DNA from: an uncultured Ruminococcus sp.
Lineage (GTDB): Bacteria > Bacillota > Clostridia > Oscillospirales > Acutalibacteraceae
Direction of reading: 5' to 3'
Length of the DNA stretch: 39,932 nucleotides
Assembly (NCBI GenBank): GCA_902786345.1
Contig: CADACB010000015.1
Span: 1 to 39,932, forward strand
A program made the translations under genes and the position numbers. The notes under the pieces were generated by a model. The model saw nothing but the letters and a program-made list of their open reading frames with translations. It was not told the origin of the DNA and ran no database searches. This document shows positions 1-39,932 of this stretch, piece by piece (position 1 is the first letter of the stretch; every line of letters starts with the position of its first letter).

Positions 1-83
1 TTTTCTTCTTCAAATACGGTGTTTTCAGTGTACTGCTTTCCTCTGCATATCAAGCCTTTTTCAAAGCCTTTGTATCCTTTCAT
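1..83 (-). CDS. N-terminus of a small phage-type protein (DUF7666-like), cut by window edge
   Basis: An ATG at 83-81 preceded by a well-spaced AGGAGG opens a frame that runs off the left edge. The visible start is MKGYKGFEKGLICRGKQY. This matches the recurring opening of small Firmicute phage proteins of the DUF7666 kind, which begin M-K-x-(Y/F)-K-G-F and contain a C-R-G-x-Q-Y motif. No function is established. It lies 20 bp downstream of the 61-aa gene and is probably in the same leftward early operon. Confidence 0.6.
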   Translation of the reverse strand, partial: MKGYKGFEKGLICRGKQYTENTVFEEE

Positions 84-103
84 TTTGGTATCCTCCTGTT
101 GGT

Positions 104-289
104 TTACTGTTCAGCTTCAGACTGAGAATCTAAACGTTTTCTTTGTTGTGCGACATAATCCTCCATAACTATTCTTGCACAGTTATCAAGAATTTGCTTA
201 ACTTCTTCTTTGGTCTTTACACAGTACTTGTCATCAACAAACATCTTCGGCTTTCTGTAACCATAATCAACTGCAAGCTTAATTGCCAT
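104..289 (-). CDS. Hypothetical 61-aa element protein
   Basis: The ATG at 289 has an AAAGGAG ribosome site about 8 nt upstream, which supports a real gene. The product is small, soluble and charged (many K, E and D), with no membrane segment and no domain I recognise. A predicted helical stretch (KTKEEVKQILDNCARIVMED) fills the middle. It lies between the XRE gene and the DUF7666-like gene, all leftward, so it is probably part of the early operon driven by the promoter at 680-708. Function unknown. Confidence 0.6.
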   Translation of the reverse strand: MAIKLAVDYGYRKPKMFVDDKYCVKTKEEVKQILDNCARIVMEDYVAQQRKRLDSQSEAEQ

Positions 290-359
290 AAAAACAGCTC
301 CTTTCGTATCATAAGTATGTATGAGTTTATGGTTTTAGGTCTTTTTTATAAGAGTGATC

Positions 360-632
360 TCATCCTCTTACAAGTTTTTCTATACTCGTATTCCAAATTT
401 CTTTACCTACCTTTTGTACGCTTAAAGCGTAATCTGTTCCAAAAAAAATATAGTCTGTTGGAAATTTATATACTTCACCTATTTTTTTCACCATATCCCA
501 TTGAGGAACAGTTTTACCGCTTTCATAATTTTGAAGCGTTACTTTTGAGATATTCAACAATTTAGCGGCTTCATCCTGAGATAAATTCGCATTAACTCTT
601 GCTGCTTTCAGTTGAATTTTCGGAAATTGCAA
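360..632 (-). CDS. XRE-family HTH regulator, Cro-like position
   Basis: A protein of about 90 aa with an N-terminal lambda-repressor-like helix-turn-helix. Typical features are LSQDEAAKLLNIS, the recognition-helix region VTLQNYESG and the trailing VPQWDMVKKIGEVY. I chose the TTG at 632-630 because it lies 9 nt from AAGGAGG; the in-frame TTG at 638 is only 3 nt away. It is the first gene transcribed leftward from the switch region, opposite the S24 repressor, which is the place occupied by Cro-type regulators in temperate phages. Its transcript starts at a perfect TTGACA-17-TATAAT promoter overlapped by repeated operator-like sites. The Cro role is inferred from position only. Confidence 0.8.
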   Translation of the reverse strand: MQFPKIQLKAARVNANLSQDEAAKLLNISKVTLQNYESGKTVPQWDMVKKIGEVYKFPTDYIFFGTDYALSVQKVGKEIWNTSIEKLVRG

Positions 633-650
633 TATCAATCACCTCCTTCA

Positions 651-722
651 TTCGCTTTTGGCGAATTGGTTATGTTCATATTATATTACGCTAAAAGCGA
701 ATTGTCAAGCTAAAAACGAAAT
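651..722. promoter_or_regulatory. Operator array of the repressor/Cro switch
   Basis: Three similar 15-bp sites lie between the divergent genes. Read on the sense that matches, they are TTCGCTTTTGGCGAA (651-665, plus strand), AATTCGCTTTTAGCG (minus strand, about 689-703) and TTTCGTTTTTAGCTT (minus strand, about 708-722). A weaker relative, TTTCTTTTAGCTT, lies near 749-761. The shared core is TTCG-Y-TTTT-R-GC. The second site fills the spacer of the leftward promoter, the third overlaps its -35 box, and the first lies just downstream of its start. Binding by the S24 repressor at 789 is inferred. Confidence 0.7.
680..708 (-). promoter_or_regulatory. Leftward early promoter of the element
   Basis: On the minus strand, -35 TTGACA (708-703), a 17-bp spacer and -10 TATAAT (685-680) match the sigma-A consensus exactly. 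It drives the XRE gene and the small genes to its left. A promoter this strong in a lysogen must normally be shut off, which fits the operator-like repeats overlapping it. Confidence 0.85.
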
Positions 723-737
723 ATTTTTTATTTTTTA

Positions 738-766
738 TTGATTTTATTTTTCTTTTAGCTTATAAT
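738..766 (+). promoter_or_regulatory. Repressor (maintenance) promoter
   Basis: -35 TTGATT (738-743), 17-bp spacer, -10 TATAAT (761-766), about 22 bp upstream of the repressor ATG at 789. The leader is therefore very short, with the AGG of the ribosome site at 778-780. A degenerate operator-like site overlaps the region just before the -10, which suggests autoregulation. Confidence 0.75.
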
Positions 767-788
767 ATAAAAAACGGAGGTGAACGGT

Positions 789-1418
789 ATGACACCAAAA
801 GAGGTTTTTGCAAAAAACTTAAACAGGTTGCTTACTAAACACGGGAAAACGCAAGCTGATCTTGTGTCTTATATGAATACTACAGCTTCGACTGTATCTG
901 ACTGGTGCAATGGCAAAAAGTATCCACGTGTTGATAGAATGCAAAAAATTGCCGATTATTTCGGTGTACTTAAATCAGATCTTACTGAGGAACACCAACC
1001 TGAGATAAACCCACAAGAAATATACCCGGTACACAAAATACCCGTTCTTGGACGTATCTCGGCGGGTATGCCGCTGTATGCTGAAGAACATATAATAGAT
1101 TATATATATACAACACTAAACAGCGGAAACGAATATTTTGCTTTGCTCGTTAAGGGTGACAGTATGAACGCTGCTCGTATTTATGAAGATGATATTATTG
1201 TTGTACGCAAACAATCACAAGTGGAAGATGGTGAAATAGCTGTGGTTATGGTAGATGATAATGATGCTACTGTTAAACGTTTTCATCAATCAGGACGGAT
1301 TGTTACCCTTATGCCTCAAAGTCTGAATCCTGCAAATCAGGTTCAAGTGTACGACCTTAAAGAAACAAACATCCGCATTATCGGCAAAGTAGTTCAGGTA
1401 GTATATAAGATGGAATGA
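789..1418 (+). CDS. LexA/CI-type repressor, HTH plus S24 peptidase
   Basis: A 209-aa phage-type repressor. Residues about 5-65 are an XRE helix-turn-helix (KTQADLVSYMN, TASTVSDWCNG). Residues about 85-205 are a LexA-like autoprotease: the scissile Ala-Gly is A92-G93 (GRISAGMPL), the nucleophile is S125 (VKGDSMN) and the general base is K163 (ATVKRF). In this family RecA filaments formed on damaged DNA trigger self-cleavage and prophage induction. The ATG at 789 is chosen because GGAGG (776-780) is 8 nt away; the upstream GTG at 780 overlaps that site. It probably maintains lysogeny by binding the repeats at 651-722. All catalytic residues are present, so it looks functional. Confidence 0.93.
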   Translation: MTPKEVFAKNLNRLLTKHGKTQADLVSYMNTTASTVSDWCNGKKYPRVDRMQKIADYFGVLKSDLTEEHQPEINPQEIYPVHKIPVLGRISAGMPLYAEEHIIDYIYTTLNSGNEYFALLVKGDSMNAARIYEDDIIVVRKQSQVEDGEIAVVMVDDNDATVKRFHQSGRIVTLMPQSLNPANQVQVYDLKETNIRIIGKVVQVVYKME

Positions 1419-1500
1419 ACAATAGTTTAGAATAAGCAAAGTATGTTTATGACATAAAAAGTGACCGTGTGATTATATAACAAATAAGCAGGTGTACAAA

Positions 1501-2037
1501 ATGGAAATTACACAAGAATATGATCAGAAAATTGTAGATAAGATTTCAAATTTAATTAAACCGGAATACCTAAATAAAGCCAAATTGATTCTGCAAGTAA
1601 AATCCGACAGTTCAAATAGTATCAGGATTATTTTGGAAAATAATCCTTGGAGAAATGGAGTTGTGAAAGGAAATTCATTTTTTGCAAATATTAAATCTTA
1701 TGGTAAAATCACATACATTAATTTTAAAAATGAATACGCATATTATTTTACAATATTGGGTATTAAATATACCGCAAATAAGTCAGAAATAACTTCCGAA
1801 TATATCAGAATCAAACTATCTGATTTTATAGATTTGCTCGAAGAGCCCACTGCTGACTTTATAAATATGATAAACGAAGTATTTTTGAACAATATTTCAT
1901 TTCCTCAATTTGGTTGTTGTTCAAAATACGAAAAGTGTAAAGAACAAGGGGAGTGCCTCCACATTGATCAGCTTTATGCTACAGCCTGTCAATGGCAAAA
2001 ACATATAAAAAGGACTGATAAGATTGATAATCCCTGA
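1501..2037 (+). CDS. Unknown element protein with C-terminal cysteine cluster
   Basis: A 178-aa protein with start ATG 1501, 6 nt after AGGTG; the in-frame GTG at 1492 lies inside that site. Residues 1-135 are charged and rich in beta-type segments, with no domain I recognise. The C-terminus has a compact cysteine cluster, GCCSKYEKCKEQGEC followed by H-x10-C-Q-W, spaced C-C-x4-C-x5-C-x11-C with a nearby His. Similar CCSRY-x-x-C motifs recur at the C-termini of Firmicute phage proteins and probably bind zinc or an iron-sulphur cluster, which is my inference. It starts 82 bp after the repressor on the same strand and overlaps the next gene by 14 bp, so the two are likely translationally coupled. 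Confidence 0.65.
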   Translation: MEITQEYDQKIVDKISNLIKPEYLNKAKLILQVKSDSSNSIRIILENNPWRNGVVKGNSFFANIKSYGKITYINFKNEYAYYFTILGIKYTANKSEITSEYIRIKLSDFIDLLEEPTADFINMINEVFLNNISFPQFGCCSKYEKCKEQGECLHIDQLYATACQWQKHIKRTDKIDNP

Positions 2038-2314
2038 TGGATATAAAAGCTTTAGCAGCTTTGAGGAAAAGCGTAAAAAATATTATGAATGGGGTTTTAA
2101 GAGCAGAAAAAAAGATGAACTCAAATCACTTTATTATAAAGGCGCATTTACGGATGACCCTTATAACAATCCTGAGCCTTGCGACATCATCGGCTATTAT
2201 AATGATATTGAAATTATAATTGAATTACAAAACAGCGGCAAGAAGATAATTATTGACAGAAGATATTTGAAGCAAATGCAGGAAAAACATTTTAAACAAA
2301 ATCAGCCCGATTAG
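2024..2314 (+). CDS. Unknown 96-aa element protein
   Basis: It starts at TTG 2024, about 9 nt after AAAGGA and inside the end of the preceding gene; no usable ATG exists near the N-terminus. The product is small and charged. An N-terminal helical segment (SFEEKRKKYYEWGFKSRKK) is followed by an acidic turn (GAFTDDPYNNPEPCD) and a C-terminal beta-rich unit with alternating Ile (IEIIIELQNSGKKIIIDRRY). I recognise no domain. The overlap with the Cys-cluster gene and the position before the exonuclease gene suggest a three-gene cassette. The TTG start lowers certainty. Confidence 0.6.
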   Translation: MIIPDGYKSFSSFEEKRKKYYEWGFKSRKKDELKSLYYKGAFTDDPYNNPEPCDIIGYYNDIEIIIELQNSGKKIIIDRRYLKQMQEKHFKQNQPD

Positions 2315-2398
2315 ATATAAAGTCTAAATATAATAGAGAATAATTAGGTCATTACGCTCAGTTTAAGCGATTAAAAACCACTGAAAGGTTGTATGTAA

Positions 2399-3373
2399 AT
2401 GAGTAGAGGAACGGCAACATTTGCTTTTGGACCGGAGGGCTTTACATATGATAAACCAAATAGACAATTCAAAGGAAAGAACATAATTGCATTTCCAAAT
2501 GAATATGTGGTGATTGATTTAGAAACAACCGGTTTATCCTCATATTGGGATTTTGTTATAGAAATAGGAGCTCTAAAAATAAAAAACGGAGAAATTACCG
2601 ACCAATTTCAGCAGTTAATTTATCCCGGTATGGAGATTGATGAATTTATCGAACAGTTTACCGGAATAACAAATGAAATGCTGATAGGTCAACCTTATCT
2701 TGATGATATATTACCCAAATTGGATGATTTTATTGGTGAAAATATCATATTAGGGCATAATACCAACTTCGATATAAATTTTTTGTACGATAATTATATC
2801 CGATGTCTGGGGAAACCGTTTTCTAATAACTTTATAGACAATATGAGATTGTCCAGAAAATTATATCCTGAATTGCCTCATCACAGATTGATAGATATTA
2901 TAGAAAAATTGAATATTGAAGCCTCAACTTTTCACAGAGCATTAATTGACTGCAACTATACATATAAATGCTTTGAACTTATGAAAGACGAAATATCGGC
3001 AAGGTATGGTAGCTTAGAAGCATTTCAAGCACTTTTTAAATACCAATACGTTGATTTGACTAAACTAAAAGCAGAAAACAAAGATTTTGATGAAACACAT
3101 CCACTATACAATAAAGTATGTGTTTTTACAGGAAAGCTGGAAAAATATACAAGAGAGCAAGCCGCACAAATGGTTGTTAATCTTGGCGGGCTATGTGAAA
3201 ATAACGTAACTAAAAAGACTAATTTTTTAATTTTAGGGAATAACGACTACTGCTCTGCCATAAAAGATGGAAAAAGCAATAAACAAAAGAAAGCCGAAGC
3301 TTACAAGCTTAAAGGTCAGGATATAGAAATTATTCCCGAAAGCGTGTTTTATGATATGTTTGAAAATAGTTAG
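2399..3373 (+). CDS. DEDDh 3'-5' exonuclease with C-terminal BRCT domain
   Basis: A 324-aa protein. Residues about 35-195 form a DnaQ/PolC-type proofreading exonuclease fold with every catalytic residue: D40 and E42 (VIDLETTGL), D125 (GHNTNFDINF), H179 and D184 (HRALIDC). Residues about 237-322 form a BRCT domain (VCVFTGKLEKYTREQAA, NLGG, then KKTNFLILG and a closing PESVFYDMF). The combination suggests an exonuclease directed to DNA ends, nicks or repair intermediates. It is a stand-alone protein, not a polymerase subunit. It is the last gene of the rightward cargo group behind the SOS-type repressor. A role in phage replication, DNA repair or anti-invader defence are all possible; nothing here decides between them. 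Confidence 0.85.
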   Translation: MSRGTATFAFGPEGFTYDKPNRQFKGKNIIAFPNEYVVIDLETTGLSSYWDFVIEIGALKIKNGEITDQFQQLIYPGMEIDEFIEQFTGITNEMLIGQPYLDDILPKLDDFIGENIILGHNTNFDINFLYDNYIRCLGKPFSNNFIDNMRLSRKLYPELPHHRLIDIIEKLNIEASTFHRALIDCNYTYKCFELMKDEISARYGSLEAFQALFKYQYVDLTKLKAENKDFDETHPLYNKVCVFTGKLEKYTREQAAQMVVNLGGLCENNVTKKTNFLILGNNDYCSAIKDGKSNKQKKAEAYKLKGQDIEIIPESVFYDMFENS

Positions 3374-3468
3374 AAAAGTATTTATCGAAAATTTTCAGCA
3401 ATTGTGGGAATTTGAGCCGCTGATAATTAAGAAATTTAAAGTTTGCTCAACGAAATAACAATTTATAT

Positions 3469-3499
3469 AAAAAACCACCCCGCCGAATAATGACGGGGT
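3469..3499 (-). terminator. Rho-independent terminator after hicB
   Basis: On the minus strand, stem ACCCCG/CGGGGT (3499-3494 with 3482-3477) is followed by GG and a run of six T (3474-3469). It lies 30 bp beyond the hicB stop codon and between convergent genes. Confidence 0.8.
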
Positions 3500-3528
3500 A
3501 AATTGTTCAAAAATCTTTCAGAATGCGC

Positions 3529-3975
3529 TTATGGACTATTTAGGAGTACAGTCATAAAAATAAAAAACAGATTAAGCTCTGCTTTTAGGGCTTTTTGAAG
3601 AACTTGCGAGAAGTTGATTTTATTCTGGATGGCAAGATCGTTAAGCCACGAGGGAATTGTAAGCGTTTTCTTGACGGACTTTTCGAAATGCGCTTTTGCA
3701 TATTCGTCAACATCAACCGTAACGATATTAACAAAAGCCTCTGCATATTCGTTGTATTCATCATCAAGATTAATCTTGTCAGGAGATGACGGTTTAGGAA
3801 TCGGTTCACCGCTCTGCTTCATATCAAACAGATAGCCCGCTAAACAGTCAACTGACATTTTAAGTGCGTCCTCTAAAGTGTTTCCACAGGTGGCAAGATG
3901 ATTAAGATCGGGAAAAATAACGCTGTAGCCGCCTTCGTGCTCTTTGTAAAAACAAGCAGGATATGCAAATAACAT
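3529..3975 (-). CDS. hicB: HicB antitoxin
   Basis: A 148-aa antitoxin of the HicAB system. Residues about 1-55 form the HicB RNase H-like partial fold (YPACFYKEHEGGYSVIFPDL, then TCGNTLEDALKMSVDCLAGYL). A C-terminal ribbon-helix-helix-like DNA-binding segment follows (KTLTIPSWLNDLAI then NFSQVLQKALKAEL). It neutralises HicA and autorepresses the operon. The ATG at 3975 is preferred over the upstream GTG at 3984, which lies within the AAAGGTG ribosome site. The last 14 residues (NLFFIFMTVLLNSP) are unusually hydrophobic for the family and may come from a late frameshift or readthrough into non-homologous sequence. It lies 42 bp downstream of hicA. Confidence 0.9.
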   Translation of the reverse strand: MLFAYPACFYKEHEGGYSVIFPDLNHLATCGNTLEDALKMSVDCLAGYLFDMKQSGEPIPKPSSPDKINLDDEYNEYAEAFVNIVTVDVDEYAKAHFEKSVKKTLTIPSWLNDLAIQNKINFSQVLQKALKAELNLFFIFMTVLLNSP

Positions 3976-4017
3976 AAAAATCACCTTTCTTTATTAATTA
4001 TTATGGTGCGGCAGGGT

Positions 4018-4200
4018 TTATTTCAGCCCCGCCTGTTTCAAGATGGAATTGACCGTCCCTTTCGGAATATCACCCTTATGGTTTGGTATGGTAACCTTGC
4101 CCTTTTTACTTGGGTGCTTGTAAGAATAGTGAGAACCTCTTACTCTTTCCGGCACCCAACCATCCGCAAGGATGATTTTTTCGATTTCTCTGAACGTCAT
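4018..4200 (-). CDS. hicA: HicA mRNA-interferase toxin
   Basis: A 60-aa protein of the HicA/YcfA family with a dsRBD-like fold. The catalytic histidine is in RGSHYSYKHP, followed by the typical VTIPNHKGDIPKGTVNSILKQAGL ending. HicA toxins bind and cleave mRNA independently of the ribosome until HicB sequesters them. ATG 4200 is 8 nt from AGGCGG; the in-frame GTG at 4209 lies on that site and is less likely. Toxin-first order is typical for hicAB. The pair sits between the cargo genes and the integrase, where it could stabilise the element. Confidence 0.92.
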   Translation of the reverse strand: MTFREIEKIILADGWVPERVRGSHYSYKHPSKKGKVTIPNHKGDIPKGTVNSILKQAGLK

Positions 4201-4223
4201 TTCTATCACCGCCTTATGTATAT

Positions 4224-4259
4224 ATTATATCATCATATACGTATTTTGTCAATACGTAT
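4224..4259 (-). promoter_or_regulatory. hicAB promoter with two ATACGTAT operators
   Basis: On the minus strand, TTGACA (4252-4247), 17-bp spacer and TATAAT (4229-4224) form a perfect sigma-A promoter. Two identical palindromes ATACGTAT (4237-4244 and 4252-4259), each within the longer repeat AAAATACGTAT, flank the -35 box 15 bp apart. Such repeats are expected as binding sites for the RHH domain of HicB. The rightward integrase has a -10-like TATAAT at 4267-4272, so the upstream palindrome would also sit in its promoter spacer. Confidence 0.8.
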
Positions 4260-4331
4260 TTTGAAATATAATAATCTCCTGCGGCGCTGTGAAGCGTCAG
4301 CGGTGTCAGCTTAATGAAAGGAGCTGCGAAT

Positions 4332-5906
4332 ATGCCATACTGTATGTATTTAAGAAAATCAAGAGCTGATGCGGAAGCCGAATTACGCGGCGAGGGAGAA
4401 ACACTTGCCCGTCACGAAAAGCTTCTCACGGATTTTGCAAAGCAAGCAGGTCTTGAAGTAAAGGTTATATATAAAGAAATAGTCAGCGGAGAAACTATCG
4501 CAGCGCGTCCGCAAATGCAAAAGCTCCTGTCTGAGGTAAGTGAGGGCTTATGGGATGGCGTATTGGTAATGGACATTGATCGTCTCGCAAGAGGAAACAG
4601 TATAGATCAGGGAATTATTTCCCAGACATTTCTATATGCCAATACCAAAATAATAACGCCTGTAAAAACATATGATCCGACAAACGAATTTGACGAGGAA
4701 TATTTTGAATTTGGTTTGTTTATGAGCCGGCGAGAGTATAAAACCATAAATCGGCGTTTGCAAAGAGGCAGAATAGCCAGTGCTAAGGAAGGTAAATATG
4801 TAGGCAATAAAGCACCATACGGATATGAAAGAGTTAAAATAAAAGATGACACCGGCTTTACACTCTCCCCTGTTCCTGTTCAGGCAGAGGTTGTGCGTAA
4901 TATTTTTGAGTGGTACACATCAGGCATAATTCTTGACGACGGAACAAAAAAACGTATCGGAACATCTCTTATAGCGCGTGAATTAAATCATCGTAAGATA
5001 AAGCCTGTAAACGGAGATGTTTGGACATCCCAAACTATAAGGGATATGCTCATAAATCCGGTATATATCGGCAAGATACGTTGGAATTGGCGCCCTGCAA
5101 AGAAAAAGATGATAAATGGCAAAGTAGTTGTTCAGCGCCCGAGAAACAAAAATGAAGATACAATTCTTTGCAACGGAATTCACGAAGGAATAATTAGTGA
5201 AGATGTGTTTAATAAAGCAGCTCAACTTTTTGGAAATAATAAGAGCTGCACTATAAGAGGAGATAAAACCACTCAAAATCCACTTGCCGGATTGGTTATA
5301 TGTAAGAAGTGCGGCAAAAAAATGCAGCGCAGAAACAATCCCCAAAATCCGGATATGCTTATCTGTCCTGCTCCTACTTGTAACAATCACGCTTCATATT
5401 TATACCTCGTAGAAAAATATGTAATAGACATAGTTAAGCGTTGGTCAGAAGGACATATTCTACAATACACAAGCAACCAATTTCCGATTCAGAGCGATTA
5501 TGACTATAAGTCTGAATTATCAGCAATAAGCTTATCGGAAGATAAGTTAAATTCTCAGCTTAATAAAGCATATGAAGCCTTTGAAACAGGAATATATGAT
5601 GCCGAAACATTTAAAAAACGCAGTACAGCTCTTAACAATCAGCTGAAGGAAATTCAAAAAAAGAAAAAATCCCTTAAAGATAATATAAAAAAAATTATAG
5701 AAAATGAAAAAGTAATTTCGGAATTTATACCAAAAGCAAAAGAAATCGCAGGATCTTATTACAGTGTTACAGATAATTACAGAAAAAATGAAATGTTAAA
5801 AGAAATTGTTGATCATATGGATTATATCAAGGAAACACGAGGACACGGGCACGAAGAAGATTTTGTAATTACTGTTTATCCTAAGCTTCCGGATGTATAT
5901 AATTAA
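4332..5906 (+). CDS. Large serine recombinase (site-specific integrase)
   Basis: A 524-aa integrase. Residues 1-150 are the resolvase catalytic domain with nucleophile S10 (YLRKSRAD) and VLVMDIDRLARG. Then come a recombinase domain (about 165-265, GKYVGNKAPYGYERV, INPVYIGKIRW), a zinc ribbon with two Cys pairs (VICKKCGKKM and LICPAPTC, about 325-355), a coiled coil rich in K/E (about 400-470) and a short tail. The length and domain order are normal for phage and ICE integrases. The ATG at 4332 has AAAGGAG 8 nt upstream; an earlier ATG at 4314 has no such site. The gene ends 23 bp from the att centre, so it is the terminal gene of the element. It looks intact, so excision should be possible given a directionality factor. 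Confidence 0.95.
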   Translation: MPYCMYLRKSRADAEAELRGEGETLARHEKLLTDFAKQAGLEVKVIYKEIVSGETIAARPQMQKLLSEVSEGLWDGVLVMDIDRLARGNSIDQGIISQTFLYANTKIITPVKTYDPTNEFDEEYFEFGLFMSRREYKTINRRLQRGRIASAKEGKYVGNKAPYGYERVKIKDDTGFTLSPVPVQAEVVRNIFEWYTSGIILDDGTKKRIGTSLIARELNHRKIKPVNGDVWTSQTIRDMLINPVYIGKIRWNWRPAKKKMINGKVVVQRPRNKNEDTILCNGIHEGIISEDVFNKAAQLFGNNKSCTIRGDKTTQNPLAGLVICKKCGKKMQRRNNPQNPDMLICPAPTCNNHASYLYLVEKYVIDIVKRWSEGHILQYTSNQFPIQSDYDYKSELSAISLSEDKLNSQLNKAYEAFETGIYDAETFKKRSTALNNQLKEIQKKKKSLKDNIKKIIENEKVISEFIPKAKEIAGSYYSVTDNYRKNEMLKEIVDHMDYIKETRGHGHEEDFVITVYPKLPDVYN

Positions 5907-6122
5907 GTTATATCTTATAGGTACGCATTCTTCAGTACCTATATCTGTAAGAACCGCTTTTACCTCAGGATAAGGTACCGAATATCTTTGACTAAGGTAT
6001 CTGAGTGATGCACCAAGCTCTCCATCAGGACCACCATATTGAGAAATTATAATTTTAGCAAGCTTTGGATTAGTTTGTTTTATATTGATGGGATATTGCA
6101 GTTTCTTCTCATAAACCCACAT
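5796..6122 (-). pseudogene. cotJC: cotJC 5' part, interrupted by the element
   Basis: The first 65 codons are clear CotJC, the manganese-catalase-like spore coat protein (MWVYEKKLQYP, ISQYGGPDGELGASLRYLSQRY, LTDIGTEE). The metal-ligand Glu E35 and the TEE of the E-E-x-x-H ligand motif are present. From codon 66 the frame continues for 43 unrelated residues read antisense through the att site and the 3' end of the integrase gene, then stops. Family members are around 190 aa, so two thirds, including most Mn ligands, is missing here. The ATG at 6122 with GGAGG is 2 bp after the cotJB stop. The remainder should lie at the far end of the element, so excision would restore the gene. Confidence 0.88.
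5916..5943. other. Hybrid attachment site (att) inside cotJC
   Basis: A 9-bp inverted repeat, TATAGGTAC (5916-5924) and GTACCTATA (5935-5943), surrounds a 10-bp centre. The symmetry axis falls between 5929 and 5930, giving central dinucleotide TC (GA on the other strand). Homology to CotJC ends at codon 65, whose last base is 5928, exactly at this axis. Dyad symmetry round a crossover dinucleotide is what serine integrases need. One arm comes from cotJC and the other from the element, as expected for attL or attR. Confidence 0.75.
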
Positions 6123-6124
6123 AG

Positions 6125-6376
6125 TTAATCCTCCTGTCTGTCCCATGGCCACGGATCAGAAATCCACGCCCAGCGATTACCGGTTTCATTCATAGAAGTA
6201 AGCGGACCAAATTTAGACTCAAATTCCTTACGCAAAGTGTCAGCTTTTGATTCGTAATACGCAAGGGCATCAGCTGCACTTGTATCATCAGGGTGTGTGT
6301 CAAGATAAATATGAAGCTCGTTTACGGCAAAGTCATAGGAGGAAAGTCGTCTGAGTAATCGCTCACGTTCAGTCAT
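6125..6376 (-). CDS. cotJB: Spore coat protein CotJB
   Basis: An 83-aa protein typical of CotJB: RLLRRLSSYDFAVNELHIYLDTHPDDTSAADALAYY in the middle and a conserved C-terminal W-x-W-x-x-x-P-W-P-W (NRWAWISDPWPWDRQED). It is a small coat-associated protein of the cotJABC operon, made in the mother cell in Bacillus. ATG 6376 has a strong AAAGGAGG. Its start overlaps the cotJA stop by 8 bp and its stop is 2 bp before cotJC, so the three genes form one tightly coupled unit. It is complete. Confidence 0.95.
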   Translation of the reverse strand: MTERERLLRRLSSYDFAVNELHIYLDTHPDDTSAADALAYYESKADTLRKEFESKFGPLTSMNETGNRWAWISDPWPWDRQED

Positions 6377-6575
6377 TTGGTTTTCCTCCTTTGTTACAAC
6401 CTGGCATAAAGGGCTTGTTCAGTTCAGGGAACATAGTACCGGTTTGAATACCATGTTCCGGTGAATAAAGCTTTGTTGCATTCTGAAAAGGTATATATGC
6501 CATTGCAACGACCGTATCTTTTGGAAGAGGCCGTACAAAAAAATCGGACTTTTGAAGCTCTTTTATAACATCCAT
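6369..6575 (-). CDS. cotJA: Spore coat-associated protein CotJA
   Basis: A 68-aa CotJA-like protein with the family signature A-Y-I-P-x-Q (VVAMAYIPFQNATKLYSPEHGIQTGTMFPELNKPFMPG). ATG 6575 has AAAGGAG upstream. It is the first gene of cotJABC and follows a candidate sporulation promoter at 6606-6614. In Bacillus subtilis CotJA is needed for assembly of CotJC into the coat. The gene is intact, so only the last member of the operon has been hit by the element. Confidence 0.93.
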   Translation of the reverse strand: MDVIKELQKSDFFVRPLPKDTVVAMAYIPFQNATKLYSPEHGIQTGTMFPELNKPFMPGCNKGGKPND

Positions 6576-6605
6576 AGTGAATCTCCTTTCATATTTCTAC
6601 ATAAA

Positions 6606-6614
6606 TATAGTATG
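6606..6614 (-). promoter_or_regulatory. Candidate mother-cell sigma (E/K-type) -10 box for cotJABC
   Basis: On the minus strand CATACTATA lies about 31 bp before the cotJA ATG. It fits CATA-nnn-TA, the -10 pattern of sigma-K and close to that of sigma-E. No sigma-A -10/-35 pair precedes cotJA. An A-A-C-A lies 16 bp upstream, as in sigma-K promoters, but such short matches are weak. Bacillus cotJABC is sigma-E dependent. Confidence 0.45.
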
Positions 6615-6670
6615 TTTTTTCGGGTGTGGCTGTTACATACTACAAAATATAAAATCTTATATTTAAATCC

Positions 6671-6699
6671 TTGCTAAATAAAAAATAATATTGTATAAT
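6671..6699 (+). promoter_or_regulatory. Sigma-A promoter of the zinc-finger/galU operon
   Basis: -35 TTGCTA (6671-6676), 17-bp spacer, -10 TATAAT (6694-6699), about 40 bp upstream of the ATG at 6740. It is divergent from cotJABC. Confidence 0.75.
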
Positions 6700-6739
6700 G
6701 ATATATAAAAGTGACATAAGTCTGAAAGGAGGCTGAGAT

Positions 6740-7759
6740 ATGGATTTTCTGGGAAAAACCTGTCCCGTATGCTCACAGAATTTTCATGAGGATGATGATG
6801 TTGTGGTCTGCCCAAAATGTGGTGCACCTTATCACAGAGAATGTTATCGTGAGAACGGAAAATGCATTTTCCCCGAACTGCATAAAAGCGGAAAAAGCTG
6901 GCACGAGGTTTATGATGATGATCCTTATGATGAAAATGAAGAAGAAGTAAAATGTCCGGTATGCTCAGCGAAAAATGATAAAAATGCAATTGTATGCAGA
7001 AATTGCGGAAGCTTTATTTCAATAAACGTTTCTGATGATACAAAAAAAAATGCGGATAATTCCGAAGATGGTAACAATAATGATGAAAGCTTTGATAGCT
7101 TTATGGCAGGAAATCCGTTTGCAATATTTATGGATCCTATGGGCGGCGTGCCTAAGGATGAGAACTTTGACGGAGTTTCCGGTGCAGAGCTTTCAAAGTT
7201 TGTTAATACAAACACTCAATATTATCTGCCTGCCTTTGCAAGGATAAAAAAAGAAAAAAGAAGCAAATTTAATTTTGCAGCATTCTTTTTTTGTGGGCCG
7301 TGGTTTCTGTACAGAAAACAATATGTAAAGGGAACTATCATATCATTAATATATCTTTTGAGTGAGATAGCTTCCATATTTCTGGTTCGTGCCTATTCCC
7401 TGCCTATATTCCGTGAGGCAAATACAATTATGGAGAATGCATTAGGAGAAAGTCCGATAAAGATGGCACAGACCTATCTGTCATGGACATTTGACAACTA
7501 TTCATATGCAGGTGTATTCTGGATCGCACTCCCATATCTGCTTATACTGTTACGAGTGATTCTGTGTGTGGTGAGCGGCATTATCGCAAACCGCAGCTAT
7601 TATAAATTCTCAATAAGAAAAATAAAACGTATAAAGGAAAAAACTTATGACGAAGATATTATGAAGGCAATTTCCGAATCAGGCGGTGTCAATAACGCTA
7701 TTGCCTGGACACTATTCGTCTGCTATGTTATTTTAAGCATTGCCGAAATGTTTATATAA
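6740..7759 (+). CDS. RING-like zinc finger plus DUF2628 membrane protein
   Basis: A 339-aa protein. Residues 8-45 form a prokaryotic RING-like zinc finger: C8-x2-C11, VVCPKCGAPYHRECY with its second Cys pair plus His/Cys, then a further Cys. A second zinc ribbon (KCPVCSAKN..VCRNCG) is at about 70-95. An acidic, disordered linker leads to a C-terminal DUF2628-type membrane region, with the signature KFNFAAFFFCGPWFLYRKQY just before the first of about four hydrophobic segments. It is probably a membrane protein with cytosolic zinc-binding N-terminus. Function is not established; RING-like folds in bacteria are not proof of ubiquitin-type activity. The ATG follows AAGGAGG, and galU starts 21 bp after its stop. 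Confidence 0.8.
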   Translation: MDFLGKTCPVCSQNFHEDDDVVVCPKCGAPYHRECYRENGKCIFPELHKSGKSWHEVYDDDPYDENEEEVKCPVCSAKNDKNAIVCRNCGSFISINVSDDTKKNADNSEDGNNNDESFDSFMAGNPFAIFMDPMGGVPKDENFDGVSGAELSKFVNTNTQYYLPAFARIKKEKRSKFNFAAFFFCGPWFLYRKQYVKGTIISLIYLLSEIASIFLVRAYSLPIFREANTIMENALGESPIKMAQTYLSWTFDNYSYAGVFWIALPYLLILLRVILCVVSGIIANRSYYKFSIRKIKRIKEKTYDEDIMKAISESGGVNNAIAWTLFVCYVILSIAEMFI

Positions 7760-7780
7760 ATAAAACGGAGGTACATATTT

Positions 7781-8653
7781 ATGAAAGTTACAAAAGCAGT
7801 CATCCCTGCTGCAGGTCTTGGCACAAGAGTTCTGCCTGCAACAAAATCATTGCCAAAGGAAATGCTGACTATTGTTGATAAGCCTGCAATACAGTATATT
7901 GTTGAGGAGGCTGTAAACTCAGGAATTACAGATATACTCATAATAACAAACAGAGGCAAAGGAATAATTGAGGATCATTTTGACAGAAGCCCTGAACTTG
8001 AGGAAAGACTTCTTGCTTCAGGAAAAAAGGATGTGTATGATCAGGTCGTATCAATTTCCAGACTTGCAAATATATATTTTGTAAGACAGAAGGAAACAAA
8101 AGGCTTAGGCCACGCGGTGAATTGTGCAAGATCTTTTGTCGGAAACGAGCCGTTTGCGGTTCTTTATGGAGACGACGTCATAATAGGTGACGATCCTGCC
8201 TGCGGTCAGCTTATCAGAGCATATGAAAAATACGGAAAGGCAGTTCTGGGTATAAAATCAGTGCCTGAGGATTCTATTTCAAAATACAGTTCTCTTAAGG
8301 TGGAAAACCTTGAAGGTAATATTTACAGCTGCACAGATATGATAGAGAAGCCACAGAAAAAAGAAGATGTTCTTTCTCTTTATTCAATTCTCGGCAGATG
8401 TGTTCTTACTCCGGATATATTTGATATTCTTGATAATACAAAGCCCGGCGCAGGCGGCGAAATACAGCTTACAGACGCTATGAAAACACTTGCCAGGACT
8501 GTTGGTATGACAGGAGTTGACTTTACAGGCAAGCGTTATGACATGGGTGATAAGCTTGGTATCTTAGAGGCAACTGTTGAGATAGCTCTGAAAAATCCCT
8601 TATTGGGTGAAAGCTTTAAGGCTTATCTCAAGAAACTTGTAAAGAGCTTGTAA
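7781..8653 (+). CDS. galU: UTP-glucose-1-phosphate uridylyltransferase
   Basis: A 290-aa enzyme making UDP-glucose from UTP and glucose 1-phosphate for cell-envelope glycans and glycolipids. The nucleotidyltransferase signature is at the N-terminus (VIPAAGLGTRVLPATKSLPKEML), followed by the usual IEDHFDRSPELE, YFVRQKETKGLGHAV, the metal-binding LYGDDVI, and the sugar-binding MIEKP and GAGGEIQLTDAM. Length is normal for GalU/GtaB. It has its own strong GGAGG and is cotranscribed with the zinc-finger protein. A strong terminator follows. Confidence 0.95.
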   Translation: MKVTKAVIPAAGLGTRVLPATKSLPKEMLTIVDKPAIQYIVEEAVNSGITDILIITNRGKGIIEDHFDRSPELEERLLASGKKDVYDQVVSISRLANIYFVRQKETKGLGHAVNCARSFVGNEPFAVLYGDDVIIGDDPACGQLIRAYEKYGKAVLGIKSVPEDSISKYSSLKVENLEGNIYSCTDMIEKPQKKEDVLSLYSILGRCVLTPDIFDILDNTKPGAGGEIQLTDAMKTLARTVGMTGVDFTGKRYDMGDKLGILEATVEIALKNPLLGESFKAYLKKLVKSL

Positions 8654-8731
8654 TTATTTTACCTGTCATTTCAGTAATAAATACAGATAATATTGCAGTT
8701 GTTTCTTTATATCTTAAATTATATAAATAAT

Positions 8732-8780
8732 AACTCCCTGTGGAACGTGATGAAATTCCGCAGGGAGTTTGTTTTATTTT
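8732..8780 (+). terminator. Terminator after galU, shared with convergent nitroreductase gene
   Basis: A long stem, AACTCCCTGTGGAA (8732-8745) with TTCCGCAGGGAGTT (8755-8768), is followed by GTTTTATTTT on the plus strand. The T-rich tail favours the galU direction. The convergent gene ends at 8774, so the hairpin may also serve it. Confidence 0.85.
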
Positions 8781-9301
8781 ATATAATAAACTCTGTTTTC
8801 TTTTCTTGGTGCAGGTTGCGGAAGTTCTTCATCAGCATAGCCAATTACACAATGACCTATACCCTCATATTCTCCCGTTATTCCAAGATCGCTGAGAAGT
8901 TTCTTTCCTTCATCTGTTTCAAATTCTTCCTTTGCGCGATGTATCCAACAACTGCCAAGTCCAAGTGAATGTGCTGCGAGCATAAGTTCTCCCATAACAA
9001 GACTTCCGTCATAAAGAAACGTTGGACGACTTTTGTCTGCAAGAACTATAAGCACCGTGGGAGCACCGTAAAACGGATCAAAATCATCCTTCCACCCGCC
9101 GATCCTACAGTTTTCGGCTGAAAGTCTATCCCTCAGGTTTTTTTCTGTAACTGCAATAATTATAGCTGACTGCATTCCTCTGCCGTTTGCAGCATATGTA
9201 CCTGCTTTGATCACTTCATCTATCAGCTCTTCAGGTACTGCATCAGGCTTGAATTTTCTTATGCTTCTTCTTTCTGTTATTGCCTTTATGACATCATTCA
9301 T
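8774..9301 (-). CDS. Nitroreductase-family flavoprotein
   Basis: A 175-aa FMN-dependent nitroreductase-like oxidoreductase. The N-terminal signature is AITERRSIRKFKPDAVPEELIDEVIKAGTYAANGRGMQSAII. The FMN/dimer region is SLVMGELMLAAHSLGLGSCWIH, and GHCVIGYADEELPQPAPRKENRVYYIK closes the fold. The physiological substrate cannot be told from sequence. An AAGG site precedes the ATG at 9301. It is a single-gene unit: upstream is the repeat protein's 3' end 38 bp away, on the same strand. Confidence 0.9.
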   Translation of the reverse strand: MNDVIKAITERRSIRKFKPDAVPEELIDEVIKAGTYAANGRGMQSAIIIAVTEKNLRDRLSAENCRIGGWKDDFDPFYGAPTVLIVLADKSRPTFLYDGSLVMGELMLAAHSLGLGSCWIHRAKEEFETDEGKKLLSDLGITGEYEGIGHCVIGYADEELPQPAPRKENRVYYIK

Positions 9302-9339
9302 ATGGCTGCCTTCTTTCTTTTTTTATTATTAAATCGGGT

Positions 9340-10503
9340 TTATCCGTCAGATTCGTGTATTTCAAGCTGATAAAGCACGTTTTCATCTGCATTTAAAAAT
9401 TCAAGGACAAGCGAGAATTCTTTTATATCTGCACTTTCTCTTAGTTTTTTGATGGTATGTGCTGCCTGAATTTTATATGATACCGTATTGACACGAGAGT
9501 CAAGATACGCTTTCAGATTAGGAAGATCGTAATCTGAAATATCAAGCATTGTGTTCGACTTATATTCCATAACAAGCTGATCTTCTCCCCTGACATAACA
9601 ATCTATAGTAAAATTCATTGAAGGGTCGGATGCCATTGTTTGAGTAAGAGCCGATCGCAGCGAAGAAATATTAGATTTGCCGTCTGCGGTTTCTGACCAC
9701 TGCTTAAGGGACTTTTTATTGTTTGTTACATAGAAGAAAACCGCAACTCCTACAGCTATTGCAACAATAATAATGATTATACTTATTAACGAGGAACTAT
9801 TCCGACGTTTTACTGTTGTTGAGGTACTTACAACTGGGTTGTGGTAGGATGATGAAAACATTGCATTGGGATCATATGTATTGCCGTACAGACCTGAACC
9901 GGAGTCAGAAAACATTGCATTTGGATCATAATTATCATGTGTTTCCTGAGATAAATGACCAAAGTTTGTTGCTTCGCCGAAGTTATTTGTACTTCCGGTA
10001 TTGTTGTATGTACCGAAACCGTTGTTGCTATAGTCCTGTGGTGTATTTCGCTGACCATAGGGTTCTGCTTCGCCGAAGTTATTTGTACTTGAGGCGTTGT
10101 TGTATGTACCGAAACCGTTGTTGCTATAGTCCTGTGGTGTATTTTGCTGACCATAGGGTTCTGCTTCGCCGAAGTTATTTGTACTTCCGGTATTGTTGTA
10201 TGTACCGAAACCGTTGTTGCTATAGTCCTGTGGTATATTTTGCTGACCATAGGGTTCTGCTTCGCCGAAGTTATTTGTACTTCCGGCGTTGTTGTATGCA
10301 CCGAAGCTGTTGTTGCTATAGTCCTGTGGTGTATTTTGCTGAACATAAGATGATGTATCATCCGAATTAACTGTATTATCATTATTATCCTGCGGTACAG
10401 TGCCGTCATATCCGCCAAGAAAATCTCCGCCTAAAAAAGCGTCACTGAAATCACTTGATGAGCCGGTATTCACGCCGAAGCCGTGTGACTTTTTATTATC
10501 CAT
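9340..10503 (-). CDS. Repeat-rich single-pass membrane protein, DUF4854-like C-terminus
   Basis: A 387-aa protein. Residues 1-60 are Gly/Asp/Asn-rich. Residues about 55-185 consist of four 32-residue repeats (core QDYSNNGFGTYNNTGSTNNF, then GEAEPYGQQN) encoded by a 96-bp tandem repeat. A short motif YDPNAMFS occurs twice (near 195 and 215). A membrane helix follows (SLISIIIIIVAIAVGVAVFFYV, about 240-262), then an extracellular C-terminal domain of about 120 aa resembling DUF4854-type domains (FTIDCYVRGEDQLVMEYKS). The lack of a signal peptide suggests the disordered repeats face the cytosol. ATG 10503 is preferred to TTG 10509 because GGGAG is 9 nt from it. Function unknown. Confidence 0.75.
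   Translation of the reverse strand: MDNKKSHGFGVNTGSSSDFSDAFLGGDFLGGYDGTVPQDNNDNTVNSDDTSSYVQQNTPQDYSNNSFGAYNNAGSTNNFGEAEPYGQQNIPQDYSNNGFGTYNNTGSTNNFGEAEPYGQQNTPQDYSNNGFGTYNNASSTNNFGEAEPYGQRNTPQDYSNNGFGTYNNTGSTNNFGEATNFGHLSQETHDNYDPNAMFSDSGSGLYGNTYDPNAMFSSSYHNPVVSTSTTVKRRNSSSLISIIIIIVAIAVGVAVFFYVTNNKKSLKQWSETADGKSNISSLRSALTQTMASDPSMNFTIDCYVRGEDQLVMEYKSNTMLDISDYDLPNLKAYLDSRVNTVSYKIQAAHTIKKLRESADIKEFSLVLEFLNADENVLYQLEIHESDG
9979..10350 (-). repeat. Four tandem 96-bp in-frame repeats
   Basis: Copies begin at 9979, 10075, 10171 and 10267, each 96 bp (32 codons). The two central units are nearly identical, while the 5'-most unit of the gene (10267 onward) is more diverged. The period is a multiple of three, so copy number can change without a frameshift. 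They encode the N-terminal low-complexity region of the protein at 9340-10503. Confidence 0.9.
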
Positions 10504-10555
10504 AACCAATATCTCCCTTGAGGTTTTTGTCCCGAATTAATTTTATTCTAAATTG

Positions 10556-10584
10556 AATATATCATATGAAATCAAAATAGTCAA
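10556..10584 (-). promoter_or_regulatory. Sigma-A promoter of the repeat protein gene
   Basis: On the minus strand, TTGACT (10584-10579), 17-bp spacer, TATATT (10561-10556). The ATG at 10503 is about 53 bp downstream. Between this promoter and the 3' end of the ECF gene (10585-10770) I see no gene and no clear terminator. Confidence 0.75.
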
Positions 10585-10770
10585 TAATCTTAATTACGGC
10601 ATACGTTCAATTAATAATTTTAATAATTGCGTTATACTTGTAATTTTTTTGTGGTTCTGATTTAGTCTTTAACTTTCCACTAATCACTGACCACTATTTG
10701 CAGTATTAAGCCATAACTTCTGCTTTGAAATTTAACCCAATTCCACTTTCCGGATTCCACATTACTTTGT

Positions 10771-13425
10771 TTAAAGAAGTCCGTATTTAAGCTTTATTCG
10801 TTCAAGCTTTGAAATGACAGGCTCTGCACCTATATACAGAAAAACAGCAGTGGATATTGCGTGAACAGTGTCAACAGAAAGTCCGAATGTAAAAACTGAA
10901 AGCAACGATCCGGGGGTTACAGCACTGCGTGAAAGTATAAGAGTAGCAGGATTCATAATACCGCCATAAATAATGTATGCGGCTGTGAAACCAAAAATCG
11001 CAATGGAAATTCTGTTCGGCGGCAGTAATCCTCTTTGGAATACTGCTCCGGCAAGAAAGCCTATAAGTCCCATTGAAAACATCTGCCACGGCGTCCATAT
11101 ACCCTGTCCAAAAAATATGTTTGATACCAGCATTGAAACAGAACCTATCATAAAGCCTGATTCACTGCCGAGTGCTGCCGCTGATATTATCACAAGTGCA
11201 GTAACAGGCTTGAACTCCGGCAGCATATAAAGTGCTGCACGTCCTGCAACACACATTGCACAAAGTGCAGCTGTAAGCACAAGCTCCCTTGCCTGTATGT
11301 TCCTTTTTTCAAACATTATAAAAAACGGCACTATGCTTTCAAACATTACAAGAAGTGAAATAAACAGATATTTTGAATCATCAAGAAAACAGACTCCTGC
11401 CGCGACAGTCAAAGGTACAGCAATGAAAACCGTAATTATCGAGATAAGTGTGCGTTTCATTGTTCTTTTATTTTTTACTATATATATTCTTTTGCTGCCT
11501 TTGCCTATACACATAATAAATATAAGTGCCGATATAAAAAGTACAGCATATGAAAGAAAAGCGTTATCCTTCATAAACGTGATATTAATAATTCCTGCCG
11601 TATTGAAAAGTGAAAAAACAAATAAAATAAAAGAGATCACAGAAATAAATAATGAAATACCTTTTTGACGTTTTTTGGTTATATCGTTAATATTTATGTC
11701 AGGTGTTTGGTTATTATCAGGCGGATTTTTTTTTCTGTCAGGCAAATTATTCCTGAAATTACTATCATTGTTTTCTGACGAAAACGCATTAAGCAGATCA
11801 TCTGCGGTAACGGCATTGTCTATTATTCCGTGTGTCATACGGCATACTGAGGTTGTATATATCACGCTACCTGAGAAAAAAGCTTTTGGTGTATCGCTGC
11901 ATATTATACGTCCGTTAAAAATCATTGCACATCTGTCGGCACAGGCTGCACAAAATTCAACATCGTGACTTACTGTGACAACGGCTGTTCCCCTTGATGT
12001 AAGCTCGGATAATATCTCTGAAAGTCGGAGTTTGTATGCACAGTCAAGTCCTTTTGTAGGCTCGTCAAGCAAAAGTATCTCAGGCTCGGTAAGCAGAAGC
12101 TTGGCAAGTGCCGTTTTTTGCTGTTCGCCTCCAGAAAGATCATATGGGTGACGTTTCATAAGCTCTTCAAGCTGACAAAGCTTTATCACATATTGTATTC
12201 GTTTAAGCTTCTCATTCTGAGTCAGCTCTGTGTTTTCAAGCATTTCATAAAGTTCTTCCTCTACGCTCTGTTTAACAAACAATGTCTGAGGGTCTTGCGG
12301 CAGAAGAGCAATTTTATTTTTATGGGGGGATTTTCTGTTATATGCTTTGTCGTTCAGCTTTATAGTTCCTCTGTACTGACGAAGTATACCGCATATAACA
12401 GACAACATTGTGGTTTTACCTGTGCCGTTTCCGCCAAGTAATGTAAGGTGTTCTCCTTTATATATATCAAGACTTAAACCCTTTAGTACATCCTCTCCGT
12501 TTTTTTCATATCTGAACCAAATGTCCTTTAATTTTATACAGGGTCTGCTGTTATCAACAGTCCTTCGGGCTTCCTCCGGCTTTTTCGGAGTGTGTTCTGA
12601 TACATATTTTTTCAGCCATTCTCTTCCCTGTGAAATTGAAACAGGGGAACTGATGCCTGATTCAAGATATTCATATATTCTTACAGGACAAGGCAATGAC
12701 ATAAAAACAGCGTCTTTTTTATCATAAAGCTTCTTACCTATTCTCTTGGGATTATCCTGTGCGATTATTCTTCCCTCTGACATAACCAAGATGCTGCTGC
12801 TTACAGAAAAAAAGCCTTCAAGCTCGTGTTCACTAACGATTATTGTTGTACCAAGCTCGGAATTTATTCTTTTGAGCATAAAGATAAATTCCTCTGCTGC
12901 AATGGGATCAAGCTGTGAGACCGGCTCATCCAGTATAAGAACAGACGGCTGCATTACCATTACAGAAGCAAGGTTCAGAATCTGTTTTTGTCCTCCGGAA
13001 AGCTCGTCAACGGATTTTTCAAACCATTTTTCTATACCGAAAAACGAAGCTGTTTCTGCCGTTCTCTTTTGTATCTCATAGCTGCTCAGACCAAGGCTTT
13101 CAAGACCAAAGGCAAGCTCGTGCCACACCTTATCAGTTATTGACTGGTTGTCTGGTGACTGCATAACATAGCCTATCTCATAAGCCTGTTCCTTAGTAGT
13201 AAGTTCTTCAGCAGGTCTGTTTTTAAAATATATTTTTCCGTTTCTTTCACCGTGTGGTGCTGACGAGGGCTTAAGCTGTCTTAAAAGGGTACTTTTTCCG
13301 CTGCCGGAAAGACCGCATACTGTTATGAAAGCTCCTTCATTCACGGTAAACGAAATATTATCAAGAGCTTTTTTATCAGTTCCGGGATAAGTAAAGCTCA
13401 GATTTTCGACCTTAATGCATTCCAT
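10771..13425 (-). CDS. Fused ECF transporter: two ATPase domains plus S-component-like membrane domain
   Basis: An 884-aa fusion. ATPase 1 (about 1-265) has Walker A GLSGSGKST (38-46), VMQSPDN, signature LSGGQKQ, Walker B VLILDEP and SEHE. ATPase 2 (about 295-510) has GGNGTGKTT, LLPQDPQ, LSGGEQQ, LLLDEP and VSHD. A polar linker rich in N/D leads to a hydrophobic region (about 620-884). Its last part resembles ECF substrate-binding S components (GFMIGSVSMLVSNIFFGQG, TPWQMFSMGLIGFLAGAVF). Separate EcfA, EcfA' and S proteins are the usual arrangement. The gene overlaps ecfT by 28 bp. With the cobalamin riboswitch and DUF4430 proteins upstream, corrinoid is the likely substrate. No clear terminator follows. 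Confidence 0.88.
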   Translation of the reverse strand: MECIKVENLSFTYPGTDKKALDNISFTVNEGAFITVCGLSGSGKSTLLRQLKPSSAPHGERNGKIYFKNRPAEELTTKEQAYEIGYVMQSPDNQSITDKVWHELAFGLESLGLSSYEIQKRTAETASFFGIEKWFEKSVDELSGGQKQILNLASVMVMQPSVLILDEPVSQLDPIAAEEFIFMLKRINSELGTTIIVSEHELEGFFSVSSSILVMSEGRIIAQDNPKRIGKKLYDKKDAVFMSLPCPVRIYEYLESGISSPVSISQGREWLKKYVSEHTPKKPEEARRTVDNSRPCIKLKDIWFRYEKNGEDVLKGLSLDIYKGEHLTLLGGNGTGKTTMLSVICGILRQYRGTIKLNDKAYNRKSPHKNKIALLPQDPQTLFVKQSVEEELYEMLENTELTQNEKLKRIQYVIKLCQLEELMKRHPYDLSGGEQQKTALAKLLLTEPEILLLDEPTKGLDCAYKLRLSEILSELTSRGTAVVTVSHDVEFCAACADRCAMIFNGRIICSDTPKAFFSGSVIYTTSVCRMTHGIIDNAVTADDLLNAFSSENNDSNFRNNLPDRKKNPPDNNQTPDININDITKKRQKGISLFISVISFILFVFSLFNTAGIINITFMKDNAFLSYAVLFISALIFIMCIGKGSKRIYIVKNKRTMKRTLISIITVFIAVPLTVAAGVCFLDDSKYLFISLLVMFESIVPFFIMFEKRNIQARELVLTAALCAMCVAGRAALYMLPEFKPVTALVIISAAALGSESGFMIGSVSMLVSNIFFGQGIWTPWQMFSMGLIGFLAGAVFQRGLLPPNRISIAIFGFTAAYIIYGGIMNPATLILSRSAVTPGSLLSVFTFGLSVDTVHAISTAVFLYIGAEPVISKLERIKLKYGLL

Positions 13426-14288
13426 TTTCTATCCTCCTTTATATCTGACATCAACGGCATAAAGCACAATACTGTATATACGATATAAATGATCAGCTCA
13501 GATAAACCTAAGCCCACAGCTGTAACGACAGGATAATAATAGAACTCAAGAAGTTCCGAAAAATATGCCGTAAATATTACAGTATCAGCAACCAGTATGA
13601 TACATATTGAAATGATGTCACGCTTATCTATCCTGAACAATGAGAATGCTGTTCTGTGAGGAAGACCGTAGCCCTTGTTTTTCATTGAATCAGCTGTGTC
13701 TACCGAATTTTCAAGTATCCATTGAAGCAATGCAGATATTATCCTTACAGTATTTTTAACTCTGACATATATTGTTCCCTGATCAATGTCACGGCCTATG
13801 CACCGTTGTGCAGCCCTTATTTTTTTGAATTGTCCTGTAAGCTTAGGGATGAAACGCAGTATCATCGAGATGAAAAGTCCGAGCTTTGGAGCTGCTCTTC
13901 CAAAAAGATAGATCACTCTGTCTGACGACATTATATACCTCAGACACATACACCACAGCATAATTGATGAAAACATTCCTGCTGCCGCTGCTCCGTATAT
14001 AATTGATTCTAAGGTAAGAGGATTTCCGTCAGGAAGGTATGTAAGTATTGTTATTCCTGCGTGATTAAAAAGGGGATTGATCAATCCTGCAAGCAGCGAT
14101 ATGGGAACTATGAATTTTATTATTGCCATAAGAGCTTTTTTTCTTTTGAGATATACTGCATAAATTAACGAGGCAATAAGAGATATAACAAGAAAAAACG
14201 GCTGCATTATGAACATCGTGAATATAAGCACTGAGAAAAAGTACATAAACTGTACGATAGGATGATAGCTTGAAAAGGAATTGTTCAT
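13398..14288 (-). CDS. ECF transporter T component (EcfT)
   Basis: A 296-aa integral membrane protein of the EcfT/CbiQ family. It begins with the conserved HPIVQFMYFFSVLIFTMF and has about six hydrophobic helices. The coupling-helix motifs that contact the ATPases are visible: AAQRCIGRD (about 165) and ADSMKNKGYG (about 205). EcfT transmits ATP hydrolysis to the S component. It starts 1 nt after the stop of the DUF4430 gene and its end overlaps the fused ATPase gene, so the three are translationally coupled. Its partners are the two ATPase domains and the S-like domain of the downstream fusion. Confidence 0.92.
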   Translation of the reverse strand: MNNSFSSYHPIVQFMYFFSVLIFTMFIMQPFFLVISLIASLIYAVYLKRKKALMAIIKFIVPISLLAGLINPLFNHAGITILTYLPDGNPLTLESIIYGAAAAGMFSSIMLWCMCLRYIMSSDRVIYLFGRAAPKLGLFISMILRFIPKLTGQFKKIRAAQRCIGRDIDQGTIYVRVKNTVRIISALLQWILENSVDTADSMKNKGYGLPHRTAFSLFRIDKRDIISICIILVADTVIFTAYFSELLEFYYYPVVTAVGLGLSELIIYIVYTVLCFMPLMSDIKEDRKWNALRSKI

Positions 14289-14289
14289 T

Positions 14290-15312
14290 TTATCTCTCCC
14301 CTATTATTCTTTCAACGTCACGTCCAAGTTCACACGTATACATCCATTCGATTTTATCACCCTTTTTAAGTTTATAATCAGAACAGCCAAATCCGGGTAT
14401 TTCTCCGTTTACAACATACATCCAGCCTGAACCGCTTCCGCAGTCAAACTCATAAAGATTATATATACCCTCGATATATGCGGTGTTGTATATGGGAGTA
14501 AGGGTGAACTCAAAAGGAATTCTCTTTTCTGTACATATTCTTTTGGTGACATCAAACACACTCTCGCCTTCGCTGAAGGTCAGGCTTGTTTCATTGAGTA
14601 TAATTCCGTTTGAGGGTACAAGCTGACGTTTATTCCTTTTGAGCTGATCTGTTTTATCAAGAAGTGTATTGCAGGTTATAGACAGTGTGCAGTTATTGAC
14701 AGTCTCGGTGGCAGTTTTCCTGCTTGATTCAGGATGTGAAGCTTTACTTTCAGGTATTTCGGAATTACTAATTAAAGAACTTGTTGTTACTTCATACACT
14801 TGAGAGCTTTTTTCTGTTTTCCGAGGCTTGTCTGAGAAGTTCTGCTCACTTTCTGACAAATCTTGTTGTGAAGTTGCTTTACGAGAAGAAAATTGATATG
14901 AATAATAAACAGAATTATATTCTTCACCTATGCTTGTATATGAAGATTCATTTTTACTTTCATACTCAGGATGGTGTGTTTCCTCATCAGGGCTTTTTTC
15001 ATAAGCTTCAACTCTCTGTCCGGAAGTATCATGGGATTCCGGTATGCTTTCTCTTGAAGAATCTGCACTCAGCCTTGAGGATACTGTCAAATTATCCGAA
15101 GTCTGTAAAGCAGAGATTTCTTCTTTTGAAGAACCTGTTGACGATACAGCCTTACGTGTATCGGATTTTGACGAAGAATGATAAGAAATATCAGAAGTTT
15201 TAGTATTATCAGTATCAGTTTTTTCTGTAAAAAAATACGCCGCCGCCAGAATAAGAACTATCGACAGAACGAGTGCAGACGATCTTATATATTTTTTTGA
15301 TTTTTCCCACAT
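14290..15312 (-). CDS. Membrane-anchored DUF4430 protein (putative corrinoid binder)
   Basis: A 340-aa protein with an N-terminal signal anchor (ALVLSIVLILAAAYFF, about residues 14-30), then about 170 residues of Ser/Thr/Glu-rich linker, then a C-terminal DUF4430 domain (about 212-340: SITCNTLLDKTD, EGESVFDVTKRIC, IYNLYEFDCGSGSGWMYVVN, LKKGDKIEWMYTCELGRD). DUF4430 matches the beta domain of transcobalamin/intrinsic factor. The long linker could carry the domain across the cell wall and pass corrinoid to the ECF transporter encoded next; this is inference. The ATG at 15312 has GGGGA 8 nt upstream, better than the ATGs at 15321 and 15327. Confidence 0.82.
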   Translation of the reverse strand: MWEKSKKYIRSSALVLSIVLILAAAYFFTEKTDTDNTKTSDISYHSSSKSDTRKAVSSTGSSKEEISALQTSDNLTVSSRLSADSSRESIPESHDTSGQRVEAYEKSPDEETHHPEYESKNESSYTSIGEEYNSVYYSYQFSSRKATSQQDLSESEQNFSDKPRKTEKSSQVYEVTTSSLISNSEIPESKASHPESSRKTATETVNNCTLSITCNTLLDKTDQLKRNKRQLVPSNGIILNETSLTFSEGESVFDVTKRICTEKRIPFEFTLTPIYNTAYIEGIYNLYEFDCGSGSGWMYVVNGEIPGFGCSDYKLKKGDKIEWMYTCELGRDVERIIGER

Positions 15313-15336
15313 TCTTATCATCCCCATATTAAGTCA

Positions 15337-15369
15337 ATAAGGCAACATCGCATTGCGACGCTGCCTTAT
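15337..15369. other. Intercistronic hairpin between the two DUF4430 genes
   Basis: An 8-bp outer stem, ATAAGGCA (15337-15344) with TGCCTTAT (15362-15369), encloses a second stem, ATCGC/GCGAC type. In the operon direction there is no T run after it, so it is not a canonical terminator. It may protect the upstream mRNA end or lower downstream expression. Confidence 0.5.
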
Positions 15370-15372
15370 ATT

Positions 15373-17577
15373 TTATTCTTTGTCCGGTTTTCTTGCTGCA
15401 ATTATTGCTGCGGCTGATATTATCATAGCTGCGGCGATTACTGAGATTATTGTATTATCACCGGTATTTACTGTTTTTATATCACCTGTATTGTTTTCAG
15501 CAGTTCTGTTAGTTTCTGAAGATGTGTTTGTGTTCTCACTGCTGTTGTCTGTACTACTGTTTTTAGTGCTGCTTTCGGTATTTTTATTATTGTCTGTTGT
15601 TTTATCATCTGATGTATTTTCATCGGAAGGCTTATTATCGCCGCTGTTTTCATCAGATTGTTTTTCTGCTGTCAGGACTTCAACCTTTATATCACTCATA
15701 TCAAATATTGATGTAGTGCCGTTTTCAAAACGATAGAGAGCTGCAAGTGCTGTATACGCCTGATAGGTTGACATATAATTTGCCTCGTCGCCTGCATAGT
15801 GTGAGAAAGTATGATCATCTTCCTGACAGAATCCGAGAAGTGCATCATATACAGTATTTCCGTTTTTGATGAAGCGTTCATCCTCATTAATATTTATTCC
15901 GAGTGAACAAAGTGCTGTTAGTACCTGCGCACAGCTTTCGCAATCATAGCTGCCGTATGAGCGGAACATACCATCCTCATTCTGGTTTTCAGAAAGGAAT
16001 GTAAGAGCCTTATCTATTGAAGATGTGATCTTATCGTTTTTATTATAATATGGTGCAAGTGACTGAATAGCCATTGCAGTCATATCAGCATCCGAACCAT
16101 CATCAACACCTGACCACGTATCTATTGTCCAGCCGCCGTCAGCCTGCTGTGCAGCAATAATATTGTCTGTAAGCTTTTCAACAGTGGTCTGTTCTGATCC
16201 GTCGTTTGTCGTTTTAAGCTCATAGCCGTGTGAATTCAATGCAATAAGTGCATAAATATCTCCATTTACGCCCTGCATATTTACAAATTCAAAGTCAGAA
16301 AGCGGAGACAAAAGATCATATCCGTAAAAGTCTGACGCGTCAACTCCGAGTGATGTCAATGCGGTAACAACACCTGAATTTGCAGTTGATCTTGTTGCAC
16401 TGAGTTTAGCACTTCCTGTGATTTCAAGCTGCTGCTTAAGACTGTTTATATACTGTGATTTTACGTCATCATTCATAAGTCCGAAGCGTGAAAGATTTAT
16501 TACATCCCATTCATTGCCGACTGCAGCATTCTCCGGGAAAATTTCTTTATATGCTTCACGAAAAATCTTAACAGCTATCGTATTTTTATTCTTAGAAAGC
16601 TGTGAAAAGATACTTTCTGCATTCTCAAGCACGTTATAGTTGCTTACCTCAGATTTTTGTTTATCTGTAAGAGAATCATAAAACTCTCTTGCCTTTTTAA
16701 TAGCATCACCGCTTGAAGCTGTAACTTCTCCTATTGCAGATATAAAGCTTTCAGACTCCTGAACCTTTGTGTCCTTTTGAGGTGTCTGTATATTCACAGA
16801 AAGTCGGTATATACTCTCTTCTGCATTGTTGTAATTTGACTGCATCCATGATGAATTTGCTGTTCCTATGATTATTGTATCGCCGTCCTGAACAGGTATA
16901 GCCTCATTGAATTTATAATCTGTTCCGCTTTCTGCCGGAGTATAGTTATTTTTATACACCTTTGCACGATAAGCCTTATTTGTTGTCTGAGGACGAACAG
17001 TCAACTCCTGAGTATCCTGCGGCAATTCTATAACATAATCATAATTATCGGATTTAAACTCGGGGGTAACAGCACCGCTGCTCAGAATAATACCGGAAAG
17101 TGAAGTATCACTTCCTGACCAGTCATAACCTATATCTGCTCCCCAGGCACAGCTGTATATGAATCTGATCTCATCGCCATCTTCAAGCTTTCCTGAGCTT
17201 ATTGTATATGCAGAAACGCTCTCATCGGTTATCCAGTCGTCAATTGTTATCATCCAGCCGCCCATAGTACCGCCGTCATCTGATGACAATCCATTGATTT
17301 CTGTTATATAACCATATTCTGCACCCGACTGTGTATAGCCTTTTTTTTCAAGTGCTGACACAAAAAGCGATACTGCACTTGACTGTTCATCAGCATCAAC
17401 CCATTCATCCATCAGGATTCCTGTCCAGTCAGCACCGTTTTCTTCAGACAGCGTCGTATTTTCGACAATTATTCTTACCTTTGGCTTGTTTTCTTCTGCC
17501 GACACACTTATCGCGGACATTGACGTCAGCAATCCGGCAGCAGTTAATGCCGACAGAATTCGAGAGATTTTTTTCAT
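15373..17577 (-). CDS. Secreted DUF4430 / terpenoid-cyclase-fold protein, transcobalamin-like
   Basis: A 734-aa protein. A signal peptide (MKKISRILSALTAAGLLTSM, ending near SVSAEE) is followed by a DUF4430 domain (about 33-150, GGTMGGWMITIDDW, EDGDEIRFIYSCAWG). Next are a cadherin-like beta sandwich (about 160-270) and a helical linker. The alpha/alpha-toroid repeats (about 400-620) follow, with ADGGWTIDTWSGVDDGSDADMTAMA-type and EDGMFRSYGSYDCESCAQVLTAL motifs. The last part is a Ser/Asn/Thr linker and a C-terminal hydrophobic helix with KPDK tail preceded by VNTGDN, which resembles a sortase signal. DUF4430 plus toroid is the two-domain layout of human intrinsic factor and transcobalamin. 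A surface corrinoid-capture role is inferred from this and from the riboswitch. Start supported by AAAGGAGG. Confidence 0.85.
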   Translation of the reverse strand: MKKISRILSALTAAGLLTSMSAISVSAEENKPKVRIIVENTTLSEENGADWTGILMDEWVDADEQSSAVSLFVSALEKKGYTQSGAEYGYITEINGLSSDDGGTMGGWMITIDDWITDESVSAYTISSGKLEDGDEIRFIYSCAWGADIGYDWSGSDTSLSGIILSSGAVTPEFKSDNYDYVIELPQDTQELTVRPQTTNKAYRAKVYKNNYTPAESGTDYKFNEAIPVQDGDTIIIGTANSSWMQSNYNNAEESIYRLSVNIQTPQKDTKVQESESFISAIGEVTASSGDAIKKAREFYDSLTDKQKSEVSNYNVLENAESIFSQLSKNKNTIAVKIFREAYKEIFPENAAVGNEWDVINLSRFGLMNDDVKSQYINSLKQQLEITGSAKLSATRSTANSGVVTALTSLGVDASDFYGYDLLSPLSDFEFVNMQGVNGDIYALIALNSHGYELKTTNDGSEQTTVEKLTDNIIAAQQADGGWTIDTWSGVDDGSDADMTAMAIQSLAPYYNKNDKITSSIDKALTFLSENQNEDGMFRSYGSYDCESCAQVLTALCSLGININEDERFIKNGNTVYDALLGFCQEDDHTFSHYAGDEANYMSTYQAYTALAALYRFENGTTSIFDMSDIKVEVLTAEKQSDENSGDNKPSDENTSDDKTTDNNKNTESSTKNSSTDNSSENTNTSSETNRTAENNTGDIKTVNTGDNTIISVIAAAMIISAAAIIAARKPDKE

Positions 17578-17610
17578 TTTATATCCTCCTTTGTTTTTTC
17601 ACAGAAGACT

Positions 17611-17859
17611 TCATTTTTTCAGTGCTTTTTTATGTTTACGTGCAAGCTTATGCTTTATACGGTTTTTTTCTGCAGAGGAGATCTTCTGAGGTTCTTTAAG
17701 ACCTGCCGCTTCAAGTGCACGCGGCCATGGGCCGAGCTTTTGTTTTATAAAGCACACCTCATTGTTTTCAAAGTCGCTTCGCTTGGGAATTCTTCCAAGA
17801 AACTCATACTTTTCCCTCAGTAATACAGCCGCATATTCAGCCTTATCGTTCTTATCCAT
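17611..17859 (-). CDS. Small HNH-repeat (homing-endonuclease-associated repeat) protein
   Basis: An 82-aa protein. Residues about 8-48 resemble one homing-endonuclease-associated repeat, a short DNA-binding helical unit: YEFLGRIPKRSDF, then IKQKLGPWPRALEAAGL. The C-terminus is very basic (KNRIKHKLARKHKKALKK), suitable for nucleic-acid binding. No nuclease domain is present. I chose the ATG at 17859 because it follows the riboswitch terminator and AGG; a longer reading to 17958 would run through the terminator. It is the first gene after the riboswitch, 33 bp before the large DUF4430 gene. A regulatory role is possible but unproven. Confidence 0.72.
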   Translation of the reverse strand: MDKNDKAEYAAVLLREKYEFLGRIPKRSDFENNEVCFIKQKLGPWPRALEAAGLKEPQKISSAEKNRIKHKLARKHKKALKK

Positions 17860-17876
17860 AAAATTACCTGTTTCAC

Positions 17877-17911
17877 AAAAAAATGCCTTCCCTGTTTTGA
17901 CAAAGAAAGCA
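17877..17911 (-). terminator. Intrinsic terminator of the cobalamin riboswitch expression platform
   Basis: On the minus strand, stem TGCTTTC (17911-17905) pairs with GAAGGCA (17890-17884) and is followed by seven T (17883-17877). It lies between the aptamer and the first gene of the corrinoid operon, so it fits premature termination when cobalamin is bound. Confidence 0.75.
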
Positions 17912-18029
17912 CAACTGATTTTACACAAATTCAAATAATCCGCAGCGAAAAAGTGCACTCGTTGCAGACTAAGTCTTCACAAAAATCGGCTGCACCTCTT
18001 CCTTGTCCAAGATTGCGTTACCAAAATTA

Positions 18030-18138
18030 TGCGGAGGTATTCTGACTTCCGGCACAAACCGATCACAGTAATGACAGTTGTTCCGGACTTTCACCGGATT
18101 CCCTATTACCTACTCATCCCTACGATTTTCGCACCGCA
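18030..18138 (-). ncRNA. Cobalamin riboswitch aptamer
   Basis: Read on the minus strand, the conserved core AATAGGGAATCCGGTGAAAG and TCCGGAACAACTGTCA is followed downstream by a B12-box-like segment, AAGTCAGAATACCT. The closing stem is TGCGG (18138-18134) with CCGCA (18034-18030). It is preceded by a sigma-A promoter and followed by an intrinsic terminator at 17877-17911. Such riboswitches turn off corrinoid uptake genes when intracellular cobalamin is plentiful, consistent with the downstream ECF and DUF4430 genes. The aptamer is compact, so the exact class (adenosyl- or other corrinoid) is not settled. Confidence 0.9.
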
Positions 18139-18162
18139 CAACCAAAGTATTCAATTTATTAA

Positions 18163-18191
18163 AATATATCATATTTTATTGAATATGTCAA
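18163..18191 (-). promoter_or_regulatory. Sigma-A promoter of the corrinoid operon
   Basis: On the minus strand, TTGACA (18191-18186), 17-bp spacer, TATATT (18168-18163). It starts the transcript about 20-30 bp before the riboswitch P1 stem. Confidence 0.85.
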
Positions 18192-18251
18192 GACAGGCAG
18201 CGTAATGCTTCACCCATGTTCGGTGGCAAGCTGCCACACCTGTGTTCGCGA

Positions 18252-18317
18252 CTGCGTTCGCTAATGCTCACTCTGTTTATCCAAACCAAACATACGCTGA
18301 TCGCGGTTCTTCATTCC
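18252..18317. repeat. Dispersed repeat, copy A
   Basis: This 66-bp stretch aligns without gaps to 28689-28754, about 55 of 66 positions identical by eye, with shared cores GCGTTCGCTAA, CCAAACATACGC and ATCGCGGTT. It lies about 60 bp upstream of the corrinoid operon promoter. The interval 18192-18412 contains no gene I can support; short frames across the repeat look spurious. Confidence 0.8.
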
Positions 18318-18412
18318 CGCACTCCTTACGTCGTGCTTTCGGAAGGAGATTATGTAAAAGGGCAGTTATATATTTTTCTATTATACTAACCTCTAAGACA
18401 TCAGTCAAATTT

Positions 18413-18802
18413 TTAATTATCGGCTGTTTCTTCCGAGTCTGAAATATTATGTTTTTGGAAAAGCTCTGTGATTAAAGCATAAGCATCCCTTTTTATCGCT
18501 TTGGATATGTCTTTGTCTGAAAAGAATTCTTCGGCATTTTTCAGCAGGTCACTGCACCTTTCCTTTTCAGGTAAATGTTTTCTTCGTTCAATCAGATATT
18601 CGTCATCCTCAATTATAAGAATATTTTTATCTATTTTAAAAAAATCCGCAAGCTTCTCTATTGTTTCCTTTTTTCTTGGATACTTACTTCCTGATTCATA
18701 ATATAGGTATGTTCTTCGGCTTATTCCTACGGCATTAGCTACCTCTGATTGCGTCAGATGCTTTTCGGTTCTGTATTTTCTAAGCTTATCTGAAAATTTC
18801 AT
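18413..18802 (-). CDS. XRE-family HTH regulator
   Basis: A 129-aa protein with an N-terminal HTH domain (residues 5-60: KLRKYRTEKHLTQSEVANAV, GISRRTYLYYESGSKYPRK, ETIEKLADFFKID). The C-terminal region is charged and helical (about 65-129), perhaps for dimerisation or a partner. The ATG at 18802 has only a weak upstream site (GGATGAT). It has no operon partner: the YaiI-type gene diverges from it. Target genes unknown. The repeat-containing gap at 18192-18412 separates it from the corrinoid operon, so a link to that operon is not shown. Confidence 0.85.
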   Translation of the reverse strand: MKFSDKLRKYRTEKHLTQSEVANAVGISRRTYLYYESGSKYPRKKETIEKLADFFKIDKNILIIEDDEYLIERRKHLPEKERCSDLLKNAEEFFSDKDISKAIKRDAYALITELFQKHNISDSEETADN

Positions 18803-19012
18803 TTTAAATTATCATCCGTTCTTTAATAAAATTCTTGAAGCTAAACGAATATGGCTTTATAATTATTATATAACATTAACCGATATTTGAAAAGAATAAT
18901 ATTGTGCCCTGTGGTAGGCTTTCAAAAAAGGTTGTATATAAACGAACAGCCGCTGTCACGCGGCATAAAGTCAGAAAATTATTCTAAACCATCCGCCGAA
19001 GGAGATGAATTT

Positions 19013-19453
19013 ATGAAAATATTTATAGATGCGGACGGATGTCCCGTTGTTGAAGAAGCGGAAGCTGCTGCAAAAAAATTCGGTCTTGAATGTATCATAA
19101 TTTGTGATACTTCACACGAATTTTACAGCAACTATTCTGAAATTAGAACAGTTTCAAAAGGTACTGACAGTGCTGATTTTGCTCTTGTAAATGCAGTCGA
19201 AAAAAACGATATTGCCGTTACTCAGGATTACGGACTGGCGGCTATGTGTCTTGCAAGAGGATGTATTCCCATAAATCAGAATGGTGTTGTATATTCTGAG
19301 GATAATATTGATTCTATGCTTTTTGCACGCTATAATTCAGGCAGAATCAGAAGAAACGGCGGCAGACTAAAAGGTCTGCCTAAAAGAAAAAATAAACAAA
19401 ATCGTATATTTTTTGAAAATTTATGCTGCTTAATAGCACAATACATAAAATAA
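19013..19453 (+). CDS. YaiI/YqxD family protein (UPF0178, PIN-like)
   Basis: A 146-aa protein of the UPF0178/DUF188 family. Signatures are MKIFIDADGCPVVEEAE at the N-terminus, KGTDSADFALVN, IAVTQDYGLAAMCLARG and RRNGGRLKGLPKR near the end. Acidic residues at D7, D9 and in the DSADF and TQDYG motifs resemble a PIN-type nuclease site, but activity of the family is not well established. The ATG at 19013 follows GAAGGAGAT; a frame open from 18887 lacks such a site and adds non-conserved residues. Confidence 0.88.
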   Translation: MKIFIDADGCPVVEEAEAAAKKFGLECIIICDTSHEFYSNYSEIRTVSKGTDSADFALVNAVEKNDIAVTQDYGLAAMCLARGCIPINQNGVVYSEDNIDSMLFARYNSGRIRRNGGRLKGLPKRKNKQNRIFFENLCCLIAQYIK

Positions 19454-19542
19454 AGGAGTTAAATTCTTTTGTAGAATTATGAAATGCATTTCAATGAATA
19501 TAATATATAATCGTAGTAAATTATCTAATGGAGTGATTTTTT

Positions 19543-20811
19543 TTGAATCCTTGGTTCAATGCAGCAATTATAATCCTTCTTGTTATGTGTTCAGCTTTTT
19601 TTTCATCTACAGAAACCGCTTATTCAGCAGCAAGTAAGATAAGACTGAAAAGCTATGCGGACGGCGGAAATAAAAAAGCAAAAAGAGCTTATAAAATTTC
19701 AGAAAGCTATGATAAAGCTCTTTCAACCATTCTTGTTGGTAATAATATTGTCAATATAGCAGCATCATCTCTTGCAACTATTTTATTTGTATCTTTTTTT
19801 GGTGAAGCAAACGGAACAATTCTTAGTACAGTCGTACTTACTATCGTAATTCTGATATTCGGTGAAGTAATGCCCAAAAACATTGCTATGGAAAACAGTG
19901 AACGTATGGCGATGTCATCTTCAGGTGTACTTCATTTTCTTATGGTGATTTTTACACCTATAACATTTTTACTTTTAAAGCTTAACTCTGTTGTTAAGAA
20001 CATTGCAGGAAGAGGAAAAGAAAAAGTGCCTACCGTAACTGAGGATGAGCTTAAATATATAGTTGAAAGTATCGAAGATGAGGGTGTGCTTGAAGAACAG
20101 GAAAGCGAACTTGTTCAGTCTGCACTGGAATTCGACGAAAAAACAGCATATGACATTCTGACACCGCGTGTCGATATGACAGCGATTGATATTGATGACG
20201 ATACTGAAAAGATAAAGGAAACGATCCTTGCCGAAAGATATTCAAGAATTCCGGTATATAAGGATAGTATAGATAACATTATTGGTGTTCTTCATACAAG
20301 GGATTATCTTGAAATGCTGCTGAAAACTCAGTCTCCGGATTTGTATTCACTTATACAGCCTGTTTATTTTATATACCGCTCAAAAAAACTTTCTTCTATC
20401 CTTGCAGATTTCAAATACAAAAGACTTCATCTGGCAGTTGTAACAGATGATTACGGCGGCACACTTGGTATTGTTACAATGGAAGATCTGCTTGAGCAGC
20501 TTGTTGGTGATATATGGGATGAGGATGAAGAAATAGAAAGTAAATATAAAAAACTCGGAGAAAATAAGTATGAAGTAAACGGCGATATGAACATAAGCGA
20601 AATGCTTGAGCTGTTCGGGCTTGACTTAAAATACATAGAAACTGACAGCAAGTCTGTTGGCGGCTGGACAATAGAACAAATCGGAGATATTCCTGAAAAG
20701 GGTGAGCATTTTGTTTTTCGCGAGCTTGATATAACCGTCAGCGATGTTGAAGATCAGCGAGTGAATACCGTCACTGTAGTGTTATTACCGGATTCAGACG
20801 GCAATGAATAA
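19543..20811 (+). CDS. CNNM/CorC-family membrane transporter (hemolysin-like, CBS pair)
   Basis: A 422-aa protein with an N-terminal CNNM membrane domain (about 1-180; AFFSSTETAYSAASKIRLKS, TILVGNNIVNIAASSLAT, FGEVMPKNIAMEN). A tandem CBS pair (about 200-330; ILTPRVDMTAID, SRIPVYKDSIDNIIGVLH, LAVVTDDYGGTLGIVTMEDL) and a C-terminal CorC/HlyC domain (about 345-420) follow. Relatives export or handle Mg2+ and similar divalent cations; the hemolysin name is historical. It starts with TTG at 19543, with GGAG about 9 nt upstream, and no nearby ATG fits. Length and architecture are normal. Confidence 0.92.
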   Translation: MNPWFNAAIIILLVMCSAFFSSTETAYSAASKIRLKSYADGGNKKAKRAYKISESYDKALSTILVGNNIVNIAASSLATILFVSFFGEANGTILSTVVLTIVILIFGEVMPKNIAMENSERMAMSSSGVLHFLMVIFTPITFLLLKLNSVVKNIAGRGKEKVPTVTEDELKYIVESIEDEGVLEEQESELVQSALEFDEKTAYDILTPRVDMTAIDIDDDTEKIKETILAERYSRIPVYKDSIDNIIGVLHTRDYLEMLLKTQSPDLYSLIQPVYFIYRSKKLSSILADFKYKRLHLAVVTDDYGGTLGIVTMEDLLEQLVGDIWDEDEEIESKYKKLGENKYEVNGDMNISEMLELFGLDLKYIETDSKSVGGWTIEQIGDIPEKGEHFVFRELDITVSDVEDQRVNTVTVVLLPDSDGNE

Positions 20812-20833
20812 ACATAAAAATCATTTAATATAA

Positions 20834-20871
20834 AAATCCACTGTATGGCTTAAATGCCTTACAGTGGATTT
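20834..20871. terminator. Bidirectional terminator between CNNM gene and icd
   Basis: Stem AAATCCACTGTA (20834-20845) pairs with TACAGTGGATTT (20860-20871). A-rich sequence on the left and T-rich on the right suit both directions. It lies between convergent genes ending at 20811 and 20887. Confidence 0.85.
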
Positions 20872-20886
20872 CTTTATTTATCAGAA

Positions 20887-22101
20887 TTACTGCATCAGAG
20901 CAGCAAGACGTTTATTTATCTCAACAAGGAAGGTTTCAGTATCAACCTTTGTTTTGTTTTCAAGTGTAGAAAGAGCAGCAAGATCGCCTGTCATTATTCC
21001 TTCTTCGATGGTTGTCACTGTTGCCTTTTCAAGTTTGTCGGCAAAATCAACAAGCTCGTTAATACCGTCAAGCTGACCACGCTTTCTGAGAGCACCGCTC
21101 CACGCGAAAAGTGTAGCAACAGAGTTTGTAGAGGTTGTTTCTCCCTTAAGATACTTGTAATAGTGACGCTGTACAGTACCGTGAGCAGCTTCATATTCAT
21201 AAATACCGTCAGGTGATACCAATACTGACGTCATCATTGCGAGTGAACCAAAGGCTGTTGCTACCATATCTGACATTACATCACCGTCATAGTTCTTGCA
21301 AGCCCAAATGTAGCCGCCGTCTGAACGTACAACTCTTGCAACTGCATCATCAATGAGTGTATAGAAATATGTAATACCTGTTTGTTCAAACTTTTCTTTG
21401 TATTCAGCTTCAAATATTTCGTTGAAAATATCCTTGAAGCGATGGTCGTACTTCTTTGAGATAGTATCCTTTGTTGCAAACCATATGTCCTGCTTTTTGT
21501 CAAGTGCAAAATTGAAGCAGGCTCTTGCAAAGCTGCCTATGCTCTTGTCAATGTTGTGAAGTCCCTGGATTATACCGTCAGAACCGCTGAACTCATGGAT
21601 AAGCTGACGTGTTTCATTGCCATTCTTATCTGTTACAACAAGCTCTGCCTTGCTGCCGTCTGCAACAACCATTTCTGTATTTTTATAAACATCGCCGTAT
21701 GCATGACGTGCAATTGTTATAGGCTTTTTCCACGTTGGAATATATGGTGTTATACCCTTTACAACTATGGGTGTTCTGAATACAGTTCCGTCAAGAATTG
21801 CTCTTATTGTACCATTAGGTGATTTCCACATCTGTGTAAGGTTGTACTCCTTAACACGTTCGGCATTAGGTGTAATTGTTGCACACTTTACAGCAACGCC
21901 GTATTTTTTAGTTGCCTCTGCTGAATCAACAGTAACCTGATCCTTGGTTTTTTCTCTGTTCTCAAGTCCGAGATCATAATATTCGCTCTTAAGTTCAACA
22001 TAAGGGAGAATAAGAGTATCCTTGATCATTTTCCAGATGATTCTTGTCATTTCGTCGCCGTCCATTTCAACGAGCGGTGTTGTCATTTTAATTTTTTCCA
22101 T
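20887..22101 (-). CDS. icd: NADP-dependent isocitrate dehydrogenase, eukaryotic-type
   Basis: A 404-aa enzyme that oxidatively decarboxylates isocitrate to 2-oxoglutarate, supplying glutamate synthesis. Family motifs: [35 protein letters not shown] (substrate-binding Thr/Ser), [28 protein letters not shown] (metal-binding Asp) and [17 protein letters not shown] (NADP binding). This layout is that of the mitochondrial/cytosolic IDH1/2 homodimeric group rather than the Escherichia coli Icd group. AAAGGAA is 9 nt before ATG. It is the second gene after aconitase, 41 bp apart, making an acn-icd operon. Confidence 0.95.
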
Positions 22102-22142
22102 AAAACCGAGTTCCTTTCTTTGAACTGTGTATTTTAATTATC

Positions 22143-24077
22143 TCAGCCGTTCTGTTTTGTATAGTCAAGCAGACCGCCTGCAAGAACAATATCTCTTGTG
22201 CGTCCGGAAAGCTCACATTTTACAGGAATTTCTTTGCCGTTTGTTTTATTGACGATTATAAGATCTTCCTTACCGTCTGCTATCAGCTTGCGTACATCAG
22301 GTATTGAAATATCATCGCCCTCATTTATGCTGTCGTAGTCAGCTTCATTAACAAAGGTAAGCGGAAGAATTCCTGCATTTATCAGATTTGCTCTGTGAAT
22401 ACGTGCAAATGACTTTACAACAACAGCTTTTATACCAAGGTAAAGAGGTGCAAGGGCTGCGTGCTCACGGGATGAACCCTGTCCATAGTTTACCCCGCCC
22501 ACAATAATGCTGCTGCCAAGCTGTTTTGCACGAGCCGGGAAGTCTTTATCACATACTGTAAAGCAATGCTCTGATATTGCAGGGATATTGGAACGCAGTG
22601 GAAGTATTTTTGCACCTGCCGGCATAATGTGATCTGTTGTAATGTTGTCGCCTACCTTAAGAGAACACGGAACATCAATGCTTTCTGCAAGAGGACTTGT
22701 TGTCGGATATGGCTTTATGTTAGGACCTCTGAGTACCTCAACATTATCCATCTCTTCAACCGGAGCAGGAGCAACAACCATATTATCATTATAATCAAAC
22801 TTCGCCGGCAGCGGAATATTAACAGCATCACCAAGAGTTCTTGGGTCTGTGAATACGCCGGCAAGAGCAGAAGCTGCTGCTGTTTCAGGACTTACAAGAT
22901 AAATCTGTCCGTCACGAGTACCTGAACGGCCCTCAAAATTACGGTTAAATGTACGCAGTGAAATACCCTTTGAATTAGGCGACTGTCCCATACCAATACA
23001 CGGACCGCAGGCACATTCAAGAATTCTTGCACCGGCTTCAATAATATCAGCAAGAGCTCCGTTTTTAGCAAGCATATTATAAACCTGCTTTGAGCCGGGA
23101 GCTATTGCAAGGCTTACATCAGGATGTACTGTTTTACCCTTAAGTATTGCAGCAACTCTCATAAGATCAAGATATGATGAGTTTGTGCACGAGCCGATAC
23201 ATACCTGATCAATCTTTTGAGGACCTATATCTTCTATTGTTTTTACATTATCAGGACTATGAGGACATGCAGCCATTGGAACAAGCTTTGAAAGATCAAT
23301 TTCGATAACCTCATCAAAAACTGCGTCATCGTCTGAAGAAAGCTCTGTCCAGTCTTCTTCACGTCCCTGAGCAGCCATAAATGTTCTTGTTATTTCATCT
23401 GACGGGAAAACAGAGGTTGTTGCACCAAGCTCCGCACCCATATTTGTAATGGTTGCTCTTTCGGGAACAGTAAGTGTTTTTACACCTTCACCGCCATATT
23501 CTATAATTTTGCCTACACCGCCCTTAACGGACATAATACGAAGTACTTCAAGAATAATATCCTTTGCAGATACCCAGGGCTGGAGTTTGCCTGTAAGATT
23601 CACTCTTACCATTTTCGGCATTGAGATGTAATATGCACCGCCGCCCATAGCAACAGCAACGTCAAGACCGCCTGCACCTATTGCAAGCATACCGATACCG
23701 CCGCCTGTGGGTGTATGGCTGTCTGAACCGATAAGTGTTTTTCCGGGCTTGCCGAAGCGTTCAAGATGTACCTGGTGGCAGATACCGTTACCGGGACGTG
23801 AAAAATATATGCCGTGTTTTTTACATACGGTTTGGATGAAACGATGGTCGTCTGCATTTTCAAAACCAGTCTGAAGAGTATTGTGGTCAATATAAGCAAC
23901 GCTTTTTTCTGTTTTAACTCTTGGAACACCAATAGCTTCAAATTCAAGATAAGCCATAGTACCTGTTGCGTCCTGTGTCAAAGTCTGATCGATTTTAAGA
24001 CCAACCTCACTGCCGACAGTCATATCGCCGCTGAGAAGGTGAGCCTTGATGATTTTCTGAGCAATCGTATAGCCCAT
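22143..24077 (-). CDS. acn: Aconitate hydratase
   Basis: A 644-aa [4Fe-4S] enzyme interconverting citrate and isocitrate. The cluster cysteines are in QVCIGSCTNSSY and ECACGPCIGMGQSP. Other motifs include GSDSHTPTGGGIGMLAIGAGGLDVA, FEGRSGTRDGQIYLVSPETAAASA, the swivel-domain DNITTDHIMPAG and VNYGQGSSREHAALAP. It is of the shorter, mitochondrial-aconitase/LeuC-related type found in clostridia. The ATG at 24077 follows GGGGGA; a longer frame to 24143 adds non-conserved residues overlapping the promoter. With icd it turns citrate into 2-oxoglutarate; no citrate synthase gene is in the window. Confidence 0.93.
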   Translation of the reverse strand: MGYTIAQKIIKAHLLSGDMTVGSEVGLKIDQTLTQDATGTMAYLEFEAIGVPRVKTEKSVAYIDHNTLQTGFENADDHRFIQTVCKKHGIYFSRPGNGICHQVHLERFGKPGKTLIGSDSHTPTGGGIGMLAIGAGGLDVAVAMGGGAYYISMPKMVRVNLTGKLQPWVSAKDIILEVLRIMSVKGGVGKIIEYGGEGVKTLTVPERATITNMGAELGATTSVFPSDEITRTFMAAQGREEDWTELSSDDDAVFDEVIEIDLSKLVPMAACPHSPDNVKTIEDIGPQKIDQVCIGSCTNSSYLDLMRVAAILKGKTVHPDVSLAIAPGSKQVYNMLAKNGALADIIEAGARILECACGPCIGMGQSPNSKGISLRTFNRNFEGRSGTRDGQIYLVSPETAAASALAGVFTDPRTLGDAVNIPLPAKFDYNDNMVVAPAPVEEMDNVEVLRGPNIKPYPTTSPLAESIDVPCSLKVGDNITTDHIMPAGAKILPLRSNIPAISEHCFTVCDKDFPARAKQLGSSIIVGGVNYGQGSSREHAALAPLYLGIKAVVVKSFARIHRANLINAGILPLTFVNEADYDSINEGDDISIPDVRKLIADGKEDLIIVNKTNGKEIPVKCELSGRTRDIVLAGGLLDYTKQNG

Positions 24078-24131
24078 TGAAAGTCCCCCAATCTTTTTTC
24101 TTATAAATATGTATAAAAGCAATACACATAT

Positions 24132-24160
24132 ATTATCCTTCAAAATGTTCTTTTTGTCAA
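24132..24160 (-). promoter_or_regulatory. Sigma-A promoter of acn-icd
   Basis: On the minus strand, TTGACA (24160-24155), 17-bp spacer, GATAAT (24137-24132), about 55 bp before the aconitase ATG. Confidence 0.75.
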
Positions 24161-24261
24161 TAAATTTTAATATAAATTAAAAACCTTGCAATTTTCTTAT
24201 AAATAGTATAATATAATACCTGACAGAAAAAGGAAAATTATAAAAGAACGGAGTGAATAAT

Positions 24262-24369
24262 GTGTTCAAAAGAAGGAAGCTTATAATACGTATTGTAAGT
24301 GTTGTATTGTGTGCTATGATGATTTTAGGCGTTTTCTCAATACTTATGTATACACTCTCGGGCGGTTGA
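24262..24369 (+). CDS. 35-aa single-pass membrane peptide
   Basis: This short gene starts at GTG 24262, 8 nt after GGAG. The peptide has a basic head (MFKRRKLIIR) and one hydrophobic helix (IVSVVLCAMMILGVFSILMY), then TLSGG. An ATG overlapping at 24260 is in another frame and stops after eight codons. A TATAAT pair lies upstream at about 24207-24217, though its -35 spacing is imperfect, and a strong terminator follows 22 bp after the stop. A discrete promoter-gene-terminator unit this small suggests a real small protein. Function unknown. Confidence 0.6.
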   Translation: MFKRRKLIIRIVSVVLCAMMILGVFSILMYTLSGG

Positions 24370-24391
24370 AAATCTATTTAAACAGCAATGC

Positions 24392-24429
24392 AAAAGCACT
24401 TCCGGCATTTTTGTCAGAAGTGCTTTTTT
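24392..24429. terminator. Bidirectional terminator between small membrane peptide and XRE gene
   Basis: Stem AAAAGCACTTC (24392-24402) pairs with GAAGTGCTTTT (24417-24427), with T tracts in both reading directions. It lies between convergent genes ending at 24369 and 24433. Confidence 0.85.
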
Positions 24430-24432
24430 CAG

Positions 24433-24696
24433 TTATTTTTTCGGAGTCCACTCTGCCCTTTCTTTATCAGAAAGCTCAAGTATATAATCAGCAGAAACAT
24501 TATACAGCAATGCAAGCTGTTTTATCATATGTGCAGGTATTTCTATCTTTCCAAGCTCATATTTGCTGTAATATTCCTGTCGTATATTAAGGTAATCAGC
24601 AACAAATTTTTGAGTATAATCGCTGTCGTTTCTCAGTTCTCTGAGCCGTTTATAATAATATCCCAAAATAAACAACCCCACTTTATTATTACACAT
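24433..24696 (-). CDS. Small XRE-family HTH regulator
   Basis: An 87-aa protein consisting almost wholly of an XRE helix-turn-helix: YYYKRLRELRNDSDYTQKFV, ADYLNIRQEYYSKYELGK, then HMIKQLALLYNVSADYILEL. The start is uncertain. The ATG at 24696 has no ribosome site and overlaps a likely -10 (TACAAT), whereas a TTG at 24666 follows GGGG by 9 nt and gives the more usual N-terminus MGYYYKRLRELR. It is probably an autonomous regulator; target unknown. Confidence 0.82.
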   Translation of the reverse strand: MCNNKVGLFILGYYYKRLRELRNDSDYTQKFVADYLNIRQEYYSKYELGKIEIPAHMIKQLALLYNVSADYILELSDKERAEWTPKK

Positions 24697-24773
24697 ATTG
24701 TATCATTTATTAAAAAAGCTTCTTGACTTATGGTAAACCGACAATGCATTATAGCTAAAAACAAACATTGTTC

Positions 24774-24802
24774 TTGCAACCACCTTCAATATATGGTATA
24801 AT
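24774..24802 (+). promoter_or_regulatory. Sigma-A promoter of the GH13 gene
   Basis: -35 TTGCAA (24774-24779), 17-bp spacer, -10 TATAAT (24797-24802). The ATG at 24836 is 34 bp downstream with GGAGG before it. Confidence 0.8.
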
Positions 24803-24835
24803 GTATAAAAATTATCGGTATCGGAGGTTTTAATT

Positions 24836-26386
24836 ATGCCGGATTGGTTAAAAGACGCCGTTTTTTATGAAATATATCCACAAACATATTGTGACAGTAA
24901 TGGTGACGGTATAGGTGATATTAACGGTATTATTTCTAAGCTTGATTATGTAAAAAGTCTTGGGTGTAATGCAATATGGCTCAATCCTGTTTATGACTCA
25001 CCATTTATGGACGCAGGCTATGATGTAAGAAATTATTATAAGGTTGCTGAGCGTTACGGTACAAATGATGATCTTAAGCGTCTGTTTGAAATTGCTCACA
25101 AAAAAGATATAAAAATACTTCTCGATCTTGTTCCCGGCCATACTTCTGATCAGAATGAATGGTTCAGACAAAGTAAAAAGGCTGAGATGAATGAATACAG
25201 CGGAAGATATATATGGACGGATTCGGTCTGGGAAGCTCCTCCACAATATAAATTCCTTTGTGGTATCACTGACCGTGACGGTAACTATATGGTGAACTTT
25301 TTCAGTTCTCAGCCTGCACTTAACTATGGCTTCAACAACATAACTCATCCGGCATGGCAGAAGTCACCCTCAGACCCCGATTGTATAGCTACAGTTGAGG
25401 CTCTTAAGGATATAATGCGTTATTGGCTTGATATGGGCTGTGACGGATTCCGCGTTGATATGGCGGATTCCTTAGTTAAAAACGAAGACGGTGAAAAACC
25501 CGAAACCTGTAAGATATGGAAAAATGTTCGTGAAATGCTTGACAAGGATTATCCCGATGCCGCCATCATCTCAGAATGGTGCAACCCAAAAGTTTCGATT
25601 GGCGCAGGCTTCCACAGTGATTTCTATCTTGATCACGATAATAACGGTTACAGAATTCTCTTCCGTGAAAAAGACAATAAAACAGGAGAATGTAAAGCAG
25701 TGTTCGCTAAAAACGGTAAGGGAGATATAACAAAATTCCTTGACGAATATATTGACGACCTTAAAGGTACAAAAGGCAAGGGATATATCAGCTTTATCAC
25801 CTGTAACCACGATACTCCTCGTATGACAAAAATGTTTACTCCGCTTGAAGCAAAAATTGCTTATTCCTTTGTGTTTCTAACGCCGGGTGTTCCCTTCCTT
25901 TACTACGGTGATGAAATCGGTATGAGCTTTATGGAAGGACTTAAAAGTAAAGAGGGCGGTTACAGCCGTACGGGTACACGTACTCCTATGCAGTGGGACA
26001 GCAGCGAAAACCACGGATTCTCAACAGCAAGTTCTGATAAACTGTATCTTCCTGTTGATACATCTGAAAATGCCGTTACAGTTGAATCTCAGATTGATGA
26101 TCCTGATTCTATGCTCAACACCATCAAAAGGGTAATTGCTCTGAGACACGAAAATAAGGATCTTCAGGCAGACGGCGATTTTGAAGTAGTTTATGCCAAG
26201 AAAAATACATACCCGTTTATTTTCAAAAGAGGTAAATTTCTCATAGCTGTAAATCCGACTGAAAAAGAACAGTCCGCTCCCTTTACATTTGAATGTGATC
26301 CGGTATTTAATATAGGTAAGTCTTGTGATAATGGTAAAAAGCTTACTATGATGCCTCAGTCACTTAGTGTTCTTAAAATAAAATAA
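24836..26386 (+). CDS. GH13 alpha-glucosidase/alpha-amylase-family enzyme, intracellular
   Basis: A 516-aa glycoside hydrolase with a (beta/alpha)8 barrel. It opens with WLKDAVFYEIYPQTY and a calcium-type loop DSNGDGIGDING (20-31). Catalytic motifs: nucleophile D208 in GFRVDMAD, acid/base E247 in IISEWCNP, and D326 in TCNHDTPR. Region I reads DLVPGHTSD (97-105), with Gly where most GH13 enzymes have Asn. The absence of a signal peptide places it in the cytosol, where it probably acts on imported malto-oligosaccharides or related glucosides. Exact specificity (alpha-glucosidase, amylase or trehalose-type) cannot be told. It is a single-gene unit with its own promoter and terminator. Confidence 0.9.
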   Translation: MPDWLKDAVFYEIYPQTYCDSNGDGIGDINGIISKLDYVKSLGCNAIWLNPVYDSPFMDAGYDVRNYYKVAERYGTNDDLKRLFEIAHKKDIKILLDLVPGHTSDQNEWFRQSKKAEMNEYSGRYIWTDSVWEAPPQYKFLCGITDRDGNYMVNFFSSQPALNYGFNNITHPAWQKSPSDPDCIATVEALKDIMRYWLDMGCDGFRVDMADSLVKNEDGEKPETCKIWKNVREMLDKDYPDAAIISEWCNPKVSIGAGFHSDFYLDHDNNGYRILFREKDNKTGECKAVFAKNGKGDITKFLDEYIDDLKGTKGKGYISFITCNHDTPRMTKMFTPLEAKIAYSFVFLTPGVPFLYYGDEIGMSFMEGLKSKEGGYSRTGTRTPMQWDSSENHGFSTASSDKLYLPVDTSENAVTVESQIDDPDSMLNTIKRVIALRHENKDLQADGDFEVVYAKKNTYPFIFKRGKFLIAVNPTEKEQSAPFTFECDPVFNIGKSCDNGKKLTMMPQSLSVLKIK

Positions 26387-26394
26387 TGTAGTTT

Positions 26395-26442
26395 TTCCCA
26401 CATAGAAACTTCAGACAGAAGATTATATGTGGGAATTTTTTT
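26395..26442 (+). terminator. Terminator after the GH13 gene
   Basis: Stem TTCCCACATA (26395-26404) pairs with TATGTGGGAA (26426-26435), followed by seven T. Confidence 0.9.
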
Positions 26443-26504
26443 CTGATATATAAAACTGTAAAGCATAGAAGCTTTATATAAATTTCAAGTGGCAAGGGAT
26501 TATT

Positions 26505-27359
26505 CTATATTATTTTCATAAGCTCATCATCAGCTTTAAGACTCTTTAATCTATGCACTAATCTGTCTGAGGTAAACATAACATTACCATCGCCGCCCTT
26601 TAACGGAATAAGCCTTGAAAGTTCCTTTACTCCGCATAATGAATAAAGTGCAGAAAGAAAATAAATATCATCCGTATTCCTGCTTTTAAGTCTTTTATAT
26701 TTATATGGGAATTCTGGAAAATATTCATATATTGCAGCAGACTTCAATGAAACAGCAGGCTTTGATGAGGTAAAAACAATAGTATTTTCCGAAACAGGCA
26801 GGTGCATATCTATCTTTTGAGGACAAACAACTATATCACACCCCGAAAGCCTTTCGGGGGAGTTGCTTACCAAAAGGGGTACACCTATAGAATCTGCTAT
26901 ACGTTCGGATTCCTTCTCATAAAATTTCGGCATATTGCTTACTACCGTAAGCTTCGAGGTATATTCAAGCAACTTTTCGGCGAATAAAGGATTTTCAGCC
27001 ATAGGATCATAATAAGCTATATTAAGCTTCTCAGGGGGAATATCGGCTTTTTTAAGTATGCTGCAAATGAAATTCTGCATCATAACAACATTGAATTCAT
27101 TATTATCAAATCTTTTAAAGGGAGAATTGTCAAGTACAATATCCTTACTGCACAGAATTGTTTTTGGCGCGCCAATGGCAAGCTCATAAATTTTTTTAAA
27201 CCGTATTTCTCCCCTGTATGCTTTGTATCTTATATATAATACCGATACTTTATTTTGCTTTTTTATCTTTGTCTTGATTTCATAAGGATGAAACAGTGAC
27301 TTTATTTTTTTTACGATCCCATTGTTACTTTCTCTTTCAACCTCAAGCACGATAAGCAT
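26505..27359 (-). CDS. Unrecognised 284-aa protein with Rossmann-like middle
   Basis: I do not recognise a named family. The N-terminal third is beta-rich and basic (KKIKSLFHPYEIKTKIKKQN). The centre looks like a nucleotide-binding alpha/beta unit resembling the dinucleotide folds of dehydrogenases: KLTVVSNMPKFYEKESERIA, then GVPLLVSNSPERLSGCDIVV, CPQKIDMHLP and TIVFTSSKP. The classic GxGxxG loop is absent. There are no membrane segments. The ATG at 27359 has AGAAGTGAT upstream. It is convergent with the GH13 gene and lies downstream of rpsR, past a terminator, so it is probably transcribed alone. The catalytic function is unknown. Confidence 0.65.
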   Translation of the reverse strand: MLIVLEVERESNNGIVKKIKSLFHPYEIKTKIKKQNKVSVLYIRYKAYRGEIRFKKIYELAIGAPKTILCSKDIVLDNSPFKRFDNNEFNVVMMQNFICSILKKADIPPEKLNIAYYDPMAENPLFAEKLLEYTSKLTVVSNMPKFYEKESERIADSIGVPLLVSNSPERLSGCDIVVCPQKIDMHLPVSENTIVFTSSKPAVSLKSAAIYEYFPEFPYKYKRLKSRNTDDIYFLSALYSLCGVKELSRLIPLKGGDGNVMFTSDRLVHRLKSLKADDELMKII

Positions 27360-27445
27360 ATAATCACTTCTTTCTCTTTTTTAAAATTATATGCTCACAA
27401 ATCAAAAATAATACCGTCAGCCATATAGAATTCAGATTCTGAGAC

Positions 27446-27475
27446 AAAAAAACCGATGTCTTAAAGACATCGGTT
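27446..27475 (-). terminator. Terminator of the rpsF-ssb-rpsR operon
   Basis: On the minus strand, stem AACCGATGTC (27475-27466) pairs with GACATCGGTT (27460-27451), followed by a T tract down to 27446. It lies 9 bp after the rpsR stop. Confidence 0.9.
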
Positions 27476-27483
27476 AAATAAGA

Positions 27484-27735
27484 TCAATCACTTGTGTAAG
27501 GGATGAGTGCAAGGTATCTTGCTCTTTTGATTGCAACAGTAAGCTCTCTCTGGTGACGAGCACATGTACCTGTTACTCTGCGAGGAAGGATCTTTGCTCT
27601 TTCGGATACAAAACGACGAAGTCTTGAAATATCCTTATAGTCAATTGCTTCGATCTTATCTACGCAAAATGCACAAACCTTTTTACGACCTTTACGTCCG
27701 CCTCTGCGGTTTTCTCTCTCAGGTCTTTCTGCCAT
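27484..27735 (-). CDS. rpsR: 30S ribosomal protein S18
   Basis: An 83-aa ribosomal protein. The conserved region is [20 protein letters not shown], then [42 protein letters not shown]. It binds S6 in the platform of the 30S subunit. A basic N-terminal extension ([15 protein letters not shown]) is common in this group. Two cysteines spaced CAFC suggest the zinc-binding form. It is the last gene of the conserved rpsF-ssb-rpsR operon, 24 bp after ssb. Confidence 0.98.
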
Positions 27736-27759
27736 TTGTAGTTCCTCCTTTACATTTTC

Positions 27760-28227
27760 TTAGAAAGGCAAATCCTCATCATCAGGCAACTCCAAAAAGT
27801 CTTCCGTATTACCACTGGAATACGAAGGAGCCGGAGATGAATTATCCTGACGCTGGGGCTGCTGATAGCTGTTCTGATAACTCTGATAACTTCCGCTGTT
27901 TGAAGAATCACGTTTTGACTCACAGAATTCAACATTATCTGCTACAACATCAAAAGTATATCTTTTGCTGCCGTCCTGTGCTGTATATGAGCCGGTCTGA
28001 ATCCGACCTGTAACAGCAATACGCTGACCTTTTGAAAAATATCTGCATATAAATTCAGCTGTCTGACGCCAAGCAACTATGTTGATAAAATCTGCCTGTC
28101 TTTCTTCGCCTGGTTTTGAAAACTGACGATCAACAGCAATGGAAAATCTTACATTCGCAATGCCTGACTGCGTATGTCTTAATTCCGGGTCTGCTGTAAG
28201 TCTGCCGATCAAGGATACATTATTCAT
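27760..28227 (-). CDS. ssb: Single-stranded DNA-binding protein
   Basis: A 155-aa SSB. The OB fold (1-110) shows MNNVSLIGRLTADPELRHTQ, VRFSIAVDRQ, ADFINIVAWRQTAEFICRYF and GQRIAVTGRIQTGSYTAQDG. A Gln/Ser/Asn-rich flexible tail ends in DLPDDEDLPF, the acidic tip that recruits replication and repair partners. The position between rpsF and rpsR is the standard replication SSB locus in Firmicutes. GGAGG precedes the ATG. Confidence 0.98.
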   Translation of the reverse strand: MNNVSLIGRLTADPELRHTQSGIANVRFSIAVDRQFSKPGEERQADFINIVAWRQTAEFICRYFSKGQRIAVTGRIQTGSYTAQDGSKRYTFDVVADNVEFCESKRDSSNSGSYQSYQNSYQQPQRQDNSSPAPSYSSGNTEDFLELPDDEDLPF

Positions 28228-28244
28228 AAAAATGCCTCCTCAGA

Positions 28245-28538
28245 TCAAGCTTCTTTTTTGATGATCATTGAACGAAGAACGCCGTCAGTGATCTTTGTGA
28301 TTCTGTCAAGCTCTGCAGGGAACTCAGCTTCAGCTTTAAAGTTAAAAAGAACATAATAAGCATCAGTTTCCTTATTGATAGGATAAGCAAGTCTTCTCTT
28401 ACCCCACTCGTCAACGCTTTCAAGTGTTGCGTGTTTTTCAATAAGGCTGCTGAACTTCTTAACTGTTTCAGCTACAGCTTCCTCACCAAGCTTAAGAGAA
28501 AATACAATTACTGCTTCATAGGAATTGATAACTGCCAT
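28245..28538 (-). CDS. rpsF: 30S ribosomal protein S6
   Basis: A 97-aa ribosomal protein (NSYEAVIVFS, VDEWGKRRLAYPINKETDAYYVLFNF, AELDRITKITDGVLRSMIIKK). It heterodimerises with S18. The start is ATG 28538, which has AAGGAGG upstream; a longer reading to 28613 would include the leader RNA. First gene of rpsF-ssb-rpsR, with 17 bp before ssb. A leader structure resembling the S6:S18 autoregulatory motif precedes it. Confidence 0.97.
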   Translation of the reverse strand: MAVINSYEAVIVFSLKLGEEAVAETVKKFSSLIEKHATLESVDEWGKRRLAYPINKETDAYYVLFNFKAEAEFPAELDRITKITDGVLRSMIIKKEA

Positions 28539-28551
28539 TTTATTTAAACCT

Positions 28552-28590
28552 CCTTCCGGACTTTGGCCCTCTGACATACAAAGGGCAAGG
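28552..28590 (-). promoter_or_regulatory. Putative S6:S18-binding leader (rpsF leader motif)
   Basis: Just upstream of the rpsF ribosome site, the minus-strand RNA can fold as CCTT-GCCCT, a loop (TTGTATGTCAG), AGGGC, a 3'-side bulge CAAAGTCCGG, then AAGG. A hairpin with a CCG-containing bulge on its 3' side is the known rpsF leader bound by the S6:S18 complex to repress translation. The match is by eye and a second small hairpin (TTGTG/CACAA) lies upstream. Confidence 0.6.
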
Positions 28591-28618
28591 ATAGTTGTGT
28601 ACTTGCACAACATATAGA

Positions 28619-28647
28619 ATTATATCATCATCCAACATAAAAGTCAA
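28619..28647 (-). promoter_or_regulatory. Sigma-A promoter of rpsF-ssb-rpsR
   Basis: On the minus strand, TTGACT (28647-28642), 17-bp spacer, TATAAT (28624-28619). It gives a leader of roughly 70 nt before the rpsF ATG, which contains the S6:S18-like hairpin. Confidence 0.85.
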
Positions 28648-28688
28648 CAATTTTTTTCCGGTGCGTGACCACACAGGACAATTTGCGT

Positions 28689-28754
28689 TTGCGTTCGCTA
28701 AAGCTCACTTTGTTCATACAAGCCAAACATACGCCAATCGCGGTTTTTACTTCC
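28689..28754. repeat. Dispersed repeat, copy B
   Basis: Ungapped counterpart of 18252-18317, same orientation, about 83% identical by eye. It lies about 45 bp upstream of the rpsF promoter. A second-position comparison of the two copies suggests drift of a non-coding element: the short plus-strand frames through it (e.g. FAKAHFVHTSQTYANRG) have no ribosome site. Confidence 0.8.
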
Positions 28755-28785
28755 TCACGCTGCTTGCCGCTTATATGTAGATTTC

Positions 28786-28847
28786 GCACTCTGCGGAGTG
28801 CAGCCAAGGCTCTGCCTTTCGAATCCGCAAGCCTTTGTAAAGGCTTG
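28786..28847. repeat. Cluster of three short hairpins between polC and the rpsF promoter
   Basis: Three consecutive inverted repeats: GCACTC-TGCG-GAGTGC (28786-28801), AAGGC-TCT-GCCTT (28806-28818) and CAAGCCTTT-GT-AAAGGCTTG (28828-28847). The last reads like a known style of intergenic repeat in Ruminococcus relatives. None has a T tract in the polC direction, so polC appears to lack a simple terminator here. No gene is seen in 28650-28915. Confidence 0.55.
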
Positions 28848-28915
28848 AGCGAAACTTTATTTATTGTGAAGTGCGAAAGTAATGCCGAATTGCGCGAAAA
28901 ATGTGAGCACAATTA

Positions 28916-31900
28916 TTAATTGAACGTAAGTTGGCTTGTTTCGGGAAGATCTGAAAATGCACCTATTTCTTTCAGAAGATCTATTACGGATTTTGATACT
29001 CTCGCTCTTTGCTGGAAATCTTCGATTGAAGTAAACTCGCCTTCGTTTTTCGCTTCGGCAAGACCGGCGGCTGCGGATTCTCCTACACCTGAAAGTGCCG
29101 CAAATGGCAGTCTGATTTTTCCGTCTTCTACAAGAAACTTTCTTGCATCCGATTTATAAATGTCAATTGGAAGAACCTCTATCCCCCTTGCAAGCATCTC
29201 ATTGACTATCTGTAAGGTTGCATATGTGGATTCTTCTTTGGCAGTTGCTTCTTTTCTTTGTATCTTGGTGCTTATTTCCTGCATCTTATTTTTTACCGCT
29301 GCTTTGCCTTTACATACAAGCATTGCATCAAAATCATCGTTTCTTACGGTAAAATAAGCCGCATAATATTCCTTTGGACGGTGAACCTTATACCAGCCAA
29401 GTCTTAGTGTTGAGATCATATAAGCGGCTGCGTGTGCCTTCGGGAACATATACTTTATCTTCATACAAGAGTCTATATACCATTCCGGAACGTTGTGCTC
29501 CTTCATTGCCTTTATATGCTCCTCTGTAAGAAGCTTAGTGGCATTACCCTTTCTAACGATCTCCATAATCTTAAATGCCATATCAGGCTCAAGTCCTTTA
29601 TGCATAAGATATACCATTATGTTATCACGTGTTCCGATAACCTCTGAAATCGTGCATATTTTCTTTTCTATAAGATCTGAAGCATTGCCTATCCATACGT
29701 CTGTTCCGTGAGAAAGTCCCGAAATCTGAAGCAGATCGGCAAAGGTCTTGGGCTGTGTTTCTATCAGCATATGACGCACAAAGCTTGTTCCTACTTCAGG
29801 AAGAGAAAATGTTCCGGTTTCTGAATCTATATCCTCGGGAGTAACGCCAAGAGCTTTTGTCGATGTGAACAATGACATTACATCAGGATCACTCATTGAA
29901 ATGTTCATTACGTTTATGCCTGTATATTCTTCAAGATAGTGATATATTGTCGGCACATCGTGACCAAGCTCATCAAGCTTGCAGACAGTATCGTGAATTG
30001 AATGGAAGTCAAAATGGGTTGTGATAATATCCGTTTTCTGGTCGTTGGCAGGGCGCTGTATCGGACAAAATTCATATATATCGTTCATTCTGGGAACTAC
30101 AACCATTCCCGCAGGGTGCTGACCGGTAGTTCTTCTGACACCCGTACAACCTGATGCGAGACGAAGCTCTTCGGCTTTATTTACGGATACTCCGCGAACC
30201 TCAGAGTATTTTCTGACATAGCCTATTGCTGTTTTTTCGGCAACAGTCGCTATTGTCCCAGCCTTGAATACGTTTTCCTTTCCGAAAAGCTGTTCGGTAT
30301 ATCTGTGTGACAGGGTCTGAAATTCACCTGCAAAATTAAGATCTATATCAGGAGTTTTATCACCCTTAAACCCAAGAAATGTTTCAAAGGGTATATCGTG
30401 TCCGTCACGAAGATAATCAGTACCGCAATTCGGGCATTTTTTCTCAGGCAAATCAAAGCCCGACCCATAGCTTCCGTCATCAAAGAACTCGGTATTACGG
30501 CAATTAGGGCAGACATAGTGCGGACAAAGCGGATTTACCTCTGATATACCGGACATTGTAGCTACAAATGATGAACCTACAGAGCCTCGTGAACCAACAA
30601 GATAACCGTGTTCGTTCGAATTTGCAACAAGCTTCTGGGCTGTCATATAAAGCACAGAGAAGCCATTCTTTATTATTGAGTTAAGCTCCTTATCAATTCT
30701 TGCACGCACGATCTCCGGCAGAGGATCACCATAAATATTCTTTGCACGTTCCCATGTAATCCTTGTAAGATCTTCTTCTGCTCCGGGAATAAACGGAGGG
30801 AAGTTGCCCTTTGGAACAGCACGTATTGTTTCGATCATATCTGAGATATAGTTTGTATTTGTTACAACAACTTCATATGCCTTTTCTTTTCCAAGATACT
30901 CAAATTCCTTAAGCATTTCCGCAGTTGTCCGAAAATAAAGCGGAGGCTGTTCTTCTGCATCAGAAAAGCCCTGTGCCGTAAGAAGAATCTTTCTGTATTC
31001 GCTTTGATGAGGGTCCATAAAATGAACATCACAGGTTGCGACAACAGGCAAGCCAAGCTCTTCTCCAAGCTCGACTATAAGCCTGTTATTATTTCTCAGT
31101 TCTTCCTCATCCCTGACTATTCCCTCACGCACAAGGTGCATATTGTTTCCTATAGGCTGTATCTCAAGATAGTCATAAAATGAGGCTATCTTTTTAAGCT
31201 CTTCCCGGTTTTTTCCGTCAATTATAGCTCTGTAAAGCTCTCCTGCCTCACAAGCACTTCCTATAAGAAGTCCGTCACGGAACTTTACAAGCTCGGATTT
31301 TGGAAGAAGCGGTTTTTTATAAAAATATTCTATATGCGATTTCGAGATAAGCTTATAAAGATTTTTCAGTCCGGCTTGATTTTTTACAAGTATGATCTGG
31401 TGAAAATATTTATATGTCTTTATACTTGGCTTAGGCAATATTGTTGAGATCTGTGAGGTATTCTTTATGCCGTATTCCTCAGAAAGCTTATTGAGCATAA
31501 CCTGAAATATCCTTGCAAGCATCATTGCGTCATCACAGGCTCTGTGGTGATTGAAATTACCAAGCTTGAGGTGTTTTGCTATTGTGTCAAGCTTATGCTT
31601 TGCAAGCTGTGGGAATAACCCTCTTGAAACGGCAAGAGTGTCTATATGAGTAAGAGTATATTTAAGATCATTTCGTTGTGCTGCCGCTTTTATAAAGGAT
31701 GTATCAAAAGATGCATTGTGTGCAACCACAATAGCGTCTTCTCCGCAGTATTCAAGAAATTTTCTTACAGCTTCACGTTCTGACGGAGCATCTGCAACCA
31801 TATCGTCACTTATTCCGGTAAGCTCTGTGATTTTTTCGGGGATATGCTTTTCGGGGTTTACAAAGGTTGAGAACGTATCCTTTATATCACCGTTTACCAT

Positions 31901-33310
31901 TCTTACAGCACCGATCTCTGTTATTTTTTCCTGCATAACACTAAGACCTGTTGTTTCAATATCAAAAATGATAAACTCTCCGTTAAGCGGCTGTTCAGCC
32001 TTACCGGTTATGGCACTTGAAGCTTCATCGTTTATAAAATATGCTTCAACTCCATATATCACCTTGAACTTGCCGCCCTTGCGTGTTATTGCATCACAGG
32101 CATTCATTGCATCAGGATATGCCTGTGCAACACCGTGATCGGTAATTGCAATTGCAGGCATCCCCCATTCATATGCTCTTTTGACAAGATCACCTGCACT
32201 TGTAACTGCGTCCATTGCCGACATATTTGTATGCAGATGAAGTTCAACTCGCTTTGTCTCTGCCTTATCAACTATACGCTGCTTCGCCACAGTACATATT
32301 GCTGACGCCATTACGGTTATATCGTGCTCATATTTATCTAATTGAGCCTCGCCCTTTACAAGGATCGCCATACCCTTTTTAAGCTCCAACACGCCCTTAC
32401 ACTTTTCATTCAGATCTATAACTTTTATAGTTACTGAACCTGTGTAGTCTGTAAGGCTTATTGATATTATTTTTTTCTTATTATCACGGGTATCTCTTAC
32501 ATCAATGGAAAAAATATCTCCCCAGAAGCATATTCTTCCTGATTCCGGTGAAATATTTTTCAGTTGGAACAGTTCTCCTTTTACATTTCCGCCGTATATT
32601 GCAACTGCTGTTTCAGGAATAATACACGGCATAAGCGAGCGACCTTCTCTTATTTCCGTTTCGGCAACGGCCGCGGGAATTTCCTTAGGCTTTTTAGGTG
32701 CAAATTTTACTTTGTGCTCATTTGCCGCTTTCATTGTGGCTTCATATTGCTCCATTGCAGCAAGTCTGGCTTCTCTTAATGCTTTTTCATCATTTATTTT
32801 TTGCTGTTCTATGTAGCTTTGACTGTCGGAATCTATAGTCAGTATTCCATCAAAAACTATTGTAAAGGACAATCCGAATTCTTCCCTGATAAGACCAGCA
32901 AGATCTTTATCAAAGCCTTGCTGCTGTAATATACTCTTGCCGCCGTGCTTAAGGGTTACGATCAGTTTTTCTCCGTCAACATTTACAAAAGAGTCGTTAA
33001 GCGTACCATTAAGGCTTGCACATCGGCGTTTCAGCTCAAGCACAAGCTCGGGATAGTATTCTTCTTTAAACAGTTTCGGAGAATATTTCGGATATATCCT
33101 GCATTGTGCAAGGTCAAGACTGCATTCACAGATCATTTTTTCCGCTGTGAACAGTGATTGTCTGTCAACAAGACCTGAAAACTCTGCAAAAACCTTAATG
33201 CTGCGATCACCGAAATCTATCAGTATATTCAGAATATTACTGCCGCTTATCAAAAGCGGCAGCTTTTCAATATTGATATAATCCTTAAAGCATTCTGAAA
33301 ATGTACTCAC
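28916..33310 (-). CDS. polC: DNA polymerase III alpha subunit, Gram-positive PolC
   Basis: A 1464-aa replicative polymerase. The N-terminal and OB domains (about 1-340) are followed by a PHP domain (RVELHLHTNMSAMDAV, AIAITDHGVAQAYPDA) with an inserted DEDDh proofreading exonuclease (FIIFDIETTGLS, VAHNASFDTSF, NHHRACDDAMM). The polymerase core contains a zinc finger (CPNCRNTEFF, KKCPNCGTDYL), the catalytic TPDIDLNF and LVGSRGSVGSS. Length and order are normal. It starts with GTG 33310, 6 nt after GGAGG. It is the last gene of the pyrH-to-polC cluster, 13 bp after ispG. Confidence 0.98.
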   Translation of the reverse strand: MSTFSECFKDYINIEKLPLLISGSNILNILIDFGDRSIKVFAEFSGLVDRQSLFTAEKMICECSLDLAQCRIYPKYSPKLFKEEYYPELVLELKRRCASLNGTLNDSFVNVDGEKLIVTLKHGGKSILQQQGFDKDLAGLIREEFGLSFTIVFDGILTIDSDSQSYIEQQKINDEKALREARLAAMEQYEATMKAANEHKVKFAPKKPKEIPAAVAETEIREGRSLMPCIIPETAVAIYGGNVKGELFQLKNISPESGRICFWGDIFSIDVRDTRDNKKKIISISLTDYTGSVTIKVIDLNEKCKGVLELKKGMAILVKGEAQLDKYEHDITVMASAICTVAKQRIVDKAETKRVELHLHTNMSAMDAVTSAGDLVKRAYEWGMPAIAITDHGVAQAYPDAMNACDAITRKGGKFKVIYGVEAYFINDEASSAITGKAEQPLNGEFIIFDIETTGLSVMQEKITEIGAVRMVNGDIKDTFSTFVNPEKHIPEKITELTGISDDMVADAPSEREAVRKFLEYCGEDAIVVAHNASFDTSFIKAAAQRNDLKYTLTHIDTLAVSRGLFPQLAKHKLDTIAKHLKLGNFNHHRACDDAMMLARIFQVMLNKLSEEYGIKNTSQISTILPKPSIKTYKYFHQIILVKNQAGLKNLYKLISKSHIEYFYKKPLLPKSELVKFRDGLLIGSACEAGELYRAIIDGKNREELKKIASFYDYLEIQPIGNNMHLVREGIVRDEEELRNNNRLIVELGEELGLPVVATCDVHFMDPHQSEYRKILLTAQGFSDAEEQPPLYFRTTAEMLKEFEYLGKEKAYEVVVTNTNYISDMIETIRAVPKGNFPPFIPGAEEDLTRITWERAKNIYGDPLPEIVRARIDKELNSIIKNGFSVLYMTAQKLVANSNEHGYLVGSRGSVGSSFVATMSGISEVNPLCPHYVCPNCRNTEFFDDGSYGSGFDLPEKKCPNCGTDYLRDGHDIPFETFLGFKGDKTPDIDLNFAGEFQTLSHRYTEQLFGKENVFKAGTIATVAEKTAIGYVRKYSEVRGVSVNKAEELRLASGCTGVRRTTGQHPAGMVVVPRMNDIYEFCPIQRPANDQKTDIITTHFDFHSIHDTVCKLDELGHDVPTIYHYLEEYTGINVMNISMSDPDVMSLFTSTKALGVTPEDIDSETGTFSLPEVGTSFVRHMLIETQPKTFADLLQISGLSHGTDVWIGNASDLIEKKICTISEVIGTRDNIMVYLMHKGLEPDMAFKIMEIVRKGNATKLLTEEHIKAMKEHNVPEWYIDSCMKIKYMFPKAHAAAYMISTLRLGWYKVHRPKEYYAAYFTVRNDDFDAMLVCKGKAAVKNKMQEISTKIQRKEATAKEESTYATLQIVNEMLARGIEVLPIDIYKSDARKFLVEDGKIRLPFAALSGVGESAAAGLAEAKNEGEFTSIEDFQQRARVSKSVIDLLKEIGAFSDLPETSQLTFN

Positions 33311-33323
33311 AATTTACCTCCGA

Positions 33324-34373
33324 CTATAGACTTTCAATTTCTTTTATAAGCTCATCAAGGAGCTTGTCTTCCGGAACTTTTTTTATTATCTCGCCTTTTC
33401 TGAAAATAAGTCCCATGCCCGAACCGCCGGCAATACCTATATCAGCTTCACGTGCTTCTCCAGGACCATTTACAACACAGCCCATTATGGCAACTGTTAT
33501 ATTCTTTTTGCAGTCAATAAGACGTGCTTCGGCTTTATTGGCAAGCTCTATAAGATTGATACGTGTTCTGCCGCAGGTTGGACAGGAAATAAATTTTATC
33601 CCCTCATCATTAAGTCCCAGAGCTTTGAGAATGTCTTTTGCAGCATAGACTTCTTTTACTGGCTCATCTGTTAGTGATACTCTTATTGTATCACCTATGC
33701 CGTCAAGCAAAAGACTTCCTATACCAACAGAAGATTTTATTATACCCATACGTTCAGTACCGGCTTCTGTAACGCCAAGATGAAGAGGATAATCACAGCG
33801 TTCTGCTGCAAGCTCATATGCATGCTTCATAAATTCCACATTTGATGACTTCATTGAAAGGACTATATTATCAAAATCAAATTTTTCAAGCAGAGCCGCG
33901 TGATACATTGCACTGTCACAAAGTGCCTGAGGAGTGGGACTTCCGTATTTTTCAAGTATATGCTTTTCAAGAGAGCCTGAATTTACACCTATTCTTATGG
34001 GAATATTTCTTCTGCGACATTCATCAGCAACCAGCTTTACTCTGCTGTCATCTCCGATGTTACCGGGATTAATCCGTATTTTATCAACACCTGCCGAGGC
34101 TGCTTCAAGAGCAATTTTATAATTGAAATGAATATCCGCCACTATCGGAACAGATACCTTTTCTTTGACTGCAGGAATAAGTCTTACAGCCTCAATATCA
34201 GGAACAGCTATTCTGATAATATCACATCCGGCTTTTTCAAGTTCCCGGGCTTGTATGACACTTCCCTCAATATCCGTTGACGGAACATTGAGCATTGACT
34301 GAACAGTTATTTTTGAATCTCCGCCAATAAAGGTATTACCTACTGCAATTTTTTTTGTTTTACGTCTTTTCAT
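33324..34373 (-). CDS. ispG: 4-hydroxy-3-methylbut-2-enyl-diphosphate synthase
   Basis: A 349-aa [4Fe-4S] enzyme of the MEP isoprenoid pathway, converting MEcPP to HMBPP. Features: RRKTKKIAVGNTFIGG, VQSMLNVPSTD, VADIHFNYKIALEA, RINPGNIG and the cluster ligands ISCPTCGRTRINL and MGCVVNGPGEA. The ATG at 34373 is about 8 nt after GGTGA; the GTG at 34382 lies on that site. It is 12 bp after rseP and belongs with dxr and uppS in the same cluster. Confidence 0.97.
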   Translation of the reverse strand: MKRRKTKKIAVGNTFIGGDSKITVQSMLNVPSTDIEGSVIQARELEKAGCDIIRIAVPDIEAVRLIPAVKEKVSVPIVADIHFNYKIALEAASAGVDKIRINPGNIGDDSRVKLVADECRRRNIPIRIGVNSGSLEKHILEKYGSPTPQALCDSAMYHAALLEKFDFDNIVLSMKSSNVEFMKHAYELAAERCDYPLHLGVTEAGTERMGIIKSSVGIGSLLLDGIGDTIRVSLTDEPVKEVYAAKDILKALGLNDEGIKFISCPTCGRTRINLIELANKAEARLIDCKKNITVAIMGCVVNGPGEAREADIGIAGGSGMGLIFRKGEIIKKVPEDKLLDELIKEIESL

Positions 34374-34385
34374 TTTTATCACCGG

Positions 34386-35447
34386 CTATGAAAACAGTCT
34401 TATTATATCGTTAATTGATATTACTACCATAAACAGCAGCAATGCCGCCATTCCTATTGCGTGAACCCAACCCTCGTGTTCGGGCTTTACAGGCTTTCTG
34501 CGTATTGCTTCGATGATGAGAAATACAAGTCTGCCGCCGTCGAGTGCAGGAATGGGAAGAAGGTTTACAACACCAAGGTTGACTGTAATTATCATCATTA
34601 CAAATAAAAGATTACTGAATCCATCCCAGAAGCTTCGTTCAAGACCTGACGCAGCCGCCTGAGAGATTGCTGATGTCATACCCACAGGTCCGGCCACCTC
34701 ATTGAATCCGAACTGTCCTGTCACAAGTCCTATAAGGCTTGCCCATACCATTTTTACAGTTGAAAAGGTCTGCCCAAAGGTCTGTCCAATAAGACTGAAA
34801 AAGTTGTTTTCTATTCCTTCAAAATAAAAATCAAGCTGAATGATCTCTTGTCCGTCCTCTGTTTTTGCCGTACCAAACTTTACGTGTTCAAGGTCTGTTT
34901 TTTCGCCGTTTCTTATAACAGTGAATTTAAGATCATTCCCCTTTGCCGTTGCAAAAGCAAAATTCATATCCATAGAGGTATTTATACCATAACCGTTTAT
35001 AGACTTTATTTCGTCACCGACCTGCAAGGTTTGTGACGAAACTGCATTCTCGCTGAAGCTTGCAATCTTATTTGAAACGAACTGCTTATGAGGAATAAGT
35101 ATTATCATCATCATAACAAAGCCCAGGATGATGTTCATAATTGCACCTGCGGCAACTATTATCATTCGCTTCCATACAGCCTTGTTTCCGAATGCACGCT
35201 CATCGTCACTTGCTTCATCTTCTCCCTCCATAGCACAAAATCCGCCTATCGGGAAAAGTCTTAATGAATAAAGTGTTTCGCCCTTTTGAAATTTTATTAT
35301 CTTAGGTCCCATTCCCAGTGCAAATTCATTCACCTTTACTCCGAACTTTTTAGCTGTTATAAAGTGTCCGAATTCGTGCAGGAATATTATAAGCTCAAAA
35401 ATCAAAATACCGATAATGATAAGTAATACCCCGTTAATAGAAATCAT
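34386..35447 (-). CDS. rseP: RseP-type site-2 membrane metalloprotease
   Basis: A 353-aa M50 zinc protease. The metal site is HEFGH (about 25-29) in the first membrane helix. A PDZ domain (about 125-205, VGDEIKSINGYGI) follows, then the third ligand in IPALDGGRLVFL and a final membrane helix. Such proteases cleave membrane-embedded substrates such as anti-sigma factors and signal peptides. The ATG is unusual in abutting AGGGAG with no spacing, so translation may depend on dxr, whose stop is 8 bp upstream. Confidence 0.95.
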   Translation of the reverse strand: MISINGVLLIIIGILIFELIIFLHEFGHFITAKKFGVKVNEFALGMGPKIIKFQKGETLYSLRLFPIGGFCAMEGEDEASDDERAFGNKAVWKRMIIVAAGAIMNIILGFVMMMIILIPHKQFVSNKIASFSENAVSSQTLQVGDEIKSINGYGINTSMDMNFAFATAKGNDLKFTVIRNGEKTDLEHVKFGTAKTEDGQEIIQLDFYFEGIENNFFSLIGQTFGQTFSTVKMVWASLIGLVTGQFGFNEVAGPVGMTSAISQAAASGLERSFWDGFSNLLFVMMIITVNLGVVNLLPIPALDGGRLVFLIIEAIRRKPVKPEHEGWVHAIGMAALLLFMVVISINDIIRLFS

Positions 35448-35455
35448 CTCCCTGA

Positions 35456-36595
35456 TTATAATAATATTTTTGCTCTTGTTTCTCTGTCTGACTCAATTAT
35501 ATCTTCAAGTGTTATATCTTGTCTTTTATCGTTAAACTCAGTAACTGCTCGGCTTACCTTTTCAGCTATCTGAAGAAAAGTTATTTTTCTTTCAAGGAAA
35601 AGCTGTACCGCCGCTTCATTTGCAGCATTGGCAACAGCCGGATAAAGACCGCCCAGTTTTAAAGCCTTTCTGCATATTGCAAGACATTCAAAGGTGTCAT
35701 GATCAGGTTTATAGAAGGTAAGCTTTGCAATATCTGCAAGATCAAGCTCTTTTGCCGGAGAAGGCAGCCTTTGCGGATATGTGAGCGCATACTGTATCGG
35801 TATACGCATATCGGCTGTTCCAAGCTGTGCTATTACAGCGTTATCTTTTAACTGTATCATTGAGTGGATGATACTCTCGCGGTGTATCAATACGTCAATA
35901 CTCTCATCTGGTACACCAAACAGCCACGAAGCTTCAATTACCTCAAGTCCTTTATTCATCATTGTAGCAGAATCTATGGTTATTTTTTTCCCCATACTCC
36001 AGTTAGGATGTTTCAGTGCCTGTTCTACAGTCACATTTTCAAGTTCCTTTTTAGTCTTGCCAAAAAAAGAACCACCCGAAGCAGTCAGTATTATTTTTTT
36101 CAGTGAATTTTCAGGGCAGCCCTGAAGACACTGGAAAACAGCGGAATGCTCACTGTCAACCGGATAAAGCTTTACTCCGTGCTTTTTTACTTCTGACATT
36201 ACAATGCTGCCTCCGGCAACAAGGGTTTCCTTATTGGCAAGTGCAAGGTTTTTACCTGCTTCAATGGCTGCCAGAGTCGGAAGAAGTCCGGCAACACCTA
36301 CTACCGCATTCACAACTGTATCTGCCTTATCATATTGTGCAGCCGCCTTTATTCCCTTTTCGCCTGAATATACTTTTATGTCAGTATCAGCAAGTGAAGC
36401 TTTAAGCCTTGATGCCGAAGCATTATCATACATTGCAACCATGTCCGGTCTGAATTTTCGTGCCTGTTTTTCTATAAGCTCTGTATTTTTATTTGCAGTC
36501 AGGGCGGATACCCTGATATTATGCATTTGTGCCACATCAAGCGTTTGTACGCCGATTGAGCCTGTTGAACCGAGAACGGATATATTTTTTGTCAT
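35456..36595 (-). CDS. dxr: 1-deoxy-D-xylulose 5-phosphate reductoisomerase
   Basis: A 379-aa NADPH enzyme making MEP, the committed step of the MEP pathway. It has the nucleotide loop VLGSTGSIGVQTL, ALANKETLVAGG, the substrate/metal motif PVDSEHSAVFQCLQG, LTASGGSF and HPNWSMGKKITIDSATMMNKGLEVIEA. ATG 36595 has GGAAG 8 nt upstream; an earlier in-frame ATG at 36610 has none. Located between cdsA and rseP. Confidence 0.97.
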   Translation of the reverse strand: MTKNISVLGSTGSIGVQTLDVAQMHNIRVSALTANKNTELIEKQARKFRPDMVAMYDNASASRLKASLADTDIKVYSGEKGIKAAAQYDKADTVVNAVVGVAGLLPTLAAIEAGKNLALANKETLVAGGSIVMSEVKKHGVKLYPVDSEHSAVFQCLQGCPENSLKKIILTASGGSFFGKTKKELENVTVEQALKHPNWSMGKKITIDSATMMNKGLEVIEASWLFGVPDESIDVLIHRESIIHSMIQLKDNAVIAQLGTADMRIPIQYALTYPQRLPSPAKELDLADIAKLTFYKPDHDTFECLAICRKALKLGGLYPAVANAANEAAVQLFLERKITFLQIAEKVSRAVTEFNDKRQDITLEDIIESDRETRAKILL

Positions 36596-36614
36596 TTTAT
36601 ACACTTCCATTCAT

Positions 36615-37445
36615 TTATTGTACCGGAGTCAGTATCGGGAAGTATGATATGAAAATCATAATTAACGGCGATACAAAAACAACACTGTCAAAACGATCAA
36701 GCATCCCTCCGTGTCCGGGGAATATTGAACCGTAGTCCTTTATCTCAAAGGCTCTTTTTACAAGTGAAAAGCTAAGATCTCCTAAAACCGAAAACAGCGA
36801 GCCTATAAACGTCAATACAGCCAGATTTATATAATTTACCGTAACTGTTTTATTGTATATAAAATCAGCAAATATCCACGTAAGCAGACAGGTTGCAAGC
36901 ACGCATACAACAGTTCCACCTATAACGCCCTCTATTGTTTTTTTAGGACTGATTTTAGGACAAAGCTTATGTCTTCCCACAAGACTGCCTGTAAAATATG
37001 CTCCTATATCCGCAAGCCACGGAAGTCCAAGGAAAAACAAAAAGTAAAACGCCGAATGAGAGCTGTCAGCATTTTTTGTGAGGATAAGAGTTGAAAGAAA
37101 AAGAGTTATGATGACAGTCATGCTGTATATATATGCAAATTCCTTAAAGGATATTTTTTTGTGGAATAATATCAGCACCGACATCATTACAGCTGTATAT
37201 GCATACAGGATAATTATACCCGAAACATATGATACAAGCATAGGATATGCAACTGCAAAAATAATACTCGGTATGCTGAGCTGATACTGTCTGAGTGTTC
37301 TTGTTGCGTGTGCAAATTCACCTACGCTCACGGAACAAACTATTGCTATAGCTACATCTACCGCTATTGGTGCATATGCACTCATAACAACAAATGCAAA
37401 AACCAAAGGCACTCCGAATACTGCTGTTAAAATACGTTTAAGCAT
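36615..37445 (-). CDS. cdsA: Phosphatidate cytidylyltransferase
   Basis: A 276-aa integral membrane enzyme making CDP-diacylglycerol from phosphatidate and CTP, the branch point of phospholipid synthesis. About seven hydrophobic helices are seen, with the family signature near the C-terminus (SVLGDLSFSLVKRAFEIKDYGSIFPGHGGMLDRFDS), plus GRHKLCPKISPKKTIEGVIGG. It starts immediately after the uppS stop and 19 bp before dxr. Confidence 0.96.
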   Translation of the reverse strand: MLKRILTAVFGVPLVFAFVVMSAYAPIAVDVAIAIVCSVSVGEFAHATRTLRQYQLSIPSIIFAVAYPMLVSYVSGIIILYAYTAVMMSVLILFHKKISFKEFAYIYSMTVIITLFLSTLILTKNADSSHSAFYFLFFLGLPWLADIGAYFTGSLVGRHKLCPKISPKKTIEGVIGGTVVCVLATCLLTWIFADFIYNKTVTVNYINLAVLTFIGSLFSVLGDLSFSLVKRAFEIKDYGSIFPGHGGMLDRFDSVVFVSPLIMIFISYFPILTPVQ

Positions 37446-38165
37446 TTACACACCACCAAATCTTCTGCTTCTTTTATTGAACTCAAGCACTGCTTTATCA
37501 AAATCCTCCGGCTTGAAATCAGGCCAGAGTACGTCCGTTGAATAAAATTCCGAATATGCTGCCTGAAACAGCATAAAGTTGCTGAGTCTGTGTTCTCCGC
37601 CTGTTCTTATTATAAGGTCGGGATCAGGCTGTCCTGCGGTATAAAGTTCGTCTGCAATATTCTGTCCGGTTATATCATCCGGAGACAAGCCGTTTCCCTT
37701 TACTCTTTTGCAAAGCTTTTTTACCGCGTAAAGTATCTCATCTCTTCCACCATAGTTCATTGCAATATTAAGCTGCATTCCCTGTCTTTTTTCAGAGATC
37801 CTTTCGGTTTCATCTATAAGCTCCCTGAGTTTTGGATCAAACGCTGACTTATCGCCTATAAATACGACCTTTATGTCATCATCACGAAAATCGGTAAGTG
37901 CGTCAACAAGATACTGCCTGAATATCTTCATTATTGCATTGACCTCTTCAAGCGGTCTTTTCCAATTTTCAGTTGAAAATGCATAAAGGGTAAGGAACTT
38001 TACACCTTGTTTACTTATATACCTTGTAATATTTCTAAAGGTCTGTGCACCATAAGTATGTCCTATCGGTCGAGGAAGTCCCCTCTTTTTTGCCCAGCGT
38101 CCGTTGCCGTCCATTATAATACCTACGTGCTCCGGAACTTTAAGATCTGTCTTTTCATTTTTCAT
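37446..38165 (-). CDS. uppS: Isoprenyl (undecaprenyl) diphosphate synthase
   Basis: A 239-aa cis-prenyltransferase producing the lipid carrier precursor for cell-wall synthesis. Motifs: VGIIMDGNGRWAKKRGLPR (catalytic Asp), HTYGAQTFRNI, LYAFSTENWKRP, NYGGRDEI, and PDLIIRTGGEHRLSNFMLFQAAYSEFYST. ATG 38165 is 8 nt from AGAGG, preferred to the GTG at 38174 within that site. It links the MEP genes to cell-wall supply in this cluster. Confidence 0.97.
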   Translation of the reverse strand: MKNEKTDLKVPEHVGIIMDGNGRWAKKRGLPRPIGHTYGAQTFRNITRYISKQGVKFLTLYAFSTENWKRPLEEVNAIMKIFRQYLVDALTDFRDDDIKVVFIGDKSAFDPKLRELIDETERISEKRQGMQLNIAMNYGGRDEILYAVKKLCKRVKGNGLSPDDITGQNIADELYTAGQPDPDLIIRTGGEHRLSNFMLFQAAYSEFYSTDVLWPDFKPEDFDKAVLEFNKRSRRFGGV

Positions 38166-38272
38166 CGGATACACCTCTTATATAACAATAATCTGACAAA
38201 TAATATTAAGAACCCATTGGTAATATTATCTCTCAGATCGCTGCTATTAATAACAGTAGCTGTAAAATATAA

Positions 38273-38296
38273 CTCGGCAAGAAACCTCCTGCCGAG
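38273..38296 (-). terminator. Hairpin between frr and uppS (weak terminator)
   Basis: Stem CTCGGCA (38273-38279) pairs with TGCCGAG (38290-38296). The following minus-strand sequence TTATATTTTA is T-rich but broken, so termination may be partial. The uppS gene begins 108 bp later. Confidence 0.5.
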
Positions 38297-38321
38297 ATAT
38301 TTAATATTTACAGCACCAAAA

Positions 38322-38876
38322 TCAGATCTCCATTATCTGCTTCTGCTTCTTTTCTGTCATTCCATCTATATTTTTTACATATTTATCTGTAATATCCTGA
38401 ATTTTCTTTTCGCCGTCCTTCTGATCATCCTCAGTTATCTCACCCTTTTTCTTCAGGGCTTTTATCTTATCCATAGCCTCACGTCTTATTGAACGAATTG
38501 CAACCTTTGCATCTTCACCCATTTTAGCTATCTCTTTAACAATTTCCTTACGGCGATCCTCTGTAAGAGGCGGAAATATCATTCTTATTACCTTTCCGTC
38601 ATTCTGAGGGTTGATGCCGATGTCAGAGGTCTGGATAGCCTTTTCAATACTGCGAAGGATGGATGTATCCCAAGGCTGTATTGTAAGTGTTCTTGCTTCT
38701 GTTACAGATACTGCCGCAAGCTGGTTTATTGCTGTAGGTGCTCCGTAATAATCAACTCTAACCTTATCAAGAACCGCAGGGTTGGCACGTCCTGCACGTA
38801 TCTCAGAAAATTCTGTTTCAAGGTGATCAACAGTTTTATTCATTTTATCGCCGGTGGTTTTGATTACCGTATTCAT
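38322..38876 (-). CDS. frr: Ribosome recycling factor
   Basis: A 184-aa RRF, which with EF-G splits post-termination ribosomes. Features: LETEFSEIRAGRANPAVLDKV, VDYYGAPTAINQLAAVSVTEART, QPWD, IGINPQNDGKVIRMIFPPLTEDRRKEIVK and the C-terminal helix ending MTEKKQKQIMEI. Strong GGAGGAG before ATG 38876. It is 36 bp after pyrH, as in most Firmicutes. Confidence 0.98.
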   Translation of the reverse strand: MNTVIKTTGDKMNKTVDHLETEFSEIRAGRANPAVLDKVRVDYYGAPTAINQLAAVSVTEARTLTIQPWDTSILRSIEKAIQTSDIGINPQNDGKVIRMIFPPLTEDRRKEIVKEIAKMGEDAKVAIRSIRREAMDKIKALKKKGEITEDDQKDGEKKIQDITDKYVKNIDGMTEKKQKQIMEI

Positions 38877-38912
38877 AGTGTTTCTCCTCCGTTTACTGAA
38901 AATTATGATATG

Positions 38913-39620
38913 TTATTGTCCCACAATAGTGCCTACATTTTCTCCGCACACAGCAGCTACTATATTATCAGGATTGTCAAGACTGAATACCATTATCGGA
39001 AGATTATTGTCTTTACAAATTGCCGCTGCTGTGCTGTCCATTACCTTAAGGTCGTGATTAAGAACCTCGTGGAAGGAAATTTTGTCATATTTTTTTGCAT
39101 TTGGATTAGTTTTAGGATCGCAGTCATAAACTCCGTCAACCATTGTAGCCTTAAGTATTATATCAGCCTCGATCTCTGCTGCTCTGAGCGCTGCGGCTGT
39201 GTCTGTTGAGAAGAACGGATTTCCTGTTCCACAGCCAAATACCAATATTCTGCCCTTTTCAAGGTGACGTATTGCTCTGTTTCTGATATAAGGCTCTGCA
39301 ACCTGCTGCATTGAAATTGCAGTCTGGACACGCACTTCAAGACCAAGCTGTTCAAGTGCATCACACACGCCAAGAGCATTTATTACGGTTGCAAGCATTC
39401 CCATATGATCCGCTCTTGTTCTGTCCATCTTACCGCTCGAACGGCCTCTCCAGAAGTTTCCTCCGCCAACAACTATAGCGACCTCAACTCCCATTTCATT
39501 CAGCTGTTTTATTGGCTTACAGAAGCTTAACACAGTATCAAAATCTATACCGTGCTTCTCTTCACCTGCAAGCGACTCACCACTGAGTTTTAAAAGTATT
39601 CTCTTATATTTAGGTTTCAT
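38913..39620 (-). CDS. pyrH: UMP kinase
   Basis: A 235-aa bacterial UMP kinase (UMP + ATP to UDP + ADP). Motifs: [60 protein letters not shown] and [18 protein letters not shown]. The ATG at 39620 gives the usual [12 protein letters not shown] start, although it is 12 nt from AGGAG; a GTG at 39629 is only 3 nt from it, so the start is not fully settled. It is the first gene of the pyrH-frr-uppS-cdsA-dxr-rseP-ispG-polC run. The 39630-39824 gap contains no gene I can see. Confidence 0.97.
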
Positions 39621-39824
39621 AATATTCACACACTCCTGTTGTCTAATACTACTTTAATATATTCTACTATATTCGTCAATCAAAGTAAAGCACATTTTAT
39701 GAATTTTTTGCCATTCAGCAAATGTGTATTTTTTTATTGCAACAGCCGCTATTAATTTTTATTCATACTCATCTTATGTTTGTTATATGCACTGCGGAAT
39801 ATTGGGGTTTTAAATATCATTTGC

Positions 39825-39870
39825 AAAAAAGAATCGTATGAACACCGCTGCTTCAGCATTCATACGATTC
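39825..39870 (-). terminator. Terminator after tRNA-Leu
   Basis: On the minus strand, GAATCGTATGAA and TTCATACGATTC (ends at 39870 and 39831) form a long stem followed by six T (39830-39825). It is 7 bp beyond the tRNA 3' end. Confidence 0.9.
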
Positions 39871-39877
39871 TTTACAG

Positions 39878-39932
39878 TGCCGGTAGTGGGACTCGAACCC
39901 ACACGCCCTTGCGGACAACAGATTTTGAGTCT
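39878..39932 (-). tRNA. tRNA-Leu (CAA), 5' part beyond window
   Basis: The 3' portion is present: anticodon stem-loop AGA-CTCAAAA-TCT with anticodon CAA, a long variable arm (TGTCCGCAAGGGCG), a T arm GTGGGTTCGAGTCCCAC, acceptor strand TACCGGC and discriminator A. The long variable arm and CAA anticodon identify leucine. CCA is not encoded. The 5' half lies beyond 39932. Confidence 0.9.

What the first reader, a model, noticed from the sequence alone, without database searches (positions are those of the whole stretch)
5796..6575. Element splits the spore-coat gene cotJC at its metal-ligand codons
The cotJABC operon is intact except that cotJC stops matching its family exactly after codon 65 (TEE), at the centre of a dyad-symmetric hybrid att site, 23 bp from a serine recombinase gene. 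The break falls in the E-E-x-x-H ligand motif, so the residual protein should lack catalase function. Known elements in sigK, spsM and gerE interrupt sporulation genes and excise in the mother cell to restore them. cotJC is a mother-cell gene, so loss of the element there would be harmless to the lineage. The same logic may apply here.
Basis: partly seen in the sequence, partly recalled or inferred. Interest (0 to 1): 0.85.

Follow-up and report, generated by a model that had tools for sequence, protein, structure and literature searches.

The report
Spore-coat gene split by excisable elements
In this bacterium a virus-like element sits inside the spore-coat catalase gene cotJC, and related bacteria carry unrelated elements at four fixed points of the same gene, which stays under selection as if it were routinely stitched back together.

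Summary
cotJC codons 1-65 end in attL, 21 bp from a large serine recombinase (LSR) gene. The 3' part lies on another contig, behind endolysin, holin and tail genes; the parts share core AAGAAT and rejoin to a 205-aa CotJC. No other copy was found in the genome.

Of 64 same-genus genomes 51 carry cotJC: 9 intact, 36 split, 6 cut only by contig ends. Splits fall at four points (about codons 31, 65, 134, 176); 10 genes are split at two. The 30 LSRs found beside them form four lineages, 20-30% identical to each other, one per point. A control gene shows no recurrent splits. Elements measure 2.3 to 53 kb; one single-contig genome has three pieces in order.

Split genes are as constrained as intact ones (0 stops in 4763 codons). 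Mini-elements shared by three species diverged about as far as the host genes while cotJC kept dN/dS 0.02-0.05. So the interrupted gene apparently still works, most simply by excision when spores form, as for skin or SPbeta. Excision and its timing are untested; promoter evidence is inconclusive. My searches found no report of elements inside cotJC.

The parts
6372..6575 (-). cotJA, first gene of the cotJ operon
   Evidence: PF11007 E 4.3e-16
6128..6376 (-). cotJB
   Evidence: PF12652 E 1e-26
5928..6122 (-). cotJC 5' part, codons 1-65; codons 66-205 are on G000:C37 (L004 6455-6892, minus strand), not in the window
5905..5950 (.). attL: dyad 5916-5943, core AAGAAT (plus strand ATTCTT 5927-5932)
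   Evidence: the core is the longest sequence common to attL and attR
4332..5906 (+). large serine recombinase of the site-2 lineage
   Evidence: PF00239, PF07508, PF13408; phrog_95 integrase; tree of 30 LSRs
4018..4209 (-). HicA toxin of a toxin-antitoxin pair in the element
   Evidence: PF07927 E 5.8e-23
3529..3984 (-). HicB-like antitoxin
   Evidence: PF15919 E 6.2e-13
2399..3373 (+). DnaQ-like exonuclease with BRCT domain, element cargo
   Evidence: PF00929, PF00533
780..1418 (+). phage-type repressor, HTH plus S24 peptidase
   Evidence: PF00717, PF01381; phrog_4
360..638 (-). Cro/C1-type regulator
   Evidence: phrog_8 and related families
1..5927 (.). left arm of the cotJC-intervening prophage; runs off the contig end at base 1. 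The right arm is L004 6900-13081; the middle was not identified
   Evidence: window is the whole contig G000:C15; endolysin, holin, tail and Dit families beside the 3' part

Best explanation
A temperate-phage-type element inserted by a large serine recombinase interrupts cotJC between codons 65 and 66. It belongs to a guild of cotJC-intervening elements found in several families of the class: several unrelated LSR lineages have each specialised on one conserved stretch of cotJC next to a metal-ligand codon. Shown: the split, the att core, the far end, the lineage-to-site fidelity, the recurrence, and the constraint on split genes. Inferred: the LSR, with a directionality factor, excises the element precisely and rejoins cotJC in cells committed to sporulation, most likely the mother cell, whose chromosome is discarded. 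The spore inherits the interrupted copy, so the element persists and the coat still receives Mn-catalase.
For: 3' part and rejoined frame. 36 split against 9 intact cotJC in 64 same-genus genomes, at four points. Thirty LSRs: four groups, one per point, each on one side of a well-supported branch, 3 label changes being the least possible against 13.6 shuffled. Site-1 LSR lies 4-68 bp from a cotJC piece in 73 of 80 genome loci, some of them the same genomes as. Site-2-like LSR abuts a cotJC piece in 11 of 22 places from 196 class-wide genomes, own included; 10 of the 11 best-scoring places do. Control RRF not recurrently split. Constraint: 0 stops in 4763 codons; 38 of 3048 cells changed at positions invariant in intact genes; median pN/pS 0.127 split-split, 0.131 intact-intact. 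Co-divergence: amidase mini-element in three species with LSR dS 1.1-1.5 and cotJC dN/dS 0.05 and 0.02 in the two pairs with finite dS. Five IMG/VR contigs with an intact site-1 attP behind the LSR and no cotJC in the stretch held. SpoIVA match in 60 of 64 genomes, own included.
Against: No direct excision data. A promoter model learned from cotJA upstream regions is not significantly present before site-1 LSRs (5 of 86 against 1.9 shuffled; 6 of 100 shuffles reach it) and absent before the small ORFs (0 of 33). A CATA-type -10 alone is enriched before LSRs against other genes (19 of 86 against 70 of 675), but against low-GC other genes (48 of 358) only at p 0.06. Of 46 occupied points in the genus 16 have no LSR in the sequence held, mostly because little is held, but G046 (site 2) has 12.3 and 4.6 kb on its two sides, G030 (site 3) 5.7 kb and G009 (site 4) 2.8 kb on one side. 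No directionality factor identified in the window element. The own genome shows one sigma-E/K-like factor of full length, below both curated cut-offs, so full sporulation ability is not shown. One site-4 element (G242) keeps only a small resolvase, so that gene may be permanently cut.
Confidence: 0.72

Rival explanations
1. cotJC is only a convenient, dispensable landing site for temperate phages. Insertion kills the gene; restoration, if any, is accidental loss of the prophage.
For: The window element is a phage with repressor, HicAB, holin and endolysin. Papers describe CotJC-type mutants of C. difficile and B. subtilis without clear coat defects, though with less catalase activity in C. difficile (passages). 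LSRs often choose conserved sequences (general knowledge). G242 may be a fixed insertion.
Against: Split genes show no relaxation, pieces persist in genes cut twice or three times, and cotJC stayed constrained beside mini-elements without phage structural genes that diverged with their hosts.
Confidence: 0.15
2. Excision is real but not developmental: phage induction or a standing mixture of excised and integrated cells supplies CotJC (active lysogeny in the wide sense).
For: G045 holds an uncut and a cut allele of site 1, 104 of 105 nt identical. Contigs with an intact attP exist. The LSR promoter carries no clear sporulation signature.
Against: The 2.3-kb mini-elements hold an LSR, a small ORF and an amidase-like gene and no phage structural gene or repressor that I could see, yet the gene stayed constrained. 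The cotJ upstream motif is of a mother-cell-like type, so restoration should matter only in sporulation.
Confidence: 0.1
3. The two halves work as separate polypeptides (split enzyme) without DNA rejoining.
For: The 3' part has an in-frame ATG in phage sequence.
Against: A strong hairpin (-30.6 kcal/mol, z -6.4) lies just before the 3' part, no ribosome site is obvious by eye, and middle pieces of about 34 codons between two LSR genes (G008) are unlikely to be useful proteins.
Confidence: 0.02
4. Assembly or binning artefact.
For: Many genomes are fragmented assemblies, and G055 shows its pieces in opposite orientation on one contig.
Against: One-contig genomes (for example G117, G214, G308, G340) and strains named as cultures in their titles, such as Faecalispora jeddahensis JCD, show it; breaks are at att cores; the control gene is unaffected.
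Confidence: 0.01

Closest known systems
skin elements in sigK (B. subtilis, C. difficile, C. perfringens)
   Same: LSR element inside a mother-cell sporulation gene; precise rejoining restores the frame; very short core, five nucleotides in B. subtilis (passages)
   Different: Target is a coat Mn-catalase, not a sigma factor; four insertion points used by unrelated LSR lineages; excision not yet shown
SPbeta in spsM (B. subtilis)
   Same: Temperate phage in a spore-envelope gene (passages)
   Different: SPbeta excision and sprB regulation are proven; here only the comparative signature
gin element in gerE (B. cereus ATCC 10987)
   Same: The mini-elements, like gin, lack phage structural genes but carry a serine recombinase (passages)
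   Different: 2.3 kb with one LSR, one small divergent ORF and one cargo gene, against three recombinases in gin
yin in yabG (C. botulinum); vfbin in spoVFB; vrin in spoVR
   Same: Intervening elements in sporulation genes (passages)
   Different: yin was reported as unique to one strain; cotJC elements occur in many genera and can be stacked in one gene
phi027 next to a cotJC homologue in C. difficile R20291
   Same: Prophage associated with a CotJC-type gene (passages)
   Different: Described as adjacent to the gene, not inside it

Membership tests
Sporulation gene-intervening elements (skin, SPbeta/spsM, gin, vfbin, vrin, yin) | Insertion inside the coding sequence of a mother-cell sporulation gene | tested here: met
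   cotJC codons 65/66; both parts found. That cotJ is a mother-cell operon is recalled; its upstream regions share a CATA-type -10 motif
Sporulation gene-intervening elements (skin, SPbeta/spsM, gin, vfbin, vrin, yin) | Serine recombinase gene at the edge of the element | tested here: met
   In the window the LSR is 21 bp from the break. In the genus 30 of 46 occupied points have an LSR in the sequence held, 25 of these 30 within 40 bp of the piece; G046 has none in 12.3 and 4.6 kb
Sporulation gene-intervening elements (skin, SPbeta/spsM, gin, vfbin, vrin, yin) | Short common core, and rejoining restores the reading frame | tested here: met
   AAGAAT; 205-aa CotJC
Sporulation gene-intervening elements (skin, SPbeta/spsM, gin, vfbin, vrin, yin) | Excision occurs during sporulation and yields the functional gene | not testable with these tools
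   Needs sporulating cultures or reads; constraint on split genes is indirect support
Sporulation gene-intervening elements (skin, SPbeta/spsM, gin, vfbin, vrin, yin) | Directionality factor or recombinase under mother-cell control | tested here: inconclusive
   Promoter model not significant; CATA -10 enriched before LSRs but p 0.06 against low-GC genes; small divergent ORF family in up to 20 of 103 site-1 loci, unproven as RDF
Sporulation gene-intervening elements (skin, SPbeta/spsM, gin, vfbin, vrin, yin) | Host is a spore former | tested here: inconclusive
   SpoIVA over cut-off in own genome and a match in 60 of 64 genus genomes; a single full-length sigma-E/K-like factor, below both cut-offs
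Temperate prophage with serine integrase | Repressor, lysis and tail genes between attL and attR | tested here: met
   the middle of the element is on contigs not identified

The most novel reading that the evidence does not exclude
In Clostridia cotJC behaves like a gene with DNA-level introns. Four fixed points beside the catalytic metal-ligand codons are each colonised by a dedicated recombinase lineage (the codon-65 region by two). One gene can be in up to four pieces, and several enzymes must excise before the coat catalase can be made in the mother cell. Some elements are domesticated, minimal and vertically inherited, with cargo such as superoxide dismutase or peroxiredoxin that may serve the spore.
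Probability: 0.5. Interest if true: 0.93.

Novelty: new variant of a known kind. Interest (0 to 1): 0.87.

Why it matters
The sporulation gene rearrangements in the papers that I saw are a handful of cases in a handful of genes. A gene cut at four points by unrelated recombinases in most species of a genus, with one-contig genomes and cultured carriers, would turn developmental DNA excision from a curiosity into a common feature that can be compared across lineages. It gives a natural experiment on why mobile elements choose mother-cell genes, a set of site-specific recombinases that all target conserved coding DNA, and a warning that such genes may be annotated away as pseudogenes.

Tried and rejected
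Artefact: rejected because one-contig genomes and cultured isolates show the same splits and the control gene RRF does not. Pseudogene by phage hot spot: not favoured, see constraint and co-divergence. My first constraint count was wrong because gapped alignments shifted codons; I replaced it and, for G017. The notebook entry written says that 12 of 22 site-2-like LSR places abut cotJC; the recount is 11 of 22. A mother-cell promoter before the LSR or small ORF: tried with fixed patterns, a model learned from cotJA (crashed) and comparisons with other genes; inconclusive. The terminator scan at attR found nothing under its loop limit, though the fold shows a strong hairpin. PADLOC gave no clear defence system for the window cargo; the exonuclease matched DEDDh and PDC-S48 models and the regulators matched generic helix-turn-helix models. 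The translation lacked the protein's start and was not used.

Literature: searches showed no paper on elements inside cotJC. I saw search listings, and passages only of PMC11222575, PMC10747680, PMC12122855, PMC5595907, PMC12884075, PMC4191935 and PMC13141910. Mageeney et al. 2020 on regulated gene integrity is not held; I know it from recall and a reference list only. Searches served side questions.

Full report
What was checked. The window is the complete contig C15 of a 2.35-Mb, 75-contig genome. CotJA, CotJB and the first 65 codons of CotJC lie on the minus strand at 6575-5928. A 524-residue large serine recombinase (LSR; resolvase, recombinase and zinc-ribbon domains) ends at 5906, converging on cotJC. 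Searching the genome with the Mn-catalase family gave two places: this one and the 3' part on contig C37. On C37 the 3' part is followed by endolysin, holin, minor tail and Dit genes. The longest sequence shared by attL and attR is AAGAAT, and joining the flanks at it gives a 205-aa CotJC that is 186 of 200 identical to the intact gene of G012. The phage side of attR carries a strong hairpin. The middle of the prophage is on contigs that I did not identify.

Recurrence in the genus. Of 64 same-genus genomes, 52 have a Mn_catalase match and 51 have cotJC (the 52nd, G058, has only a distant paralogue). Of the 51, 9 are intact, 36 are split and 6 are cut only by contig ends. G017 was placed among the split by inspection (its sequence leaves cotJC at site 4), the other 35 by script. 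Genomes per point: site 1 (codon 31) 18, site 2 (codon 65, the window) 14, site 3 (codon 134) 7, site 4 (codon 176) 7; 10 genomes have two points occupied. In G008 the middle piece of about 34 codons lies between two LSR genes, one 9 bp and one 1.6 kb away. G045 carries both an uncut and a cut version of site 1, 104 of 105 nt alike.

Control. RRF, a housekeeping gene of similar length, was found in 56 of the same 64 genomes: 54 full length and 2 cut at a contig start. SpoIVA was found in 60 of 64, incomplete or in pieces in 5 with differing breakpoints and slightly short in 2. So the cotJC breaks are not simple fragmentation.

Recombinases. Of the 46 occupied points, 30 have an LSR in the sequence held (13, 12, 3 and 2 for sites 1-4); 16 have none, mostly with little sequence held, but G046 (site 2) has none in 12.3 and 4.6 kb, G030 (site 3) none in 5.7 kb and G009 (site 4) none in 2.8 kb of one side. 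In the tree of the 30 each group is one side of a branch (98/96, 100/99, 100/99, 100/100); identity is 19.9-30.3% between groups and 52.5% or more within. Twenty-five lie 4-37 bp from the cotJC piece; the others are L044 162, L093 199, L069 227, L050 551 and one L056 gene 1572 bp. The labels come from neighbourhood, so the tree tests fidelity, not function. A fifth lineage, 47-56% identical among three members, also uses the codon-65 region in G308, G070 and G084.

Breadth. In 300 genomes of the family (135 genera) 232 have a CotJC-like match; of the 150 genomes whose best place I read from the cut listing, 105 are full length and 45 partial; the listing favours full length, and the other 82 were not classified. 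Of 20 family genomes chosen because they looked partial or well assembled, 18 are split: G308, a single contig, has three pieces in order separated by 14.6 and 31.4 kb; G084 has four pieces on two contigs; insertions measurable on one contig run from 2.3 to 53 kb. A genome-collection scan with 12 site-1 LSRs gave 564 relatives, of which the best 80 were kept; 73 of 80 lie 4-68 bp from a cotJC piece cut near codon 31, 3 end at the contig end and 4 do not; some are the genus genomes again. Carriers named as strains include Faecalispora jeddahensis JCD, Anaeromassilibacillus senegalensis mt9 and Ruminococcus flavefaciens SAb67. Class-wide, 19 of 196 genomes have a site-2-like LSR at E 1e-100; of its 22 places 11 abut a cotJC piece, own included: 10 of the 11 best-scoring and 1 of the 11 others.

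Metal ligands. CotJC aligns with solved Mn catalases (6j42, 1jku). Ligands E35, E65, H68, E136 and H169 are assigned by recalled numbering of the Lactobacillus enzyme; the residues at these positions were checked. The four insertion points lie 4, 0, 2 and 7 codons from one of them. The likely reason is that these are the most conserved DNA stretches.

Selection. Split genes hold 4763 codons with 0 stops; at 127 positions invariant in the nine intact genes 38 of 3048 cells differ. At positions invariant in the other eight, a left-out intact gene differs in 17 of 1160 cells and split genes in 46-59 of 3062-3160, before trimming G017. Median pN/pS is 0.131, 0.128 and 0.127 for intact-intact, mixed and split-split pairs, but synonymous sites are near saturation. 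The sharper test is. A 2.3-kb mini-element with LSR, small divergent ORF and Amidase_6-like gene sits at codon 31 in G340, G182 and UBA4883. Between these species the LSR has dS 1.1-1.5, the amidase gene 1.5-2.5, cotJB 0.6-2.0, and cotJC 1.3 and 1.7 (third pair saturated); cotJC dN/dS is 0.05 and 0.02 where dS is finite. The element and the host genes have therefore diverged together, and cotJC stayed constrained while interrupted. In A. senegalensis against D33t1 (SOD-bearing element) cotJC has dS 0.17 and dN/dS 0.038, with LSR dS 0.59 and SOD 0.47; only 68 cotJC codons were compared, and the element is the more diverged.

Cargo and free forms. Cargo of small elements includes superoxide dismutase, AhpC/TSA peroxiredoxin, TspO, cupin, Amidase_6 and GH25-LysM. 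Among 80 site-1 and 80 site-2 relatives in IMG/VR, 19 and 12 contain a cotJC piece, and five site-1 contigs (L307, L308, L309, L318, L322) have an intact attP behind the LSR and no cotJC in the stretch held. I read these as free phage forms.

Mechanism. The upstream regions of cotJA share a motif (ACC, 16 bp, CATA.TAT; 77 of 107), consistent with a mother-cell promoter. Neither LSR nor small-ORF upstream regions carry it beyond chance. A CATA-type -10 alone is enriched before LSRs against shuffles and other genes, but only at p 0.06 against low-GC genes. A family of small divergent ORFs lies just upstream of the LSR in up to 20 of 103 site-1 loci, duplicates included, and is my directionality-factor candidate by position only. 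I therefore claim restoration with fair confidence and sporulation timing with less.

Novelty. Known intervening elements in the passages that I read interrupt sigK, spoVFB, spoVR, spsM, gerE and yabG. None of my searches showed cotJC. The kind is known; the target, the stacking, the multiplicity of recombinase lineages and the breadth are new as far as I could look.

Noticed in passing
L125 1207-1287 and L126 2730-3284 (G182): A near-identical second copy of cotJC codons 172-198 lies about 29 kb from a complete 3' end, as if a site-4 element carried its own replacement tail.
   Followed up: partly
L128 1685-4521 (G242): A 2.8-kb site-4 element keeps only a 184-aa small resolvase and no LSR that the profile found, possibly a decayed and fixed insertion.
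   Followed up: partly
L050 (G055:C8): The 5' piece (44-139, minus) and the 3' piece (9739-10140, plus) sit on one contig in opposite orientation: inversion or misassembly.
   Followed up: no
L048 and L049 (G046): A site-2 split with 4.6 and 12.3 kb of element sequence held on its two sides and no LSR match in it.
   Followed up: partly
L045 (G029), about base 677: A fragment 55% identical to the site-4 LSRs over 128 residues lies upstream of the cotJ operon on the same contig.
   Followed up: no
L384: Paenibacillus larvae phage phiIBB_Pl23 has an LSR 47.6% identical to the window's and a dyad with a similar core behind it; its host site was not checked.
   Followed up: no
G000:C13:8874-9542: Only one full-length sigma-E/K-like factor stood out in the own genome, below both curated cut-offs.
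   Followed up: partly
L221 2100-4029 and L004 2394-4290: A Y-family-polymerase-like gene with a 137-aa partner lies inside a site-1 element of R. flavefaciens RUG10802, and a similar pair lies on the host side of cotJC in the own genome (family by eye).
   Followed up: no
window 3529-4331: HicAB pair divergent from the LSR; the LSR start region overlaps what looks by eye like the hicA promoter and its inverted repeat.
   Followed up: no
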